A stretch of DNA of 64,000 bases, taken from Bacteroidales bacterium (lineage in GTDB: Bacteria; Bacteroidota; Bacteroidia; Bacteroidales; UBA932). Positions 1-64,000 of this stretch are shown piece by piece. The stretch's first letter is position 1, and each line of letters starts with the position of its first letter. Location of the stretch: positions 27,057-91,056 of the forward strand of contig JAFYYM010000075.1 of assembly GCA_017557535.1 (NCBI GenBank). Reading direction: 5' to 3'. The translations under genes were made by a program, and so were the position numbers. The notes under the pieces were generated by a model. The model was not told the origin of the DNA and ran no database searches. It saw only the letters and a list, made by a program, of their open reading frames with translations.

Positions 1-216
1 CCAGGTGACCTTGAGGGAACCCAGCAGAGCGGTCTTCCGATATCCTTGAATATAGCTTCGTTGGCTCATGACGGCAGCATCTTGTCAGACGCCAGAAGTT
101 ATGCCGAGCATGTGCTTGCCGGCGATCCTACGCTATCTGATCCGGTAAACGCCTCTTTGGCTACAGAGCTGAAAAAGGATAAATATTCGATAAAAGACTA
201 TAGCAAGATATCCTGA
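1..216 (+). CDS. recG: ATP-dependent DNA helicase RecG, C-terminal fragment (5' end outside window)
   Basis: The first 213 bases are open in frame 1 up to a TGA at 214-216, giving the last 71 residues of a protein that starts before the window. The block PGDLEGTQQSG followed by a leucine/alanine-rich helix ending in a DG turn is the characteristic C-terminal block of RecG, the superfamily 2 helicase that reverses stalled replication forks and migrates Holliday junctions. The rest of the helicase core cannot be seen. The stop lies 19 bp inside the 3' end of rfbC on the other strand, so the two genes converge and overlap. Confidence 0.88.
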   Translation, partial: PGDLEGTQQSGLPISLNIASLAHDGSILSDARSYAEHVLAGDPTLSDPVNASLATELKKDKYSIKDYSKIS

Positions 217-752
217 CCGAGCTCCGAGAGCCTCAGGTGGTGGCGATCCTTCTCTGATAGGATCACTTCATCAGCGGGTATCCTCCAGTCGATTCCGAGA
301 TCGGGGTCATCCCATGCGATAGCCCCTTCGGAGGACGGACAATAGTAATTGTCGCACTTGTATTGGAATATGGCCTCCTCAGACAAGACGCTGAATCCGT
401 GTGCCATGCCCCTGGGCAGGAAAAACTGAAGATGATTATCCTCCGTAAGTTCCACCGCCACATGTTTCCCGAATGTGGGGGACCCTGGCCTTATGTCCAC
501 AGCGACGTCGAGAACCCGGCCTTTGACGACCCTCACGAGTTTGGCTTGGCAGTGCTCACCTTTCTGGAAATGCAACCCCCTGACAACTCCATAGCTTGAT
601 TTGCTCTCGTTGTCCTGGACGAAATCGACAGGTCCGACATGTTCCTCGAAATCCAATAGATTGAAAGACTCGAAGAAATATCCCCTCTGATCCTCGAAAA
701 CCCTTGGCTCCAGGATCAGCACTCCCTCTATCTCTGTCTTTATGACTATCAT
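198..752 (-). CDS. rfbC: dTDP-4-dehydrorhamnose 3,5-epimerase
   Basis: This 184-residue protein is the third enzyme of dTDP-L-rhamnose synthesis. It epimerises C3 and C5 of the 4-keto-6-deoxyglucose ring. The RGLHFQ motif carries the catalytic base His61, and a tyrosine pair lies further on in CDNYYCP, as in the cupin-fold RmlC family. Length matches the family (about 180-190). The open frame runs further upstream, but the ATG at 752 is preferred: family alignment begins there and its ATG overlaps the rfbA stop as ATGA, which suggests translational coupling. It is the last gene of rfbD-rfbA-rfbC. RmlC enzymes act in the cytoplasm and the product feeds rhamnose-containing surface glycans. Confidence 0.95.
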
Positions 753-1624
753 TCCTGCGCGAGATTCTTCAGATACTGGCCATATTGGTTCTTGGACATG
801 GTGTCGGCTATCTTCAGGAGTGTAGCGGAGTCGATCCACCCGTTCCTGAAAGCTATCTCCTCGAGACAAGCCACCTTCAGCCCCTGTCTCTTCTCTATTG
901 TCTCTATGTAGTTAGACGCCTCAGTGAGAGACTCGTGAGTGCCGGTGTCGAGCCAGGCGAATCCTTGTCCCAGCTTTTGGACCATGAGTTTGCCACGAGA
1001 GAGAAACTCCTGATTGACGGAGGTTATCTCCAGCTCGCCTCTGGCGGAAGGTTTGATGGTCTTGGCTATGCCGACCACTTCATTAGGGTAGAAATACAGG
1101 CCTGTGACAGCGTAGTTGCTCTTCGGCTCCCTAGGCTTCTCTTCGATGCTAAGACATTTGCCTTCATCATCAAACTCGGCGACACCGTATCGTTGAGGGT
1201 CGCTCACCCTGTAGCCGAACACTGTGGCTTTACAATCATCCTCCGCGGCTGCCACTGCTTTTCTCAGCAGTTCCTGGAACCCGGCTCCATGGAAGATGTT
1301 GTCGCCCAGGACCAGGCAGGCGCAGTCGTTTCCGATGAATTCCTCACCGATGATGAAAGCCTGCGCGAGTCCGTCAGGTGAAGGCTGCTCAGCGTACTCG
1401 AATCTCACTCCAAAGTCACTGCCGTCTCCCAGGAGCCTCCTGAAAGCCGGAAGGTCAGTCGGGGTGGAGATGATGAGAATGTCCCTTATTCCGGCATTCA
1501 TAAGCACGGAAATGGGGTAGTACACCATAGGTTTATCGTAGATTGGAAGCATCTGCTTGCTGACACCCTTTGTTATCGGGTATAGCCTTGTGCCGCTTCC
1601 TCCAGCCAACACTATTCCTTTCAT
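749..1624 (-). CDS. rfbA: glucose-1-phosphate thymidylyltransferase
   Basis: This 291-residue enzyme makes dTDP-glucose from glucose-1-phosphate and dTTP, the entry step of the dTDP-rhamnose pathway. The nucleotidyltransferase signature [11 protein letters not shown] sits at residues 6-16, followed by the [11 protein letters not shown] substrate block typical of RmlA. Length equals the family norm of about 290. The ATG at 1624 overlaps the rfbD stop as ATGA, so the 15 extra upstream residues in the open frame are rejected. It ends in another ATGA overlap with rfbC. The three genes therefore form a tightly coupled operon read from the promoter near 2508-2539. Confidence 0.96.
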
Positions 1625-2502
1625 ATTCCTTTGATTCTTTTTATACAATCCACCAGGGAATCTCTCCAATATGGGATGGTGATACCGAAGGTCTCCTTGA
1701 CCTTGGTCTTGTCCAAAACAGAGAACCGTGGCCTCTGGGCTTTGGAAGGGTAATCCTCAGTGTGGCACGGGCGGATGTCGCAACTGTTTCCGCCGATCTC
1801 ACAAATTGCCTTGGCGAAGTCGTACCAGGAGATGGCTCCCTCATTGCTAAAATGATATATCCCGGTGTGTGACAGTTTATTATCACTGATTACTTTAATA
1901 ATCAGATTAGCTAGATCCTTCGCATAGGTAGGGGTACCGACCTGGTCGAAAACCACTTTAAGGGTGTCTCTCTCAGCGGTGAGGTTGAGCATGGTTTTCA
2001 CGAAATTCTTCCCAAAGGGGGAGTAAAGCCATGCGGTGCGGAATATGATGCTGTCACATCCCGATCCCAGCACTTTCGTCTCGCCGAGCAGTTTGGTGGA
2101 CCCATATACCCCTAGAGGGTCTGTCGGCCAATCCTCGCGGCAAGGGATGGTCTTGTCGCCGTGGAACACATAGTCTGTCGAGATATGGATGAGTGTGGCG
2201 CCCCTGTCCTTTGCCACCTCGGCCAGGATACCAGCGGCCACGCTGTTCAGTAACATGGCGGTGGCGGAGTCGTCTTCAGCCTTGTCAACGTTCGTGTATG
2301 CCGCGCAGTTGACAATCACATCAATCCTCTCTGAATCACAGATTATCCTCACGGCGTCAGCGTTGGTGATGTCGAGATAGACTGTCTCGACTCCTGGAAC
2401 TGAAGTGACGTCTGTGAACACAAATCGGTCTCGGCATTTTGCCGCCGCCTCACGCAACTCATTCCCGAGCTGCCCATTAGCACCCGTGACTAGGACATTC
2501 AT
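1621..2502 (-). CDS. rfbD: dTDP-4-dehydrorhamnose reductase
   Basis: This 293-residue NAD(P)H-dependent reductase of the extended SDR family makes dTDP-L-rhamnose in the last pathway step. The Rossmann motif TGANGQLG is at residues 7-14, and a Tyr-x-x-x-Lys catalytic pair follows in VYGSTK. The length fits RmlD. The ATG at 2502 begins exactly at the Rossmann strand; twelve additional upstream residues are possible but would place the start inside the promoter. It is the first gene of rfbD-A-C. The missing enzyme, rfbB, lies 1.6 kb away on the opposite strand beyond rnhA and pdxA, so the pathway is complete but split. Confidence 0.95.
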
Positions 2503-2507
2503 AATCC

Positions 2508-2539
2508 CAAAAATAGTCACAAAAATGAAGTCGCGCAAA
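2508..2539 (-). promoter_or_regulatory. Bacteroidetes-type promoter for rfbD-rfbA-rfbC
   Basis: On the minus strand TTTG is followed after exactly 20 bases by TATTTTTG, matching the Bacteroidetes -33/-7 consensus (TTTG, 19-21 bp, TAnnTTTG). The box ends only 5 bases before the rfbD ATG, so the transcript should have almost no leader. Confidence 0.6.
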
Positions 2540-2549
2540 ATTTTTAATG

Positions 2550-2557
2550 TATATTTG
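2550..2557 (+). promoter_or_regulatory. Bacteroidetes -7 box for rnhA-pdxA-rfbB
   Basis: TATATTTG matches TAnnTTTG and lies 5 bases before the rnhA ATG, back to back with the rfbD promoter. I see no clear TTG at the right upstream distance, so the -33 half is weak or absent. Confidence 0.45.
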
Positions 2558-2562
2558 TATTT

Positions 2563-3066
2563 ATGGACAATGCTAGACCAACCATTTATCTTTACACAGA
2601 CGGTGCCTCAAGCGGTAATCCCGGGCCTGGTGGATATGGGGTCGTGCTGAAGTGCGGAGGATTGGAGAAAGAGATGTCCGGAGGTTTCGCCCGAACCACC
2701 AACAACCGGATGGAGCTTTTGGCTGTGATAGTGGGGCTGGAGGCCGTTAGGTGGGAAAACGCGGTGGTTGAAGTGTTTAGCGATTCTTCATATGTGGTGA
2801 AGGCTCTGAATGAGGGTTGGCTGGAGAGTTGGGAGCGCAAAGGGTGGAAAAAGGTGAAGAATCCGGACCTTTGGCAGCGTTTCCTGGTTGTGTACCGGCG
2901 TCACCGTGTGACCTTCCATTGGATCAGGGGACATGCCGGCCATCCGGAGAATGAACGTTGCGACTCCCTGGCTGTGGCGGCCAGATCCGGCGCTGCCGGC
3001 GATCTTCTGCCTGACGATGGCTATGAGAGGGAATTGGCGGAAAGTGAAAATGAAAGTTTGTTTTGA
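2563..3066 (+). CDS. rnhA: ribonuclease HI
   Basis: This 167-residue endonuclease cleaves the RNA strand of RNA-DNA hybrids, removing primers and R-loops. The catalytic set is complete: Asp13 in YTDGASSGNPGPGG, Glu51 in NNRMELLA, Asp74 in FSDSSY, His124 in IRGHAGHPEN and Asp134 in ERCDSLA. This is the RNase HI core without the N-terminal hybrid-binding domain, with a slightly extended acidic C-terminus. It heads a run with pdxA and rfbB. The pdxA ATG begins two bases after the rnhA stop, implying co-transcription although the functions are unrelated. Confidence 0.95.
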   Translation: MDNARPTIYLYTDGASSGNPGPGGYGVVLKCGGLEKEMSGGFARTTNNRMELLAVIVGLEAVRWENAVVEVFSDSSYVVKALNEGWLESWERKGWKKVKNPDLWQRFLVVYRRHRVTFHWIRGHAGHPENERCDSLAVAARSGAAGDLLPDDGYERELAESENESLF

Positions 3067-3068
3067 AT

Positions 3069-4121
3069 ATGTCAGAAAGAAATAACAGGAAACCGATCGT
3101 CGGTATCACTCAAGGCGATGGTAACGGAATAGGCTATGAGGTGATAATCAAGTCTTTGGCGGATGCGAGAATCCTCGAGTCGTTCACCCCGGTGATTTAT
3201 GGCTCATCAAAGATATTCGGCTTCTATAAAAAGCATATCCACAATATCGACCAGCAGATGGACACATATGTGATCCAAAGCGCGAAGGATGCCAGGCCAC
3301 GCAAAATCAATATCGTCAACTGCCTCCCGGATAACACTTACGTGGAGCCTGGACAGTCCACCCCGGAATCCGCGAAAGCGGCCATAACGTCTCTTGAGTG
3401 GGCTGTCAGGGACATTAAGAACGGCGATATCGACGTTCTTGTGACAGCTCCTATCAATAAGAGGGCGATGGTGAAGGAGGGATTTGGCAACACCGGCCAC
3501 ACGGAATATCTCCAGAAGGAGTTCGGTGTGAATGATGTGGCCATGTTCATGGTCTCCGACCAGCTCAGGATTGGCGTGGTGACCGGGCATATTCCCCTCA
3601 AGGATGTTCCCTCGTCAATCACCGTCGAGCGCATTGTCGGCAAATTACGCCTTATGACAGAGTCGTTGAAGAGGGATTTCGGGGTGGTGGAGCCTAAGAT
3701 AGCGGTTCTCGGTCTGAACCCTCATTGCGGTGACGGGGGACTGCTTGGAGATGAGGAGGAAAGGATTATTCTTCCGGCTGTCAAGGCTGCCAACGCTGAG
3801 GGGATAATGGCTTTCGGACCATATTCTCCGGACGGATATTTCGGATTGGGGCATTACGCCAAATTCGACGCCACTCTCGCCATGTACCATGACCAGGGAC
3901 TCGCCCCGTTCAAGGCTTTGGCTTTCGAGGATGGGGTCAATTTCACTGCCGGTCTTCCTATTGTCAGGACATCTCCCGATCATGGGACCGCGTTTGAGAT
4001 GGCTGGTCGGGACGAGGCGGATCCTCATTCGATGATGTCATCGATTTATACAGCTATAGACATCTACCGTAAGCGTCTGGCTTTTGACGCTGTTCAAGAT
4101 GGTAAATTGGGTAAACAGTGA
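3069..4121 (+). CDS. pdxA: 4-hydroxythreonine-4-phosphate dehydrogenase
   Basis: This 350-residue NAD-dependent enzyme oxidises 4-phosphohydroxy-L-threonine in the DXP-dependent route to pyridoxal phosphate. The GITQGDGNGIG opening, NTGHTEYL, the YHDQGLAPFK block and SPDHGTAFE supply the conserved metal-binding histidines and substrate loops of PdxA. I choose the ATG at 3069 because the two extra codons upstream would need a TTG overlapping the rnhA stop. The gene ends in a GTGA overlap with a possible GTG start of rfbB. Length is slightly above the usual 330 residues. Confidence 0.94.
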   Translation: MSERNNRKPIVGITQGDGNGIGYEVIIKSLADARILESFTPVIYGSSKIFGFYKKHIHNIDQQMDTYVIQSAKDARPRKINIVNCLPDNTYVEPGQSTPESAKAAITSLEWAVRDIKNGDIDVLVTAPINKRAMVKEGFGNTGHTEYLQKEFGVNDVAMFMVSDQLRIGVVTGHIPLKDVPSSITVERIVGKLRLMTESLKRDFGVVEPKIAVLGLNPHCGDGGLLGDEEERIILPAVKAANAEGIMAFGPYSPDGYFGLGHYAKFDATLAMYHDQGLAPFKALAFEDGVNFTAGLPIVRTSPDHGTAFEMAGRDEADPHSMMSSIYTAIDIYRKRLAFDAVQDGKLGKQ

Positions 4122-4126
4122 CTGAG

Positions 4127-5245
4127 ATGACTTACGACAGGACAATCATTATCACAGGTGGAGCCGGTTTCATAGGCAGCCACGTGACAAGGCTATTTGT
4201 CAACAAATATCCAAATTACAGGATAATAAACATTGACAAGCTCACGTATGCCGGGAACCTGGCGAATCTAAAGGATGTCGAAGATAAACCTAATTATAAG
4301 TTTATTAAGGCGGATATATGTGATTATGAGGATATTAGAAAGATTATCTCATCTAATGATGTAAGTGGGATAATTCACCTTGCGGCCGAGAGCCATGTGG
4401 ATCGTTCCATTGTCGATCCCTTCACTTTCGCGAGGACCAATGTGATGGGCACGCTTACTTTGCTTCAGTCCGCGCGTGAGTATTGGGAGCCGAAGGGGTA
4501 TGAAGGCTGCCGTTTCTATCACATAAGTACAGATGAGGTTTATGGGGCATTGGAGCTGACCAAACCCGAGGGTGACCCATCGGCCAAAGAGTGTGGTGGC
4601 GGGCCGTTCGGGGATGACTTCTTCACAGAGACCACACGGTACCAGCCTCACAGTCCCTATTCGGCCGCCAAGGCCTCCAGCGACCATTTCGTCCGGGCAT
4701 ATCACGACACGTACGGTATGCCTACCGTAGTGACTAACTGCTCCAACAATTACGGGCCTTATCAATTCCCGGAAAAGCTTATCCCATTGTTTATCAATAA
4801 TATCCGTCATCGTAAGCCGCTTCCGGTCTACGGCAAGGGGGAGAATGTCAGGGACTGGCTTTATGTTGAGGATCACGCCAGGGCCATAGATGTGATTTTC
4901 CACCAAGGAAAGGATGGTGACACGTATAACATCGGTGGTTTCAACGAGTGGAAGAACATCGACCTGATCAAGGTGCTGATAAGGACCGCGGACCGTGTCC
5001 TGGGGCGTCCAGAGGGTGCTGATGATGACCTTATCACCTTTGTGACGGACCGCAAGGGGCATGACATGCGCTATGCGATAGATTCGACAAAACTGAGGGA
5101 TGAGTTGGGCTGGGAGCCTTCCCTGCAGTTTGAGGAAGGGATAGAGAAGACGGTGAGGTGGTATCTGGATAACCAGGAGTGGCTGGATAGTGTCACGAGT
5201 GGTGATTATCTCAAGTACTACGAGAAGATGTACGGAGCCAACTGA
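4127..5245 (+). CDS. rfbB: dTDP-glucose 4,6-dehydratase
   Basis: This 372-residue extended SDR enzyme converts dTDP-glucose to the 4-keto-6-deoxy sugar, the second step toward dTDP-rhamnose. The NAD-binding TGGAGFIGSH is near the N-terminus. STDEVYG and the YSAAKAS Tyr-x-x-x-Lys motif form the active site, and RDWLYVEDHARA is the typical RmlB block. I take the ATG at 4127; a GTG at 4118 overlapping the pdxA stop is a real alternative adding three residues. A strong hairpin terminator follows 25 bp after the stop, closing the rnhA-pdxA-rfbB unit. Confidence 0.95.
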   Translation: MTYDRTIIITGGAGFIGSHVTRLFVNKYPNYRIINIDKLTYAGNLANLKDVEDKPNYKFIKADICDYEDIRKIISSNDVSGIIHLAAESHVDRSIVDPFTFARTNVMGTLTLLQSAREYWEPKGYEGCRFYHISTDEVYGALELTKPEGDPSAKECGGGPFGDDFFTETTRYQPHSPYSAAKASSDHFVRAYHDTYGMPTVVTNCSNNYGPYQFPEKLIPLFINNIRHRKPLPVYGKGENVRDWLYVEDHARAIDVIFHQGKDGDTYNIGGFNEWKNIDLIKVLIRTADRVLGRPEGADDDLITFVTDRKGHDMRYAIDSTKLRDELGWEPSLQFEEGIEKTVRWYLDNQEWLDSVTSGDYLKYYEKMYGAN

Positions 5246-5270
5246 AGCTGATCAAATATAAAAATGGAAG

Positions 5271-5295
5271 ACCGCGGCCAGAAGGCCGCGGTTTT
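5271..5295 (+). terminator. intrinsic terminator after rfbB
   Basis: A perfect 9-bp GC-rich stem, ACCGCGGCC/GGCCGCGGT, closes an AGAA loop and is followed by TTTT. On the minus strand the same hairpin has its T-run only six bases downstream, so it may also stop transcription coming from the other side. Confidence 0.85.
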
Positions 5296-5585
5296 CGCAA
5301 GAATTCGTTTTCGGTCCACGGTAAGGATTTCTGATGGTGGAGAGCGGACTCATCCGGCATCGCTGCTGCCTGACGGCCTTGATCGACACAAGGAATTCCG
5401 CTTCGGCGGCCACCAGCCTTTTCCTGTAGGCCTTATTGTACCGCGAAAATAAATAATTAATTTTAATATCCAAATATATTTTTGCAATTTATTGTAAAAT
5501 TAATTTATCTGATATTTATTAATTACCTTGTATTCAATTGATTAGATTCAAAAACATCTAATTGAAGTAATAGATTAAATAACTT
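5296..5585. other. intergenic gap with possible small minus-strand transcript or gene remnant
   Basis: No convincing gene fills this gap. Bases 5296-5450 are GC-rich and look coding-like on the minus strand, where a frame of up to 73 codons (5473 to 5252) contains a plausible charged helix (YNKAYRKRLVAAEAEFL). That frame runs through the rfbB terminator hairpin, so I do not call it a gene. A minus-strand TATATTTG box at 5471-5478 points into it, leaving a small RNA, a short peptide or a decayed gene as options. Bases 5450-5585 are very AT-rich. Confidence 0.35.
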
Positions 5586-5638
5586 AAAAATCCCGATGAA
5601 ATCCCCACTTTCTCCCGCCTCAAGCCTTTCACCGGGAT
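5586..5638 (-). terminator. intrinsic terminator after ssb
   Basis: Read on the minus strand, ATCCCGGTGAAA and TTTCATCGGGAT form a 12-bp stem with one G-U pair around a 25-base loop, followed by a run of five T. It starts 11 bp after the ssb stop. The loop is long, so strength is uncertain. Confidence 0.6.
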
Positions 5639-5648
5639 ATTCCTGATG

Positions 5649-5996
5649 TCAAGACATTTGCGGGGAGATGTTAGTCTCTACGGCCTCGATTGTGTTCGCG
5701 ATGATGTCGTAACTGATCTTCTCGGATCCATCTCCGGCGATGTACTTCTGGGTTCTCAGCCTTCCGGAGACATAGATTGGAAACCCTTTCTCAATAATGT
5801 CAAACGGAGGTATTCCCTTGTTGCCTTCCCACGCTGTGACATAGTGCCATGTGGTCTCTATCACAGGCTCACCATTGCGGTCTTTGTAGGCGAAGTTTGT
5901 CGCCACGGAAAAATGAGCTACCCTCGTGTTTCCGACCTTGAGAATGTTGACGTTGCCGACATTCCCCCGGATTTCAATTCTGTTCAGTTGTTCCAT
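5649..5996 (-). CDS. ssb: single-stranded DNA-binding protein, short form without acidic tail
   Basis: This 115-residue OB-fold protein coats single-stranded DNA in replication, repair and recombination. The N-terminus MEQLNRIEIRGNVGNV, the TTWHYVTAWEG strand and the PIYVSGRLRTQKY strand are the standard bacterial SSB core. The protein stops right after the OB fold, ending in SPQMS, and so lacks the flexible linker and the acidic DDDIPF-type tip that recruits repair partners. It is either a specialised second SSB or the short type seen in Bacteroidales; I cannot tell whether a full-length paralogue exists elsewhere. It is transcribed alone and followed by its own terminator. Confidence 0.9.
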   Translation of the reverse strand: MEQLNRIEIRGNVGNVNILKVGNTRVAHFSVATNFAYKDRNGEPVIETTWHYVTAWEGNKGIPPFDIIEKGFPIYVSGRLRTQKYIAGDGSEKISYDIIANTIEAVETNISPQMS

Positions 5997-6202
5997 AATT
6001 CAGTTTATCGTTGTTTGCAGGCGCTAAAATAGTGCTGGGAAACCGTTTGTGAAAGGATTGTTAAGATAATACCTGAAAGTTTTTCTGTTCTTTTGATGAA
6101 GGCTTTTTCTTATCTTCATATAAACGATTCTTATCATCGGTTTTCGCTAAATACCCCCTTGACGTCCTTGGAATAGCGGTTTCATTTACGCATATTGTGG
6201 CC

Positions 6203-6610
6203 ATGAGATATAAGGAAGAATGCAATGAAGGGAAGAGGTGTCTTGAGTGTGGGGATGTCCTTCCGTACGGTCGACGGGACATGAGATTCTGTTCCCTGTC
6301 CTGCAAGAACAGGTGGCACTATCAAAAGAAAGGAAGCCTTAAGGGACTGAGAATGAAAACTATTGGAGCGATTGACCGCAACTACTCCATCTTGGAGTCT
6401 CTGTTGGAGTCTGGAGTCTCGTCAATTGACATTCCTGACCTCGCGCAGATGGGATACAACTTTGATTGCGTCACCTCCTACCACAAGGTCAGGAATCACG
6501 ATGAGTACCGATGTTTCGACATCAAGTACTTTATGTCCGACAGCCGTATTTTCAGGCTTGAACGTTGCCAGCTTCCGGTGAAGTCTTCGCGATCTTCCTC
6601 GGATCCTTGA
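6203..6610 (+). CDS. small zinc-finger protein conserved in Bacteroidales, function unknown
   Basis: This 135-residue protein has a Cys4-type finger near its N-terminus (CLECGDVLPYG, then FCSLSCKNRWHY) and then a region predicted to be helical, GAIDRNYSILESLL. The C-terminal half (YHKVRNHDEYRCFDIKY) resembles uncharacterised Bacteroidales proteins I recognise only by general appearance. A role in nucleic-acid binding is possible but is inference. I use the ATG at 6203 instead of a GTG two codons earlier. Its last 59 bases overlap the 3' end of the convergent nucleoside transporter gene, so the final 18 residues or so may be less constrained. Confidence 0.7.
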   Translation: MRYKEECNEGKRCLECGDVLPYGRRDMRFCSLSCKNRWHYQKKGSLKGLRMKTIGAIDRNYSILESLLESGVSSIDIPDLAQMGYNFDCVTSYHKVRNHDEYRCFDIKYFMSDSRIFRLERCQLPVKSSRSSSDP

Positions 6611-7856
6611 ACATGATCATGAATAATATGCCGACAACCAGGGCGTAGGCGGCGAAGATGTACCAAGCCTTTGACCATCCGGCGGGATTGGAGAAACACC
6701 CGCATTTCTCTACCACCCATCCAGCGGCTAGTGTTCCGATTGATGCTCCCAGTCCGTTGGTCATGAGCATGAACAGGCCCTGGGCGCTGGAGCGGATGTC
6801 AGTGGTCGTGTTCTCATTGACATAAAGGGAACCGGAGATGTTGAAGAAATCAAACGCTACACCGTAGACAATGCAGGAGAGGATGAACAGTATGACTCCG
6901 GGCATGTCAGGTGATCCGAGTCCGAAAAATCCGAACCTGAACACCCAGGCGAACATGGCGATCAGCATCACGTTCTTGATTCCGAATTTCTTCATGAAGA
7001 AGGGGATCAGCAGGATGCACAAAGTCTCCGAGGCTTGGGAGATCGAGAGCAGTGCGTTGGAATTCTTTACGGCGAAGGTGTTGGCCAGGGACGGATCGGC
7101 GGCGAAAGAGCCGAGGAAAGTGTTGGCGTAACCATTAGTGACCTGAAGCGCGGCTCCAAGGAGCATCGAGAATATGAAGAAGACAGCGAACTGTCTGTCT
7201 TTGAACAATGTGAATGCCTTGAGTCCGAGAGCCTCGGTGAGGGACTGCCCGGATTCTCCCTTCTTGACGGGTACAGGGGGCATGGTGAGGGCGTAGGCGC
7301 ACAGGATAAGAGATAGGACTCCAGATGCCATCAACTGTGTGTAGGAGTTCTGCATAGCGGTTCCTCCGATCTTTATCCAGTTGACGCAGAGCATGCTGAT
7401 GATGAATCCGATGGTTCCGAACACCCTGATCGGGGGAAAGTCTTTCACAGGATCTTTGCCTACGGACTCAAGGGCGTTGTAAGCCACTGAGTTGACCAAC
7501 GCTATGGTAGGCATGAAGAAAGCCACACTGATGCTGTAGAAAACAAACAGGGGACCGAAAGCCACACCTCCGGTGGACTTTTGGCAATACATCCCTGCCG
7601 CTAACATGAATATTCCTGCGAACAGGTGGCAAAGCGACAGGACTTTTTGGGCTTGGATCTTACGGTCTGCCAGTATACCCATAAGGGTGGGCATGAATAT
7701 GGAGACAATACCCTGCATCGCGAAGAACCACTTGATCTGGTTTCCCAGACCGATATTACCCAAGTATCTGCCGAGGGAAGTGAGATAGGCTCCCCAGACA
7801 GCGAACTCCAGAAAGTTCATCAGAATCAGTCTGAGGGTGATAGATTTGTTGTTCAT
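6552..7856 (-). CDS. nucleoside:H+ symporter family MFS transporter (NupG/XapB-like)
   Basis: This 434-residue integral membrane protein has about twelve hydrophobic segments. Its start (LILMNFLEFAVWGAYLTSLG) is typical of the nucleoside:H+ symporter branch of the major facilitator superfamily, which takes up ribo- and deoxyribonucleosides across the inner membrane. A conserved early loop, GILADRKI, matches the MFS motif A position. An AAGGAT sequence lies upstream of the ATG, and a TATTTTTG promoter box lies 45 bases before it. It fits with the uracil permease, dUTPase and purine-salvage fusion elsewhere in the window. Exact substrate is inferred from family only. Confidence 0.85.
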   Translation of the reverse strand: MNNKSITLRLILMNFLEFAVWGAYLTSLGRYLGNIGLGNQIKWFFAMQGIVSIFMPTLMGILADRKIQAQKVLSLCHLFAGIFMLAAGMYCQKSTGGVAFGPLFVFYSISVAFFMPTIALVNSVAYNALESVGKDPVKDFPPIRVFGTIGFIISMLCVNWIKIGGTAMQNSYTQLMASGVLSLILCAYALTMPPVPVKKGESGQSLTEALGLKAFTLFKDRQFAVFFIFSMLLGAALQVTNGYANTFLGSFAADPSLANTFAVKNSNALLSISQASETLCILLIPFFMKKFGIKNVMLIAMFAWVFRFGFFGLGSPDMPGVILFILSCIVYGVAFDFFNISGSLYVNENTTTDIRSSAQGLFMLMTNGLGASIGTLAAGWVVEKCGCFSNPAGWSKAWYIFAAYALVVGILFMIMFKDPRKIAKTSPEAGNVQA

Positions 7857-7901
7857 TATCCTTATTGTTTTTTATGATTGTCAGAGATGTTCACATCCAA
7901 A

Positions 7902-7909
7902 CAAAAATA
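7902..7909 (-). promoter_or_regulatory. -7 box for the nucleoside transporter
   Basis: TATTTTTG on the minus strand fits TAnnTTTG and gives a leader of about 40 bases. It is divergent from the tgt promoter 24 bases away. Confidence 0.4.
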
Positions 7910-7932
7910 AGAGTTTTTAGCGTAAAAATCGC

Positions 7933-7940
7933 TATATTTG
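7933..7940 (+). promoter_or_regulatory. -7 box for tgt-lptG-uraA-dut-murF
   Basis: TATATTTG lies 18 bases before the tgt ATG. The -33 position shows only a T-run (GTTTTTAG), so recognition would rest mainly on the -7 box. Confidence 0.5.
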
Positions 7941-7958
7941 AAAATCAAATCGCAAAGA

Positions 7959-9104
7959 ATGAGATTCACCACGATAGCGAATGATCCGCATAGCGGGGCA
8001 AGGACAGGAGTCTTCACCACCGGGCACGGTGAGGTCAAGACCCCTATTTTCATGCCTGTCGGCACTGTCGGTTCGGTCAAGGGTGTGTATCACAAGGATT
8101 TGCGTGACGATATTGGTGCCGAGATAATACTCGGGAACACCTATCATCTCTATCTCCGTCCAGGTCTTGAGACTCTCCGGGCGGCGGGAGGACTCCATAA
8201 GTTCGAGTCGTGGGACCGGCCAATCTTGACTGACAGCGGCGGTTTCCAAGTCTTTTCTTTGACTCAGATCCGGAAGATCACGGAGGAAGGCTGCAGGTTC
8301 CAGTCTCATATAGACGGCTCGAGGCATACCTTCACTCCTGAGAATAATGTGGACACCCAGAGGATCATCGGATCAGACATCATGATGGCTCTGGATGAGT
8401 GTTGCCCCGGAGATGCTGATGAGCGATATGCCGCGAGATCGTTGCGGCTGACCCAGGGATGGCTGGAGCGGTATTTCAAGCGTTTTCTGGAGACTGAGCC
8501 TCTTTACGGCTACGATCAGGTGATGTTCCCTATTATCCAGGGCTGTGTATATCCCGATCTTAGGAAACGTGCTGTAGAGCATGCCAGAACCCTGGCCGGA
8601 GACAGTCCGGCTGTGGGTGGATTCGCCATTGGCGGCCTCGCCGTAGGGGAGCCTACGGAGAAAATGTACGAGATGCTGGAACTCGTGTGCCCGATTCTTC
8701 CGGAAGACAAGCCAAGGTATCTCATGGGTGTGGGAACACCGGCGAACATACTGGAGGGGATCGCCAGGGGAGTGGACATGTTCGATTGTGTCATGCCTAC
8801 CCGTAACGGGCGGAATGGGATGCTGTTCACATGGAACGGGATCATGAATATGCGCAACGCGAAATGGGCGGATGATTTCTCGCCTCTCGACCCGGACGGT
8901 ACATCATTTGTTGATAGGGAATACTCCAGAGCATACCTCCACCACCTCTTTGTGGCGAAAGAGATGTTCGCCGCGATGGTCGCGTCAGAGCATAATCTCG
9001 CTTTCTATCTCGACCTTGTACGTCAGGCCAGGTCCCATATAGAGGCGGGAGATTTCTCCTCATGGAAAGAAGCGGCGGTAAAAAGAGTCAGCGCTAGACT
9101 GTAG
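7959..9104 (+). CDS. tgt: queuine tRNA-ribosyltransferase (tRNA-guanine transglycosylase)
   Basis: This 381-residue TIM-barrel enzyme exchanges guanine-34 for a queuosine precursor in tRNAs for Asp, Asn, His and Tyr. Visible signatures are LGNTYHLYLRPG, the catalytic LTDSGGFQVFS, the GGLAVGEP substrate loop and the nucleophile region DCVMPTRNGRNG. The usual zinc site is missing: where most bacterial enzymes have CxCxxC before YSRAYLHH, this one reads GTSFVD, though the later histidine (EHNLAFY) remains. I use the ATG at 7959; a TTG seven codons earlier lies in the promoter box. It is the first gene of a five-gene operon, with lptG starting 3 bases after its stop. Confidence 0.95.
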   Translation: MRFTTIANDPHSGARTGVFTTGHGEVKTPIFMPVGTVGSVKGVYHKDLRDDIGAEIILGNTYHLYLRPGLETLRAAGGLHKFESWDRPILTDSGGFQVFSLTQIRKITEEGCRFQSHIDGSRHTFTPENNVDTQRIIGSDIMMALDECCPGDADERYAARSLRLTQGWLERYFKRFLETEPLYGYDQVMFPIIQGCVYPDLRKRAVEHARTLAGDSPAVGGFAIGGLAVGEPTEKMYEMLELVCPILPEDKPRYLMGVGTPANILEGIARGVDMFDCVMPTRNGRNGMLFTWNGIMNMRNAKWADDFSPLDPDGTSFVDREYSRAYLHHLFVAKEMFAAMVASEHNLAFYLDLVRQARSHIEAGDFSSWKEAAVKRVSARL

Positions 9105-9107
9105 GAT

Positions 9108-10199
9108 ATGGAACCGATACTGAAGAGGATAGATAGGTATATCATAAAGAAGTTCATCCTGACCTTCTTTATCGCGCTGCTCCTTATCATCGCCATAGTC
9201 ATCATATTCGACATAAGTGAGAAGATCAACCATTTTGTCGAGAATAAGGCTCCGCTGAAAGCCATCATCCTTGATTATTACGTCAACTTCATCCCATATT
9301 TCATGAACATGTTCAGCCCTTTGTTCGTGTTCATAACAGTCATTTTCTTCACTTCCAGGATGGCTGCGGACAGCGAGATAATCGCCATTCTATCGTGTGG
9401 AGTTAGTTACCGTAGGATGATGAGGCCGTATATCATCTCCGCCGCGCTTATCGCCCTTTTATCGCTATCGCTGAGCCTATGGGTGATCCCCCGTTCGAAT
9501 GTCACGAGGCTGAAGTTCGAGACTACCTATGTCAAGCATAGGAACCCGTTCAGTACCAATAATGTACATTATCAGATCGACACGGGGAAGTTTGTCTATG
9601 TAGAGTCTTTCGGGTCATGGAACAACACCGCATACGGCTTCACTCTGGAAGACATCAAGGACAACAAGCTTGTCAGCAAGCTCACGGCTGAGACGGCCGT
9701 ATGGGACAGCACTTCCGGTAGTTGGAGGCTGAACAATTATTTCATAAGGGATTTCACCGAAGGACTTGAGGACCATGTCCGCTCCGGTAGTAAGATAGAC
9801 ACTGTCATCAGCTTGACAGTCACCGACTTCTATCGTAATAAGAATACCGTTGAGACTCTGCCGATCGGGCAGTTGAATAACCTCATCTCGCAGCAGAAAA
9901 TGCGTGGAGACTCCAATGTCATGTACGCCTTGATCGAGAAGCATACCCGTTATGCCTTGCCTTTCTCCGCTTTTATCCTCACCATTATGGGGGCCAGCCT
10001 CTCATCCAGGAAGAGGAGGGGAGGCATCGGTCTCAACATCGGAATAGGAATCGCTTTGAGTTTCACCTATATACTGTTCCTCCGTTTCAGCCAGATGTTC
10101 GTCTATTCAGGGGCTATGATCCCTGTGGTGGCGCTGTGGCTGCCAAATGTGATTTTCGGTGTGGTGGCGGCGTTCCTTTATTCAAGAGCATCCAAATAA
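9108..10199 (+). CDS. LptF/LptG family permease (lipopolysaccharide export)
   Basis: This 363-residue inner-membrane protein of the YjgP/YjgQ family acts with LptB and the periplasmic Lpt bridge to pull LPS from the membrane. It has the expected pattern: an N-terminal transmembrane segment after a basic start (RIDRYIIKKFILTF), two more helices by residue 130, a large periplasmic domain (about 135-270), then three C-terminal helices beginning near residue 280. A conserved SRMAADSEIIAILSCG loop lies after the second helix. Bacteroidetes usually carry single, separated genes of this family, so LptF and LptG are not distinguished. It sits 3 bp after tgt and 10 bp before uraA. Confidence 0.9.
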   Translation: MEPILKRIDRYIIKKFILTFFIALLLIIAIVIIFDISEKINHFVENKAPLKAIILDYYVNFIPYFMNMFSPLFVFITVIFFTSRMAADSEIIAILSCGVSYRRMMRPYIISAALIALLSLSLSLWVIPRSNVTRLKFETTYVKHRNPFSTNNVHYQIDTGKFVYVESFGSWNNTAYGFTLEDIKDNKLVSKLTAETAVWDSTSGSWRLNNYFIRDFTEGLEDHVRSGSKIDTVISLTVTDFYRNKNTVETLPIGQLNNLISQQKMRGDSNVMYALIEKHTRYALPFSAFILTIMGASLSSRKRRGGIGLNIGIGIALSFTYILFLRFSQMFVYSGAMIPVVALWLPNVIFGVVAAFLYSRASK

Positions 10200-10209
10200 C
10201 TGGTTTAAT

Positions 10210-11439
10210 ATGGCAACCCAATCCTTAACTCCACTGAAGCGTACGATAGTAGGCATTCAGTTCATGTTCGTGGCTTTCGGATCCACAGTCCTGGTTCCCC
10301 TGCTTGTCGGTTTCGACCCGGCCATCGCGCTGCTAGCCGCCGGTCTGGGAACTTTGTTGTTCCATGGTGTCACCAAGGGAAAAGTACCCATCTATTTGGG
10401 AAGCAGTTTCGCTTTCATCGCTCCGATTGTAAAGGCTACTGAGCTTTACGGAATGCCCGGAATGTTCTGCGGTCTTGTGGCCGTGGGAGTGGTTTATCTC
10501 CTGATGAGTTTGCTGGTCAAGTTGTTCGGTATCAGCTTCATCAAAAAGCTTTTCCCTCCCATTGTGATTGGTCCTGTCATCATTCTGATCGGTCTTTCGC
10601 TTGCCGGAACAGGAGTGAACATGGCCAGCCAGAACTGGGTGTTGGCGATCATCTCCCTTCTTGTGGCGATCGCCTGCTCGATCTGGGGTAAGGGCCTCAT
10701 CAAGCTTATTCCGGTCTTTTTCGGCGCTATCGCCGGATATATCGCCGCTGTCATATTCTATCGCTCCGGGATGGATTTCTCCCCGCTGGCTCAGGCCAAG
10801 TGGTTCGCCCTGCCTCATTTCATAAAGATGAGCTTCTCATGGCAGGCCATTATCTTCATGGCTCCTGTCGCTATCGCTCCAATCATCGAGCATGTCGGTG
10901 ACATCTACGCCATCAGTGAGATCGCGGGGAAAGACTTCATCAAGGATCCGGGACTGCACCGCACCATGATGGGAGACGGTCTCGCATGTATGCTGGCCGC
11001 CTTCTTGGGTGGAGCGCCTGTCACCACTTATTCCGAGGTCACCGGTGCTGTTTCTCTCACTAAGGTCACAGATCCTTCCTGCATGAGGATAGCTGCCCTG
11101 TCGGCTATTATCGTCTCCCTTATCGGAAAGGTCGGAGCCGCGATCCAGACAATACCTACCGCGGTACTCGGCGGCATCATGCTCCTCCTCTTCGGAAGCA
11201 TCGCGGCAGTGGGTATCAATAATATGGTCAAAGCCAAGATTGACATGAACAAGACCCGCAACCTGATCATCGCCTCTCTTGTCCTCACTATCGGTATCGG
11301 TGGAGCTATCATCAGTTTCGGCAAGTTCTCACTCGCAGGCATAGGTCTAGCCTCTCTCGTGGGTGTTATCCTTAACCTCATTATCCCAGATAAGGATAAG
11401 GTTGAGGAACCTGTTCAGGCAGTGGAAGAAACAGAATAG
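10210..11439 (+). CDS. uracil/xanthine permease (nucleobase:cation symporter-2 family)
   Basis: This 409-residue membrane protein with many hydrophobic helices belongs to the UraA/PurA (NCS2) family. Family hallmarks are [14 protein letters not shown] near residue 65, the [15 protein letters not shown] helix with its conserved substrate-binding glutamate, and [20 protein letters not shown]. The composition is closer to the uracil branch, but xanthine transport cannot be excluded. The longer open frame starting at 10159 overlaps lptG and is rejected in favour of the ATG at 10210. The dut gene begins 2 bp after its stop, putting pyrimidine uptake beside pyrimidine nucleotide hygiene. Confidence 0.9.
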
Positions 11440-11441
11440 TC

Positions 11442-11879
11442 ATGTTGAAGGTCAAGATTGTCAACAAGAGCAAGTGGCCTGATCCGTTCTATGCCACAGA
11501 GGCATCCGCCGGTATGGATTTGAGGGCGAATATCGATGAGCCGATCACCCTCAATCCATTAGACCGGGTTCTCGTCCCCACCGGGATATTCATTGAGCTT
11601 CCGGTAGGTTATGAGGCCCAGATTCGTCCCCGTAGCGGTTTGGCCACCAAGAAAGGGATAACGGTCATCAATTCTCCCGGGACTGTTGACGCTGATTTCC
11701 GAGGTGAGCTGCGGACATCTCTTGTCAATCTCTCCAACGAGCCTTTCGAGCTTGTTCCTGGGGAGAGGATAGCGCAGATGGTTGTTGCCCGTCATGAGAG
11801 GGTCGAGTGGGAGGATGTCGAGTTCCTCTCTGAGACCGAAAGAGGAGCCGGAGGCTGGGGAAGTACCGGAAGCAAGTAG
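11442..11879 (+). CDS. dut: deoxyuridine 5'-triphosphate nucleotidohydrolase (dUTPase)
   Basis: This 145-residue enzyme of the homotrimeric dUTPase family hydrolyses dUTP to dUMP, preventing uracil incorporation into DNA and supplying dTMP synthesis. All five motifs are visible: AGMDLRA, the PRSGLA block, the [10 protein letters not shown] loop with the catalytic aspartate, the RIAQMVV strand, and the C-terminal glycine-rich [11 protein letters not shown] arm that closes over the active site. Length is standard. It lies between uraA and murF with gaps of 2 and 8 bases, so it is clearly co-transcribed. Confidence 0.97.
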
Positions 11880-11887
11880 ATTCAGTG

Positions 11888-13213
11888 ATGGATATCCAGA
11901 AATTATATTCTCTGTTTAAGGAATGTTCCCGCGTCACGACTGATAGCAGGAACATCTCAGGAGGTGAGCTTTTCATAGCGTTGATAGGAGAGAATTTCAA
12001 CGGGAACGAATTCGCCCTTAAAGCGCTCGAGGCTGGGGCGAAGTATGCGGTTGTGGACCAGGAATCCACCGCCGCTGTTTCCGGGGATGAAAGGATCATA
12101 CCTGTCCCGGATACTCTTGTGGCCCTTCAGGCTCTTGGCCGTCATCATAGGGAGAATACCTTTGTTAATGGTAAACGGCTGACTGTCATAGGGTTGACCG
12201 GGACAAATGGAAAGACTACCACGAAAGAGCTGATCACTCTTGTGCTCTCCGCGAAATACAATGTGACGGCGACCCGCGGTAATCTCAACAACGATATCGG
12301 TGTGCCCTTGTCCTTGCTTACCATTGATGATAAAACCGAGCTGGCGGTCATTGAGATGGGGGCAAACCATCCGGACGATATCTCCAGACTCGTGGGAGTC
12401 AGTGAGCCTGACTTCGGGCTCATAACTAATGTCGGCAGGGCTCATTTGCTGGGGTTCGGGAGTTTTGAGGGAGTGAAAAAGGCAAAGGGACAGTTATATG
12501 ACTATCTCGCCGCTCACGGAGGACGGGCTTTTGTCAATACAGACGATCCTGACCTTACCGCCATGGCTGCTGATCGCTGGCCATCGGGAGATTTTATTCC
12601 TTATGGACTGTCCATGATGAAAGCGAAGACCCTTCCTTCCAGCGCCGAGCATCCATTCCTTATGATGAGGCTTCCGGGAGGTCTGGTCATTGAGACCCAT
12701 CTTGCCGGGGCATATAACGCCACAAACGTCGTTGCGGCATTGGCGGTAGGTCTCCATTTCGGTGTTTCACTCGAGGAAGGAATCAAGGCGATCGAGGGAT
12801 ATATTCCCAAGAATAACCGTTCCCAGATGGAGAAGACCGAAAGGAATATCCTGATTGAAGACGCCTATAATGCCAACCCCACCAGCATGGCAGCCGCATT
12901 GGATAATCTTGTCCAGGTTGAGGCTGACCGAAAGGTGGCTTTGCTTGGGGATATGCGTGAGCTTGGGGAAGAGTCCTTGGCAGAGCATCAGAAGGTTCTC
13001 GCCCAAGTGTTGTCCATGGGACTGGATTTCGTTTGCCTGGTAGGTGAAGAGTTCAGGAAAGCTTTGATAGGCAGAGAGAAGGACAACGTGTTCTGGTTCG
13101 CTGATTCCGAGCGACTGGCCGCTTGGCTAAGGGATAATCCGGTCAGCGGGGCAACGATCCTTGTCAAGGGGTCGAGGGGAATCCAGATGGAGAAGGCTCT
13201 TCCAGAGTTGTAG
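11888..13213 (+). CDS. murF: UDP-N-acetylmuramoyl-tripeptide--D-alanyl-D-alanine ligase
   Basis: This 441-residue Mur ligase adds D-Ala-D-Ala to the peptidoglycan precursor in the cytoplasm. The N-terminal substrate domain carries the TTDSRNI motif. The central ATPase domain has the P-loop GLTGTNGKTTT and the EMGANHPDDI block specific to MurF. The C-terminal domain holds YNANPTSM and LGDMRELG. I start at the ATG at 11888, one codon after a GTG. The last 50 bases overlap the 3' end of the convergent PAP2 gene. It closes the tgt-lptG-uraA-dut-murF run, and I see no clear terminator. Confidence 0.96.
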   Translation: MDIQKLYSLFKECSRVTTDSRNISGGELFIALIGENFNGNEFALKALEAGAKYAVVDQESTAAVSGDERIIPVPDTLVALQALGRHHRENTFVNGKRLTVIGLTGTNGKTTTKELITLVLSAKYNVTATRGNLNNDIGVPLSLLTIDDKTELAVIEMGANHPDDISRLVGVSEPDFGLITNVGRAHLLGFGSFEGVKKAKGQLYDYLAAHGGRAFVNTDDPDLTAMAADRWPSGDFIPYGLSMMKAKTLPSSAEHPFLMMRLPGGLVIETHLAGAYNATNVVAALAVGLHFGVSLEEGIKAIEGYIPKNNRSQMEKTERNILIEDAYNANPTSMAAALDNLVQVEADRKVALLGDMRELGEESLAEHQKVLAQVLSMGLDFVCLVGEEFRKALIGREKDNVFWFADSERLAAWLRDNPVSGATILVKGSRGIQMEKALPEL

Positions 13214-13820
13214 GAGAGGATATCCTGTCGATATATTTCCTGATTATCAGGTTTGATAGGCTGCCGATGAGGTAGCCTATCATTATTCCTATCAAGGCTC
13301 CAACGATGACATCTCCAAGGTAATGCTTCCCGACAAAAACCCGACTTATAGAAACCAGGGTCGCCCACGTTATAATCCCTTTGCTGAAAGCGCTGTAAGA
13401 GTGCGTCTTATCATTGGATAAGCCAAGTATCATACAGACCGCGAACGAGAAGGCGTTCGCAGCGTGTGCGGAGAAGAATCCGAAGAAACCGCCTCTTTTC
13501 TCAAGCACGTTCAACCCTCCCTCCAGCATGGGGAATGAGTAGCATGGGCGCAGCCTTGAGACCGAGTGCTTCACGAGGTTAGAGATTTGGTCGCACATGC
13601 CAAAAGCTAAAGCGGCGGAAGCGAGTACAATCAGGGCTTTCTTCCATCCCAGCATCTTGAACAGGAAAACAGCGCAAAGGATGTACGCCGGAATCCATAA
13701 TTTGATGTCCGACATCATTGTCCAGAAACTGTCACTCCATGGGGTGCTCCAGCTATTTATGGCCAGAGTAAGTTCCTGATCAGTCTGGTGCAGGGTACCT
13801 ATGACTGAAGCGCTGACCAT
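13164..13820 (-). CDS. PAP2-family membrane phosphatase
   Basis: This 218-residue membrane protein has the three-part PAP2/acid phosphatase signature: a Lys-x6-Arg-Pro motif (KHSVSRLRP), a Ser-x-His motif ([10 protein letters not shown]) and Ser-Arg-x5-His-x3-Asp ([12 protein letters not shown]), which together form the phosphohistidine active site. Several hydrophobic helices flank these. Likely substrates are undecaprenyl pyrophosphate or phosphatidylglycerol-phosphate type lipids at the inner membrane, but I cannot choose. It overlaps the obgE stop by 22 bases and so is the last gene of the hpt/adk-GH88-obgE-pap2 row. Its tail ([13 protein letters not shown]) overlaps murF and looks unconserved. 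Confidence 0.88.
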
Positions 13821-14791
13821 AACATGTCCTTGAGCTCTTTCAGTCCTTCTCCGGAGACAGATGAGATGAATATGTGAGGGATACCTTCGGGGAGGCTGGG
13901 CTCAATCTCAGACTCTATCTTCTTGTCAATGAGGTCACATTTTGTGATGGCCAGAACCCTCTCTTTATCAAGTAGTTCGGGATTATATTCCTCGAGCTCG
14001 TTAAGCAGGGTCCGGTATCCGGCGGCTATGTCATCCTCCTCTGCGGAGACCATGAAGAGAAGCACTGAGTTGCGCTCGATATGCCTTAAAAACCTTATGC
14101 CTATTCCTTTACCCTCATGGGCACCCTCGATGATTCCGGGGATGTCGGCCATGACGAAGGACTTGTCGTCATAATACTTGACTATTCCCAGATTGGGCTC
14201 CAGAGTCGTGAAAGCGTAGTTGGCGATTTTGGGTTTGGCTGCTGTGATAGCGGCGAGAAGGGTAGACTTTCCGGCGTTAGGGAAGCCCACGAGGCCTACG
14301 TCCGCAAGGAGTTTAAGCTCGAGGATAAACCAACCTTCTTCCCCTTCCTCACCTGGCTGGGCATATCGCGGGGTCTGGTTTGTGGCGGTTTTGAAATTGT
14401 TGTTGCCCAGACCTCCACGGCCACCCTTGCAGAGTATCCTCTCCTCGCCAGGTTCCATCATCTCAAACAGAACCTCCTCAGTCTCAGCGTCTTTCGCCAC
14501 TGTTCCAACGGGGACCTCCAGTATTATGTCTTGTCCGTTCTTTCCTGTCCTGAGTCCTCCCTCACCGTTTCCGCCGTTATCCGCTTTCACGTGTTTGCGG
14601 TATTTCAGATGGATCAATGTCCAAAACTGGGGATTCGCCTTCAAGATGATATGACCACCACGGCCACCATCACCGCCGTCAGGTCCGCCCTTCGGAACGT
14701 ACTTGGCCCTGTGAAGATGCATAGAACCAGCTCCACCGTGTCCCGAGGCGCAATATATCTTGACGTAGTCTATGAAGTTGCTGTCAGCCAT
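13799..14791 (-). CDS. obgE: Obg-family GTPase ObgE/CgtA
   Basis: This 330-residue ribosome-associated GTPase is needed for 50S assembly and links growth to nutrient state. Residues 1-157 form the glycine-rich Obg fold ([30 protein letters not shown]). The G domain follows with GFPNAGKST (G1), [14 protein letters not shown] (G3) and TKCDLID (G4). It ends at about residue 330, without the long C-terminal OCT domain of some homologues, as is common in Bacteroidetes. It begins 18 bp after the GH88-type gene and overlaps the PAP2 gene downstream. Confidence 0.96.
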
Positions 14792-14809
14792 TACAAATCA
14801 TTTGGTTGT

Positions 14810-17149
14810 TTACATCGCGTGGTCGAGGCCTACATCGACTCCGTTCCATGCTTTGCGTGAGGTCCAGTCCCGGGCTGGGGCGCTCCAGAATGGATCTTTG
14901 GCCGGGAGACCTAATGGCAGGAAAGCTGTCGTGCAGAGGTATAAGCTACCAGTATTGATGTAGGTTTCTCCCATTTGTATTTGAGATCCTGAGTATCCGA
15001 CTCTTAGCCAGCCGTCTCCATCAAATGTCCCCGGTGCGGATATCTGGCGCGAGATTATCGCTGTGAGGCCGCACCTGACTTGCGCTGGACTCAGATTATC
15101 AGGGAGCAGATGATGCAAAGCGGCATCCGCAAGGGCATGGAATGAACCGAAACGGTAGGCGATTGAGCGTCCGATCACCGGATATGTGCCCTCGGGCGAG
15201 ATCATCCTCTCAAGCTCGGCGGCGAAACGTCCCAGTCGTTTCTCTTGTTCAGGCAGGAAGTCGGCGCCGTCGATTCCATGCTTGTCCATAACTCTCAGGA
15301 CATCTGTCAGCATAGGATGGATAACAAGGCTGTTGTAGTAGTCGAAATGGAAGTCCTTTCCGTCGCCATACCAGGCGTCACCTTTGTACCAGTCGTCCCT
15401 AAAGCGTTTGACACCATACAGGAGCCTGTCCTTGTCGTATTCACCGGTAAACTCAAGAAGGGCGGCTTCGACTGTGGAGGCGAAAAGGAGCCAGTTGTTC
15501 TCACCGGGAATAGTTTCCCTGGAGCGTTTCCATTCCTCCACAAGTCTCTTTTTCGTCTTTTTATCCAGTCGGCCCCAGATCTGGGTGGGCGCTCTCAAGA
15601 CTCCCTCAGCAAGGAAAGCGGCGTCCACAAGAGCTTGTGGTCCCGACTTCTTGCCGAATGTCAGAAAATCGGGGGAGGAAGGATTCACGGCGTTTCCCAA
15701 GCCTTTGAGAGTCAACTTAATATAGTGCTCTCTCAACTGACCCTCTTCAGTGCTGTCAGGGCCAAGCTCAAGCCATGGGGCAATGCCGCAGATTGTCCTG
15801 CCGACTGCCTCCAGATATGACACGTCCTGATGACCAGGCTGTGTGTTTCTGGTCTCATACGGCATATTCCCGCGAAGTGTTCCGGCCGCGAGGTTCGAGA
15901 TAACGGGATCCGCCACCTTAACCAACGCATCGACCCAGACCTTTCTGTCGGCGATTCCGTCCGGACGCTCTAGAAGCTTTTTCAGACGCCGAAGCGCCTC
16001 GATATAGTAATAGTCGGCATATGTCAAAGGAACATCCACTTCTGACTTGCCCGGAAGACTTCCCACACTGTGTTTCAAGATGAATCCTCCTTGCTCCCCA
16101 GGCTCGGCCAAGAACTCGGGGGAACTCAGGGTACGCAGCTGTTGGATAGCGAGTTCCAACCATCCGGCCGATTCCGGGCCAGGATCCAACTGGCTTAATT
16201 CGATAAGCGCGGAGGCCATGATGGCTCCAGCTGACGCGTCCCTTTGGGTGTCTGGGGCTCCCGGGGCGTTGTAATCCCAGCAGGGGATCTTGTCCTTTGG
16301 CAGGTTAGGATGACTTGAAAGGAATCGGGCGATCTTCCTGGCCTGCTCAAGGAACACAGGATCAAGTGTTTCCCGATACATCATAGTGTAGCCGTAGAGG
16401 CCCCAGGCTTGGCCTCTTGCCCAAGCGCTTTCATCAGAATACCCCTGTGCGGTATTCTTGACCTGCACACCACCGCCTACCGGGTCATAAGAGACCACGT
16501 GCCAGGTTGAGGCATCCTCGCGGAAATGATTCTTGATAGTGGTTTTTCCATGTTGCACCGCGGCATCCGCATAATGCCGATCCCCGAACATCTTGCTGCA
16601 GAAGCACAGCATCTCGAGGTTCATCATATTGTCTATGATAACGGGATACTTCCACTTAGCGTTTTCATTCCAGGATTTCATCACGCCCAGGAAGGGATTC
16701 CACCTTGTCATAAGGCTGTCAGTCCCTTCATGTATCACCTCAAGATAGTGAGGGTCTCCGGTCAGCCGGTAGCCTTGTCCGAAACTGGACATCAGCATGA
16801 AGCCTAGGTCGTGTGTATTAGTCAGTTTCTTTGCCGGCTCAACACGCTCAGTGTAGATCCGGGCATATTCCTTGAACTCCGGTTTCCCTGTCTCCTCGTA
16901 AAGCATCCAAAGAACCCCGGGAAAGAAGCCCGAGACCCAACCACTATAACCGGTGGTCTTAAGGGTGCCGTTCTCGAAGGTGCGAGGCAGGGCCGCTTTA
17001 TCGTCCTGGAGGTTGCGTGCGAGTATCAACGACTGCCCGGATGCCCTTTCGAGCCCCCGTTCGATCATCTTTTGTAGCGGCTCCTGCGCGGCCGCTGGCG
17101 TGAAAAGAACTATCAGGGTCAGCAAGACCACACAGAAGCGTCTAGCCAT
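14810..17149 (-). CDS. secreted two-domain enzyme: GH88-like unsaturated glucuronyl hydrolase plus DUF2264 domain
   Basis: This 779-residue protein starts with a signal peptide cleaved near AAAQ (about residue 22). Residues 25-395 resemble GH88/GH105 unsaturated uronyl hydrolases: an (alpha/alpha)6 barrel with ARGQAWGLYGY and candidate catalytic aspartates at Asp114 (NTHDLG) and Asp173 (IIDNMMNLEM). Residues 400-775 match DUF2264, a second alpha/alpha barrel; from memory, some members of that family are placed in a glucuronidase glycoside hydrolase family (GH154). A role in trimming uronic-acid-containing glycans after lyase cleavage is inferred. It is lodged with short gaps (22 and 18 bp) between hpt/adk and obgE, an unexpected place for a polysaccharide enzyme. 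Confidence 0.82.
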   Translation of the reverse strand: MARRFCVVLLTLIVLFTPAAAQEPLQKMIERGLERASGQSLILARNLQDDKAALPRTFENGTLKTTGYSGWVSGFFPGVLWMLYEETGKPEFKEYARIYTERVEPAKKLTNTHDLGFMLMSSFGQGYRLTGDPHYLEVIHEGTDSLMTRWNPFLGVMKSWNENAKWKYPVIIDNMMNLEMLCFCSKMFGDRHYADAAVQHGKTTIKNHFREDASTWHVVSYDPVGGGVQVKNTAQGYSDESAWARGQAWGLYGYTMMYRETLDPVFLEQARKIARFLSSHPNLPKDKIPCWDYNAPGAPDTQRDASAGAIMASALIELSQLDPGPESAGWLELAIQQLRTLSSPEFLAEPGEQGGFILKHSVGSLPGKSEVDVPLTYADYYYIEALRRLKKLLERPDGIADRKVWVDALVKVADPVISNLAAGTLRGNMPYETRNTQPGHQDVSYLEAVGRTICGIAPWLELGPDSTEEGQLREHYIKLTLKGLGNAVNPSSPDFLTFGKKSGPQALVDAAFLAEGVLRAPTQIWGRLDKKTKKRLVEEWKRSRETIPGENNWLLFASTVEAALLEFTGEYDKDRLLYGVKRFRDDWYKGDAWYGDGKDFHFDYYNSLVIHPMLTDVLRVMDKHGIDGADFLPEQEKRLGRFAAELERMISPEGTYPVIGRSIAYRFGSFHALADAALHHLLPDNLSPAQVRCGLTAIISRQISAPGTFDGDGWLRVGYSGSQIQMGETYINTGSLYLCTTAFLPLGLPAKDPFWSAPARDWTSRKAWNGVDVGLDHAM

Positions 17150-17171
17150 AAATGCTTGGTTTGTGATGGTT

Positions 17172-18287
17172 TTATAGGGTCTCCATCAAATCGTGGACGC
17201 GCTTGCGCACTTCCTCGATGGTGCCGGTACCGTCAATCTCGTTGTAGGCGCCTGAAGCCTTGTAATACTCAACGAGGGGTTCGGTCTTCTCGTGGTAGGT
17301 CTTGATCCTGTTGGAGATTGTCTCGTCGGAGGCGTCGTCAGCCCTTCCTTCAATAGCGGCGCGGTGCTTGATTCTCTCCTTTATCATCTCGTCGGGAATC
17401 ATTAGGGACACTACACCTGTGACTTTCGTGTCTCTCTTGGCGAGCATCTTGTCGAGAGCCTCGGCTTGGGCGGTAGTGCGGGGGAAACCATCAAGAAGGA
17501 AACCGGAATATCCCTCAACAGTGTCGAACTTTTTCTCGATCATCCCTTCGACGATCTCGTCGGGAACGAGCTCTCCAGCTTCAATCAAAGCCTTGGCTTT
17601 CAATCCAAGCTCACTGCCACTTGCCATCTCTCCTCTCAGAAGGTCACCGGTCGAGATGTGGCAGAGGTTGAACCTTTCCGCCATTGAGGCGGCTTGGGTG
17701 CCTTTGCCCGCACCCGGAGGGCCGAAAAGAATGTAGTATTTCATGGTATTATCCAATACGTAAATATCCTTGATATTCCTTCCAAGTCCGTCATAGTCAA
17801 GTCCAAATCCCACGATGAAATCATCTGGAATCTCCATCGCCACATAATCGAGCTTCCGGTCCAGCTTATAGCAGCCGGGTTTGAGCAGCATCGTGCAGAT
17901 CTTCGTCTCAGTGGCCCCGTTTGACTCCATCATCCTGACCAGGTTGGCGATGGTCCTTCCGGAATCCACAATATCCTCGACAATGATCACCTTCTTTCCT
18001 TTCACACTACCGGTCATGCCGATAATGTCCCGGACCTCGCCTGTGGATTTAGTGCCCACATAGGAGGATAGTTTCACGCAAACAATCTCACAGTTGAATG
18101 ACAACCGTTTCATCAACTCCGCCGTGAACAGTATGGATCCGTTGAGTACACAAAGCAGAACGGGAGCCTCTACAGAGTCTTTGTAGTCCGCGTTTATCTG
18201 TTCAGCCACTTTGTCGATGGCTTTCTCGATCCGGTCGTATTCGATGAAGGGACGGAAAGATTTGTCATGAAGTCTGATGTTGCTCAT
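17172..18287 (-). CDS. fused hypoxanthine phosphoribosyltransferase and adenylate kinase
   Basis: One 371-residue open frame joins two enzymes. Residues 1-181 are a hypoxanthine/guanine phosphoribosyltransferase with the PRPP loop VEDIVDSGRT (103-112) and VGFGLDYDGLGRN. Residues 182-371 are adenylate kinase with the P-loop GPPGAGKGT (189-197), HISTGDLLR, and LDGFPRTTAQAEAL. The lid is the short, cysteine-free type (EGRADD). The first half makes IMP/GMP from free bases and the second interconverts AMP, ADP and ATP, so purine salvage is coupled to phosphorylation. An in-frame ATG at 17744 could also start free Adk, but no ribosome-binding site precedes it. Similar fusions occur in Flavobacteria, to my recollection. 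The start is the ATG at 18287. Confidence 0.93.
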   Translation of the reverse strand: MSNIRLHDKSFRPFIEYDRIEKAIDKVAEQINADYKDSVEAPVLLCVLNGSILFTAELMKRLSFNCEIVCVKLSSYVGTKSTGEVRDIIGMTGSVKGKKVIIVEDIVDSGRTIANLVRMMESNGATETKICTMLLKPGCYKLDRKLDYVAMEIPDDFIVGFGLDYDGLGRNIKDIYVLDNTMKYYILFGPPGAGKGTQAASMAERFNLCHISTGDLLRGEMASGSELGLKAKALIEAGELVPDEIVEGMIEKKFDTVEGYSGFLLDGFPRTTAQAEALDKMLAKRDTKVTGVVSLMIPDEMIKERIKHRAAIEGRADDASDETISNRIKTYHEKTEPLVEYYKASGAYNEIDGTGTIEEVRKRVHDLMETL

Positions 18288-18310
18288 AAAATGTTTGTTT
18301 AAGGTAAATA

Positions 18311-18318
18311 CAAAAATA
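18311..18318 (-). promoter_or_regulatory. -7 box for the hpt/adk operon
   Basis: TATTTTTG on the minus strand ends 23 bases before the ATG at 18287. The -33 region is a T-rich stretch without a clean TTG. Confidence 0.45.
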
Positions 18319-18392
18319 GCCAATCCTTATAAAAAACAGAAATAAACGTCCACACTTTTTTATACTCCCTGATTATTTGATTCCGGCCTTGT

Positions 18393-18400
18393 TATATTCG
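18393..18400 (+). promoter_or_regulatory. variant -7 box TATATTCG before the HHH outer-membrane gene
   Basis: TATATTCG lies 15 bases before the ATG at 18416. The same octamer precedes three other genes in the window at similar positions, which makes it a likely variant of the usual TAnnTTTG box. Confidence 0.35.
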
Positions 18401-18415
18401 CGAAAACCTCGTCAG

Positions 18416-20206
18416 ATGAAAAGCTTCAAATCCATTCTTACCCTCACGCTTATCCTTGTCCTCCGTTTGTCCTGCGTGCCCGTTCCCGTTCCGGCGCAGA
18501 CAGGAGATTATATCGGGAATATGCTTGTGATAACGGGCGCTTCTTGTGAGGAAGATCTTGATGAGCAGGAGATGGAACGTTTCTTGGGCTTTCTTTCGCA
18601 TCCTCTCAGACTTAATGGCTCCGGGAAGTCCCGGTTGGTCTCAAGTGGCCTTTTGAGTCAGTATCAAGCGGCTAGTCTGGAAGAGTACCGCAGCCGTTCG
18701 GGAGATGTCATGTCTTTTTCGGAACTCGCTCTGGTAGAAGGATTTGATGAGGCATACGTCGCCGCTTTGGCGCCTTTCGTGACGCTTGGCGGCGGTGTTG
18801 CCGGGGCAACAGGAACTGGGGATGATCTCGGAATCAGGCAGGAGGCACTTCTACGGGGGGCTGTCAAAGGTCCAGCGGTCAACTACGGCATCAAATACAA
18901 AATCATGTTCCGGGAAAAAGTATCCGCCTCCCTGGCTGCCAGATCGTACTATGGTGATGACTTGTTCCCACCTTCCTCATGGTCTGGGAATATCTCCCTT
19001 TATGGGAAACGCTTCCTGTCCAAAGTGGTGCTTGGGGATTACAATATGCGACTCGGGCAAGGACTATCTCTATGGAGCGGGATGTCACTAGGAGGATTCT
19101 CGTCATCATCTTCTTTCTCGAGGAGACCTACCGGTTTGTCTCCCGCTTGGTCCTGGTCTGGAATCGGGAGTCATAGGGGAGCCTCCGCGGAATTGTCGGC
19201 AGGCAGGTTCTGTTTTGCTCCATTCATTTCATTTCCCGGATTGAGGGAGAGGATGGCTGGCACGCGAAAGGGGAGGATAGAGATGATGCCAGGATTATTC
19301 TGCTCATGGGGCGGCAGGAATGGGCAGATAGGTTTGTCGGCATGGTGGACCGGGGAGCAGGGTAAGGTATCAGCGGATTTCAGGTGGAATCTCTATGGTA
19401 TAGATGTGTTCGGGGAGGTAGCTACGGATATCGCCTCATGGGCTGTGGCTACAGTGCTTGGCTCATCTGTCTCATTGGAGGATGGATGGAGGGTCAGCGG
19501 AGTCGCAAGGATATACCCATCCACTTTTGACGGGACATGGAGCGGAGGCGTCAGGAGCTGGACTAAAAGCTCTGACGAGAGGGGGGTGGCGATAGGATTG
19601 GAGAGATACGGATTGCAGTTCACGGCAGACTTGGGTATCAAGGATTCTGACAAGAATCGCCGCCAGGTAAAGCTGTTCGCGAAAGTTCCGGTACAGGTCA
19701 CACCGAATTCTGTGGTCTCTATCAGGTTCACAGGCCGTTATCGACCTTATGAGAGCTATCTTGTGTACAGGACAGGATTGAGGACTGATTTGGATTGGTC
19801 ATCCGGAGGAATTTCAACGAGGTATGGGGAATCGGATACGGATGCTTGGAAGGCTCGTTTCAGGTTGGAGGGAGTGCTTTGCAAGTCGTTATCCGGCCTT
19901 ACGTATTTAGAGCTCGGGAGGAAGGCGTCCAATCTGAGCGCATATCTGAGAGGAACGCTGTTCGTTGTGGATAATTGGGACGACAGGATATATTCATACG
20001 AGAGGGACGCTCCAGGAAATTTCACTGTACCAGCGTATTACGGAAGGGGAGTCGCTCTTTCATTCGTTGGTGGCTACAAGTTCCGTCAATGGAAGAAGAA
20101 AACCCTGAGGGTCTACCTCAGGGTCTCCGATATCTCTTATTCCTTGATGTCAACACCAAAGCCGTCAGTACGGGAAGCTAAAGTCCAGGCGGTCTTGGCA
20201 ATCTGA
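18416..20206 (+). CDS. helix-hairpin-helix domain outer-membrane beta-barrel protein
   Basis: This 596-residue exported protein has a signal peptide ending near residue 28 (VPVPAQ). Residues 45-130 contain a ComEA-like helix-hairpin-helix repeat (LVSSGLLSQYQAASLEEYRSR, then ELALVEGFDEAYVAAL). The remaining 450 residues are rich in aromatic and alternating polar/hydrophobic residues typical of an outer-membrane barrel, ending in a short strand. This architecture is known in Bacteroidetes as an uncharacterised family; the HHH motif suggests contact with DNA, which would fit DNA uptake, but that is inference. Its stop directly abuts the convergent mltD stop. Confidence 0.75.
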   Translation: MKSFKSILTLTLILVLRLSCVPVPVPAQTGDYIGNMLVITGASCEEDLDEQEMERFLGFLSHPLRLNGSGKSRLVSSGLLSQYQAASLEEYRSRSGDVMSFSELALVEGFDEAYVAALAPFVTLGGGVAGATGTGDDLGIRQEALLRGAVKGPAVNYGIKYKIMFREKVSASLAARSYYGDDLFPPSSWSGNISLYGKRFLSKVVLGDYNMRLGQGLSLWSGMSLGGFSSSSSFSRRPTGLSPAWSWSGIGSHRGASAELSAGRFCFAPFISFPGLRERMAGTRKGRIEMMPGLFCSWGGRNGQIGLSAWWTGEQGKVSADFRWNLYGIDVFGEVATDIASWAVATVLGSSVSLEDGWRVSGVARIYPSTFDGTWSGGVRSWTKSSDERGVAIGLERYGLQFTADLGIKDSDKNRRQVKLFAKVPVQVTPNSVVSIRFTGRYRPYESYLVYRTGLRTDLDWSSGGISTRYGESDTDAWKARFRLEGVLCKSLSGLTYLELGRKASNLSAYLRGTLFVVDNWDDRIYSYERDAPGNFTVPAYYGRGVALSFVGGYKFRQWKKKTLRVYLRVSDISYSLMSTPKPSVREAKVQAVLAI

Positions 20207-21892
20207 TTATCTCGGGGGGATCTTGATTATCTGCCCTATCCGCAGGTGGCTGTCTATCCCGTTGTATCGCATCAGTTTGTCAGCCGTTGTGCCATATTTC
20301 TTTGCGATATTGTAGAGATTGTCTCCCTGCTTGACTTTATAAGTCGTGGCCTGTCCAGAGGTCGTCTGCGGCTTTGATGTGGAAGTGCTGGCCGTTGTCT
20401 TCGGTTTGGTGGTGGAACTGGCCGTGGTGCTGGAAGTGCTTGATGCGGGGGCTCCTCCCTTATAGATAACGAGTGTCTGACCAATGCGTATTGTGGTGCC
20501 TTTCAAGTGGTTCCAGCTTTTTAGCTGGTTCACGGTGACATGGTATCTAGCCGCTATCTTCCCAAGGTTATCCCCGCTCCTCACCTTATATGTAATACGG
20601 TTGGCGGTTGTAGAGGTGCTGGTGCCCGATGAGCGTGTCGTAGGCTTTGAGCTGATAAGTGTCTGCGGATTGAGCAGTTCTTCAGCCCTGTGGGTATAGA
20701 GGGAGTCCTCGTTGGCAATGAACGCGCTGGTGTAGTTGAACGGGATTCTGAGGATGTAAGTGCCGCTGTTTCCAGGGATCACATCCTTTATGTATTGGGG
20801 ATTGAGATTCTCGAGCTCCTCAACTGAGATCCCGACAAGGTCGCTGATCTGCTGGAAATGGAGGTTCCTTTTGATCTCAAAGGTGTCTACCTGGACAGGC
20901 ATCTGCACGTTATTGGGAGTCAGACCGTATTCTTTGCTGTATCTGAGGGCGTACATGGCTCCAACGAACGCGGGTACATAACCTCTGGTCTCTCTGGGAA
21001 GATAGTCATAAACTTTCCAGAAATCCCTTCCTCCGCCCCTGCGGATCGCCTTGTTGACATTGCCAGGGCCGCAGTTGTATGAAGATATGGCGAGGTTCCA
21101 GTCTCCGAAAAGCCGGTATGAATCCTTGAGGTACCTGGCGGCGGCGTCAGACGCCTTGAATGGATCCAGTCTCTCGTCAACGAAAGAGTTGATTTCAAGA
21201 CCATAGCTCTTGGCAGTCTTTGTCATGAACTGCCACATGCCTTTCGCTCCAACTCTCGAGACTGCTACAGGATTTAAAGCCGACTCGATTATCGCCATGT
21301 ATTTGAGTTCATCAGGAAGGTCATACTGGCTGAAGGTCTCCTCGAAAATCGGCATGTAATACTGGCACAATCCCATTATGTTGCCCATTTTAGTGGGCAT
21401 TTTCTCGGAGTAAAGCACCATGTAGTTCCTGACGGTCTCATTGAAAGGCAGGGTGATGAAAGAGTTCATGCTCTCAAGCCTGTCCCTGAGCACTGCATCT
21501 GAGACGTTGGAAGAGAAATGGACGGAGTCCATGTCATATCCCTCACCATTCCTGTCATTCTTGACTTGCCGGTGGAGATACCAGATATTCAAGAGACTGT
21601 CCGTGAGCTCGGGGCTGTAATCCTCAGGATTGAGTCCGGCCGCGCTCTTGTCATCGTTTTCCTCATAGATGCTCAGCATCTCTTTCGCCAGACTGTCTTT
21701 GAGGATGATGTCTTTTTTCAGCTCCTCAATGACTGTATTCATGGAGTCAATCCTCGAGCGTAGCTCGGTATTCTCCTCTTTGTACCTGTTCCTGAATATC
21801 TTGCTTTTCCTGGCTTGACCAGTCGCCGTTGGCGAAAGTGCCAGGGCTAGAGTCATGGCGAGGAGAGTTAATATGAACGCTTTCCTTCTCAT
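20207..21892 (-). CDS. mltD: membrane-bound lytic murein transglycosylase D with LysM repeats
   Basis: This 561-residue periplasmic enzyme cuts the glycan strand of peptidoglycan with formation of 1,6-anhydromuramic acid. A signal peptide (about 1-26) is followed by a coiled coil (35-75). The SLT domain (about 165-320) carries the catalytic Glu203 in AIIESALNPVAVS, then GAKGMWQFM and SYNCGPGNV. Two clear LysM modules near residues 428-475 and 515-560 bind the wall, separated by a Ser/Thr-rich linker, and a degenerate third LysM-like stretch precedes them. It is the last gene of parA-parB-DUF5683-mltD, a gene order common in Bacteroidetes. Confidence 0.93.
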   Translation of the reverse strand: MRRKAFILTLLAMTLALALSPTATGQARKSKIFRNRYKEENTELRSRIDSMNTVIEELKKDIILKDSLAKEMLSIYEENDDKSAAGLNPEDYSPELTDSLLNIWYLHRQVKNDRNGEGYDMDSVHFSSNVSDAVLRDRLESMNSFITLPFNETVRNYMVLYSEKMPTKMGNIMGLCQYYMPIFEETFSQYDLPDELKYMAIIESALNPVAVSRVGAKGMWQFMTKTAKSYGLEINSFVDERLDPFKASDAAARYLKDSYRLFGDWNLAISSYNCGPGNVNKAIRRGGGRDFWKVYDYLPRETRGYVPAFVGAMYALRYSKEYGLTPNNVQMPVQVDTFEIKRNLHFQQISDLVGISVEELENLNPQYIKDVIPGNSGTYILRIPFNYTSAFIANEDSLYTHRAEELLNPQTLISSKPTTRSSGTSTSTTANRITYKVRSGDNLGKIAARYHVTVNQLKSWNHLKGTTIRIGQTLVIYKGGAPASSTSSTTASSTTKPKTTASTSTSKPQTTSGQATTYKVKQGDNLYNIAKKYGTTADKLMRYNGIDSHLRIGQIIKIPPR

Positions 21893-21903
21893 GGCGTATC
21901 CAT

Positions 21904-22893
21904 TTAAAAAGTGAAGCCTATCTTCACACCCACAGCGTTATCGCCCATGAAGCCACCTCCGGAATGCCGGGGAGCCATGGCGTACTCGTTACATGGCGTG
22001 ATCAGAGTGGGGCTCACACTCATTGTGAGATCGTCATTGACCTCAAAGTCCTGCATATAGGAGAATACATTGGCATCGATGACCTGAAGAAGGTAACTGC
22101 CTACGATAGCCACGACAGAATAATCCCGGAATCGCCGGAACACATTCCTGTAATAGAGAGCCCTGTCGGCAGGGATAAGACCCTCGTATGTGCCTTCCTC
22201 CGAGGTCGCCTCGTTATGTATCCTCTTGTATCTCTTATAGTTCTTGTTGTTCACCGCCCAATAATGGTACGAGCCCACAATGGCTCCCCAGTAAATCGGG
22301 ATTTTCCAGTACTCCCCGTTATAGGCCTGCCCGAGACCGGGCACGAGCAATGAATACAGTGTCGCCTTGCCGGCTTGACCCTTTATGTCGCGCTTGTAGT
22401 TCACGACTCCGTCCATGAGCGTTCCCCAGTAGATCAGCCCGGCTCCCGCGAACATGTATGTCGCCATTTTCTTGGCGTCTTCGTCCACGGTCAGTGTGGT
22501 CTCCGGATCGCTCTCGAATGCAAGCTCGTATGCTGATTTCGAAGCCTTATACTGTTTATGGTACTTGATGCCCATTCCGATCGTGGCTCCCAGCCCGGCG
22601 TATGTGATCGGAATCTTCCAGTATTGTTTATTGTAGAACTGCTCCGCGCCGATGAATACCGTGGAGCCGGCGAACATTGAACCGATCTTCAAAGTGGAAT
22701 CATGGTGGGCTACGCCATGGAAGAACTCCCTGAAAGACCACATCTGGTCCACTGAGTCTCTTGACGCCAAGGTATCTGAGGGACTGGCGTAGTTCTGGCT
22801 GAATGCCTCCTCGCGGAATTGGGCGCGGGCGCCAACCGTGAAAACGGCCAGAAATAGCGGAACCAATAATATCCTGAGTCTCAGATCCTTCAT
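21904..22893 (-). CDS. DUF5683 family envelope protein
   Basis: This 329-residue exported protein starts with a signal peptide (LFLAVFTVGARAQ). It has two related glycine- and aromatic-rich segments (QYWKIPITYAGLGATIG and EYWKIPIYWGAIVGSYHY), each likely spanning or entering a membrane, around the block SLLVPGLGQAYNGEYWK that marks DUF5683. The function is unknown; association with ParAB and MltD suggests a role at the cell envelope during chromosome segregation or division. The ATG at 22893 is used; the TTG one codon earlier is unnecessary. It lies 8 bp after parB. Confidence 0.85.
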   Translation of the reverse strand: MKDLRLRILLVPLFLAVFTVGARAQFREEAFSQNYASPSDTLASRDSVDQMWSFREFFHGVAHHDSTLKIGSMFAGSTVFIGAEQFYNKQYWKIPITYAGLGATIGMGIKYHKQYKASKSAYELAFESDPETTLTVDEDAKKMATYMFAGAGLIYWGTLMDGVVNYKRDIKGQAGKATLYSLLVPGLGQAYNGEYWKIPIYWGAIVGSYHYWAVNNKNYKRYKRIHNEATSEEGTYEGLIPADRALYYRNVFRRFRDYSVVAIVGSYLLQVIDANVFSYMQDFEVNDDLTMSVSPTLITPCNEYAMAPRHSGGGFMGDNAVGVKIGFTF

Positions 22894-22901
22894 CAAATCG
22901 C

Positions 22902-23843
22902 CTAAATATTAGATTCCTCAAGAGCATTGAGGAACCTCTTCACTTCCTCATCCGAGTTGAACCTTATAGTCATGGTGCCTTTCCCGGAGGGAGAGCGTTT
23001 CAGGCTGATGCTATTATCAAAAAACTTGCCGATGTGCTCGAGAACACGGTAATAGTCGTCTGGAAGATCCTGGATCTTCGATGACGGGGAGACATCTTCT
23101 TTACCCAGCCTGCGAACTTTCTCCTCAAGTTGACGGACTGAAAGGCCGTCTTTGATTGTCAGATCGCACAGAAGCTCTTGGATATGAGGATCTTCTATAC
23201 CCAGAAGGACTTTGGCGTGGCCTGTGCTGAGGAGCCCTGCCTTAAGGTCGTGCTGAACCTTGGCCGGGAGTTTGAGGAGCCGCAGGTAGTTGGCGACAGA
23301 CGCTCTTTTCTTGCCCACTCGCTGGGCCATTCTCTCCTGTGTGAGGTGGCACTCATCCATCAGCCTTTGGTAGCTCATGGCGACCTCGATGGGATCCAGG
23401 TCCTGTCTTTGGATATTCTCCACTATGGCCATCTCGAGCATGCCCTGGTCATCTGTAGCCCGGATATATGCGGGGATGACATCCATCCCGGCGAGCCTGC
23501 AAGCGCGGAACCTTCTCTCACCGCTGATGATCTGGTATCGACCGTCCGGACGTTTCCTGACAGAGATTGGCTGGATCAGGCCGAAAGTCCGGATTGACTC
23601 GGCCAATTCTTCCAGGGAATCATTGTCGAAGGCCATTCGTGGCTGGTACGGGTTGGGATCAACAAGACCGGCGGGGATTCTTAACACGTCGCCATAATCC
23701 TGGGATGGCCTGGCACCGGCGATCTCCTTGTTGATATAACCGACCGGTTTCCTTTCCGGCTCGTGAATATCCATGTCGCCCAACAGGGCGCTGAGCCCTT
23801 TGCCCAGCCTGCTTTCCCGTTTGTCGCTCATCTTGTCTTTCAT
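22902..23843 (-). CDS. parB: chromosome-partitioning protein ParB
   Basis: This 313-residue CTP-dependent clamp binds parS sites and organises the origin region for segregation. The N-terminus has the ParA-interacting stretch RLGKGLSALLGD. The ParB/Srx domain carries NPYQPR, LAESIRTFGLIQPI and ISGERRFRA, and the central helix-turn-helix lies at LTQERMAQRVGKKRASVANYL. A short C-terminal dimerisation segment closes the protein. Its ATG overlaps the parA stop (TGATG), so translation is probably coupled. I did not find a clear parS palindrome in the neighbouring DNA, though my search was by eye. Confidence 0.96.
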   Translation of the reverse strand: MKDKMSDKRESRLGKGLSALLGDMDIHEPERKPVGYINKEIAGARPSQDYGDVLRIPAGLVDPNPYQPRMAFDNDSLEELAESIRTFGLIQPISVRKRPDGRYQIISGERRFRACRLAGMDVIPAYIRATDDQGMLEMAIVENIQRQDLDPIEVAMSYQRLMDECHLTQERMAQRVGKKRASVANYLRLLKLPAKVQHDLKAGLLSTGHAKVLLGIEDPHIQELLCDLTIKDGLSVRQLEEKVRRLGKEDVSPSSKIQDLPDDYYRVLEHIGKFFDNSISLKRSPSGKGTMTIRFNSDEEVKRFLNALEESNI

Positions 23844-24613
23844 CACTTCTCGTTCTTGTCAAGAACCTCCTTGGCGAGGTTCATATAGTTGGATGTGCCG
23901 TTACTGACAACGTCATAAAGAATGATTGGCTTCCCGTGAGAGGGAGCCTCGCTTAGACGTATGCTCCTTTGGATGATAGTCTTGAACACCATGTCCTTGA
24001 AGTGTTCCCTGAGTTCGCCCACGACTTGGGCGTGCACTTTTGTCCTGCCGTCGAACATCGTGACCACAAAGCCCTCGATGGTCAGCGCGGGATTTATCTC
24101 CCGCTGTACAAGGCGTATGGTCTGAAGGAGCTTGCCAAGTCCCTCCAAGGCGAAGAATTCTGGCTGGACCGGGATCATCACGGAATCTGCCGCTGTCAAG
24201 GCGTTGATAGTGATCAATCCGAGGGAAGGGGAACAGTCGATGATTATGTAGTCATAGTCATCCCTTATTGGCTCAAGCCTACGTTTAAGGAAGGACTCGC
24301 GGTTTTCCTCGTCAATCATCTCTATCTCGGCGCCCACGAGGTTGATGTGGGACGGAATCATCTGAAGATCAGGTATTTCCGTCTGAACCAACGCATCTCG
24401 TACGTCAATCTCACCTATCAGTACCTCATAGATAGTCCTTTTCTGGTCATTGTCCGGAGAGAAATTAAGGCCGGATGTGGTGTTGGCCTGAGGATCCGCG
24501 TCTATGATCAGGACTTTCTTCTCCAGGACGGCCAGGGAGGCCGCCAGGTTAATTGCGGTAGTGGTCTTTCCCACTCCGCCTTTTTGGTTGGCGATTGCTA
24601 TGACTTTTCCCAT
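23843..24613 (-). CDS. parA: chromosome-partitioning ATPase ParA/Soj
   Basis: This 256-residue deviant Walker ATPase positions ParB-bound origins along the nucleoid. The motif KGGVGKTTTAINLA holds the signature first lysine and the P-loop. IIDADPQANTTSGL and IIDCSPSLGLITINAL are Walker A' and B. The length is that of chromosomal Soj rather than plasmid ParA, and no N-terminal DNA-binding extension is present. I start at the ATG at 24613; six upstream codons from a TTG are possible. It has its own strong promoter in the 3' end of priA and is followed by parB, DUF5683 and mltD. Confidence 0.97.
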   Translation of the reverse strand: MGKVIAIANQKGGVGKTTTAINLAASLAVLEKKVLIIDADPQANTTSGLNFSPDNDQKRTIYEVLIGEIDVRDALVQTEIPDLQMIPSHINLVGAEIEMIDEENRESFLKRRLEPIRDDYDYIIIDCSPSLGLITINALTAADSVMIPVQPEFFALEGLGKLLQTIRLVQREINPALTIEGFVVTMFDGRTKVHAQVVGELREHFKDMVFKTIIQRSIRLSEAPSHGKPIILYDVVSNGTSNYMNLAKEVLDKNEK

Positions 24614-24635
24614 GACTAGACTCTTATTCAATCTA

Positions 24636-24666
24636 CAAATGTAATAATTTTTAATCGCTTGTCAAA
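24636..24666 (-). promoter_or_regulatory. promoter for parA-parB-DUF5683-mltD
   Basis: TTTG, 19 bases, then TACATTTG on the minus strand is a near-perfect Bacteroidetes promoter. The -33 element falls within the last codons of priA, so parAB can be expressed independently of it. Confidence 0.65.
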
Positions 24667-26839
24667 CAGGGTCCACGTCCAGCGCGATATGCCCGGAATA
24701 TTTCCTGCCGCTTTCGAACACGTTGACCTCCTCTTCGATAGTGGCTTTGTTGGATTTCAGGAACTGGTTTTTCGGGAGAAGAATACGTATGATCTTTATG
24801 ATCTCTCCTCCCACTTTGTCGATAGCCGGAGAATATGGACCGATGACTTTGACCTTGTCTCCGAGGGTCTTGCAGAGTGTCTCCGCCAGCGAACGGCTCA
24901 TGAGTTCCAGCCTTGCGGCGTTGCGGTCACGAAGGACGGCGTTGACTACCCTTGAATATGGAGGATATCCGAATAACTTCCTTTCTGACAATAACTTGGT
25001 CATGGATTCGGTGTCGCTGAGCCTGCCGTTGAGGGTTTGGTAGACGGGATGGTCAGGTTGCGAGGTCTGGACGACGAACAAACCTTTCTCCGACCTTCGT
25101 CCGCAACGTCCCCTGAACTGCTCCAATAGGGTTAAAGCCCTCTCATCCGCCCTGTAGTCCTGCTGCCCGAGAAGTGAGTCTGACTGGATCACAGCTACAA
25201 GGGACAGGCCGCTGAAATCAAAGCCTTTAGCCACCATCCGGGTACCGACCAGGATGTCAATCTCGCCGTCAGCGAACCCCCGTATGATCTCAGATTCATG
25301 TTTCCTGCTTCTGGCGCTGTCACTGTCGAGACGTCCGATCCTGGCACCAGGAAAAAGTGCTGACGCTTCTTCTTCAATCTTTTGTGTACCTGCGCCGAGA
25401 AGTTTGAGTGAACCACCGCACTTAGGGCAGGTTCCAAGGTATCTCTTGACCCTTCCGCAATAGTGGCAGACAAGTTTAGCTTCTCCAGTTTCCTTTATAT
25501 GCAGACTCAAAGCGGCGTCGCAGCGGTCGCATTTAGGGATGGTACCACACTCCTCGCATTGGAGGACAGGGGAGTATGATCTCCGTTCCCTCAGCAGAGC
25601 CACCTGTCCACCTTTCTCAAGGCAGTCATTAATCCTGTCGATGAGCTTCCGGGAGAAACTTCCGACCATGCCGTTTTTCTTCCTCTCCGCTATCGTGTCG
25701 ATGATCTCGACATCCGAGTCTTCAGCCTGGAAATATCTGGTTCTGAGCTCAATAAGCCCAAACCTTCCTACGGAACAGTTGTATAGAGACTCCAGGGACG
25801 GTGTGGCTGACCCTAAGATTATCTCTGCTCCGTGAAGCCCGGCGAGCATGATGGCGGCTTCCCTTCCATTGTACCTTGGGGCCGGATTGTCTTGTTTATA
25901 TGACGGATCGTTCTCCTCGTCAACGATCACCAGCCCCAGATCCTTGTGGGGCAGGAAAACTGAACTTCTTGTTCCGAGTGCCAGATATGGATCGCTTTTG
26001 ATGTGAGCCGCGGCGTCGGCCCTTTTAGCTAAAGTCTCTCCGGAATGGAATACTATCAGTTCCGTGGGGAAATGCTCCCGGATCCTGTCCTCAAGCTGTC
26101 GGCTCAGGGCGATCTCGGGTACCATGAACAGGACGTTCTTTCCTCGCGACAGAGTCTCGGCAGCGAGTTTGAGGTAGATCTCAGTTTTCCCGGATCCGGT
26201 AACCCCTCGGAGAAGAGCCGGTTTCCGATTGTTGAAGATTTCCTTGATTTTGGAATATGCTTCCGATTGAGAATCAGAAAGTTCAATGGCGGCAGGCCAC
26301 CTGCCCGTGGCCGCGTCCATCCTCGCTTCGCTGCGGCTGAGTACGGCCCCTGGACAGTGGCCTTGCCGCAAAAGAACATCCCTCTGAGCGATATACCTTT
26401 CCTTCGTGTCCTCCCTTCTCGCTTTCGTTATCTTCTCTTCCAGCTTAGCGATTCTCTCATGTATCCTCTCCTTGACCCGGGCTTTGACTTCTTCCTCCTC
26501 TACTTTACCGGCGGGATAAGCCGCCTTGTAGACTTCTCCGGGGGTGCACAGGTAATACTCAGAAACCATCCTCCATAAACCGATCTCTTTCGGAGATATC
26601 CTGTCAAGTTCCTCTGCCAGTCCGGTTATTGGTTTTATCCTGTCATAGCCGACGGCGCCGGCCTCTTCTTCCGCGTCCTCGGCTGTAACTACTGCCACAT
26701 ATTCCTTCCCTCCGAACTCAACCCTGACCCTGTCGCCGATGGCGAGGTGGCTGGATAGCTGATCCTCGGAATAGGAATAGAAAGGCTCCCACTTCAGACG
26801 GAGCGGAAGAAGCACCTGTATGTACAGCGATTTGTGCAT
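24662..26839 (-). CDS. priA: primosomal replication restart helicase PriA
   Basis: This 725-residue 3'-5' helicase reloads the replisome at repaired forks. The N-terminal 3'BD fold (about 1-100) is followed by the helicase core with the P-loop GVTGSGKTE. The zinc-binding module has the expected eight cysteines in four pairs (CEECG, CDRCD, CHYCG, CPKCG). The later motifs GTRMVAKGFDF and LEQFRGRCGR are present. Motif II reads DEEND where the family usually has DEEH, an odd histidine-to-asparagine change I checked in the bases near 25915. The ATG at 26839 is used. A variant TAAATTCG box lies just upstream. Confidence 0.95.
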   Translation of the reverse strand: MHKSLYIQVLLPLRLKWEPFYSYSEDQLSSHLAIGDRVRVEFGGKEYVAVVTAEDAEEEAGAVGYDRIKPITGLAEELDRISPKEIGLWRMVSEYYLCTPGEVYKAAYPAGKVEEEEVKARVKERIHERIAKLEEKITKARREDTKERYIAQRDVLLRQGHCPGAVLSRSEARMDAATGRWPAAIELSDSQSEAYSKIKEIFNNRKPALLRGVTGSGKTEIYLKLAAETLSRGKNVLFMVPEIALSRQLEDRIREHFPTELIVFHSGETLAKRADAAAHIKSDPYLALGTRSSVFLPHKDLGLVIVDEENDPSYKQDNPAPRYNGREAAIMLAGLHGAEIILGSATPSLESLYNCSVGRFGLIELRTRYFQAEDSDVEIIDTIAERKKNGMVGSFSRKLIDRINDCLEKGGQVALLRERRSYSPVLQCEECGTIPKCDRCDAALSLHIKETGEAKLVCHYCGRVKRYLGTCPKCGGSLKLLGAGTQKIEEEASALFPGARIGRLDSDSARSRKHESEIIRGFADGEIDILVGTRMVAKGFDFSGLSLVAVIQSDSLLGQQDYRADERALTLLEQFRGRCGRRSEKGLFVVQTSQPDHPVYQTLNGRLSDTESMTKLLSERKLFGYPPYSRVVNAVLRDRNAARLELMSRSLAETLCKTLGDKVKVIGPYSPAIDKVGGEIIKIIRILLPKNQFLKSNKATIEEEVNVFESGRKYSGHIALDVDPV

Positions 26840-26862
26840 CAAGGCGAATTTACCAAAAAAAA

Positions 26863-26893
26863 TTTGTATAGAAATGTTTTTTGCCTATCTTTG
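26863..26893 (+). promoter_or_regulatory. promoter of tRNA-Phe
   Basis: TTTG, 19 bases, TATCTTTG gives a textbook Bacteroidetes promoter 16 bases before the mature tRNA. The 18 bases starting at the -7 box are identical to those upstream of tRNA-Val at 49162. Confidence 0.7.
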
Positions 26894-26909
26894 CAATCCC
26901 AAAACAACT

Positions 26910-26982
26910 GGTGCTGTAGCTCAGATGGTAGAGCAATGGACTGAAAATCCATGTGTCGGCAGTTCGATTCTTCCCAGCACCA
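26910..26982 (+). tRNA. tRNA-Phe (anticodon GAA)
   Basis: The 73 bases fold into a complete cloverleaf. The acceptor stem GGTGCTG pairs with CAGCACC, the discriminator is A, and the anticodon loop CTGAAAA gives GAA, reading UUC and UUU. The T arm has the standard TTCGATTC loop. The CCA end is not encoded. It has its own promoter and terminator and is therefore a single-gene unit between priA and an ABC module. Confidence 0.96.
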
Positions 26983-26986
26983 CGGT

Positions 26987-27020
26987 AACCCGCTGAGATT
27001 CAGCGGGTTATTTGTTTTTA
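26987..27020 (+). terminator. intrinsic terminator of tRNA-Phe
   Basis: AACCCGCTGA and TCAGCGGGTT form a 10-bp stem around a three-base loop, followed by ATTTGTTTTT. It starts five bases after the tRNA and touches the last codon of the convergent ABC gene. Confidence 0.85.
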
Positions 27021-27673
27021 TCTCTCAAATAGCCGTGCCGGACCAGATCGTCCCGACTCTGGACTGGACTTGTATACCCATCGGATATTACAAACAGATT
27101 GTCCGCGACCGTGGAAATGGCGTCGTAGTTATGGTCAGTGACTATGATTCCGTGGTCTTGGCTACGTTCCTTGATCAGTGCTTTGACCTCTTCTATATTC
27201 ACAGGGTCAACCAGGGTGAATGGTTCATCAAGAATGTAGAAAGGAGCGTCACTCATGAGAACCAGATATAGTTCAGCTAGACGTGCCTCGCCGCCAGAAA
27301 GCTCATAAACGCGGGACTCGTAGTGGCGGGAATACTTGGGGACTCTGTTCACGAAGGTCCAGAAGTTTACGCCATATAGTTCAAACGCGCGATGCAGCTC
27401 CATTCCTTCAGGAATCAAGCGTCCTTGCGGAAGGTATTTGATTGACCTGCCGATGACATGGCGGTCCAACGGTTTTCCGTCGATGCTTACCATAACGTTC
27501 TCAACCCTGAGACCTCCCATGAGCGCCCGGAACATACAGGATTTCCCTGCGCCATTCCTGCCCAGAAGGCCAGTCACCATCCCGGTTTCGGAAGTGATAT
27601 AGCCGCCGCTCAGGACCGTCTTCTCACCAAAACGGACCACCACGCTATCCACTATGAGTTTGTGCTTACCCAT
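27008..27673 (-). CDS. ABC transporter ATP-binding protein
   Basis: This 221-residue ATPase has the full ABC motif set: Walker A GRNGAGKS (38-45), Q-loop region LPQGRLIP, signature LSGGEA (125-130), Walker B FYILDEPF with the catalytic Glu150, D-loop LVDP and the switch His181 in VTDHNYD. The domain stands alone with no membrane part. Its ATG overlaps the 3' end of the small membrane gene upstream by 8 bases, suggesting the two form one complex. Substrate and direction of transport are unknown; sequence around the core resembles LptB-like lipid exporters only in a general way. Confidence 0.88.
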   Translation of the reverse strand: MGKHKLIVDSVVVRFGEKTVLSGGYITSETGMVTGLLGRNGAGKSCMFRALMGGLRVENVMVSIDGKPLDRHVIGRSIKYLPQGRLIPEGMELHRAFELYGVNFWTFVNRVPKYSRHYESRVYELSGGEARLAELYLVLMSDAPFYILDEPFTLVDPVNIEEVKALIKERSQDHGIIVTDHNYDAISTVADNLFVISDGYTSPVQSRDDLVRHGYLRDKNK

Positions 27674-27983
27674 GGATCAGGAGCATAATTGTCATCAGGA
27701 TGGCAAATACCAGATAATCAGCGAGAATAACCCGTGTTAGTAGTTTGCGTGGGGAAAGCCCTAAATTGATATAGAAGAAAACAGCATCCCTTTCACGGAA
27801 CTGCTTCACCAAGTACACGATTATGGCCGTGAGCGGGACTTTCAGGATGAAGGCATCCACGAGAAATGAGTAGGAGAAATCACCTCTCTGAAGCAGCGCG
27901 CAGACCAAATTATATATCGCTCCCACCAGAAACACTACTTTCCCATAGCGCCAAGTGAGTGATATGTGGTCCCGAAGGTGCAT
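27666..27983 (-). CDS. small membrane protein, probable partner of the adjacent ABC ATPase
   Basis: This 105-residue protein has three predicted transmembrane helices (about residues 16-31, 43-60 and 86-103). A positively charged loop between the second and third (KQFRERDAVFFYINLGLSPRKLLTRV) includes a short helix that could be a coupling helix contacting an ATPase. I do not recognise the family. It overlaps the ABC ATPase gene by 8 bases and comes first, the usual arrangement for a membrane subunit and its ATPase. If real, the half-transporter would be unusually small. Confidence 0.65.
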   Translation of the reverse strand: MHLRDHISLTWRYGKVVFLVGAIYNLVCALLQRGDFSYSFLVDAFILKVPLTAIIVYLVKQFRERDAVFFYINLGLSPRKLLTRVILADYLVFAILMTIMLLIHG

Positions 27984-28004
27984 GCTGAGTCAGGAATAAT
28001 CCGG

Positions 28005-28706
28005 TCAGCGATTTCCGCAAATACTAAGCCAGCGTCGAATGCACCAGGAGAATGCGGAAGCGAGTCGTCGCGCGTTGTCGGTAAAGTGTCCGCCTTCTTC
28101 CCAGACTATGGTGACGTTATCCTCACCGATCCTTTCTCTAAGAATGGCATATTCTTCTCTCACGGCGTCTCCCACCCTCGCTATAGATTGGTTGCGGACA
28201 TGTTCTTCCTTGTCTCCGAGGCTCAGATAGACTATTCTTGCCTTTGTGTGGTGGGCATGAGAATACTTCCCCCAATCCTTTATCCATAAGGAAGGGGAGG
28301 CGGCCGCGATGGCGGGGAACCTGTCCGATACGGTGGCTGACCATAATGAGAAAAGACCTCCCAAAGAATAACCTCCCAAGATAACTGGCAGATCTCCGTA
28401 TTTGTCAATTAGCTTAGGAAGCAGGTCGTCAGTGACGAATCTCAAGGTGTCTCCAGAGGCTGAACCAACCATCGGATCGCGGTTTATGGCGGGGTCGTGC
28501 CATGGAGTTAGGTCCAGATCCCAGTCGAGGACCTGGAAGGCAGCCATGACGAAAGGGACACCGGAGGATGCCCAAATCATCTCGACTTCATCATGAAAGT
28601 CCTTCCTCTCATGATTGCCAAGAGGTTGGATCAGGATAAGACGAGGGGATTCCGCCTCGGAAAGCAGGCATTCCCTGCCGGCTATGAAAGTGGATCTATT
28701 TATCAA
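28005..28706 (-). CDS. alpha/beta-hydrolase fold esterase
   Basis: This 233-residue protein lacks a signal peptide and seems cytoplasmic. The nucleophile elbow GGYSLGGLFSLW gives the catalytic serine. A possible acid residue is in SLGDKEEH, and the histidine is in EEGGHFTD near the C-terminus. The layout is that of Esterase D-like or siderophore/ester hydrolases; substrate is not predictable. It stands apart from the ABC module by a 21-bp gap and may be co-transcribed with it, being the first minus-strand gene after the promoter near 28746. Confidence 0.8.
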   Translation of the reverse strand: MINRSTFIAGRECLLSEAESPRLILIQPLGNHERKDFHDEVEMIWASSGVPFVMAAFQVLDWDLDLTPWHDPAINRDPMVGSASGDTLRFVTDDLLPKLIDKYGDLPVILGGYSLGGLFSLWSATVSDRFPAIAAASPSLWIKDWGKYSHAHHTKARIVYLSLGDKEEHVRNQSIARVGDAVREEYAILRERIGEDNVTIVWEEGGHFTDNARRLASAFSWCIRRWLSICGNR

Positions 28707-28745
28707 TGCTGACTAATTTGTATTTCCTTCTGATTCTTTCTTATG

Positions 28746-28753
28746 CGAATATA
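28746..28753 (-). promoter_or_regulatory. variant -7 box TATATTCG before the esterase and ABC genes
   Basis: TATATTCG on the minus strand lies 39 bases before the esterase ATG. No exact TTG stands at the -33 position. Confidence 0.35.
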
Positions 28754-28834
28754 GTCATTTATGCTGATTGATAAAATGTTGATAATTGTTGATAAAATAA
28801 TGTGAAATGACTTTCCGATAAGACGAAAAGCATG

Positions 28835-28842
28835 TAAATTTG
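28835..28842 (+). promoter_or_regulatory. -7 box for the Na/Pi transporter fusion gene
   Basis: TAAATTTG fits TAnnTTTG, with TTTC at 19-20 bases upstream. It ends four bases before the ATG at 28847, which predicts a leaderless mRNA unless a later ATG is used. Confidence 0.45.
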
Positions 28843-28846
28843 TAGC

Positions 28847-30802
28847 ATGATCCTTACAATATTCAAGCTTCTCGGCTCAATCGCCCTCCTGATGTACGGT
28901 ATGAAGGTGATGAGCGAGGCCCTTCAGAAGATGGCCGGCCCCGGCCTGCGACATATCCTCGGGGCGATGACTACCAATCGTTTCACCGGAGTGCTCACCG
29001 GAATGCTCGTCTGCGTGGCTGTCCAGTCTTCGGCTGCAACTACGGTGATGACAGTCTCTTTCGTCAATGCCGCGCTCCTTTCGCTATCGCAGGCCATCTC
29101 GGTGATAATGGGAGCGAATATCGGAACCACGCTCTCAGCATGGATCATGTCGGCCGGGTTTTCCTTCAATATCGCGAATCTTGTATGGCCGGTATTCCTT
29201 GTGGCGGTCATCCTCATACAGAACAGGAAACACCGCTATCTCGGAGACTTCCTGTTCGGTCTCTCTTTCATGTTCTTCGCACTCGGTACTTTGAATATGA
29301 CAGGCCGCGAGATGGATCTGGCCCACAATGAGGGAGTTGTTAACTTCTTCTCCTCTTTTGATTCCGGAAGCTATCTGACGATTCTGCTATTCCTCTTGGT
29401 TGGTGGTGTGTTGACTGTCATAGCCCAGTCCTCAGCCGCCCTCATGGCCATCACAATGGTCCTCTGCACCAGCGGGGTCCTTTCTATATACCAAGGTATC
29501 GCCCTTGTCATGGGTGAGAATATCGGAACGACTGTGACCGCCAATGTGGCCGCTCTATCAGCCAACACACAGGCTCGCCGCGCCGCTCTGGCGCATTTAC
29601 TCTTCAACGTGTTCGGTGTGCTGTGGGTGTTGTGTCTTTTCTATCCTTTCGTCAACGCCGCCTGTTCTATTGTCGGAGTTGATCCCCATGCCGACGCTCA
29701 GAGCCCGGCCAGGCTTTCGTTTGTGCTGGCCACATTCCACACGATGTTCAATGTGACCAACACCGCCATACTGATCTGGTTCATCCCGCAACTTCAGAAA
29801 CTGGTGTCTTACCTTATTCCTCAGAAGTCCTCCGATGAGGAATTCCGTCTGCAGTACATTCAGACCGGTATCATGAAGACTCCTGAAATCTCTGTCCTCC
29901 AGGCTCAGAAGGAGACAACTCTCTTCGCCGACAGAATGCGTCAGATGTTCGCGCTCGTCCGTGAGTTGTACGATGAGACTGACGATTCGGCATTTGAGAA
30001 GAAGATTGAGCGGGTACGGGAGATGGAAAAGATGTCAGACCGTCTCGAGAGCGAGATCGGAAGCTACCTTGCCCAAGTCTCCAACTCTCATCTTAGTGAC
30101 GAGACCAAGCGTAAGATCCGCGCCATGTTGCGCGCTGTGAGTGAGCTTGAGAGTATTGGTGACAGTTGTTTGAACCTCTCAAGGATGATCGAGCGTCGCC
30201 ATAAGGAGAAAGAGCAGTTCATCCCGGTTCAGGAAGAGGGAATCGCCACGATGTTCGACCTATTGGACAAAGCTTTCGTCAATATGATCAAAGTGCTTGA
30301 GGGTGAGGGAGATCCGGATGAGTCCTGGGCTCTTGAGAATGACATCGATGATCTTCGTAACAAGCTGCGGTCTCAAAATACTCTGGATGTGGATGCCGGC
30401 AAGTATTCCTTCGCCTTGGGTACCATTTTCGTTGACATTGTCCGTGAGTGCGAGAAGTGCGGAGACTATGTGATCAATGCTGTAGAGGCTAAGATGGGTA
30501 AGAGGGAAGACGCTGATTTACTGAATCTTGACTCCCTGGTTATTGATCATCAGCGCAAGATCGCTCAGTTGTACGGAGAACCTCTTGATTTGACGAAGGC
30601 CGAATTCGAGCTTCTGAGTCTACTGGTCTCCAACCCGGGCAGAGTCTTCACCCGTGAGGAGCTTGTGGAATCCGTGTGGCCCAAGGATACTTCTGTCAGC
30701 GCAAAGGTCGTGGATGGAAGCATCCGTGATATCCGCGGCAAACTTGGGGATCTGTCTGGCCATATCGCGAATAAGGGCGGACTCGGTTACTGTTTCGAAT
30801 AA
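28847..30802 (+). CDS. Na+/phosphate cotransporter fused to a PhoU-like domain and a C-terminal OmpR/PhoB-type winged helix
   Basis: This is one 651-residue open frame with three parts. Residues 1-325 are the NptA/PF02690-type transporter with the duplicated QSS signature (60-62 and 194-196), each followed by a G(A/E)NIGTT loop. Residues 355-550 are PhoU-like helices with ELESIGD and ECEKCGD metal-binding repeats. Residues 561-651 match the winged-helix domain of OmpR/PhoB regulators: PLDLTKAEFELLSLLVSN, GRVFTREELVESVW, the recognition helix DGSIRDIRGKL and the GGLGYCF wing. A transporter and PhoU pair is a common architecture; the DNA-binding end is not, to my knowledge. A role as a membrane-tethered phosphate-responsive regulator is inference. 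No stop or frame shift separates the parts. Confidence 0.9.
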   Translation: MILTIFKLLGSIALLMYGMKVMSEALQKMAGPGLRHILGAMTTNRFTGVLTGMLVCVAVQSSAATTVMTVSFVNAALLSLSQAISVIMGANIGTTLSAWIMSAGFSFNIANLVWPVFLVAVILIQNRKHRYLGDFLFGLSFMFFALGTLNMTGREMDLAHNEGVVNFFSSFDSGSYLTILLFLLVGGVLTVIAQSSAALMAITMVLCTSGVLSIYQGIALVMGENIGTTVTANVAALSANTQARRAALAHLLFNVFGVLWVLCLFYPFVNAACSIVGVDPHADAQSPARLSFVLATFHTMFNVTNTAILIWFIPQLQKLVSYLIPQKSSDEEFRLQYIQTGIMKTPEISVLQAQKETTLFADRMRQMFALVRELYDETDDSAFEKKIERVREMEKMSDRLESEIGSYLAQVSNSHLSDETKRKIRAMLRAVSELESIGDSCLNLSRMIERRHKEKEQFIPVQEEGIATMFDLLDKAFVNMIKVLEGEGDPDESWALENDIDDLRNKLRSQNTLDVDAGKYSFALGTIFVDIVRECEKCGDYVINAVEAKMGKREDADLLNLDSLVIDHQRKIAQLYGEPLDLTKAEFELLSLLVSNPGRVFTREELVESVWPKDTSVSAKVVDGSIRDIRGKLGDLSGHIANKGGLGYCFE

Positions 30803-30820
30803 CACATAAAGCTATAACCA

Positions 30821-32311
30821 ATGTTCACAAAAGAAGATATCGCCCAGATAATGGGGCGTGGCGCTAGCCAATCCCAGGTGGAGGAACAAGTTGACCGCTT
30901 CAGGAAAGGCTTTCCCTGGATGAGAATCGTGGCTCCGGCCACTCCCGGGAACGGAATCAAGGTTCTCTCAGCTGAAGATGCGAAGGAGTCGGTAGAGTAT
31001 TACCATAGAGCGTCAGTCGAGGGCAAATGCAAATTCGTCCCGGCCTCTGGGGCCGCGTCAAGGATGTTCAAGGACATGTTCTCAGGGCTTGCCAAACTTG
31101 AGGCTGGCGAAGACCTTCCCGCAGACGCACCCGGCGCTAAGCTCGCCGCGAGGATCAAGGATTTCGCTTTCTACGACGAGACGTTGTTCGGTGAGCCTGA
31201 AGATAGCCGCGAGTACAGGATAAAAGCCTTGTCAAGGCTTCTGGGTGAGGATGGCCTCGCTTACGGTTCCAAACCAAAGGGTGTCTTGAAGTTCCACAGT
31301 TATCCCTCCGAGGTTAGGACAGCTATCGCTGAGCATCTTGTTGAGGCTCAGGAATATATGCGTGATTATGAAGATGTCTGCCATCTCGTGGTGACCATAT
31401 CCCCTGAGCACCGGGAGCTTTTCGAAAAGGCCGTCTCAGAGGTGGTTCCGGAATATGAGAAGCGCTATGGCGTCCATTATGATATCAATTTCACCTATCA
31501 GGACAAGGCGACTGACACGATTGCGGTTGACATGGATAACGAACCTTTCCGTACCTCTGACGGGAAACTTCTTTTCCGACCGGCAGGTCATGGAGCGCTT
31601 ATCCACAACCTCAACGAGGTCGACTCTGAGCTGGTCTCGATCAAGAACATCGACAATGTCTCCCATGAGAAATACCTCGGAGAGACATCCTTCTATAAGC
31701 AGGTCCTCATGGGGGAGGCGCTTAGTTTGCGGGACCAGATATTCCTCTATATCAGGCGGCTGAACGCTAATCCTTCAGAAGAGATTTGCGCGGAGATAGA
31801 AGAATTCCTTGACGTTGTCCTCTGTGTCAAGATTCCTAAGGTCAGTGACCTTAAGGCGAAGGCGGAGTTGCTGCGTTCAAAGCTAAACCGTCCGATCCGG
31901 GTTTGCGGTATGGTACGCAACGAGGGAGAGCCCGGTGGAGGCCCGTATATCATTGAGGGAAAGGACGGCTGCACATCGCTTCAGATTCTGGAGAGTGTCC
32001 AGATCAACAAGGATGACCCGCATGCGGCTGAGGCTATGGCGGGGGCCACACACTTCAACCCTGTTGACTTGGTCTGCTTGCTTCGGGACTGCAGGGGAGA
32101 GAAGTTCGATCTTCTTTCCCACGTTGACCCTGAGACCGGTTTCATCAGCTCGAAGAGTTATCAGGGTAGGGAATTGAAAGCACTGGAACTTCCCGGTCTG
32201 TGGAACGGAGCCATGAGCGACTGGAACACCCTTTTCGTGGAGGTTCCGCTTATAACATTCAACCCGGTGAAAGTCGTCCTGGACCTGCTGCGTCCGGCGC
32301 ACCAGGGGTGA
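30821..32311 (+). CDS. DUF4301 family protein (nucleotidyltransferase-like fold)
   Basis: This 496-residue cytoplasmic protein belongs to a Bacteroidetes family of unknown function. The early motif KFVPASGAASRMFKDM resembles the sugar-nucleotide binding loop of GT-A type nucleotidyltransferases, and KPKGVLKFHSYP and RPAGHGALIHNLNEVDS look like further substrate-binding blocks. Whether it makes a nucleotide sugar or acts on another phosphate ester is unknown. It starts 18 bp after the transporter fusion on the same strand and is probably co-transcribed with it, which is interesting if that operon responds to phosphate. Confidence 0.85.
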   Translation: MFTKEDIAQIMGRGASQSQVEEQVDRFRKGFPWMRIVAPATPGNGIKVLSAEDAKESVEYYHRASVEGKCKFVPASGAASRMFKDMFSGLAKLEAGEDLPADAPGAKLAARIKDFAFYDETLFGEPEDSREYRIKALSRLLGEDGLAYGSKPKGVLKFHSYPSEVRTAIAEHLVEAQEYMRDYEDVCHLVVTISPEHRELFEKAVSEVVPEYEKRYGVHYDINFTYQDKATDTIAVDMDNEPFRTSDGKLLFRPAGHGALIHNLNEVDSELVSIKNIDNVSHEKYLGETSFYKQVLMGEALSLRDQIFLYIRRLNANPSEEICAEIEEFLDVVLCVKIPKVSDLKAKAELLRSKLNRPIRVCGMVRNEGEPGGGPYIIEGKDGCTSLQILESVQINKDDPHAAEAMAGATHFNPVDLVCLLRDCRGEKFDLLSHVDPETGFISSKSYQGRELKALELPGLWNGAMSDWNTLFVEVPLITFNPVKVVLDLLRPAHQG

Positions 32312-32317
32312 TATTCC

Positions 32318-33004
32318 TTAAAACAGCCAGGCTTTGATAAGGAACCATAGGACCGGCACCAGAAGCGCCGGGAGATAATTAAGTGTCTTGCAGTCCTTTA
32401 TCTCGAGGATCGAAAGGCCGGAGGAGATAATCAGCACACCTCCGACTATCGCCAGCTCATTTACCAGGGTGCCTTGAAGGAGAGGACTGGTGGAAGCGAG
32501 AATGGCGATCAGGTAGAACATACCCTGCCATAGGAAAAGGATAGGAGCCGCCAGGATCATACCGATACCATATGTGGTGGCGAACACCATCGAAGTCACC
32601 AGGTCAAGGGTGGAGTTGGTGTAGAGGAAGGTATTGTCTCCCTGGAGGGCGCTGAGTACAGGCCCGACTATCGAGAATGTGCCTATGCAATAGAGCAGAC
32701 AGGCGGAGATCAGCCCTTTGGCGAATGAGTCTCCTCCGAATCTTGAGACGAGTCGTTTCGTTTTCCCGTCGATATCCAACGCGGTTCCCACAACACCTCC
32801 GATGGCCAGGCTGAGAATGAACAGCACCGGGAACTCGCTCTTTGGCATATTCTGAACAAAGGAATTGGCTCCGAGAGCGATAGAAGCGAGTCCCATCGCA
32901 TTGAAGAGAGTCTTGCGATACTTCTCACCGAGGCCTTTACGGAAAAGGGTACCTACCAAAGTTCCGGTGATGATGCAGGCTGTGTTGACAATAGTTCCGA
33001 TCAT
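32318..33004 (-). CDS. DUF554 family membrane protein
   Basis: This 228-residue protein has about six transmembrane helices and the DUF554 (YdfK/YqgA-like) signature: MIGTIVNTACIITGTLVG at the start, NAMGLASIALG, and LAIGGVVGTALDIDG in the loop between helices. These are inner-membrane proteins; transport of a small solute has been proposed for the family but is not established. The gene is convergent with DUF4301 (6 bp between stops) and divergent from the lyase gene downstream. No further context helps. Confidence 0.85.
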   Translation of the reverse strand: MIGTIVNTACIITGTLVGTLFRKGLGEKYRKTLFNAMGLASIALGANSFVQNMPKSEFPVLFILSLAIGGVVGTALDIDGKTKRLVSRFGGDSFAKGLISACLLYCIGTFSIVGPVLSALQGDNTFLYTNSTLDLVTSMVFATTYGIGMILAAPILFLWQGMFYLIAILASTSPLLQGTLVNELAIVGGVLIISSGLSILEIKDCKTLNYLPALLVPVLWFLIKAWLF

Positions 33005-33070
33005 AACTTTTGCAAAGATAAGAATTTATCAGTACCTTCACCGCTCCTACTTTAAAAATGACAAAAGCAT

Positions 33071-34519
33071 ATGCCAGTTAAGTTTTACCAAAGCGAGAAC
33101 CAGGTGCCGCTTGAGATGCACAAGGTCCGTGTAGTCCAGAAACTTTTCCTTCTTCCAGTCGAGGAGCGCTTGAGATGCATCCAGGAAGCGGGTAACAATA
33201 CTTTCCTTCTTCAGAACAAGGACATCTACCTTGACATGATCACCGATTCGGGAGTCAATGGCATGTCTGATCGTCAGATCGCCTCAATGTCGATCGCGGA
33301 TGACTCCTACGCCGGATCGGAGACCTTCAACCGTGTCAAGGCCGCTATCAAGGAGGTCTTCGGGACTGATTATGTCCTACCCGCTCACCAGGGCAGGGCC
33401 GCGGAGAATATCCTCGCCGAGGCATATGTCAAGCCTGGGATGTATACCCTCATGAATTTCCACTTCACAACCACGAAGGCTCATATCACCCGCCTTGGTG
33501 GAGAAGTTATAGAACTCGTTGACAAGAAAGGACTTATCCCTCAATCCGACGACCCGTTCAAGGGTAATTTCGATCTGAAGGCTTTGAGGAAGACCATTAA
33601 GGACCTCGGCCCGGAGAAAGTAGCCTTTGTCCGCGTTGAGGCGGGAACAAACCTGATTGGCGGTCAGCCCGTCTCTCTCGAGAATATGCTGGCTGTCACG
33701 GACATCTGCCACGAGTTCGGTGTGAAGAGCGTTCTGGACGCCTCTCTCCTTCAAGACAACGTGTACTTCATGAAGATGCGTGAGCCTAGGTGTAAGTATA
33801 TGACGACCAAGGAGATATACCATATTCTCGCTGACCGTTTCGACATCATTTACTTCTCCGCCCGCAAGTTGGGATTCTCCCGCGGTGGCATCATCACTTC
33901 CCACGATAAGAAGTTCTGTGATGAGATGATGGAGTTCGTGCCTCTATACGAAGGTTTCCTGACCTACGGTGGAATGGAAGTCCGTTCCATGGAAGCCATG
34001 GCCGTTGGACTTATCGAGTCCCTCGACATGGAATACATCAGCCAGGGCCCTGAGTTCATCGCCTACCTGGTCAAGGAACTCGATGACTATGGTGTGCCGG
34101 TGATCAAGCCTGCAGGTGGTCTGGGAGCCCATCTCAATTGTTCCGAGATAGTCCCGGATATTCCTCATAACCAATATCCCGCTGCCGCTGTGGGAGCGGC
34201 GCTCTTCATCGCCGGAGGTATCAGGGGAATGGAGCGTGGTACCGTCAGCGAGCAAAGGAATCCGGATGGCTCAGAGCGTTATGCTGAGCTTGAGCTTCTC
34301 CGTCTCGCATTGCCTAGAAGGGTGTTCACCCTCTCGCAGGTGAAGTATTGCGCGGACAGGGTCAAGTGGCTCTGGGACAACCGTAAGATTATCGGTGGCC
34401 TGGAGTGGGTCTCCGAGCCTAAGGTGCTCCGTTTCTTCTTCGGAAGGATGAAAGAGATCGGCTACTGGCAGGAAGAGCTGGCGAAGAAATTCCGCGAGGA
34501 TTTCGGCGACTCCCTTTAA
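33071..34519 (+). CDS. PLP-dependent beta-eliminating lyase, tyrosine phenol-lyase/tryptophanase family
   Basis: This 482-residue fold-type I enzyme resembles tyrosine phenol-lyase more than tryptophanase. Known discriminating residues agree: Thr133 (TPL Thr124; Asp in tryptophanase), Arg389 in GMERG (TPL Arg381) and Phe455 in VLRFF (TPL Phe448; His in tryptophanase). The Schiff-base lysine is Lys266 in SARKLG, and Tyr80 (SYAGS) is retained. However, the arginine that contacts the PLP O3' in the family (DATR in TPL) is Leu226 (DASL), and the following residues are unusual. So either cofactor handling or the substrate is altered. It is a single gene with a likely terminator. Confidence 0.83.
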   Translation: MPVKFYQSENQVPLEMHKVRVVQKLFLLPVEERLRCIQEAGNNTFLLQNKDIYLDMITDSGVNGMSDRQIASMSIADDSYAGSETFNRVKAAIKEVFGTDYVLPAHQGRAAENILAEAYVKPGMYTLMNFHFTTTKAHITRLGGEVIELVDKKGLIPQSDDPFKGNFDLKALRKTIKDLGPEKVAFVRVEAGTNLIGGQPVSLENMLAVTDICHEFGVKSVLDASLLQDNVYFMKMREPRCKYMTTKEIYHILADRFDIIYFSARKLGFSRGGIITSHDKKFCDEMMEFVPLYEGFLTYGGMEVRSMEAMAVGLIESLDMEYISQGPEFIAYLVKELDDYGVPVIKPAGGLGAHLNCSEIVPDIPHNQYPAAAVGAALFIAGGIRGMERGTVSEQRNPDGSERYAELELLRLALPRRVFTLSQVKYCADRVKWLWDNRKIIGGLEWVSEPKVLRFFFGRMKEIGYWQEELAKKFREDFGDSL

Positions 34520-34543
34520 TAATCAGTCACATACCAAACAGTA

Positions 34544-36178
34544 TCAGTCCCTGCCTTCGGCGGGGACTTTGTATCTGTCGCCGGAAACTCTCACCATCGC
34601 GTCATAGAAATTCTGGTCATAGCCTCCAGGCTGGTCATTATACTTGACTATCAGATACTTCCAGAGCTGATCCCAGCGAGCCATCATCTTTCCGGTGTAT
34701 TCGGTTGTCTTGGCCGTAAGGAAAGATACCCTGTCCGAAGGGGTCATCTCTTTTGCCATATCAGCAATCCCATCCTGCTCTGAGATATAGTAGTCCTCGA
34801 GCTCTTTCTGGGCGGATCTCAAGTCGCCTATCATGGCGCTGTATCTTGGATAGACGAAGTTAGAGACCATATTGCAGAACCAATAGGCTCCCTTTTCGTT
34901 GAAGACACCGTTTAGGTTGTTCTCCTCCATGAAAGCGGCAGGTATCTCCCTCTCGCAGCAATAGACAGGAACATATGCCACCATATCAGCATCGTCGCAA
35001 TTGAACCACATCAATCCTCCGACCTCGTCAGGAAGCCAGCTCCTGAGCTGGGAAACCATCGTGAATCCGGCCTGGGGTGAGGCTATCGGCCTTTCCCTGA
35101 AATAATCCTGCCCATTTGACTCAAATGTCTTAGCCCTTGGCCTGATGGGCATACCCCACGGTCCGGCGCCAAGATCTTTTGTCATGTCAAGAGGTGTACC
35201 CTCGTAATGGTCTCGCATGTCGGCCATTATGTCTTGGACTGAGAGCTTCCTGTCAGGGGTGATCCAAAGCGGGAGATGGTCGCAGACATCGAATTTCCCA
35301 TCAATGTAGGGCATGAACTTATCCATCTCGGAAGGATCGGTATGGTGGCGGAAAAAACTCCATACTCGGGCGTCGCACTGGCGGACTTTGATGAAGGAGA
35401 TTGGGCAATACGCGTCCCTGAAGCTGAAATCCTCGTCCTTGCCAGAGAAGAAACCCATTTCCCGCGCGAATGAGATCACATCGCTTGAGTACACGCACTC
35501 TCCTTCGATTTCTTGGAATATGCTGTTCTTCCTTGCTTTGGCAACTTGAGGGAACTGCCTGATCCTACTTATGTTGGCATGGGCGCTGACCTGGCCGTCC
35601 GGGATCCGTAGCGCGACCCACACCGAGCCCTTGCGGCCTGGTCCCTTACCGACAATCTCCACGATCCAGGCCTCTTCCTTGTCACAGATCGTGAAAGTCT
35701 CTCCCTCGTCGCTGTAACCGTACTCGTCCATCAGTTGACCCATTGTCCGTATCGCTTCCCTGGCTGTGGAGCAACGCTGGAGAGCCAGCTGGATGACATT
35801 GTCGTAGCCAAGGATGCCCTCGGGGTTGACGAGCTCATGCCGGCCTCCGAAGGTTGTCTCAACGATGCAAAGCTGCTTCTCGTTGATATAGCCGATCACA
35901 TTGTAGGTATATTCCACCTGGTCGACATATCCCTTGATTTCGGCAGGGTGCCAGAAAGAACGGATGGCTATCTTCTCACCTTTCTCATGCCTTCCGGCGG
36001 GGGAGTGGGTGAGCCATCCTGAATAGCCGAAAGTGTCGCAGTTGTAAGTACAGATGACAGAGCCATCAGCGGAGGCCCCTTTTGTGACGATCAGGTTGGT
36101 ACAGGCTCTTGATGATGGATCGAACACTAATGCTAAAACAAGGGAAAGCAGGAGCTTCCCCAAAGGGAAGTGTCTCAT
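34544..36178 (-). CDS. C69-family dipeptidase (PepD-like), exported
   Basis: This 544-residue protein has a signal peptide that ends just before Cys26 (RACTNLIV). In the C69 N-terminal nucleophile hydrolases that cysteine becomes the catalytic first residue after processing. Further family marks are the GASADGSVICTYNCD loop and the AHANISRIRQF and GYSDEGETFTICD blocks. These enzymes cleave dipeptides with broad specificity, here presumably in the periplasm. The gene is followed 15 bp later by no other minus-strand gene; upstream on the same strand lie DUF3737 and MATE, with a gap of 15 bp to DUF3737, so the three could share a transcript. Confidence 0.88.
   Translation of the reverse strand: MRHFPLGKLLLSLVLALVFDPSSRACTNLIVTKGASADGSVICTYNCDTFGYSGWLTHSPAGRHEKGEKIAIRSFWHPAEIKGYVDQVEYTYNVIGYINEKQLCIVETTFGGRHELVNPEGILGYDNVIQLALQRCSTAREAIRTMGQLMDEYGYSDEGETFTICDKEEAWIVEIVGKGPGRKGSVWVALRIPDGQVSAHANISRIRQFPQVAKARKNSIFQEIEGECVYSSDVISFAREMGFFSGKDEDFSFRDAYCPISFIKVRQCDARVWSFFRHHTDPSEMDKFMPYIDGKFDVCDHLPLWITPDRKLSVQDIMADMRDHYEGTPLDMTKDLGAGPWGMPIRPRAKTFESNGQDYFRERPIASPQAGFTMVSQLRSWLPDEVGGLMWFNCDDADMVAYVPVYCCEREIPAAFMEENNLNGVFNEKGAYWFCNMVSNFVYPRYSAMIGDLRSAQKELEDYYISEQDGIADMAKEMTPSDRVSFLTAKTTEYTGKMMARWDQLWKYLIVKYNDQPGGYDQNFYDAMVRVSGDRYKVPAEGRD
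34546..34570 (+). terminator. likely terminator after the lyase gene, inside the convergent peptidase 3' end
   Basis: AGTCCCTGCC and GGCGGGGACT form a 10-bp stem with one G-T pair around TTC, followed by TT-TGT. It starts 27 bp after the lyase stop and overlaps the last codons of the C69 peptidase, so its T-run is weak. Confidence 0.45.
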
Positions 36179-36193
36179 ATCTATAGAGTTGAA

Positions 36194-37036
36194 TTAGTCA
36201 GTTGTGATTATGCAGTCACCGGGTCCCTTGATGTTTCCGTCGAGGATGATCTCTCCGACGGAACCGACATGGATATGCCCTGTACGTGGATTCTTGATGG
36301 AGACGACGTGGCCTTTGACGGTGGCTTCCACACTGGAGTACTCGAAAGCCAAATCGCAGTCTTCCCCGAAGGTGCAATCTTCGAGGACAAGGTTGTCGCA
36401 ATAGCAAAGAGGTTGTGTCTCGGTGATGTGGCAACGGACAAGCTTGAAGTTCTTGGAATACCAGGCAAGATACTCCCCGTTGATCACCGAGTCATAAATC
36501 TCAATATTCTCCGCTTCCCAGAATGAGTCTTTGGAGTTCAGCAGGCTATTTTTGATCACCACGTTCTTGGCGTACTGGAAGCCGTAGTTACCTTGCAATT
36601 TGACATTCTCCAGGACGATATCCTCGCAATGCATGAAGACGTAGTCGGCTCTTTCGATGACGCAGTCCTTCACATCGATATGACTGCAATCCCAGAAAGT
36701 CTCGCTTCCACCGGGAATCCAGCAGTCTCTCATCTTGATGCCATCCATCCTGCGGAATGTCTTCGGGGCGTCGATGATGGTGTTGTAAAGCTCCCCGTTT
36801 CGGGAATACCATAGCCCCGAGCGGGCTCCAACAGTCAGGATACTGTCTCTCACAACGAATCCGTCACACTCCCAGAGGGGATATTTGCCCTCAAAGCGGC
36901 ATTTTACGCATGTTATGTTTGCGGTCTCCTTCAAGCCAGACTCACCTGGGCGTATGACCACATTCTCCAAGTAGAGGTCTTTTTTACAGTACAGCGGCCT
37001 TTCTCCGCCGAACTCCTTTCCGATTATTGTCTCCAT
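36194..37036 (-). CDS. DUF3737 family right-handed beta-helix protein
   Basis: This 280-residue protein has no signal peptide. It consists of short repeats of about 20 residues with the pattern (I/V)xxxDxxI and aromatic turns (GLWYSRNGELYNTIID, ETFWDCSHIDVKDCVI, SFWEAENIEIYDSVI), typical of a parallel beta-helix. It matches the family called DUF3737, which is widespread in gut bacteria and has no known function. Several cysteines (about a dozen) are unusual for such a helix. It lies 17 bp after the MATE gene and 15 bp before the C69 peptidase. Confidence 0.85.
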   Translation of the reverse strand: METIIGKEFGGERPLYCKKDLYLENVVIRPGESGLKETANITCVKCRFEGKYPLWECDGFVVRDSILTVGARSGLWYSRNGELYNTIIDAPKTFRRMDGIKMRDCWIPGGSETFWDCSHIDVKDCVIERADYVFMHCEDIVLENVKLQGNYGFQYAKNVVIKNSLLNSKDSFWEAENIEIYDSVINGEYLAWYSKNFKLVRCHITETQPLCYCDNLVLEDCTFGEDCDLAFEYSSVEATVKGHVVSIKNPRTGHIHVGSVGEIILDGNIKGPGDCIITTD

Positions 37037-37053
37037 ATATTTTGTTAAGATCG

Positions 37054-38466
37054 TTATATTTCAGCGAATTCCAATTCTTCCCGTTCTTTTCCAGTCACCC
37101 TGTGCTTCATCCATTTGTCTCCCCGCAGCCTCCACAAGAAGAGTATCCCCCTTATGTTGAGCTCGGCGCACATCGCTATCCAATAGCCCTGCAATCCCAT
37201 TTTCGGGGTCAGAATCGCGGCTAAACCTATTCTGACTACCCACATGCTGCAGAAGTTCATCACGCTTGGCATCAAGGTGTCCCCGGCACCCACGCAACAC
37301 CCGTACCCTACAATCGATATGGCATACATCGTCTCAGCGAAGGCTTCGATTCTCAGAACCTTAGCCCCGAGCGCCACAACATCAGGATCAATGCTCAGCA
37401 GAGCCATAAGTTGCGGAGCGAAAATGAACATCAGCACCGCGAGGACAGTCTGTATAATCGCGCCCATCGACATGGTGATCCTGGAGAATCTCCTGGCTAT
37501 CTCCTTCCTGCCGGCGCCGAGACTTTGACCTATCAGGGTTGTCGATGCCTCCTCGATCCCGTATGACGGCATATAGCAGAAGCTCTCCGCGGTGATAGCG
37601 AATGCGTTAGCGGCGATGGCGATGGCTCCTAGCGGTGCCACGATCACGGTGCTCATCACATAAGCGCCTCTCATAATGATATTCTGGAGCCACATGGGAG
37701 CGGTTATCCCCCATGCGTTGTCAAGGGTTTTGCGCCTTGGAGAGAAGGAGCCTTTTTCTCCCTTGATATTCAACTCTTTGGAGCGGTAGAGAACATACCA
37801 GACAGCAAAGGCGGAAGTGACCAGCTCGGACAGGCCGGTACCAAGAGCCGCTCCGGCGACCCCCATTCCACAGATGAAAATGAATATATAATTGAATATC
37901 ACATCGAGAACACACATCCCGGTGAACATGATGCTGGGAACCTTCATATTTCCGCTTGCCTGCAGCATGGCGCTGGCGGCCCAGCCAATAGCTCCCACGG
38001 GGATGAATGCGGAGAATATCAGGAAGTATTTTGACGCGTCGGAAATGATTTCAGGACTTCCTCCAAGCCATCTGGGCAGGGGAGCGCTTAATCCGATGCC
38101 GATTAAAGAGAGGAAGATGCTCAGTATCAGCACAGAAGTCAGTCCTTCCCGCAGAACGGCCCGGGCGCCTTTGAAATCTTTGGCGCCGCAGAGATGAGCC
38201 ACCTGCACTGAGAATCCCGAGCAAGCGCCTGCTGTGAAACCGCTGAGAATCCATGTGCTGGTGGCGATAAGGCCTATCGATGCGGAAGGGTTTGCCCCTA
38301 GACGTCCTACCATGCCGGTGTCGATATACTGCATCAGCATCGACGAGGTCTGTGCGAGGATGGCGGGAAGGCTCAGTATAAAGGCAAGCTGGATCTGCTG
38401 ACCTAACGCCATACACTGTCCCTCACGGATCATTCCGAGCAACTCATCTTTAAGACCTTTCGCCAT
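37054..38466 (-). CDS. MATE family multidrug/sodium antiporter
   Basis: This 470-residue membrane protein has about twelve helices in two similar halves and the MATE hallmarks: SLPAILAQTSSMLMQYIDTGMVG in helix 1, QASGNMKVPSIM in the first half and GIEEASTTLIGQSLGAG in the second. These antiporters export cationic drugs or metabolites in exchange for Na+ or H+. I start at the ATG at 38466; the frame extends 23 codons further, but that stretch contains the promoter-like TATATTCG box. It is the first gene of a possible MATE-DUF3737-C69 unit. Confidence 0.9.
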   Translation of the reverse strand: MAKGLKDELLGMIREGQCMALGQQIQLAFILSLPAILAQTSSMLMQYIDTGMVGRLGANPSASIGLIATSTWILSGFTAGACSGFSVQVAHLCGAKDFKGARAVLREGLTSVLILSIFLSLIGIGLSAPLPRWLGGSPEIISDASKYFLIFSAFIPVGAIGWAASAMLQASGNMKVPSIMFTGMCVLDVIFNYIFIFICGMGVAGAALGTGLSELVTSAFAVWYVLYRSKELNIKGEKGSFSPRRKTLDNAWGITAPMWLQNIIMRGAYVMSTVIVAPLGAIAIAANAFAITAESFCYMPSYGIEEASTTLIGQSLGAGRKEIARRFSRITMSMGAIIQTVLAVLMFIFAPQLMALLSIDPDVVALGAKVLRIEAFAETMYAISIVGYGCCVGAGDTLMPSVMNFCSMWVVRIGLAAILTPKMGLQGYWIAMCAELNIRGILFLWRLRGDKWMKHRVTGKEREELEFAEI

Positions 38467-38485
38467 AGGAGCAGATTTGTACACG

Positions 38486-38493
38486 CGAATATA
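38486..38493 (-). promoter_or_regulatory. variant -7 box TATATTCG before the MATE gene
   Basis: TATATTCG on the minus strand lies 19 bases before the ATG, with a TTG 22 bases further upstream. Confidence 0.4.
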
Positions 38494-38564
38494 GGTAAAA
38501 TCTTCTTTAGTCTCCCAATGGGACGATTCACGCATTCATATATCTAATTATACGCAGTAAACTC

Positions 38565-38594
38565 TTGCTGGCAATGTATAAATTATTATATTTG
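38565..38594 (+). promoter_or_regulatory. promoter of the SusC/SusD operon
   Basis: TTG, 19 bases, TATATTTG matches the Bacteroidetes consensus. It leaves an untranslated leader of about 70 bases before the SusC ATG at 38671, long enough for post-transcriptional control as reported for some Sus-like systems, though I see no named element in it. Confidence 0.6.
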
Positions 38595-38670
38595 TATTTG
38601 CAATACTGTGAAACTTTACATACGAACCATTTTTTTAACCTTTATATTCTTTGTTTTAACAGTTAATGCT

Positions 38671-41600
38671 ATGAGTAAAAAATTATGGTTGGCCGGATGC
38701 GTGCTAGCGCTTCTATGTGGCTCCATTGAGTCGCAGGCGGCCAAAGTTCAGGCATCAACTTTCGAACAGCAGAACAAGACTGTCACCGGTGTTGTCTCTG
38801 ACAAGATGGGCCCTGTCCAAGCGGCCTATGTCACAGTCAAGGGGACAACGAACGGAGCTGTCACTGATGCTGCCGGAAAGTTCACTCTCTCAGGTGTTAA
38901 GACTGGTGATGTGATCGTGGTCTCGTTTGTAGGCTATGAGTCACAGGAGATTCCCTACACCGGTCAAACAACCTTGAATGTCGTTCTCGACGACACGCAA
39001 CTTCTTGACGAGGTTCTGTTCGTCGCGTACGGTACCTCTAAGAAATCAAGCTTTACCGGATCTGCCAGTGTGGTCAAGTCCGAGCAACTTGAGAAAATCT
39101 CCGGAACCGGATTCCTTGAGGCTATGCAGGGTATGTCTGCTGGTGTTCAGATCGTGAACAACGAAGGTAACCCTGGTGGTAATCCTCGTATCCAGATCCG
39201 TGGTATCTCAGCTATGTCCGGTATCACCACCCCTCTGTATGTCGTTGATGGAATGCCCTATGATGGCTCTCTGAACTCGATCAACCCTTCGGATATCGAG
39301 TCCATGACCGTCCTGAAGGATGCCGCGGCTTCCTCACTTTACGGATCCCGCGCCGCTAACGGTGTTGTCGTGATCACCACCAAGAAAGGAAAGACCGGTA
39401 AGCCTACCGTGAACTTCCGCGCCGCTTGGGGTACATCCGACGCCGCTGTTCCGTGGATGAAGAAGGCTGATCCTAAGCAGCAGCTTTACAACAACTGGAA
39501 GGCCCTCTACAATGACCAGGTCTATCTCCATGGCGCTGATCCCAAGACCGCTGGCGACTATGCTTCCGCCAATGCAGTCTCCCTTAGCGTCAACCCTTCG
39601 GTCAACTCTGCGGGCCAGACTTGGTACGTAACCCCGTTCCAGTGGCCCGGAAGCGCTGACAAGTTCGTTCTTCACGACGGTAACGGTAACGGCTACATCA
39701 ACCCTGACCTAAAATATATTTGGGACGAGTCTGACTGGGAGTGGAACGATATCGTGTTCTCCTACAAGCTCCGTCAGGACATCGGCTTGGATGTCAGTGG
39801 AATGTCCGCCAATGGCAAGACCAACTATTTCATCTCCGCCGGATATCTTGATGACAATGGATACGCCAACAGGGACTACTACAAACGTTACTCTTTCCGT
39901 TCTTCTGTTGAGAGTGAGATCAACAAGTGGCTCTCGATGGGTGGAAGCCTCGCTTACAGCTATGCCCGTCAGAACTACTTGGGTTACAACCGTATGTTGA
40001 ACTTCCATACTTCCCTCAACTCCGTTTGGCTGCGTAATGACGACAACACCGACTGGGTGTATTCAGCCAAGACCGGTGAGAGAATGTATGACTGGGCTCA
40101 CCATAACGCCAACTACTTCGGAATGCCTGCCGTCACCCGTGGCGACTACTGGGACAACTACAACGATGAGTCTTTCACCAGCCGCGCCTACACGACGATT
40201 TCCGCCAAGTATTTCGCTAACTTCAAGCTTCCCGCCGGATTCAACTTCCGTACTTCCATCAGCCTTGACAACAACAACTCCGAGAGATTCTATTATGGTT
40301 CCGCGGTTCACGATCCCGACCAGATCCCTCCGTATGGTGTCACTGTCAAGACCACCGGTGGAGATGCCGATAGGCAGACCGATCACTTGATGTCCTCGAC
40401 TTGGAACAACATTTTGACCTGGGACAAGAGCTTCGGCAATCATAACTTCAATGTTATGGCCGGTCACGAGTTCTACCAGTATGACTCATATTATAACTAC
40501 GCTTACGGTGCCGGTATCATGTCAGTCGGGCAGATGGAGCTTGCCTCCACTACCGAGAACTGGGGCGCTGACTCCGATTTATCCAAGTATGCCCTCCTTT
40601 CTTTCCTCGGAAAGATTGATTACAACTTCAACAATAAGTACTTCTTCTCAGCCTCCTTCCGTCGTGACGGTTCCTCCAGGTTCTCTCCTCAGAGCCGTTG
40701 GGGTAACTTCTGGTCTGTAGGTGCTTCTTGGAGGGTTAGCAACGAGTCGTTTGTCAAGGACATCCCTTGGATCGACAACCTCGTGATCCGTTCAAGCTAT
40801 GGTACTTCCGGTAACGACCGTCTATATTCCCGTAGCTCATCCAGTGGAGCTCCTGGCGGCCTTATCAACTATGCGTACCAGTCTTACTATTCCTCCGACA
40901 ACCTCTACGGTGTCGCTGGTTACAAGCCGTCAACGATCGCTACTCCTGAGCTTAAGTGGGAGAAGAACCAGCAGTTCAACGTGGGAGTTGACTTCAGCCT
41001 CCTCCGTAACCGTTTGACCGGTACTGTCGAGTACTATGTCAGAGGATCCAAGGACTTGCTCTATTACCTTGAGCTCCCTATTTCTGCCCAGGTCGGTGGC
41101 GCCACTGGTTACAACACTAACCTCGGTAATGTCAAGAACTCCGGTATCGAGCTTACATTGGGTGTGACCCCTGTTATGACCAGCAACTTTGTTTGGAACA
41201 TTGACGCCAACTTCTCCACTCTCAAGAATGAGTTGACCTACTTGCCTAGCGGCGCTTACACATACAACAACCGTGTCGCTTCCTATCGCCTTGAGGAAGG
41301 CCACTCTCTCTATGAGTTCTACATGCCTCAGTTCGCTGGCGTTGATCCTCAGACCGGACTTCTTACCTATAAGTTGAAGAATGGAACCACAACCACCAAC
41401 TATTCTGATGTCACGGCTGATGATTATGAGTGGAGCGGTACCGCCATTCCTAAGGCATTCGGCTCAATCACCAACAGCTTTAAATGGGGCAACTTCGACC
41501 TCTCATTCATGTGGTATGGCTCATTCGGTGCCAAACTGTTTGACTATATCTTCTGCGAGGCTGGTACAATGCGTACCGGTGTCGGTTTGATGCAGGATGT

Positions 41601-41964
41601 TGTCGCTCCTTATGCTTGGATGAAGCCTGGCGACAACGCCAAGTATCCTCGTTGGAGCAATGAGAAGGCTGGAGATAACAGAAAGAATTCCACATTCTTA
41701 CTCTTGGACAATGATTATGTCCGTCTGCGTAACGCCGCTCTCGGTTACAGTCTGCCCAAGACCCTTCTCCAGAAGGTTAACATCTCCAATGTCCGCTTCT
41801 ATGTCTCCGGTGACAACCTCTTGACCTTCGGTGCCGCCGCAAAGCGTCACGTCGATCCTGAGACCGGTATACTCGGTAATAACTACAACGGTAACGCCAT
41901 CACCGACAACGGTGTCCAGAGCTCCAGAAGAGTTTATATGGGTGGTGTTCAGATCACATTCTAA
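38671..41964 (+). CDS. SusC/RagA-family TonB-dependent outer-membrane transporter
   Basis: This 1097-residue protein imports large nutrients across the outer membrane with its SusD partner. After a signal peptide (about 1-25), residues 35-115 form the carboxypeptidase-regulatory-like domain (VTGVVSDKMGPVQAAYVTVKG). The plug follows with PRIQIRGISAMSG, PLYVVDGMPYDG and DAAASSLYGSRAANGVVVITT, and the last 800 residues form the beta-barrel ending in YMGGVQITF. The GTG at 38608 adds 21 hydrophobic residues and is unlikely; the ATG at 38671 gives a normal signal. Codons are strongly biased, suggesting high expression. No sigma/anti-sigma or hydrolase gene flanks it, so its substrate is unknown. 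Confidence 0.95.
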   Translation: MSKKLWLAGCVLALLCGSIESQAAKVQASTFEQQNKTVTGVVSDKMGPVQAAYVTVKGTTNGAVTDAAGKFTLSGVKTGDVIVVSFVGYESQEIPYTGQTTLNVVLDDTQLLDEVLFVAYGTSKKSSFTGSASVVKSEQLEKISGTGFLEAMQGMSAGVQIVNNEGNPGGNPRIQIRGISAMSGITTPLYVVDGMPYDGSLNSINPSDIESMTVLKDAAASSLYGSRAANGVVVITTKKGKTGKPTVNFRAAWGTSDAAVPWMKKADPKQQLYNNWKALYNDQVYLHGADPKTAGDYASANAVSLSVNPSVNSAGQTWYVTPFQWPGSADKFVLHDGNGNGYINPDLKYIWDESDWEWNDIVFSYKLRQDIGLDVSGMSANGKTNYFISAGYLDDNGYANRDYYKRYSFRSSVESEINKWLSMGGSLAYSYARQNYLGYNRMLNFHTSLNSVWLRNDDNTDWVYSAKTGERMYDWAHHNANYFGMPAVTRGDYWDNYNDESFTSRAYTTISAKYFANFKLPAGFNFRTSISLDNNNSERFYYGSAVHDPDQIPPYGVTVKTTGGDADRQTDHLMSSTWNNILTWDKSFGNHNFNVMAGHEFYQYDSYYNYAYGAGIMSVGQMELASTTENWGADSDLSKYALLSFLGKIDYNFNNKYFFSASFRRDGSSRFSPQSRWGNFWSVGASWRVSNESFVKDIPWIDNLVIRSSYGTSGNDRLYSRSSSSGAPGGLINYAYQSYYSSDNLYGVAGYKPSTIATPELKWEKNQQFNVGVDFSLLRNRLTGTVEYYVRGSKDLLYYLELPISAQVGGATGYNTNLGNVKNSGIELTLGVTPVMTSNFVWNIDANFSTLKNELTYLPSGAYTYNNRVASYRLEEGHSLYEFYMPQFAGVDPQTGLLTYKLKNGTTTTNYSDVTADDYEWSGTAIPKAFGSITNSFKWGNFDLSFMWYGSFGAKLFDYIFCEAGTMRTGVGLMQDVVAPYAWMKPGDNAKYPRWSNEKAGDNRKNSTFLLLDNDYVRLRNAALGYSLPKTLLQKVNISNVRFYVSGDNLLTFGAAAKRHVDPETGILGNNYNGNAITDNGVQSSRRVYMGGVQITF

Positions 41965-41983
41965 TTTTAAGGAGACAGATATT

Positions 41984-43645
41984 ATGAAAAAGATATTTAT
42001 TTCCATCGTTTTAGTCGTCTTCGGTGCTATCATCTGCGGTTGCGATAAGCAGCTGACTACTCACGACGCCACGAAAGTCGACTCCAGCACATTCACTACC
42101 AGCGCCGCAGGTTTGAACCAGGTTCTGACCGCCGCCTACAAGGCTTTCCTTATGGGTGCGGGTGAAAGCCAGACCGGCGCTAGCTATCAGGGTGTCAGCG
42201 GTTTCCTTATGTATTACGATATGATGGGATCTGATGTCACCGTAAACGAGTGGTATGGTGCCTCTCCGGAGCCCATCTACGAGTTCAAGCCTTCAAGAAG
42301 GGAGGCCGCAAGTGGCGCCAGTAACATTTGGTCGAAGATGTACAATATCGTCAATATGACCAATATCATCATTGACGCCGCTCCTGAGGTTTCCGGTACC
42401 GATGCTGAGAAGAACGCGTTGATCGGCCAGGCCAAGGCAATGCGTGGATTCGCATACTTCCATCTTATTATGAATTACCAGCAGACATATGCCATCGCCA
42501 AGGACAAGAGGGGAGTCATTCTCCGTCTCCATCCTGACGATGAACCGAATTTGGGATTCTCCACGGTCAGTCAGTGCTATGATCAAATCGTTGCTGACCT
42601 TCAGGATGCCGAGGCCAAGCTCGCTGGTTTCAACCGCGCTGAGAAATGGGAGCTTGATGCTTCTGTCGCTGCCGGTATGCTCGCCCGTGTCTATCAGGTT
42701 ATGGGCAACTGGAGCGGTGCTTATGCCGAGGCTAAGAAGGTGTACGACAAGTACGGCACTCTTATGAGCAAGGAGCAGTGGTGCAGCGGTATGGATCACC
42801 TTATGGAAGACGGTTGCGCTGAGCTTGTCTGGGGTGTCAAGTATACCAATCTGACCAATGTCAGTTCCAACACCGTGTTCAACAACTGGTTCAATTTCGA
42901 TCCCAGCTACGGTGAGGGATTGAATGACGGTCCTATGTATCACTTCCTCGACATCTTCGTGGATGACTCTTATGTCAAGCTCTTCGATGGCGACGACACT
43001 GACTATCGCGGCACCAAGTGCGATAAGACAGAAGGAGTTACCGATGAGGATGAGATCAACGTGATGTTCTGGCATCGTTCAGCTAACGCCCTCCACGACC
43101 GTGTCAACGCCAAGTGGGCTTACAATAAGCTCAAATCCTATGGTGACGGCACTTACGAGGCTGGTACCAATGGTAACCACTGCTATGGTATTTCCGTGCC
43201 TATGATGCGTGGCTCCGAGATGCTGCTCATCATGGCTGAGGCTGCCGCCAATCAGCCTAGTCTTGGTGACGCTAAGGCTCTGCTGAACACTCTGCAGAAC
43301 GCTCGTCAGGTTAAGAATCCGACCAATGCCTCCGGTGCTGACCTCCTCGAGGCCATCTATGTTGAGCGCCGCAAGGAGCTTCTTGGTGAGGGTGTTGTCG
43401 GTTCCTATGACCTTCTCCGTCTCCAGAGGCCTCTGGTCCGTTATGGAGCCAGCGCCGCTAACAATTATGCCGGTCACTTCCCTTGGGGTTTGACAGAGCT
43501 TGATGGCTACAATGGTGCCGACGCCCAGCCTCAGGGAACCATTCCTTCAAATGACTATCGTTTCCTCTGCCAGATTCCTCAGATGGAGATAGCTAACAAC
43601 GAGGCTGTCACACAGGCTGACCAGAATCCTATGAAGGGACAGTAA
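41984..43645 (+). CDS. SusD/RagB-family nutrient-binding lipoprotein
   Basis: This 553-residue surface lipoprotein caps the SusC barrel and captures the substrate. The signal ends in IICGC, with lipidation most likely at Cys20. The N-terminal helices hold TPR-like repeats (YFHLIMNYQQTYAIA, AAGMLARVYQVMGNW), and AIYVERRKELLGEG near residue 475 is the standard SusD C-terminal motif. The ATG at 41984 is preceded by AAGGAG, a clear ribosome-binding site, 19 bp after SusC. An open frame back to 41831 is only read-through in another frame of SusC. Its stop abuts the convergent HI0933-type gene. Confidence 0.94.
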   Translation: MKKIFISIVLVVFGAIICGCDKQLTTHDATKVDSSTFTTSAAGLNQVLTAAYKAFLMGAGESQTGASYQGVSGFLMYYDMMGSDVTVNEWYGASPEPIYEFKPSRREAASGASNIWSKMYNIVNMTNIIIDAAPEVSGTDAEKNALIGQAKAMRGFAYFHLIMNYQQTYAIAKDKRGVILRLHPDDEPNLGFSTVSQCYDQIVADLQDAEAKLAGFNRAEKWELDASVAAGMLARVYQVMGNWSGAYAEAKKVYDKYGTLMSKEQWCSGMDHLMEDGCAELVWGVKYTNLTNVSSNTVFNNWFNFDPSYGEGLNDGPMYHFLDIFVDDSYVKLFDGDDTDYRGTKCDKTEGVTDEDEINVMFWHRSANALHDRVNAKWAYNKLKSYGDGTYEAGTNGNHCYGISVPMMRGSEMLLIMAEAAANQPSLGDAKALLNTLQNARQVKNPTNASGADLLEAIYVERRKELLGEGVVGSYDLLRLQRPLVRYGASAANNYAGHFPWGLTELDGYNGADAQPQGTIPSNDYRFLCQIPQMEIANNEAVTQADQNPMKGQ

Positions 43646-44830
43646 TCAGTTATTTGATGAGATACTCAAAGCCGCGAGAAAGCCTGTTGACCATGCGGCC
43701 TGAAGGTTAAAACCTCCGGTAATAGCGTCAACATCAAGTACTTCTCCGGCGAAATAGAGCCCTGGATGCTTAACGCACTCCAGGGTTTTATTATTTATGT
43801 TTGTGAGGGAGACGCCCCCACAAGTGACAAATTCCTCCTTGAAACGGCTCTGCCCTTTGATGTGGTAGGAGTCGTTGAACAGAGTCTCAGTAAGCCGGTT
43901 GAGGCCTTTGGGGCCGATTTCAGCCCATCGGGCATCTTCCCGGATTTTGCTCTTAGTGACAAGATAAGTCCAGAGCCTGGAAGGAATATAGTCAGGGTGG
44001 GAGTTGACAATAAGTTTGAGGGGATTTCTGACAGCGGTCTTCTGTAGGGTGGACCTGACTGAATCGAGGTCATCTCCTCCGCACCAGTTAACAAGTACAG
44101 TTGACTCGTACTGTACCTCGGCCAAGTGTCTCGCGGCATAAGATGAGAGCTTGAGAATGGCGGGACCGCTCATACCCCAGTGGGTTATCAGCAGAGGACC
44201 GGAAGCCTTGAATCTCGTGCCTGCAAGGGAGACTGTGACATCCTCTACAACCGTCCCCATTAGATCCCTGACGGGACTTGAGGGAAGATTGAATGTGAAC
44301 AGCGATGGGACGGGGGGAACTATCTCGAGGTCAAGGCCTTCAAACATTTTGAACATATCTTGGCGTGAACATCCTCCGGTAGTCACGACCACGGAGTCAT
44401 ATTCATCCATCAATGCTCTGACGCTTTCGACCTTATGTCTCGTGAGGATATTCACTCCCAGTTGCCTCATCCTGGTCAAGAACAGGTTCACGATTTGCAT
44501 CGCGTCCTGCGAGGCAGGGAACACGCAGTGATCGTCCTGGAGGACTAGCTTCACACCCTCGTTCTCGAACCACTCCCAGGTGTCTCTGTTATCGAAGGTT
44601 GAGAAAACCCTGCGCATGAGCTTGTCACCTCTGGGATACGCTTCCTTGAGGTTGTCAATGCTTTCAAACGAATTGGTGAGATTGCAGCGGCCTCCACCGG
44701 TTATGGCGACTTTGGCTAATGGCTTGTTTCCCGCCTCATAGATGTCCACGATAGCATCAGGCAACCTCCGTTTGAGTTCAATCGCACAGAAGCACCCGGC
44801 CGCTCCGGCCCCTATGATGGCTATTTTCAT
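43646..44830 (-). CDS. HI0933-like FAD-dependent oxidoreductase
   Basis: This 394-residue flavoprotein has an N-terminal dinucleotide-binding fold (AIIGAGAAGCFCAIEL) and the HI0933/YhiN family signature KVAITGGGRCNLTN. A second motif, VVVTTGGCSRQDM, is followed by a C-terminal FAD-contacting segment, GLYFAGEVLDVDAITGGFNLQAAW. Substrate and electron acceptor are not known for most of the family. It follows the FMN-binding protein gene by 20 bp on the same strand, so the two are likely transcribed together. Its cysteine-containing ANK-like region (CVFPASQDA) is typical. Confidence 0.88.
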   Translation of the reverse strand: MKIAIIGAGAAGCFCAIELKRRLPDAIVDIYEAGNKPLAKVAITGGGRCNLTNSFESIDNLKEAYPRGDKLMRRVFSTFDNRDTWEWFENEGVKLVLQDDHCVFPASQDAMQIVNLFLTRMRQLGVNILTRHKVESVRALMDEYDSVVVTTGGCSRQDMFKMFEGLDLEIVPPVPSLFTFNLPSSPVRDLMGTVVEDVTVSLAGTRFKASGPLLITHWGMSGPAILKLSSYAARHLAEVQYESTVLVNWCGGDDLDSVRSTLQKTAVRNPLKLIVNSHPDYIPSRLWTYLVTKSKIREDARWAEIGPKGLNRLTETLFNDSYHIKGQSRFKEEFVTCGGVSLTNINNKTLECVKHPGLYFAGEVLDVDAITGGFNLQAAWSTGFLAALSISSNN

Positions 44831-44850
44831 CTGACTGTCGGTCAGGGGTT

Positions 44851-45258
44851 TTAGTCTTCCAGCGCCCGCTTGAGGCCGGCTCGCATATTCTCGATGAGAG
44901 CCTTGGATGAGAAAGTCGCTCCGGACACAGCGTCCACCTTAAGCTCAAGTCCTTTTTTCGGAGTCAGTCCGATCCATTTCTTGAATATGGCGGTGGCGTC
45001 GTAAAAATAGCTCGGAGACTCATCATTTGGAAGGGCGATGATATCGATAATAGTGTCTTTCCGGATCCTTATCTCCACGGGTGTCGGCCCCATGAATCCC
45101 TCCACATCAGGACAAAGGGTCTTCGTGTTGATCACGATCGTCCCATTGGCTTGGACTATCTTGGAAGGATCCTTTACAGGACTCTGGGCGGTAGCCATCC
45201 ATCCGCAAAACACAACAGTCACGAGCGCCGCTATCATCGATAAATATAACTTCTTCAT
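44851..45258 (-). CDS. secreted FMN-binding domain protein
   Basis: This 135-residue protein has a signal peptide (about 1-24) and a single FMN-binding domain of the NqrC/RnfG type. The flavinylation motif is DAVSGATFS (109-117), with Thr115 the predicted attachment site for FMN transferred by an ApbE-type enzyme. The rest of the domain is a short alpha/beta fold. It is the first gene of a two-gene unit with the HI0933-type flavoprotein, suggesting extracytoplasmic electron transfer, but no apbE or terminal reductase is in the window. A TATATTCG box lies 5 bases before the ATG. Confidence 0.82.
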   Translation of the reverse strand: MKKLYLSMIAALVTVVFCGWMATAQSPVKDPSKIVQANGTIVINTKTLCPDVEGFMGPTPVEIRIRKDTIIDIIALPNDESPSYFYDATAIFKKWIGLTPKKGLELKVDAVSGATFSSKALIENMRAGLKRALED

Positions 45259-45263
45259 GGCCG

Positions 45264-45271
45264 CGAATATA
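45264..45271 (-). promoter_or_regulatory. variant -7 box TATATTCG before the FMN-binding gene
   Basis: TATATTCG on the minus strand lies five bases before the ATG, which would give a leaderless mRNA. Confidence 0.35.
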
Positions 45272-45330
45272 ATCTATTCCATCCGAAAGGAAAAATTTGT
45301 AAATTGCGAATAATCATAAATGATGATATT

Positions 45331-46569
45331 ATGCGACGTTTTGTGATCATAATTGTACTATTCCTCATCTCTGTTATAGCCGGGGCGCAGACGATCAGTG
45401 GCCCATGGAAGGGGGAGTTGCAGGTTGGGGTCACAAAGTTGGCGATCGTCTTCAGGTTCCAGGATGCAGGCTGCACTATGGATAGTCCGGACCAGGGAGC
45501 GAAAGATCTTCCGGGTGAGTTGCTTTTCATCTCAGCCGATTCAGTGAGTGTCTCGCAGAAGAGTATGGGAGTGACTTTCTCAGGTAAGCTTCGTGACGGA
45601 GCGATAGTGGGACGTTTCTCACAACGAGGTCTTACGGTTCCTTTAATATTGACTCCCGGAGAGGTTGTCAGGAACAGGCCGCAGACCCCTTCCGAGCCGT
45701 TCCCTTATGAGACAGAGGAGGTTTCCTTCACCAATGGGGGTGCCAATCTGGTTGGAACATTGACCTATCCCGAGGGGTGGAATGGCCGCAGGAAGGTTCC
45801 TGTAGCCATAATGGTCACTGGCAGCGGGACGCAAAATCGGGATGAGGAACTCTATGGCCACAAGCCATTCCTTGTGATAGCTGACTATCTCGCGAGGAAC
45901 GGAATCGCCACATTGAGGTATGATGACAGGGGAGCGGGAGCCTCGACCGGAGATGTCGTCAACGCCACCACTTATGACTATATGGAGGATGCCGCCGCCG
46001 GTCTGGAATTCCTACGCTCTAAAGGGAAGTTCAAGAAAGTCGGAGTCATCGGGCATAGCGAGGGTGGATCTATTGCTCTCATGCTTGGGGCGCGAAAGAA
46101 GGTGGATTTCCTCGTCAGCCTTGCCGGACCCGGGGTCCAGGGAGACAGCATCCTGTTGCTTCAGAATCTCAACGCTTTGCGGAAAGCAGGCTATCCGGAT
46201 GTGAGACTGACGAAGGAATATATACGGGCGCAGATAAAGGCCCAGAAGAACCCTTGGCTTGATTATTTCATTGATTATGACCCGCTTCCGGATATTAAGA
46301 AAGTCTGCTGTCCCGCAATGATACTCAATGGTGACAGGGACACTCAAGTCGATGCCGAAGTGAATTTCCAGACGATAGTGAAGAATCTCCCACTCAACCG
46401 TTCCGGCAGGTATTTCGCCTCAAAGCGCACCATGGTTAAACTTTATCCTTCGCTTAACCATTTGTTCCAGGAATGCGAGACCGGCCAGGCTGAGGAGTAT
46501 CCTGAAATAGAAGAGACTATTAATCCCGAGGTGCTTTCAGACATCGCGTCCTGGATCAATAAACTTTGA
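45331..46569 (+). CDS. secreted alpha/beta hydrolase, dienelactone hydrolase/peptidase S9-like
   Basis: This 412-residue protein has a signal peptide (about 1-20). Residues 22-115 form a beta-rich domain of the type found in front of many Bacteroidetes hydrolases, and residues 135-412 form an alpha/beta hydrolase. The nucleophile is in GHSEGGSIALM, the acid in NGDRDTQVD and the histidine in SLNHLFQEC. Substrate unknown; esters or peptides are possible. I use the ATG at 45331; the nine upstream codons are unlikely. The gene heads a run with the inositol phosphatase (6 bp gap) and HD genes (2 bp gap). Confidence 0.82.
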   Translation: MRRFVIIIVLFLISVIAGAQTISGPWKGELQVGVTKLAIVFRFQDAGCTMDSPDQGAKDLPGELLFISADSVSVSQKSMGVTFSGKLRDGAIVGRFSQRGLTVPLILTPGEVVRNRPQTPSEPFPYETEEVSFTNGGANLVGTLTYPEGWNGRRKVPVAIMVTGSGTQNRDEELYGHKPFLVIADYLARNGIATLRYDDRGAGASTGDVVNATTYDYMEDAAAGLEFLRSKGKFKKVGVIGHSEGGSIALMLGARKKVDFLVSLAGPGVQGDSILLLQNLNALRKAGYPDVRLTKEYIRAQIKAQKNPWLDYFIDYDPLPDIKKVCCPAMILNGDRDTQVDAEVNFQTIVKNLPLNRSGRYFASKRTMVKLYPSLNHLFQECETGQAEEYPEIEETINPEVLSDIASWINKL

Positions 46570-46574
46570 TTAAT

Positions 46575-47354
46575 ATGGTAGAGAGTATTATCCCTATAGT
46601 CAAGGAGGCCTCAGGTCTGATGGTCCGCTCCGGTTTTGATGTGATGGAGAAGGGCTCTTCCGTCAATCTTGTGACTTCATCCGATCTCGCTGTCCAGCAT
46701 TTCCTTGTGGATCGATTGTCCGCCTTAATTCCCGGGAGCGGCTTCATCTGCGAGGAGGAAGACCTGGATGATGAGTCCAAGGAGTATACATGGATTATTG
46801 ATCCTATAGATGGCACTGCCAATTATGCCCGGGGAATAGCCGATTGCTGCATCAGCGTGGCGCTTGCCAAGGGGGACGAGGTTGTCTCAGGAGTGGTTTA
46901 CAGCCCTTGGAGAGGCGAGTTGTATTCAGCGGATAAAGGTTGTGGAGCCTTCCTGAATGGACAGAAACTGAGAGTTTCTTCCCGGCCCTTCAGTGACGCG
47001 ATATTCTGCACGGCTATGAGCACCTACCGGAAAGAGTTCGCCAAGGCATGCTCAGACATCATTTTCGATGTTTACATGCGTTCCAACGATGTCAGGAGAT
47101 TCGGATCTGCGGCTATCGAGTTGTGTATGCTGGCTGCCGGCCATATGGAACTGTATTTCGAGATGCGTCTCCAACCGTGGGATTATGCCGCCTCCTCTTT
47201 GATTCTTTCAGAGGCCGGGGGAGTGTCCTGCGGCTTTGATGGCAAGCCTATGAGTCTACATGAGCCTGGAATGACTATAGCCGCGAACTGTGAGTCCAGT
47301 CTGCGGGAACTGCTCCGGGTTGTCCATAAATATGTTCCTGAGTTGCCGTACTGA
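46575..47354 (+). CDS. inositol monophosphatase family protein
   Basis: This 259-residue phosphatase has the family motifs for three metal ions: CEEEDLDD (GEE-type), DPIDGTANYARG (the DPIDGT motif) and WDYAAS near the C-terminus. Substrates in bacteria include inositol phosphates, 3'-phosphoadenosine phosphates and sugar phosphates, so the exact activity is open. Its ATG at 46575 follows the hydrolase stop by 5 bases; a TTG overlapping that stop is rejected. The downstream HD phosphohydrolase begins 2 bases after its stop, suggesting a small phosphate-ester degrading operon. Confidence 0.9.
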   Translation: MVESIIPIVKEASGLMVRSGFDVMEKGSSVNLVTSSDLAVQHFLVDRLSALIPGSGFICEEEDLDDESKEYTWIIDPIDGTANYARGIADCCISVALAKGDEVVSGVVYSPWRGELYSADKGCGAFLNGQKLRVSSRPFSDAIFCTAMSTYRKEFAKACSDIIFDVYMRSNDVRRFGSAAIELCMLAAGHMELYFEMRLQPWDYAASSLILSEAGGVSCGFDGKPMSLHEPGMTIAANCESSLRELLRVVHKYVPELPY

Positions 47355-47356
47355 CC

Positions 47357-47986
47357 ATGAATGAGCTCCTGAAGGAATACGTTGAGAATGAGGTTATTCC
47401 TCGATACTCCTCTTTTGATAAGGCCCACAGGGAAGACCATGTGCGGAGTGTCATTGACGAGGCCTTGAGGCTGGCTGGTTTTTACGATGTTGATAAGGAT
47501 ATGGTCTATGCTGCCGCGGCGTTCCATGACACAGGTCTTGTCGAAGGCCGGGAAACCCATCACCTTGTCTCTGGTCGTATAATAAGGGAGGATCCGAGGC
47601 TGCCGGAGTGGTTCACTTCTGACCAGATTGAGACTATCGCCCAAGCCGCCGAGGATCACAGGGCTTCCGGAAAGACTCCCCCCAGAAGCATATACGGGCG
47701 GATCATAGCTGAGGCCGACAGAGACATAATTCCCATGAGAATACTGCTCAGGACTGTTCAGTTTGGTCTCGAGCACTATCCTGAATTGTCCCGTGAGGAG
47801 CATTGGGCCCGCTTTGTCGGGCATCTCCACGAGAAGTATTACTATGGGGGATATCTGAAGCTCTTCATCCCGGAGTCCAGGAACTCAGCGAGCCTTGAGG
47901 AACTACGTCAGATGATAGCTGACGAGGCTGCCTTGAGGGAGCTCTTCGATGCCATGTTTGATTCGGAAACGATTGATAAAGAATGA
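47357..47986 (+). CDS. HD-domain phosphohydrolase
   Basis: This 209-residue protein has a metal-dependent HD fold: His in KAHREDHVRSV, the HD pair in AAAFHDTGL, a later EDHRAS and an aspartate in AEADRDIIP. The arrangement resembles small HD hydrolases acting on nucleotides or cyclic nucleotides, without any sensor domain attached. It closes the hydrolase-inositol phosphatase-HD run. The C-terminal tail (ESRNSASLEELRQMIADEAALREL) is predicted helical. Physiological substrate is unknown. Confidence 0.83.
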   Translation: MNELLKEYVENEVIPRYSSFDKAHREDHVRSVIDEALRLAGFYDVDKDMVYAAAAFHDTGLVEGRETHHLVSGRIIREDPRLPEWFTSDQIETIAQAAEDHRASGKTPPRSIYGRIIAEADRDIIPMRILLRTVQFGLEHYPELSREEHWARFVGHLHEKYYYGGYLKLFIPESRNSASLEELRQMIADEAALRELFDAMFDSETIDKE

Positions 47987-48015
47987 TTTCCTTCTGCCAC
48001 ATACGGCAGGCTGCT

Positions 48016-49113
48016 CTATTTGGTCTTCAAAGCTTTCTTCATAGCATCCCAGTGTTCGGGTGACATTCTTCCGGGTGTGAATAGGCATATTCCGGCCGCA
48101 CCGTTTTCCAGTGACCCCCGGATCGCTGTCTCCATTTCGGAAGGAAGAAGCCCCGAATCCTCGGGATCAGTGACCTTGTCCTTGTTCCTCCAATCCGGGC
48201 AAATGAACAGGCCGCTCATAACCGGTACTCCAGCGGGAGCTGACTCGGCCTCCTCCTTGCAGATTGTGGCCAACCAATCAGCGCCCTCAAGATAGAAGTC
48301 GTTGTAATTCATGGGGAAAAGCATGTCCACGTTCCACTTGCTCCATTCCTGACGAACCATCTGATAGGAGTGAGACATCGGGCCCGGGAACACATCGGCG
48401 CTGACCTTTTTGCCCTTGGCGTGGACCGCCTCAACAATCGCGTTGACGAGATCGGTGACCTTGTCGCAGCGGAACTGAGCCCATTCCTTTACCTTGGAAG
48501 GATCCTCGACAGACTTGATGTCGATACCTGTCTTCTCTTTGAACTCTGCCACGCAGTCATCGCAGTAGCAGTAATCAGCCGGTGCGTATTCCTCATCCAT
48601 CACCAATCCATATTTGTCCCAGAGACCGCGGCCGAGGATCACGTCGGCATAGCGGATATAGTCCAGCTGCACATAGTCAACTTCAGGAATATCAGCAATT
48701 CCACAATACAAGTCGATAAGGTATTGCCTGACATCAGGATCTGCTGGGTCAAGTGTCTTATAATAAGGGACATAGGGAGGGAACTCATCAGAAGGCTGTC
48801 CCAGGCGGTTCACCGTATACCACCCGTGCGGATGACCTCCGCGAGTCATCGCGGCCACCCATGCGTGATATTCAAGACCTTCGTCATGAGCTCTTTTCGC
48901 CGCTTCTTTCACAAGGACAGGGTCATCACATCCGATACAGACACCGACAATACCCTGAGACTTCCAGAAACGGAAATTCTCAGTGAGTTTCGCCATATCT
49001 GTCTTGGGGTTGATGCCTTCCCATGCGTAGACGGGTGTCTTGACTTTCTGATTGGAGCAAGCCGCCAGCATAAGCGCCACTCCCAAGGTGAATAATGCTT
49101 TAACGATTCTCAT
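48016..49113 (-). CDS. lipoprotein resembling glycosyl hydrolase-like GHL10 family (uncertain)
   Basis: This 365-residue protein has a lipoprotein signal with lipidation predicted at Cys19 (LMLAAC). The rest looks like a TIM-barrel of the GHL10/PF02638 group: an early VYAWEGI strand, VDYVQLDYIRY, CYCDDCVAEFKEKTG and VSADVFPGPMS, with aspartates and glutamates in barrel-end positions. These families are related to GH13/GH18-like barrels and many have no demonstrated activity. Cell-surface or periplasmic location is predicted. It is transcribed away from the tRNA cluster and has no clear partner. Confidence 0.7.
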   Translation of the reverse strand: MRIVKALFTLGVALMLAACSNQKVKTPVYAWEGINPKTDMAKLTENFRFWKSQGIVGVCIGCDDPVLVKEAAKRAHDEGLEYHAWVAAMTRGGHPHGWYTVNRLGQPSDEFPPYVPYYKTLDPADPDVRQYLIDLYCGIADIPEVDYVQLDYIRYADVILGRGLWDKYGLVMDEEYAPADYCYCDDCVAEFKEKTGIDIKSVEDPSKVKEWAQFRCDKVTDLVNAIVEAVHAKGKKVSADVFPGPMSHSYQMVRQEWSKWNVDMLFPMNYNDFYLEGADWLATICKEEAESAPAGVPVMSGLFICPDWRNKDKVTDPEDSGLLPSEMETAIRGSLENGAAGICLFTPGRMSPEHWDAMKKALKTK

Positions 49114-49161
49114 ACTTTGTGATAATTTCTATAAAGATAGGATATTTTTACGAAAAATTGT

Positions 49162-49169
49162 TATCTTTG
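49162..49169 (+). promoter_or_regulatory. -7 box of the tRNA-Val/Pro/Ser cluster
   Basis: TATCTTTG with the next ten bases (CAATCCCAAA) is identical to the tRNA-Phe promoter at 26886. No TTG is evident at the -33 position. Confidence 0.5.
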
Positions 49170-49186
49170 CAATCCCAAACACGAAT

Positions 49187-49261
49187 AGGGGCGTAGCTCA
49201 GTCGGTTCAGAGCGCTTCAGTCACATTGAAGAGGTCATCGGTTCGAGCCCGATCGTCCCTA
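49187..49261 (+). tRNA. tRNA-Val (anticodon CAC)
   Basis: The 75 bases fold into a cloverleaf. The acceptor AGGGGCG pairs with CGTCCCT (one G-T pair), the discriminator is A, and the anticodon loop GTCACAT gives CAC for the codon GUG. The T stem ATCGG/CCGAT is perfect. No CCA is encoded. The anticodon assignment depends on the loop register, which has T at position 33 as required. It is the first of three tRNAs sharing a promoter. Confidence 0.85.
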
Positions 49262-49283
49262 CGAGTCAACGAAATGTTGATAT

Positions 49284-49356
49284 CTGGATGTAGCGCAGTT
49301 GGTAGCGCACCTGGTTAGGGACCAGGAGGTCGCTGGTTCAAGTCCAGTCATCCAGA
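49284..49356 (+). tRNA. tRNA-Pro (anticodon AGG)
   Basis: The 73-base cloverleaf has a 7-bp acceptor, CTGGATG/CATCCAG, beginning with C1 as usual for bacterial tRNA-Pro, and the typical TAGCGCAG D arm. The anticodon stem CCTGG/CCAGG holds the loop TTAGGGA, so the anticodon is AGG, reading CCU. Bacterial proline tRNAs normally carry G, U or C at position 34; A34 is uncommon. CCA happens to follow the discriminator A. It is the second gene of the tRNA cluster. Confidence 0.88.
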
Positions 49357-49360
49357 CCAA

Positions 49361-49397
49361 GGGTATGGCGAGAGAACCTTTTCCGTCATACCCTTTT
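49361..49397 (+). terminator. terminator-like hairpin between tRNA-Pro and tRNA-Ser
   Basis: GGGTATGGCG and CGTCATACCC form a 10-bp stem with one G-T pair around a 13-base loop, followed by TTTTATC. tRNA-Ser begins only nine bases later with no room for a promoter, so it may be a leaky terminator or a processing signal. Confidence 0.5.
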
Positions 49398-49406
49398 ATC
49401 ACTGAA

Positions 49407-49491
49407 GGTGAGTTGTCCGAGTGGTTGAAGGAGCCTGCCTCGAAAACAGGTGTACGGCAACGTACCGGGGGTTCGAATCCCTCACTCACCG
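49407..49491 (+). tRNA. tRNA-Ser (anticodon CGA)
   Basis: The 85-base class II tRNA has the acceptor GGTGAGT/ACTCACC, a G discriminator and a long variable arm (TGTACGGCAACGTACC). The anticodon loop CTCGAAA gives CGA for codon UCG; the last pair of the anticodon stem is a C-A mismatch. Its final bases are repeated exactly 198 bp downstream (49674-49691), around a structured insert. No CCA is encoded. Confidence 0.9.
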
Positions 49492-49493
49492 CG
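49476..49493 (+). repeat. direct repeat copy 1 (tRNA-Ser 3' end), attL-like
   Basis: AATCCCTCACTCACCGCG covers the last T-arm and acceptor bases of tRNA-Ser and two bases beyond. An identical 18-base copy is at 49674-49691. Confidence 0.8.
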
Positions 49494-49497
49494 CAAT

Positions 49498-49630
49498 GCA
49501 ATGCAAATCAGGGCGCCGCACAAAAGTGCGGCGTTTTTGCGTTGGTGGGTGTCCGTCGTGAGCTTGCTCACGAAAGGATGCCCACTGGCGCAAAAAGTGT
49601 TGTGTAGCTTCGCACCCTGATTTGCATTGC
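49498..49630. repeat. 16-bp inverted repeat pair bounding the structured insert
   Basis: The two arms (49498-49513 and 49615-49630) are perfectly complementary and would close a multi-branched fold containing two inner hairpins. Confidence 0.75.
49514..49538 (+). terminator. intrinsic terminator inside the insert, 22 bp after tRNA-Ser
   Basis: CGCCGCAC/GTGCGGCG with an AAAA loop and five T. It now serves tRNA-Ser, replacing the terminator at 49705 that the insertion appears to have displaced. Confidence 0.85.
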
Positions 49631-49673
49631 TCCCGGTCCCAAGGGATGTGCAAGGGAGCATTGCGACTGCGCA

Positions 49674-49691
49674 AATCCCTCACTCACCGCG
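49674..49691 (+). repeat. direct repeat copy 2 of tRNA-Ser 3' end, attR-like
   Basis: This copy is identical over 18 bases to 49476-49493. It is followed by a strong terminator at 49705 as expected for the original end of the tRNA transcript. Confidence 0.8.
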
Positions 49692-49704
49692 ACCTATGTC
49701 GTAA

Positions 49705-49735
49705 AGCCTGTCCTGTTTTCCAGGGCAGGCTTTTT
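49705..49735 (+). terminator. second terminator downstream of the duplicated tRNA end
   Basis: AGCCTGTCCT/AGGGCAGGCT forms a 10-bp stem with one G-T pair around a 7-base loop, followed by TTTT. It is probably the ancestral terminator of tRNA-Ser. Confidence 0.8.
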
Positions 49736-49749
49736 CGCTTGAATGAGTG

Positions 49750-49780
49750 TTGTTTTCCGGCGGCAAAAACCCTATATTTG
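49750..49780 (+). promoter_or_regulatory. promoter of the DUF5107-TPR gene
   Basis: TTG, 20 bases, TATATTTG. It gives a leader of about 20 bases before the ATG at 49805. Confidence 0.6.
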
Positions 49781-49804
49781 TGTAACCACATAATATACCG
49801 GAGA

Positions 49805-52800
49805 ATGATTAATAAGATACTCGTTTCGTTACCATTAGCTCTGATTCTCTCAGTCTCTTTATCATTCGGCCAACAGGTCACTTTGGAAGTTGAGAAAGAG
49901 ACAATCCCCACTCATCAACTCGGAGCCCCGGAGGTCAATCCCATCTTCTTCACTGGCCGCGTCTACCAAGGAGCGGAAGGTTACATCTATCCCTATCCTT
50001 TGTATGATGTCATCACTGACAAGGTGGTTGACCAGACCTATGAGATCGTCAAGCTGAAGAACAACTACATAAGTCTCGGCATCCTTCCCGAGATCGGTGG
50101 AAGGATTTATCAGGCTGAGGACTTGACGGACAACTACAATTTCTTCTATACCCGGACTGGAATCAAGCCTGCTTTGATCGGTATGCTGGGCGCATGGCTC
50201 TCTGGTGGAGTTGAGTGGGACATTCCTGATCATCACAGGGCCAGCAGCTATATGCTGGTGGATTGGACGACGGAAGACAATCCTGACGGTAGCAAGACTA
50301 TTTGGGTAGGGGAGACCGAACTGAGGCACCGTCTCAAGTGGTCGGTAGGTATAACAATATTCCCCGGCAGTTCCAGGGTCCAGGCCAGTGTGAAGGTGAT
50401 CAATCCCACCCCTATGATCCAGTCGATGCTGTACTGGGCTAATGTCTCGGTTCATTGTGATGAGAACTACCAGGTTATCTTCCCGCCGGACGTGCAATTC
50501 GGTACTGACCATAGCAAGGTGTATTTCACGAGATGGCCTGATGGTCCGGCGAGCCGTTCGGGTTCTGAGGACGTGGATCTTTCCTGGTGGAAGAATTTCA
50601 ATATGGGTTCCCGCTCTATCTTCGCCTGGGGCAGCAGGATGGGTTTCCTGGCGGGATATGACCACGCCAAGGATGCCGGAACCGTTCATGTCGCCAACAG
50701 GTTCCAGGTGCCGGGCAAGAAGTTTTTCCTATGGGGCAATAACCCCACTGGAATGCTTTGGAACAAGATTCTATCTGACGATGACGGCCACTATCTGGAG
50801 CTTATGGTTGGTGGATATTCGGACAACCAGCCAGACTACAGTTGGATAGCTCCCGGTGAGATCCGTGAATTCAAGCAGACCTGGTTTCCAATCAAGGGAA
50901 TCAAAGGTGTGAAGAACGCCACTGAGTTCGCGGCTGTCAATCTCCAGAAACAGGAGAATGGAAAGTGGCTTGTGGGTTACAACGCCTCGATTGACCTGAA
51001 AGGCGCCAAAGTCATTCTCAAAGCCGGGGATAGAATCCTGTTGGAGAAAACGATAGATATCAATCCTGATAAGATATTCATGGAAGAGGTGACCGTCCCG
51101 TCAGGCATTGAAGAAACGGAATTGTACACCGCCCTCCGCGATGCTAAAGGCGAAGTGCTTGTCGATTACAGTCCGGTCAAGGTTGAGAAAGAGGACCTTC
51201 CTCCGGTCATCGACGGAACCAAACCTGTCACCGAATACGAGACCGTCGAGGAATTGTATCTGGCAGGGCTGAGGGTTGACCAGTTCAACAACGCCCGTCT
51301 GGATTACATGGACTTCTACAACGAGGCTCTGAAAAGGGATCCTGGGGACGCCAGGGTCAATATTGAGGTTGGAAAGCACTATATCCGTCAGGCTGATTGG
51401 GCCAAAGCTGAGGAGCATTTATTGAAAGCCAAGGAAAGGCTTGAGCACGATTATACCCGAGCCTTTAATACTGAGGTGGATTATTATCTGGGTTACGTGT
51501 ACCGTATGACCGGGAAGACTGTGGAAGCGGAAGAGAACCTCTGGGCGGCCACATACACACCCGCGTTCAAACATCCTGCATACTATCAGCTCTCGGTAAT
51601 GGCAACAAATTCCGGTGATCTTGAGAAGGCTCTCCAACTGGTTGACGAGGCTCTTCTGACAGGAGCTCATGATTTGCAGGCTCTGACCTTGAAGGCCTAC
51701 CTCCTACGAAAATCAGGAAGGAAAGAAGAAGCCTTGGGAGTGATCAGGACCATAAAAGGCATCGATCCGCTCGACTACTGGAGCGAATTCGAGAGGAGCC
51801 TTATCGATAACGGTAACCTCTCCTTCCTCGCGGGGACTCGTCCTAGACGCAGCGAAGGGATAATCGCTGTCCAGGAACTCCTTGAAGTGGTTAGCGACTA
51901 CTTGACGCTTGGCGATAACGAGGCTGCCCTGGCCGTCATTGACGAGGCTATCAAGGTTGGTAGTCCTTTCTCTGATTATCCTTTAGTCCACCTATATAGG
52001 GCATACCTCACTGGCGATCCGGCTGATATCACCACGGCGATCTCCTTGAGCCCTGAGAACAATTTCCCTTTCCGTGTAGAGGAGGTGGAGATCCTCGAGA
52101 CTCTCGAGCGGAAGTATCCCAATGACAGCAAGATACCTTATTATCTCGGGAATTTGCTTTATTATCTGGGACAGAAAGAACGGGGTCTGGATGAATGGCA
52201 CAAATCCGTAAGCCTTGACCCTTCATTCTCGCTCGCTTGCCGCAATGTAGGCTTTGGTGAGGGACAGAAAGGCAATTACGAAAAGGCTGTAGAGTATTAT
52301 GATATGGCTATAAAGGCGGATCCTTCAGATCCTATGCTATTCACGGAATCTGACAAACTTTGCGAGAAGGCTGGGATGGATGCCAAGGCTCGTCTGAAGA
52401 GGCTGGAACGTAACCTGCCCACAGTCATGAAGCACGATGACGCCGTGATGAGGCTGCTCCAGGTATATAATGACACCGGCAACTACGATAAAGCCATTAA
52501 GATTATGAATGACAGGCACTTCCATCTTTGGGAAGGTGGAGGTCAGATCCATAATATCTATGTCGCGTCTCACATCCTCAAGGGGCAGTCATATCTCGAC
52601 AAGAAGAAATACGACAAGGCCCTCAAAGAGTTTGAGCTCGCGACTTTATATCCGGTTAACCTGGAGGTTCCGGCCCCTGCCGGTAAGAAGGTGACCTTGG
52701 AATCCATGATCCAGGAAATGCAGGACGAGCTGGACGACGACTATGCGAAGTTCGGCGAGGATGACAAGGCCGCTACCCAGAAACGTATTCAGGAATACCG

Positions 52801-52831
52801 GAAACTATTGGAAATCATTAAGGGACGCTGA
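49805..52831 (+). CDS. DUF5107 and TPR-repeat exported protein
   Basis: This 1008-residue protein has a signal peptide (SLPLALILSVSLSFGQQ). Residues 40-430 form the DUF5107 domain, a galactose-mutarotase-like beta-sandwich with ILPEIGGRIYQ and the GVEWDIPDHHR block. Residues 480-1000 are tetratricopeptide repeats (EALKRDPGDARVNIEVGKHY and others). These proteins occur in Bacteroidetes carbohydrate regions and are thought to bind or process glycans; no activity is established to my knowledge. The open frame extends 61 codons upstream, but that covers the tRNA/insert region, so the ATG at 49805 is chosen. Confidence 0.88.
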   Translation: MINKILVSLPLALILSVSLSFGQQVTLEVEKETIPTHQLGAPEVNPIFFTGRVYQGAEGYIYPYPLYDVITDKVVDQTYEIVKLKNNYISLGILPEIGGRIYQAEDLTDNYNFFYTRTGIKPALIGMLGAWLSGGVEWDIPDHHRASSYMLVDWTTEDNPDGSKTIWVGETELRHRLKWSVGITIFPGSSRVQASVKVINPTPMIQSMLYWANVSVHCDENYQVIFPPDVQFGTDHSKVYFTRWPDGPASRSGSEDVDLSWWKNFNMGSRSIFAWGSRMGFLAGYDHAKDAGTVHVANRFQVPGKKFFLWGNNPTGMLWNKILSDDDGHYLELMVGGYSDNQPDYSWIAPGEIREFKQTWFPIKGIKGVKNATEFAAVNLQKQENGKWLVGYNASIDLKGAKVILKAGDRILLEKTIDINPDKIFMEEVTVPSGIEETELYTALRDAKGEVLVDYSPVKVEKEDLPPVIDGTKPVTEYETVEELYLAGLRVDQFNNARLDYMDFYNEALKRDPGDARVNIEVGKHYIRQADWAKAEEHLLKAKERLEHDYTRAFNTEVDYYLGYVYRMTGKTVEAEENLWAATYTPAFKHPAYYQLSVMATNSGDLEKALQLVDEALLTGAHDLQALTLKAYLLRKSGRKEEALGVIRTIKGIDPLDYWSEFERSLIDNGNLSFLAGTRPRRSEGIIAVQELLEVVSDYLTLGDNEAALAVIDEAIKVGSPFSDYPLVHLYRAYLTGDPADITTAISLSPENNFPFRVEEVEILETLERKYPNDSKIPYYLGNLLYYLGQKERGLDEWHKSVSLDPSFSLACRNVGFGEGQKGNYEKAVEYYDMAIKADPSDPMLFTESDKLCEKAGMDAKARLKRLERNLPTVMKHDDAVMRLLQVYNDTGNYDKAIKIMNDRHFHLWEGGGQIHNIYVASHILKGQSYLDKKKYDKALKEFELATLYPVNLEVPAPAGKKVTLESMIQEMQDELDDDYAKFGEDDKAATQKRIQEYRKLLEIIKGR

Positions 52832-52842
52832 TAATCCCAGAA

Positions 52843-54162
52843 CTAGAATATATAATTCAACCCGATGTTGATGCCTATGTTGCCGTCGTTGGGATCAAGG
52901 CATTTACCAACCTCGAAGTTGATGTTAAAGTTCTGGTTCATGATGAAATGCAGGCCGATACCAGCGCTGGTGTGGAGCTTCTCAGCGTTCTTTGTGTAGA
53001 AATCTGAGGCGGTGTAGTTCTTCCCGTCAACGCTAGCCATGACAGTATTGTCTTTGAGCAGGCTTTCCATCTGTTCTTTCCTGTAGGGGCTCACCACCAT
53101 TCCGGCATCGAAGAACGGGTTGGTGGCGATTGTCCAGTTCTGGTTGATCCAGCGGAACTTAGCGAAGCTCCATCTGAGTTCCACATTGGACCAGGCGTAA
53201 CTGTTGCCCTGGAGGCGGTTGTAAACTGTACCGCGGACCGTGCAGGTCGATCCAAGTCCTTCCGGCCTGATCTGCTTGAGGTTGATGGTCTGGATTGTCT
53301 GGAGAAGATAATATGGCGCATTGCCGGCTATCTGTCCTTGATAGGCGAGGTGATAGCCGAGAACAAGGCGATCCGACACCAAGGGGAAGAACTGTTTCCA
53401 GTGGGCAGCCAGTTTGAGGTAGCTGTTGTCATGCTTGGAGATGAAATCCGGCGAGCCGAACGCATAGATCTCAAGGTTCGATCCTCTTGTCGGGTTGTTC
53501 TCATGGTCACGGGTGTCATAGACGAAACCACCCTTGAATTCAAGGTGCTTTCCTCCGGTCATCTCCTTCACGGGAATCACGTTATGGATGACATATAGGT
53601 CGTACAGGGAAAGGTCCGTCTTCGGGTCGAGTGACTTGTTCTGGGCGTGACCGGTGCGGATATCATAGAAAGTCACTCCTCCGGCCCATCCCCAGGCGCT
53701 GTCGCCGAATTTCCCTTGAAGCACAACGGCGCTACGGAGGATATCCCTCTGCATCAGGTAAATGCCCTTACCGTCAGTAATCTTGTCTAGTTCAGGTACA
53801 TATAGGGAAGAGGCGCCGTTGAAGCCATAAAAGTTATCTGTCTTATTTCCGAAATATGAAAGGTCGACGGAAAGCCTGGCACCTGGAATAACGTATTTGC
53901 TGTCGAAAAAGGCGTGATACACTGAATTGCCCTTGGAATACCAGGAAGCCTCCACGTTGGCTTTCCATATATAGTCGGGATAAGTCGAACCGTCTCCGTA
54001 CCAATAAATGTCGGTGAGCGCTCCATAGTGCCATCCGAGGTCGGATGAGTAGCCGACGGCGGGAAGGGGACCGAAATTCAGGCCTGTTTTAGCGACTTCT
54101 TGAGCGAGTGATGAGAGGGTGCAGCCAATCATCAGGACGGCTGCCAGAAACATCTTCTTCAT
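52843..54162 (-). CDS. Omp85/BamA-superfamily outer-membrane barrel protein without visible POTRA domains
   Basis: This 439-residue protein has a signal peptide (about 1-20) and a beta-barrel region with the bacterial surface antigen signature: CTVRGTVYNRLQGNSYAWSNVELRW resembles the RGY-containing L6 loop and the following strand, and the chain ends in GINIGLNYIF. It is too short for BamA and shows no POTRA repeats, resembling the stand-alone barrels of the TamA/patatin-associated type. Its ATG overlaps the acyltransferase stop by ATGA, so the two are translated together. A role in lipid or protein insertion at the outer membrane is only inferred. Confidence 0.78.
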   Translation of the reverse strand: MKKMFLAAVLMIGCTLSSLAQEVAKTGLNFGPLPAVGYSSDLGWHYGALTDIYWYGDGSTYPDYIWKANVEASWYSKGNSVYHAFFDSKYVIPGARLSVDLSYFGNKTDNFYGFNGASSLYVPELDKITDGKGIYLMQRDILRSAVVLQGKFGDSAWGWAGGVTFYDIRTGHAQNKSLDPKTDLSLYDLYVIHNVIPVKEMTGGKHLEFKGGFVYDTRDHENNPTRGSNLEIYAFGSPDFISKHDNSYLKLAAHWKQFFPLVSDRLVLGYHLAYQGQIAGNAPYYLLQTIQTINLKQIRPEGLGSTCTVRGTVYNRLQGNSYAWSNVELRWSFAKFRWINQNWTIATNPFFDAGMVVSPYRKEQMESLLKDNTVMASVDGKNYTASDFYTKNAEKLHTSAGIGLHFIMNQNFNINFEVGKCLDPNDGNIGINIGLNYIF

Positions 54163-55406
54163 ATCGATTGAGTTTGATTTGTCAGTGAAATGGTCATGGC
54201 CTTTTCAGAAAGCCGGAAGTATGTGTTTTTCAGGTCTTTATGCGTGAAATACAAGCGTATGTCCGAAAGGAGGACACGGCCTCTTTCCAGGGCCTCATAG
54301 AACACCCTATGCGAGAGGATTGCCAGGAAGAAAGCTACGATGGCAATCGTCAGTGGCAGGAACATGAAAAATACCAGTGCCCAGATAAGTAACATCAAAG
54401 GGGTCATGGCGAACTTCACCCCGAAGCATGCCGTGCGCGTGAAGGCCTTGTCTTTCAGCCCTCTGATAATCCATGAAGACAGGAGCCACATCGGAGCTGT
54501 CGCTATTGCGGCGAACAGGATTATTGGTGACAGGGCGAGACCTAATAGAACCTTGCCAATAATACGGAAGCCCTTGCTTCCTCTGCTAAAAGACCAGGAA
54601 GAGAGCATCGCGGCTTTTCTTTCCCGCTCAAAACCAGCGGCTTCCGTGATGAGATTCCTATCTGCTGAGATTGCCGACTCCCTGTTCCCGATTTTAGCCA
54701 GGGACCATCTTCCCTCATAGGACTCATCATCCGGAAGGCAGGTGATAAGCCCGGAAATCCGTTCGCGGAGCAAGTCAAGAAGTTCCCTGTAAAGCCGTCC
54801 TTCCTTAGCCCCTGGACGTGATGAGACGAATCCGGTCACATCTATGGCCTCTCCGTAACGGATTGATACAGGTGTACGGGGACGGAAGTAATCCTGATAC
54901 TCGATGCCTGTCGGAACTATGTAGACCTTCTTGCGTCCGGAGAAACGCTGGTTGGCGAGCAAGGCGATGCGGGCGATGCCTTTCTTCAGTGGAAGGAGGG
55001 AGTGCATGGCCCGGTGGGTGCCTTCGCAGAACATGCAGTATTTCATCCCATGGTCGAGGCAATCCACCACCTCCTCCATAGTCTGATGGTTGCGTAGCAC
55101 TTCGCTTGCTCCATCCCTTGCGCGAGGAAGCGGCACTATGCGTAGGAAACGTAACAGCTTGTTGACGAACGGCTTCCGGAAGATGTCCGCTCTTGCCCCA
55201 AACAAGGTCGCCTCTTTATGGTCCTGCAATATGACGAGAGCGTCCATCAAAGTGTTGCAATGATTGGGCGCGAATATGACAGCACCGTCGGTGGGAATAT
55301 TATCTTTGCCTTCGGAAGAGATGTCACTGAACATGCCACGGATAGCCGTGTCGGTCCAGAGCCTGCCGCATGAATACTTCCAATCCCTTTCGTAGAGCTT
55401 ACCCAT
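54159..55406 (-). CDS. 1-acyl-glycerol-3-phosphate acyltransferase-like protein
   Basis: This 415-residue protein has a PlsC-type domain in residues 35-225, with NHCNTLMDA (His49 and Asp55, the family-specific HX5D spacing rather than HX4D) and FCEGTHRAMHSL as the second motif. Residues 280-400 contain two or three transmembrane helices. These transferases acylate glycerol-phosphate or other lipid acceptors at the inner membrane; substrate is unknown. It lies between the BASS symporter (5 bp gap) and the Omp85-like barrel (4 bp overlap). Confidence 0.85.
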   Translation of the reverse strand: MGKLYERDWKYSCGRLWTDTAIRGMFSDISSEGKDNIPTDGAVIFAPNHCNTLMDALVILQDHKEATLFGARADIFRKPFVNKLLRFLRIVPLPRARDGASEVLRNHQTMEEVVDCLDHGMKYCMFCEGTHRAMHSLLPLKKGIARIALLANQRFSGRKKVYIVPTGIEYQDYFRPRTPVSIRYGEAIDVTGFVSSRPGAKEGRLYRELLDLLRERISGLITCLPDDESYEGRWSLAKIGNRESAISADRNLITEAAGFERERKAAMLSSWSFSRGSKGFRIIGKVLLGLALSPIILFAAIATAPMWLLSSWIIRGLKDKAFTRTACFGVKFAMTPLMLLIWALVFFMFLPLTIAIVAFFLAILSHRVFYEALERGRVLLSDIRLYFTHKDLKNTYFRLSEKAMTISLTNQTQSI

Positions 55407-55411
55407 ACCTT

Positions 55412-56362
55412 CTACTCAGACCTTTTGTCTTTTAGATTGAAAACAGTCGACACTGTGAGTCCTGAGATGATATGCCATATTCCCCACCAAGCCGTGATCA
55501 CAAGCATCCCGCCGTGGGGAGGGAAGCCTGCGAAGATGGATGTGCCGAGAAGCAGCACAAGACCCAGTCCAGAGTTCTGGATTCCTGTCTCAATGGTGAG
55601 GGTTCTGCGATCCTTTTCAGGCACCTTGAATACTGTTCCTATGCTGAATCCGATGCAAAGGGCAAGCAGGTTGTGTATGAGGACCACAATGAATATGTAT
55701 TTGACGCACTTCAGGAAAGCGTCCAGGTTTCCGGCGAATGAAAGGATCACCATTGCGATGAAAAACAGTATTGAGGCCCATTGGAAGGGCTTTTTCAGTT
55801 TCTCGGAAAGATTCGGGAAGAACCTCGCGCAAAGAATTCCAAGGGTGAGTGGGATGCCCAGCAGGATGAATATTGTCTTGAACACATCCCAGAGGGGGAT
55901 TACAAGTGTGGGTACCTCACTTGCCACGTTGGAGGTATGTAGGTACAGGTTACCCCAAATAAAAAAATTAGCCGGGGTGAGGAGAACCGCCAGGGCGGTG
56001 CTTATGGCTGTCAGGGACACCGACAACTCGATGTTAGCCTTAGACAGCGATGACATGAAATTGGATATATTCCCCCCTGGGCAGGAGGCGACCAGAATCA
56101 TTCCAAGTCCCATCATGGGAGATATCCAGTTGCCCAGAACCAAGGCCAGAAGGAAGGTAAACGCCGGCAGCAAGATCAGCTGACAGGTCATTCCGAGCAA
56201 CACCGACTTGGGTTTCTTGAATACATCAACGAATATCTGGGGCTTGATTCCCAGGGCGACCCCGAACATGACGAAGGCCAGCACGATATTTATCGTGTTC
56301 ATTCCACCTGCGTTCAATGTCACGTCAATCTTGTCTATTTGGGCTGCGATTTCTGTAGTCAT
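55412..56362 (-). CDS. bile acid:sodium symporter (BASS) family transporter
   Basis: This 316-residue protein has about ten helices and the BASS motifs: NIVLAFVMFGVALGI near the start, MILVASCPGGNISNFMSSL with the sodium/substrate-binding crossover and GIQNSGLGLVLLLGTSIF in the second half. The family transports bile acids, pantoate, and organic or sulphonated anions with Na+. Bile acid transport is not implied by sequence alone. It is preceded by a secreted esterase gene (8 bp gap) and followed by the acyltransferase, so it belongs to a compact four-gene operon. Confidence 0.9.
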   Translation of the reverse strand: MTTEIAAQIDKIDVTLNAGGMNTINIVLAFVMFGVALGIKPQIFVDVFKKPKSVLLGMTCQLILLPAFTFLLALVLGNWISPMMGLGMILVASCPGGNISNFMSSLSKANIELSVSLTAISTALAVLLTPANFFIWGNLYLHTSNVASEVPTLVIPLWDVFKTIFILLGIPLTLGILCARFFPNLSEKLKKPFQWASILFFIAMVILSFAGNLDAFLKCVKYIFIVVLIHNLLALCIGFSIGTVFKVPEKDRRTLTIETGIQNSGLGLVLLLGTSIFAGFPPHGGMLVITAWWGIWHIISGLTVSTVFNLKDKRSE

Positions 56363-56370
56363 AGTTGTGA

Positions 56371-57303
56371 TTATTTATAGATATCTCCCATTGATATGGC
56401 ACCCCAAGAGGGCAGGGATGCGTCGTCAACTATAGCGTCGATCCTTTTGACATTGCCGGACATGACGCAGTTCTCCAGGAAAGCCTTTTCCAGGGACCAG
56501 AGAGCGACATGATAAGCCGCCACATCATGGGTTCTGTCTTTGAAACGGTATATGCAATGGGGATATCCCTTTTTGTCCAGCTTCTGGGCGATGAAGTCGC
56601 TGCCCCACAGCCCTTTACCCATAAAGCCGAGATGGCGATAAGCCACAGCTTGATCGGCTGTACCGTGAAAAAGCAGCATGGGGCAGGGAGGGGTGTCAAA
56701 TGATGGCGCTCCATTCGTGCTGATTATGGCTCCCGCGAATGATATGGCTCCCTTGAAGGTGAATCCATCAGGAAGACCTTCCGTTTTTCCATGCGCGATA
56801 TCGTAAACGGAGGCGAGTGTGATTATGGCTCCTGCGGAGCTCCCGGCAAGGACGAGGTTATCGGTGTCTATTCCAAGACGATCCTCATACTTGGCAAGGT
56901 AGGACACGGCTGAGAACACATCTTCCACTCCCACCTGCTGGGAGAGCTTGAAGCGATCGACAGATTTAAAGGCTCCGATTAATCCTTTTCCGACCTTGTA
57001 CCCTTTCATTCCAAGCCTATAGTCAATTGTGACAACGGCATATCCGTCATCATTCAACAGCTTGAACCACTTGCGAGTGAAATCATCCGCACGTTGTCCC
57101 ATCAGGAAACCTCCACCGAACACGTACATTATGGTCGGTTTTTGAATGTCTCCGAAAGTGGTTTGCGCACCTTCCGAAGGACGGAATATGTCCATATACA
57201 AGGAACAGGTGTCCCGCTCGGCGAAGATATATGTCTCCTGGGCACGAAGGGCGTACCCGGCGGTGATTGAGGCGAGAATCAGAGTGAATAGGAACCTTCT
57301 CAT
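56371..57303 (-). CDS. secreted carboxylesterase/lipase of the alpha/beta-hydrolase (BD-FAE/HSL-like) type
   Basis: This 310-residue protein has a signal peptide (about 1-21). The oxyanion-hole motif VFGGGFLMG replaces the usual HGGG, the nucleophile is in AGSSAGAIITLAS, the acid in HGTADQAVAY and the histidine in DRTHDVAAYH. This is the pattern of exported esterases working on acyl groups of glycans or lipids. It is the first gene of the esterase-BASS-acyltransferase-Omp85 operon, from a promoter at 57319. Confidence 0.85.
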   Translation of the reverse strand: MRRFLFTLILASITAGYALRAQETYIFAERDTCSLYMDIFRPSEGAQTTFGDIQKPTIMYVFGGGFLMGQRADDFTRKWFKLLNDDGYAVVTIDYRLGMKGYKVGKGLIGAFKSVDRFKLSQQVGVEDVFSAVSYLAKYEDRLGIDTDNLVLAGSSAGAIITLASVYDIAHGKTEGLPDGFTFKGAISFAGAIISTNGAPSFDTPPCPMLLFHGTADQAVAYRHLGFMGKGLWGSDFIAQKLDKKGYPHCIYRFKDRTHDVAAYHVALWSLEKAFLENCVMSGNVKRIDAIVDDASLPSWGAISMGDIYK

Positions 57304-57318
57304 GTATGGTTATTTATG

Positions 57319-57326
57319 CAAAAATA
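57319..57326 (-). promoter_or_regulatory. -7 box for the esterase-BASS operon
   Basis: TATTTTTG on the minus strand lies 15 bases before the ATG. Confidence 0.45.
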
Positions 57327-57338
57327 ATAATAAAGGCT

Positions 57339-57346
57339 TATATTTG
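57339..57346 (+). promoter_or_regulatory. -7 box for the DUF3863 gene
   Basis: TATATTTG lies 21 bases before the ATG at 57368, divergent from the esterase promoter. Confidence 0.45.
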
Positions 57347-57367
57347 AAGTAAATAACCATAAAACGT

Positions 57368-59035
57368 ATGTCACGTCATCTTCAGGCCTTTGTTTTTATT
57401 GTGGCTTTCTCTTGCTGCCTGCTAGGCTGCGCAGTGGGTGATCCTGCCACCTCCACACCCCGGATCGTCAATATCATCAATTTCATCCGATACACGGAGC
57501 CTCGGAGCGATGAAGTCACAGAAGAAGTTCTATATCAGACAGTTGTCTCTCAGGCTGAAGATTTGCGCTCAAAGGATTTGATCGGAACATATCTTCTGCA
57601 ATATGACGCCCTTATCTATCCTCCCTACCAGGAGCTTATGAAGGAGGAGAAGGCTCGCGGTTGCGAGATCGGAGCTTGGTGGGAGATTACCCAGCCTCAT
57701 GTCGAAGCCGCCGGAATCGCATGGAGGGGACGTTTCCCGTGGGATTGGCATGCCCATGTGGACTTCTCAGTTGGCTATACCCAAACTGAACGCGAGAACC
57801 TTGTTGACGTCTATATGGATAAGTTCAAGGAGATATTCGGTGAGTATCCCAAGTCTGTCGGATCATGGTTCATCGATTCAGGCACACTGGAATATCTCTA
57901 CGAAAAGTACTCTATTGAGTCCTCTTGCATGTGTAAGGATCAAGTCGGAACAGACGGGTATACCCTCTGGGGAGGGTATTGGAACGGTGCCTTCTATCCG
58001 AGTCGCCAGAATGGTTATATGCCCGCCCAGACCGTTGAGGGAGCGATTCCTGTGCCTGTTTTCAGGATGCTCGGAAGCGACCCGATTCATCAGTATGAAG
58101 CCACGGTCGGGGGAGGAGTCCAAAGTGTCGAGTCCCTTGAGCCTGTTTATGAGGGAGGTGGAGGCAATCCCAAGTGGATAGACTGGTTCTTCAGGATGTT
58201 CACAAAGGAGCCTCATATGGGCTACAATTATGTCCAGGTGGGCCAAGAGAACTCTTTCACATGGGCGAATATGGCCAAGGGGTTTGTGACCCAGACACAA
58301 AAACTGAAGGAAATGGCCGCCAAGGGAGAGGTCAGGATAGAGACGCTAGGGGAGACAGGGCGTTGGTTTAAGAAAGAGTATGCCACGACACCTCCCACCA
58401 GCGTTATTGTGACAGAGGATCCATGGGATGGTGGCCTGAAAACCCTATGGTTCAATAGCAGGAACTGGAGAGCGAATATTCTCTGGGATGCCGAAGGATT
58501 GAAGTTCAGGGATATACATCTCTTCGACGAGACCATCCGATCCGAGTATCGGGACCATCCGGACACGCTTCCTGTTTTCCGTTATGAGACCCTTCCTCTG
58601 GTCGATGGTTGTCTTTGGAGCTCTTCGGACAATATGGCGGGTCTCCGGCTGGTTGCTCCCGGGTTTAATGGGAGTGACCCTGTTTTCAGTTCTGATAATG
58701 CCTGCCAGACTATCGTTTGGACTTCAGTTGACGGGAAGGCGAAGTTCATCATAAGGCTTACTGAAAATGATGTCAGGATTGAATCCAAGGCTGCCAATGA
58801 CTGGTGCTTTGAACTCAACGCCATGCCAGGGAAAGACCTTCCTTTTGATGCCATAACCCCTTCATTGATAAAGGCTTCCGCACAGGATAGGGAATACGGG
58901 ATCGCCATTTCGGAGGGTTCCGCTGAGGACATCCGAAAAGAAAACCCGGGAAAAGTCTTCCGGCTTGTCCCGAGTCAAAAAGGTGTGCTCGAATTCTCCT
59001 TTACCCTTAAGGAAGCTCCTTCACGGGGAAAGTGA
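57368..59035 (+). CDS. DUF3863/DUF3864 lipoprotein
   Basis: This 555-residue protein has a lipobox LLGC (lipidation at Cys21). It matches a two-part Bacteroidetes family of unknown function, DUF3863 (about 35-395) followed by DUF3864 (about 395-550). Visible blocks are INFIRYTEPR at the start, GAWWEITQPHVEAAG, FPWDWHAHVDFSVGYTQ and SVGSWFIDSGTLEYL; acidic and aromatic residues at strand ends suggest a TIM-barrel hydrolase, but that is inference. It is a single transcription unit whose last 29 bases overlap the convergent VanX-like gene. Confidence 0.8.
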   Translation: MSRHLQAFVFIVAFSCCLLGCAVGDPATSTPRIVNIINFIRYTEPRSDEVTEEVLYQTVVSQAEDLRSKDLIGTYLLQYDALIYPPYQELMKEEKARGCEIGAWWEITQPHVEAAGIAWRGRFPWDWHAHVDFSVGYTQTERENLVDVYMDKFKEIFGEYPKSVGSWFIDSGTLEYLYEKYSIESSCMCKDQVGTDGYTLWGGYWNGAFYPSRQNGYMPAQTVEGAIPVPVFRMLGSDPIHQYEATVGGGVQSVESLEPVYEGGGGNPKWIDWFFRMFTKEPHMGYNYVQVGQENSFTWANMAKGFVTQTQKLKEMAAKGEVRIETLGETGRWFKKEYATTPPTSVIVTEDPWDGGLKTLWFNSRNWRANILWDAEGLKFRDIHLFDETIRSEYRDHPDTLPVFRYETLPLVDGCLWSSSDNMAGLRLVAPGFNGSDPVFSSDNACQTIVWTSVDGKAKFIIRLTENDVRIESKAANDWCFELNAMPGKDLPFDAITPSLIKASAQDREYGIAISEGSAEDIRKENPGKVFRLVPSQKGVLEFSFTLKEAPSRGK

Positions 59036-59729
59036 AATAAGTGTCCGGGAATGGCTCGTCTTTCAAGGTGAAGTGCCACCATTCTGAACTCAGCGGTTTG
59101 AAGCCGTGGCGGAGCATCAGTGAGCGGAGTATCATCCTGTTGTGAATTTGTTGATGGGTGAGATTCCCGTAGTCCGGGTGGCTCTCAACGCCGAACCAAT
59201 CGAATGTCCCGCCCATGTCCAGCTCTTTTTCAGTATTCATGTCGAACAAGGTGAGATCCACAGTGGAACCTCTTGTGTGGCCGGATTTCTCCATTATGTA
59301 CTCCTGCTCGAACAGGACAGATTTGTCCAGGTCTGGGTAGAAGTATTTCTTCATCCTTACGTCAGAAATATCAGCGGCCCAGCGGACAAAATGGTCCACC
59401 GCCTTCTGAGGACGATAGGCGTCATATATCTTAAGCCTGTAGCCCATGCTTATGGCGTCGTCGCTGACCGCCTTGAGGCTGTCAGCCGCCCTCTTCGTGA
59501 GGAGGGCTGTAGGCTGGAGATACCCGTCGATGCGGTCCCCGACGAAGTTGTATGTCCCGTAATACCGTATCTCAAGGATGGCGTCGGGAATCACGTCCGT
59601 GATGTTCACGAATTGGCTTGAGTCTTCTTCCGGCGTCGCGGCGATGTTTTTTGTGGTCGCACAGGCGGCTGAAACCACGATGGCAAGGGCCAGAAACAGT
59701 CCCCTGCCTGTCAAAGTATTGATATTCAT
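59007..59729 (-). CDS. VanX-type D-alanyl-D-alanine dipeptidase family protein
   Basis: This 240-residue exported protein (signal about 1-22, possibly a lipoprotein at Cys23) has the M15D metallopeptidase motif set: the zinc-binding SGHTRGSTVDLTLFD (His and Asp) and SEWWHFTL (catalytic Glu and third His). VanX hydrolyses D-Ala-D-Ala, but periplasmic homologues without vanHA act in cell-wall peptide turnover, and no van resistance genes are here. Its ATG directly follows the rhamnosidase stop (TAAATG), so they are one transcript. Confidence 0.88.
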   Translation of the reverse strand: MNINTLTGRGLFLALAIVVSAACATTKNIAATPEEDSSQFVNITDVIPDAILEIRYYGTYNFVGDRIDGYLQPTALLTKRAADSLKAVSDDAISMGYRLKIYDAYRPQKAVDHFVRWAADISDVRMKKYFYPDLDKSVLFEQEYIMEKSGHTRGSTVDLTLFDMNTEKELDMGGTFDWFGVESHPDYGNLTHQQIHNRMILRSLMLRHGFKPLSSEWWHFTLKDEPFPDTYFTFPVKELP

Positions 59730-62312
59730 TTATTTCTCAATCTTATAGGTGCCGGCGCTATATTCCTTCACCTCAGTCTCGCCAGGAAGTGTAACAGAAG
59801 CTGTGGCCCCCTCTGGGACTGTGAATTCCCATATCCACTTGTCACCCTCGTACTTCCAGGCGCTCTTGATCAGTCCGGCGGCGGACTTGAACTCCGCGTC
59901 GACTGAGCCGAGTCTCTTGTCAGGGATAGGTTTCATGATGATATGCTTGAAACCGGGATTGAGAGGATCGGAAGCGATACCGGCGGCTGTCTCCCATATC
60001 CATTCGCAGACGGCTCCATAGGCGTAGTGGTTAAAGCTGTTCATGCCGCTGGGGCCCATACCGGACTCAAGGGTGTAGCTGTTCCAGCGCTCCCAGATTG
60101 TGGTGGCGCCGTTGTCGACAGAATACAGCCAGCTGGGGTTCTTGCGCTGGAATAGGAGAGTGTAGGCGATGTCTGCCATGCCGTTCTCCGTCAAAGTGGC
60201 CATCAGGATGGAGGTGCCTAGGAAACCGGTCTGCAGGCAGTCGTCGTGGTCCTTGAAGTTCTGGCGGAGCCTGGCGATCATATCCTCCTTAGCCTTACCC
60301 TCAACAAGATTGTTCTTGAGGGCGAAGAGGGCGGGAGTCTGCATTGTGTTCAGGATATCTGTCTTGAAGGTGCCGTCGGGTTTCAGGAAGCTCTTTTTCA
60401 TGTAATCCCTAGCATCCTCCGCCATTTTTTTGTAGATTGAGGCATCTCTTCCGGTGGCGGCGGCCATGTCGGCCATCATCTCGGCGTCAATTGCCCAGTA
60501 GCATGCGCTCAGATAGTTCCAATAAACAATAGCCTCGGGGCGGCGGACAGTCTTTCCGGATTTGCCGGTCATGTTGATACCGCCTCCGCAGCTCTCGAGA
60601 GGCTCGTAGCTGAGCCAGTCTGCCCACTGGTAGTTGCCATTTTCCTCAGCATGTGTGGCATGGTCGTACTTGGTGTCATTGACATAGGTCATGAACTTGT
60701 TCATGGCCTCCCAGTTCTCATCGACTATCCCCTTGTCACCGAACTGCTTCCACACCGTCCAAGGAACGATGATTCCGGCGTCCGCCCAGCCGAGGCGCAT
60801 CATCTCATTGCCATATTGGGCCCGGGGGGAGACACCGGGGAATCCTCCTGCCTCGCTTTGGGAGTCCCTCACGTCGCGTGTCCACTTGTGGAAGAATCCG
60901 TCTGTGTTGGCGAAGAAGGTACCAGTCTCTGTGAATACCTGCGTGTCGGCCATCCATCCGAGGCGCTCATTACGCTGAGGGCAGTCGGTGGGGACTGAAA
61001 GATAGTTGGATCTCTGGCCCCAGATAGTGTTGGATATCAGCTTGTTGATGAGATCGTTCCCCGTCGTGATCTTTCCGGTCTCGAGATTCTCGGCAATGGA
61101 AGTGACAGGTACGGACTCGATAGACTTGATGGTCACCTCATCTGTAGCTGTGATTGATACAAGCCTGTAGCCGAAGAATGTGCGGACAGGAATGAAATCG
61201 GCGAAGTCCTTTGTGTCCGCGAAGGTGTACATTAGTCTTATGTTGTTATCGCTGACTCTGAGGTTCCTGCGGTGACAGCTTCCCTCGGGGCCGTCCATTC
61301 CGCGGCTCTTGGCTCCGTTTCCGTCATTGAGCAACTCGGACGGCAGGCATGTCAGGACAGTGCCGCCTTTGGCTTTAAACACGAAGTGGGGCACTGCGGC
61401 GGCATTTTGGCCGAAGTCAACGACCAAGGTCTCACCGGGCTTGACAGTCATAGTCTCTCCTGCGGTGAACTCCTTCTTGACAATAACTTTTCCATAATCC
61501 TCATCAGTCTCTCCCTCGACTCCTTCCCATACGTAGGCCTTGACAGGGGAGAGGGCAAGATCCTTCCTGAGATAAATCTCAGCACCATTTGATGGCAAGA
61601 TCTCACCATTGAACTCTGTGTTGACTTCAGGAGTCGAGAACTTGTCAACTGCCTCATATCCAGGAAGTTCCCTAGCGTCGTAATCCTCACCGTCGAAGAT
61701 GGAAGCGTGTTTGACGGGACCTGCGACACCAGCTTTCCAATTCTCAGTGTCCGTGCCATAAAGCTTCTTGGATCCATCGGCGTAGGTGACTTCAAGCACA
61801 CCACGGAAAGCGCATTTCTTTCCTATGACATTAGCCATTCCACCAGGGGTGACGATCTTGTCAGCCCACCATCCTGGAGTGACCTGGGCGGCCAGGATAT
61901 TCTCCGCTCCTGCCTTGGTTTTCAAGACTGCGGTCACATCATACGTGAAGGAACGCTTTGTCTTGGCGTAGTGGGTGAATCCTGGCTTGAGGACCTCCTC
62001 TCCTATAGGTGTGCCGTTGACGTAGATCTCGAAAACGCCGAGACCTGTGGTCATCCATTTCGCGTTGACCACTTTACCCTCATTCTTGAGAGTGCTTACG
62101 AACCAGCTCGCGCCGTCAGCCGATCTGTCATCTTCGTTTTCTACGGCGACCATGGCGTCAGCCGCGGAGATCCATTCAGACTGGTTCCATGCGGAAGCGT
62201 CGATAGCATCTGTTCTCTGGACTGTCTTTTCGCCCTTTGAGGAGCATCCTGCCGTGATGATAGCGATCGCCATGGCAGCCATGATCAATGATAATCTTGT
62301 TCTCTCTTTCAT
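59730..62312 (-). CDS. GH78 alpha-L-rhamnosidase lipoprotein
   Basis: This 860-residue enzyme has a lipobox (IITAGC, Cys23) and the full GH78 layout: N-terminal beta-sandwich domains (about 40-400), the (alpha/alpha)6 catalytic barrel (about 415-770) and a C-terminal beta domain. The conserved barrel motif DCPQRNERLGWMAD (443-456) supplies the general acid and neighbouring acidic residues, and TTIWERWNSY the second glutamate. It releases alpha-L-rhamnose from pectin or other glycans at the cell surface. It lies beside a SusD gene and before a VanX-like gene, and has its own promoter at 62352. Confidence 0.94.
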   Translation of the reverse strand: MKERTRLSLIMAAMAIAIITAGCSSKGEKTVQRTDAIDASAWNQSEWISAADAMVAVENEDDRSADGASWFVSTLKNEGKVVNAKWMTTGLGVFEIYVNGTPIGEEVLKPGFTHYAKTKRSFTYDVTAVLKTKAGAENILAAQVTPGWWADKIVTPGGMANVIGKKCAFRGVLEVTYADGSKKLYGTDTENWKAGVAGPVKHASIFDGEDYDARELPGYEAVDKFSTPEVNTEFNGEILPSNGAEIYLRKDLALSPVKAYVWEGVEGETDEDYGKVIVKKEFTAGETMTVKPGETLVVDFGQNAAAVPHFVFKAKGGTVLTCLPSELLNDGNGAKSRGMDGPEGSCHRRNLRVSDNNIRLMYTFADTKDFADFIPVRTFFGYRLVSITATDEVTIKSIESVPVTSIAENLETGKITTGNDLINKLISNTIWGQRSNYLSVPTDCPQRNERLGWMADTQVFTETGTFFANTDGFFHKWTRDVRDSQSEAGGFPGVSPRAQYGNEMMRLGWADAGIIVPWTVWKQFGDKGIVDENWEAMNKFMTYVNDTKYDHATHAEENGNYQWADWLSYEPLESCGGGINMTGKSGKTVRRPEAIVYWNYLSACYWAIDAEMMADMAAATGRDASIYKKMAEDARDYMKKSFLKPDGTFKTDILNTMQTPALFALKNNLVEGKAKEDMIARLRQNFKDHDDCLQTGFLGTSILMATLTENGMADIAYTLLFQRKNPSWLYSVDNGATTIWERWNSYTLESGMGPSGMNSFNHYAYGAVCEWIWETAAGIASDPLNPGFKHIIMKPIPDKRLGSVDAEFKSAAGLIKSAWKYEGDKWIWEFTVPEGATASVTLPGETEVKEYSAGTYKIEK

Positions 62313-62351
62313 CGGTTTATAATTTTGATGTTATTGTGCTCGCGGGTCTAA

Positions 62352-62359
62352 CAAAATTA
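62352..62359 (-). promoter_or_regulatory. -7 box for the GH78-VanX unit
   Basis: TAATTTTG on the minus strand fits TAnnTTTG. It stands between the SusD terminator and the GH78 ATG. Confidence 0.4.
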
Positions 62360-62381
62360 ATAATAACTAGCCTATAAAACA

Positions 62382-62409
62382 AGAGGATGACCGTTTCCGG
62401 CCATCCTCT
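62382..62409 (-). terminator. intrinsic terminator of the SusC/SusD operon at the right edge
   Basis: On the minus strand AGAGGATGGCCG and CGGTCATCCTCT form a 12-bp stem with one G-U pair around a GAAA loop, followed by TGTTTT. It separates SusD from the GH78 gene. Confidence 0.85.
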
Positions 62410-62430
62410 AAGATGATTGTGAATTCCAGA

Positions 62431-64000
62431 CTACTGGACCTTCTTCGCCCAGAAGAGGGTGTAGTAAGCGGAATCGTTGTCAACAGTGGCAGCGGCAGCC
62501 TTGTAGTTGTCGTTGTTGTTGGCAATCTCAGTAGCGGGATACTTAACCCTCTGGGTCACGGTAGGATAACCATTGTTATCTTTCTCGTCAGCAGGATAGT
62601 AAAGCTTCGGATAACCGGTACGACGGATGTCGGTCCATGCCTGGGTGGCCTGCTTGATGTTGAAGTTGACCCACTTCTCGGTCATGATACCCTCGAGCTT
62701 GTTGGAATAAGCATCCCAAACTTTCTGGGCGTAGGCAGCGATATCGCTGTCAGCGGGCATCTCAGTGGCCTTGAAGTCATCAGCCTGGTCGGAGAAGATT
62801 CCGAGCCTTTTCTGGTCACTCTCCATGTTTTCCCTGTAGTAGAACTTGATGGAGCAAGCGACTCCGTTCTTGAAGGCGGTCTCGGCGCTTCCGCTGGCAT
62901 AACCCTGCTGGTAAGCCTCAGCGAGGAGGAACCAGGCCTCGGCGGCGGTCAGGATAGGGCTCCTGGCGAAGCTGTTCGAGGTGTAGGTGTAGCCGTTCAG
63001 ACGGGCATAGTAGCGTGTAGCCTCAGTGTTGTGGTTACTGCCACCACGGACGTTCTGCTGATCTGTTGTCTCAGAAGTGCTGCGTCCATAGTACTCGCCG
63101 GCCTTGTAGCTGACGTCGTTAGGATCAGTGGCGGTGTAATCACTCTTGGTAGGAGCATAGATGACGGGAAGACGAGGATCGTTCTCTCCGGTGATCTGCA
63201 TGGCGTCGATCAAAGCCTGGCTGGCAGTGTTGTTGATGTCCTTCCAGGAATCGCGGCTCTCCTGCTGGAAACCGTCGTTGTCAGTCTTCACGAAAATCTC
63301 GTTGTCGTTATCGGAGACAAGAAGACGTCCGGCAGCGGTTGAGCAAGCGGCCTTGCCAGCGGAAGCGAGGCTTCCCTGGGCGGCGACATGCACGCCAAGA
63401 CGGAGCATCAGAGTGTTGCAGTAACGCATCCACTTCTCGATGTCGCCATTGTTGATGAAGTCGGCCTTGTTGAGCTTGGCCTGGGTGTTGGCGCTGATGC
63501 TGCCCTTAAGGCTTCCGAGCTCAGTGTAAATGGCATCCAGACGGCTGAGAGCGTTGCTGTAGAGGGTCTCATCGCTGTCGTAGGCCGCATAGGAAGCGGC
63601 GAGATCACCGGTGATACCGAGGTAGCAAGCCTCGCTGTAAGGAACGGGTCCCCAGATGTCGCAAAGCTGGGTGAGGTGGTCGATCACGAAAATCTCGGCG
63701 AGATCCATGAATACCTTATCCTGGGCCTGGTCGGCGGCTTCCTCGTTGTTGTAGGTGTTCTCCAGCACGCGGAAGTTACGCAGGATGTCGTAGAAGTTGT
63801 TCCAACGGTCGTTAGCGTAACCGTCATTGATGTAATAGACGGAACCGCTGTTGTTGGAGAATCCGATGGTCTGGGCAAGCTTACCGAAGTAGTTGTCCCA
63901 TGTGTACATACGCCAGTAGCTGTTGAAAGTGTTCTGGTTGCCGGCGATAAAAGCTCCGGTCATCAGTTTGTCGCAAGTGACTACCGAGGTCTTGGAAGGA
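62431..64000 (-). CDS. SusD/RagB-family nutrient-binding protein (5' end outside window)
   Basis: At least 523 residues are open from the window edge to the stop at 62431. The visible part begins with a DKLMTGAF block and shows SusD helices: EIFVIDHLTQLCDIWGPVPYSEA, TLMLRLGVHVAAQGS, ILTAAEAWFLLAEAYQQGYA and the C-terminal TEKWVNFNIKQATQAWTDIRRTG. The pattern is the SusD-like group in which the chain is all helical with a long N-terminal TPR part. A SusC gene would be expected upstream, beyond 64000. Location beside the GH78 rhamnosidase suggests a rhamnose-containing substrate. The codons are strongly biased, as in the other SusC/SusD pair. Confidence 0.92.
   Translation of the reverse strand, partial: PSKTSVVTCDKLMTGAFIAGNQNTFNSYWRMYTWDNYFGKLAQTIGFSNNSGSVYYINDGYANDRWNNFYDILRNFRVLENTYNNEEAADQAQDKVFMDLAEIFVIDHLTQLCDIWGPVPYSEACYLGITGDLAASYAAYDSDETLYSNALSRLDAIYTELGSLKGSISANTQAKLNKADFINNGDIEKWMRYCNTLMLRLGVHVAAQGSLASAGKAACSTAAGRLLVSDNDNEIFVKTDNDGFQQESRDSWKDINNTASQALIDAMQITGENDPRLPVIYAPTKSDYTATDPNDVSYKAGEYYGRSTSETTDQQNVRGGSNHNTEATRYYARLNGYTYTSNSFARSPILTAAEAWFLLAEAYQQGYASGSAETAFKNGVACSIKFYYRENMESDQKRLGIFSDQADDFKATEMPADSDIAAYAQKVWDAYSNKLEGIMTEKWVNFNIKQATQAWTDIRRTGYPKLYYPADEKDNNGYPTVTQRVKYPATEIANNNDNYKAAAATVDNDSAYYTLFWAKKVQ

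Follow-up and report, generated by a model that had tools for sequence, protein, structure and literature searches.

Why should a phosphate transporter carry a DNA-binding domain at its end, and on which DNA could that domain act? The question is raised by one gene of the window (the whole stretch of 64,000 nucleotides analysed here, from contig JAFYYM010000075.1 of a Bacteroidales bacterium), in which the preliminary description had read an Na/Pi cotransporter, a PhoU-like domain and a PhoB-type winged helix as a single polypeptide. The gene and its parts are located as follows:

28847..30802, + strand: whole fused gene, Na/Pi cotransporter, PhoU and PhoB winged helix (651 aa; profile matches)
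28847..29821, + strand: transporter part, residues 1–325, duplicated QSS / G[AE]NIGTT motifs (PF02690, TIGR00704, motif positions)
29909..30496, + strand: PhoU-like part, residues 355–550, ExxxD motifs (PF01895; TIGR02135 below cut-off)
30512..30799, + strand: PhoB-type effector domain, residues 556–651, PF00486 match 577–650 (profiles, dN/dS)
30698..30745, + strand: recognition-helix stretch, residues 618–633, SAKVVDGSIRDIRGKL, which in the window's clade departs from that of PhoB (alignment with PhoB)

The gene is a single open frame of 651 codons (28847–30802, plus strand), as had been described, and its three parts matched Pfam models above their curated cut-offs: Na_Pi_cotrans (PF02690, E 1.3e-51) in two stretches, the best at residues 14–149, PhoU (PF01895, E 2.1e-11) at residues 362–446, and Trans_reg_C (PF00486, E 4.1e-20) at residues 577–650, covering positions 1–77 of the 77 of the profile. 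Among NCBIfam models, TIGR00704 was above its cut-off across residues 3–327, and TIGR02135, the model of stand-alone PhoU, spanned residues 363–546 below its cut-off. The duplicated transporter signatures claimed beforehand were found as QSS at residues 60 and 194 and G[AE]NIGTT at 89 and 223, and the PhoU-like metal motifs placed at 355–550 agree with the PF01895 match and with ExxxD at residues 394, 435, 497 and 536, among others. On these profile and motif criteria, the window protein is classed as a member of the Na/Pi cotransporter family (PF02690 / TIGR00704), and its middle part as a member of the PhoU family.

For the winged helix, the top-scoring NCBIfam model was that of the Bacteroidetes PhoB (NF053854, residues 550–651), aligned at model positions 124–225 only and with 85 bits against a whole-protein cut-off of 270, which is not reached because the match covers the effector part only. 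No receiver domain was found in the fused protein by the Pfam scan, nor in the NF053854 match, confined to positions 124–225. The domain also matches solved OmpR/PhoB effector domains, E. coli PhoB 1gxp among them. The fear that the C-terminal 90 residues might fail winged-helix profiles is removed by the full-length PF00486 match, and of the winged helix announced at residues 561–651 the domain itself stands, whereas its recognition helix, diverged from that of PhoB, is not the plain match that had been claimed. The presence of transporter, PhoU and OmpR/PhoB winged helix in one chain is confirmed as real, and one copy of the fusion was found in the window's genome.

Among the best 80 of the 256 loci obtained in a scan of public genomes, many showed the identical full-length frame. 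Relatives were present in 186 of 199 genomes of the window's family, at least 14 of them, in three genera, being fused. Close homologues do not all end before residue 555: the winged helix is kept in related species, with a fused frame in 42 of 110 loci, although 64 are not fused; the remaining four were labelled adjacent, one of them (L074) owing to runs of N, for which it was excluded from the tree and box counts. Two of the loci, L082 and L084, are apparently contigs of L004 and L041 encountered again. The fused frames come from several metagenome projects, with 56–97% identity, and many rumen or gut Bacteroidales assemblies share the unbroken fusion. Among the matches listed for 393 genomes of the order, fused frames appeared only in the window's genome and in one genome of another family (G625:C36:114657-116600), where transfer, contamination or an older origin could account for it.

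Two further frames are worth recording. The genome of the unfused locus L031 contains a winged-helix match within a 657-aa frame (G231:C22:73858-74145) that looks like a second, fused copy. In the fused locus L092, an open frame of 950 aa was discarded as a genuine longer protein, as its extra N-terminal stretch, judged by eye, resembles non-coding read-through.

Relatives in which the parts are still separate point to where the fusion may have come from. In three loci (L034, L038, L058), the gene immediately downstream of nptA-phoU is a complete phoB, with receiver and winged helix, and the next one encodes a histidine kinase; PhoR was the best-scoring model for the kinase of L034, below the model cut-off. 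The same order of nptA-phoU, phoB and PhoR-like kinase, with a 95-bp gap, was found in G452, from another family. This row of genes (G452:C46, locus L211), in which a Pho-box-like repeat stands 38 bp upstream of nptA, is a possible picture of the ancestral order. When 10 fused winged helices were compared with 39 PhoB sequences (some of them repeats), nine had that of L034 or L038 as top match, the window's own being the sole exception. Adjacent nptA-phoU, phoB (with receiver) and phoR genes were likely the ancestor of the fusion: the transporter gene would have gained the DNA-binding half of a phoB gene formerly downstream of it, with loss of the receiver between the transporter end and the PhoB linker, and with the receiver gone, control by the kinase PhoR would be gone too. 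As to the number of such events, the junction, of equal length in the two fused clades, speaks for one origin and the placement of unfused nptA-phoB-phoR loci beside one fused clade speaks for two; a single clade of fused winged helices was not rejected (p-AU 0.78).

The fused genomes contain little else of a phosphate regulon. The fusion holds the sole PF00486 match in 24 of the 28 fused genomes searched, a subset of the 39 fused genomes (exceptions G208, G219, G224, and G225). In the window's genome, too, it is apparently the one domain of this kind. At least six of the 39 (G204, G208, G212, G215, G224, and G225) also encode a PhoB-like regulator of full or nearly full length apart from the fusion; since G204, G212, and G215 lie outside the 28, the fair count of sole-domain genomes is 24 of 31. 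Among these genomes, separate full-length PhoB-like regulators were seen on contigs C48 of G208, C29 of G224, and C7 of G204. All nine unfused relatives without phoB lacked any PF00486 match, and the three genomes with phoB beside nptA had two matches each. A strong PhoR relative (E under 1e-40) was present in these three genomes and in two of 29 fused ones (G208 and G224), in both on the contig of the separate phoB and not on that of the fusion; the other 27 were without it. No cognate PhoR was found for the window fusion, the best match to the L034 kinase in the window's draft genome (G000) having an E of 7.5e-5.

Regarding other transporters, PstB was over its cut-off in none of 40 genomes, including all 28 fused ones, against 13 of 14 control genomes, with G238 (phoB beside nptA) coming near it at 315 of 343 bits. 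PstC was not found in G000 and is present in 61 of 119 genomes of the order, and PiT was detected in one of 41 genomes (G224, fused). As the genomes are drafts, single absences mean little. The rumen is rich in phosphate, and a genome that has lost Pst and is left with a single low-affinity Na/Pi carrier would suit such a habitat. In pneumococcus, NptA is a low-affinity transporter (PMC4913102).

Is the winged helix still at work? Across 11 groups of close kin its dN/dS is 0.040–0.353 (0.108 for the group of the window), below 1 throughout, which indicates purifying selection on the domain; in all 11 it exceeds that of the transporter part. The recognition helix, located by alignment with PhoB alone, reads VVDGSIRDIR in the window against TVDVNITRIR in PhoB (AKVVDGSIRDIRGKL against ERTVDVNITRIRKKL in the corresponding PhoB helix of L034 and L038), with loss of the VDVN stretch and gain of an Asp. 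Such diverged helices, with lower net charge, are found in the window's clade and some others; overall, 18 of 39 fused rows retain a PhoB-like helix (VDVN or VDLN), and in 21, the window's clade included, it is altered. DNA binding by the window copy is, for this reason, less sure than binding by its relatives.

The promoters of the fused genes were analysed by a de novo motif search on 34 sequences (60 starts, against 20 for each of six shuffled sets). Two motifs emerged, TAnnTTTG, which we take to be the Bacteroidota −7 element, and GTTAAAATTTTGTTAAAA, with log-likelihoods of 188.7 and 165.4 against 67.4 for the best shuffled set. In the second, a unit of 7 bp is directly repeated after a 4-bp spacer (7 bp-N4-7 bp), which gives a period of 11 bp; direct repeats of this design are usual sites of OmpR/PhoB regulators (PMC4832192). 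Half-sites spaced by 11 were present in 8 of 36 promoters, and other spacings from 7 to 18 in none or one.

A box was counted when at least 9 of 12 key bases, with TTA in the second half-site, were found on the same strand 52–56 bp before the −7 element; the rules were set after the sequences had been seen, and the many unfused promoters without a recognised −7 element were counted as having no box. Under these rules, the Pho-box-like repeat (GTTAAAA-N4-GTTACAA type) was present in 15 of 39 fused rows versus 0 of 67 unfused rows (Fisher p 4e-8) and, among fused rows, in 15 of the 18 with an intact helix (VDVN/VDLN) versus 0 of the 21 with an altered one (p 3e-8), both values uncorrected for kinship; the 15 boxes lie 53–55 bp before their own −7 element. 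On the tree, supported independent pairs numbered three for helix and box and six for fusion and box, none opposite, with a median p of 0.25 in each sign test. The zero among altered helices results from the TTA demanded in the second half-site, as without it two of the 21 (L007 and L009, with GATAAAA at the corresponding position) would count with a score of 9. Of the 15 boxes, four (L012, L067, L086, and L087) do not exceed 9 of 12, a value reached by 7–18% of their shuffles, and three intact-helix fusions (L039, L041, and L092) have no box. Searched on both strands and at any position, scores of at least 11 were found in 8 of 38 fused promoters (0.05 expected) and in 0 of 64 unfused ones; nine of the latter reached 10 (2.75 expected), and none 11.

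Throughout 25 genomes (14 intact-helix fused and 11 unfused), GTTAARATNNTGTTAMA with at most one mismatch gave 21 matches. Ten of these stand upstream of the fusion, in 10 of the 14 genomes that carry it with an intact helix: all six exact matches and four of the 15 with a single mismatch. Since the reversed control also gave 21 matches, the 11 located elsewhere are at chance level, and no second target of the repeat stands out in these genomes at that threshold, weaker sites being conceivable. The repeat and its position before the own gene suggest that the fusion acts on the gene of the transporter itself.

A repeat of the same design was found among 18 regions, the majority taken from the surroundings of pst or npt genes and of phoB in other Bacteroidales. 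Allowing up to one mismatch, GTTACAA-N4-GTTACAA occurred six times in these regions, against none in the reversed and none in the shuffled sequences, and GTTACAA half-sites peaked at spacing 11 (14 versus 0–3). It was located upstream of pstS in the PhoB-bearing genomes of L199, L209, and L210, of nptA in G452, and of a 430-aa gene that matched no NCBIfam model (L205); in L210 a further copy precedes phoB by about 300 bp. Of the loci with phoB and kinase beside nptA, L058 has such a repeat in the opposite orientation, and L034 and L038 showed none at a score of at least 10 within 2.2 and 4.7 kb upstream. In the 18 regions, a score of at least 11 was found six times forward and six times reversed (5 of 6 non-coding in both), so this score alone shows nothing. 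The Pho box was not enriched in the 450 bp before pstC (4 of 26 at a score of at least 10, about 2.7 expected, 4 of 30 loci left out), which is perhaps explained by pstS preceding pstC in many operons. GTTACAA-N4-GTTACAA is likely the Bacteroidales Pho box and a candidate binding motif of PhoB, which in B. fragilis binds the promoter of the pst operon in gel shifts (PMC3547664).

From these data, we favour, at slightly better than even confidence, a membrane-anchored one-component regulator descended from PhoB that would mainly control its own gene. The membrane-tethered, PhoB-like one-component regulator proposed beforehand is thereby upheld in part: the adjacent-gene relatives, the sole OmpR/PhoB-type domain in most fused genomes searched and the promoter repeat that tracks the state of the helix argue for it, and the diverged recognition helix makes binding by the window copy itself less sure.

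The same domain could instead be a relic in decay, without regulatory work since the loss of phoR and the receiver, tolerated and repeatedly lost. The fewest state changes on the tree are 10 for the domain, 6 for the helix and 8 for the box, and such repeated changes indicate that the domain is dispensable in some lineages; it is missing in close relatives inside the fused clades (for example, L026–L029 and L032), recognition helices are altered in several lineages, and its dN/dS exceeds the transporter part's throughout. Against this, those values do not rise beyond 0.353, and a PhoB-like helix is conserved in nearly half of the fused rows, most of them with a promoter box; we regard decay as unlikely.

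The window's own clade requires separate consideration, with the following features around the fused gene:

28768..28795, + strand: three tandem TTGATAA copies, proposed own-promoter element (present in 8/9 clade promoters)
28835..28842, + strand: −7 promoter element TAAATTTG, TAnnTTTG type (de novo motif)
28005..28706, − strand: divergent putative esterase (PF00756); the TTGATAA repeats lie in the 140-bp gap between it and the fusion (frame list, Pfam)
30821..32311, + strand: DUF4301 gene, 18 bp downstream of the fusion (frame list, Pfam, neighbour comparison)

The three TTGATAA copies start at 28768, 28779, and 28789, with spacings of 11 and 10 and a mean of 0.00 expected in the window. They overlap GTTGATAAA (28788–28796), which in 8 of 9 promoters of the clade (anchored on GTTGATAAA itself, L006 left out) lies 46–48 bp before the −7 element, about the position of the second half-site in other clades. 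The element is absent before the L002 fusion, though the L002 protein is 97% identical to the window's; the same stretch reads GATAAAT-N4-GATAAAA in L007 and L009. The 14-base extension of GTTGATAAA, TGTTGATAAAWWAA (28787–28800, once in G000), occurs exactly once, before the fusion, in five of the nine clade genomes, G000 included, and not in the other four; it is also found once in an unfused genome, for a total of six matches versus three in the reversed control. We read this as a shift in specificity, in which helix and element would have changed together, a reading less sure than binding by the intact-helix relatives. Alternatively, DNA binding may have been lost in this clade and the element retained for another reason.

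A domain turned to a role without DNA, pairing transporter and PhoU parts by protein–protein contact or gating transport, would be conceivable in this clade most of all, where the helix has diverged and its net charge is lower, yet purifying selection persists. We consider it improbable, a little more so than decay, as GTTGATAAA keeps a nearly fixed place in the clade promoters and its 14-base extension is found nowhere but before the fusion in the five clade genomes that carry it. Very improbable is a soluble regulator, with the winged helix cleaved off or made from an internal start and acting as a free DNA-binding protein; the methionine at the PhoU/winged-helix junction (MGKR) of the window's clade, which would suit such a start, is not kept: most sequences of the second fused clade have leucine there, and some members of the first have leucine, lysine or arginine. 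Finally, an assembly or annotation artefact, for which no supporting point was found, is ruled out by the identical unbroken frame recurring across many independent assemblies.

Regarding the neighbours, the divergent esterase could be a second, co-regulated target. The DUF4301 gene, put forward earlier as target or partner, did not find support and was rejected as a partner: it is the first downstream frame in the window's nearest kin only (L001–L005, L007–L010, and L082, a repeat of L004; in L006 the neighbour is cut by the contig end) and is absent after the other fused loci, so that its adjacency is local synteny.

No such fused protein was found in the available portions of the mainly non-subscription literature on fusions of phosphate transporters, on PhoU joined to DNA-binding domains, on one-component regulators of the membrane and on trigger transporters. 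Compared with the PhoB-PhoR pair of Bacteroidota (NF053854 / NF053855), the fused winged helix scores best against the PhoB family, part of the fused rows keep a PhoB-like recognition helix, and the direct repeat before pstS and nptA of PhoB-bearing relatives has the same design; the 7-bp direct repeats with a 4-bp spacer expected for PhoB are present at many fused promoters, the periods in the window's own being 11 and 10 bp. In contrast to that pair, the fusion is without receiver and tethered to a transporter, in most fused genomes searched without a close PhoR. It has one standout target, its own gene, whereas B. fragilis PhoB controls hundreds of genes (PMC3547664). With the nptA-phoU cotransporters (TIGR00704/PF02690 and PF01895) it shares both parts at full length and with their signature motifs; most of the relatives compared here end near residue 555, and the fusion adds the winged helix.

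Other systems are similar in part. In CadC and ToxR, the winged helix is N-terminal, and the protein has one membrane helix and a sensor in the periplasm; the fusion would share with them a membrane-anchored DNA-binding domain, expected to meet DNA there, but its winged helix is C-terminal (577–650), behind the transporter (3–327) and PhoU, and does not follow their layout. CbrA, a transporter–histidine kinase fusion, likewise combines transporter and signalling output in one chain, with a kinase as output where the fusion has a DNA-binding domain. ChxR and HP1043 are soluble proteins with, as in the fusion, a PhoB-type output freed from phosphorylation; the fusion differs in being membrane-tethered and without receiver. 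These two atypical OmpR/PhoB regulators need no phosphorylation and retain the receiver domain (PMC3960148). That a membrane-anchored regulator can reach its DNA is illustrated by CadC, which finds a single site in four to five minutes on average (PMC7888679).

For the membrane-anchored regulator that we favour, the fused protein would sit in the membrane with its winged-helix tail in the cytoplasm, and the PhoU part would convey to the winged helix the state of transport or of phosphate. A pair of adjacent subunits would bind the direct repeat with 11-bp period just upstream of their own promoter and, at low phosphate, activate the gene, so that the transporter would set its own level; activation is the likeliest sign, as the element is situated well before the −7 element, away from the core promoter. 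From sequence we infer that the tail is cytoplasmic, that the protein binds DNA and dimerises there, and that PhoU acts as the sensor, and likewise the sign of regulation and phosphate as its signal.

More tentatively, and with rather less than even confidence, we propose that the whole phosphate regulon has been reduced to a single gene: one membrane protein would be carrier, sensor and transcription factor at once, its chief target its own promoter reached from the membrane, with helix and DNA element drifting together in some lineages, the window's included, and both dropped in others. The relatives form a natural series, from adjacent genes for transporter, regulator and kinase through fusion to absence, along which the fate of a regulon can be traced, and as a byproduct they provide GTTACAA-N4-GTTACAA as a likely PhoB binding motif for Bacteroidales. 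If true, this would be a regulator without middleman, in which the carrier senses its own state of transport and controls the transcription of its gene, and membrane-tethered autoregulation would become testable with one gene and one promoter.
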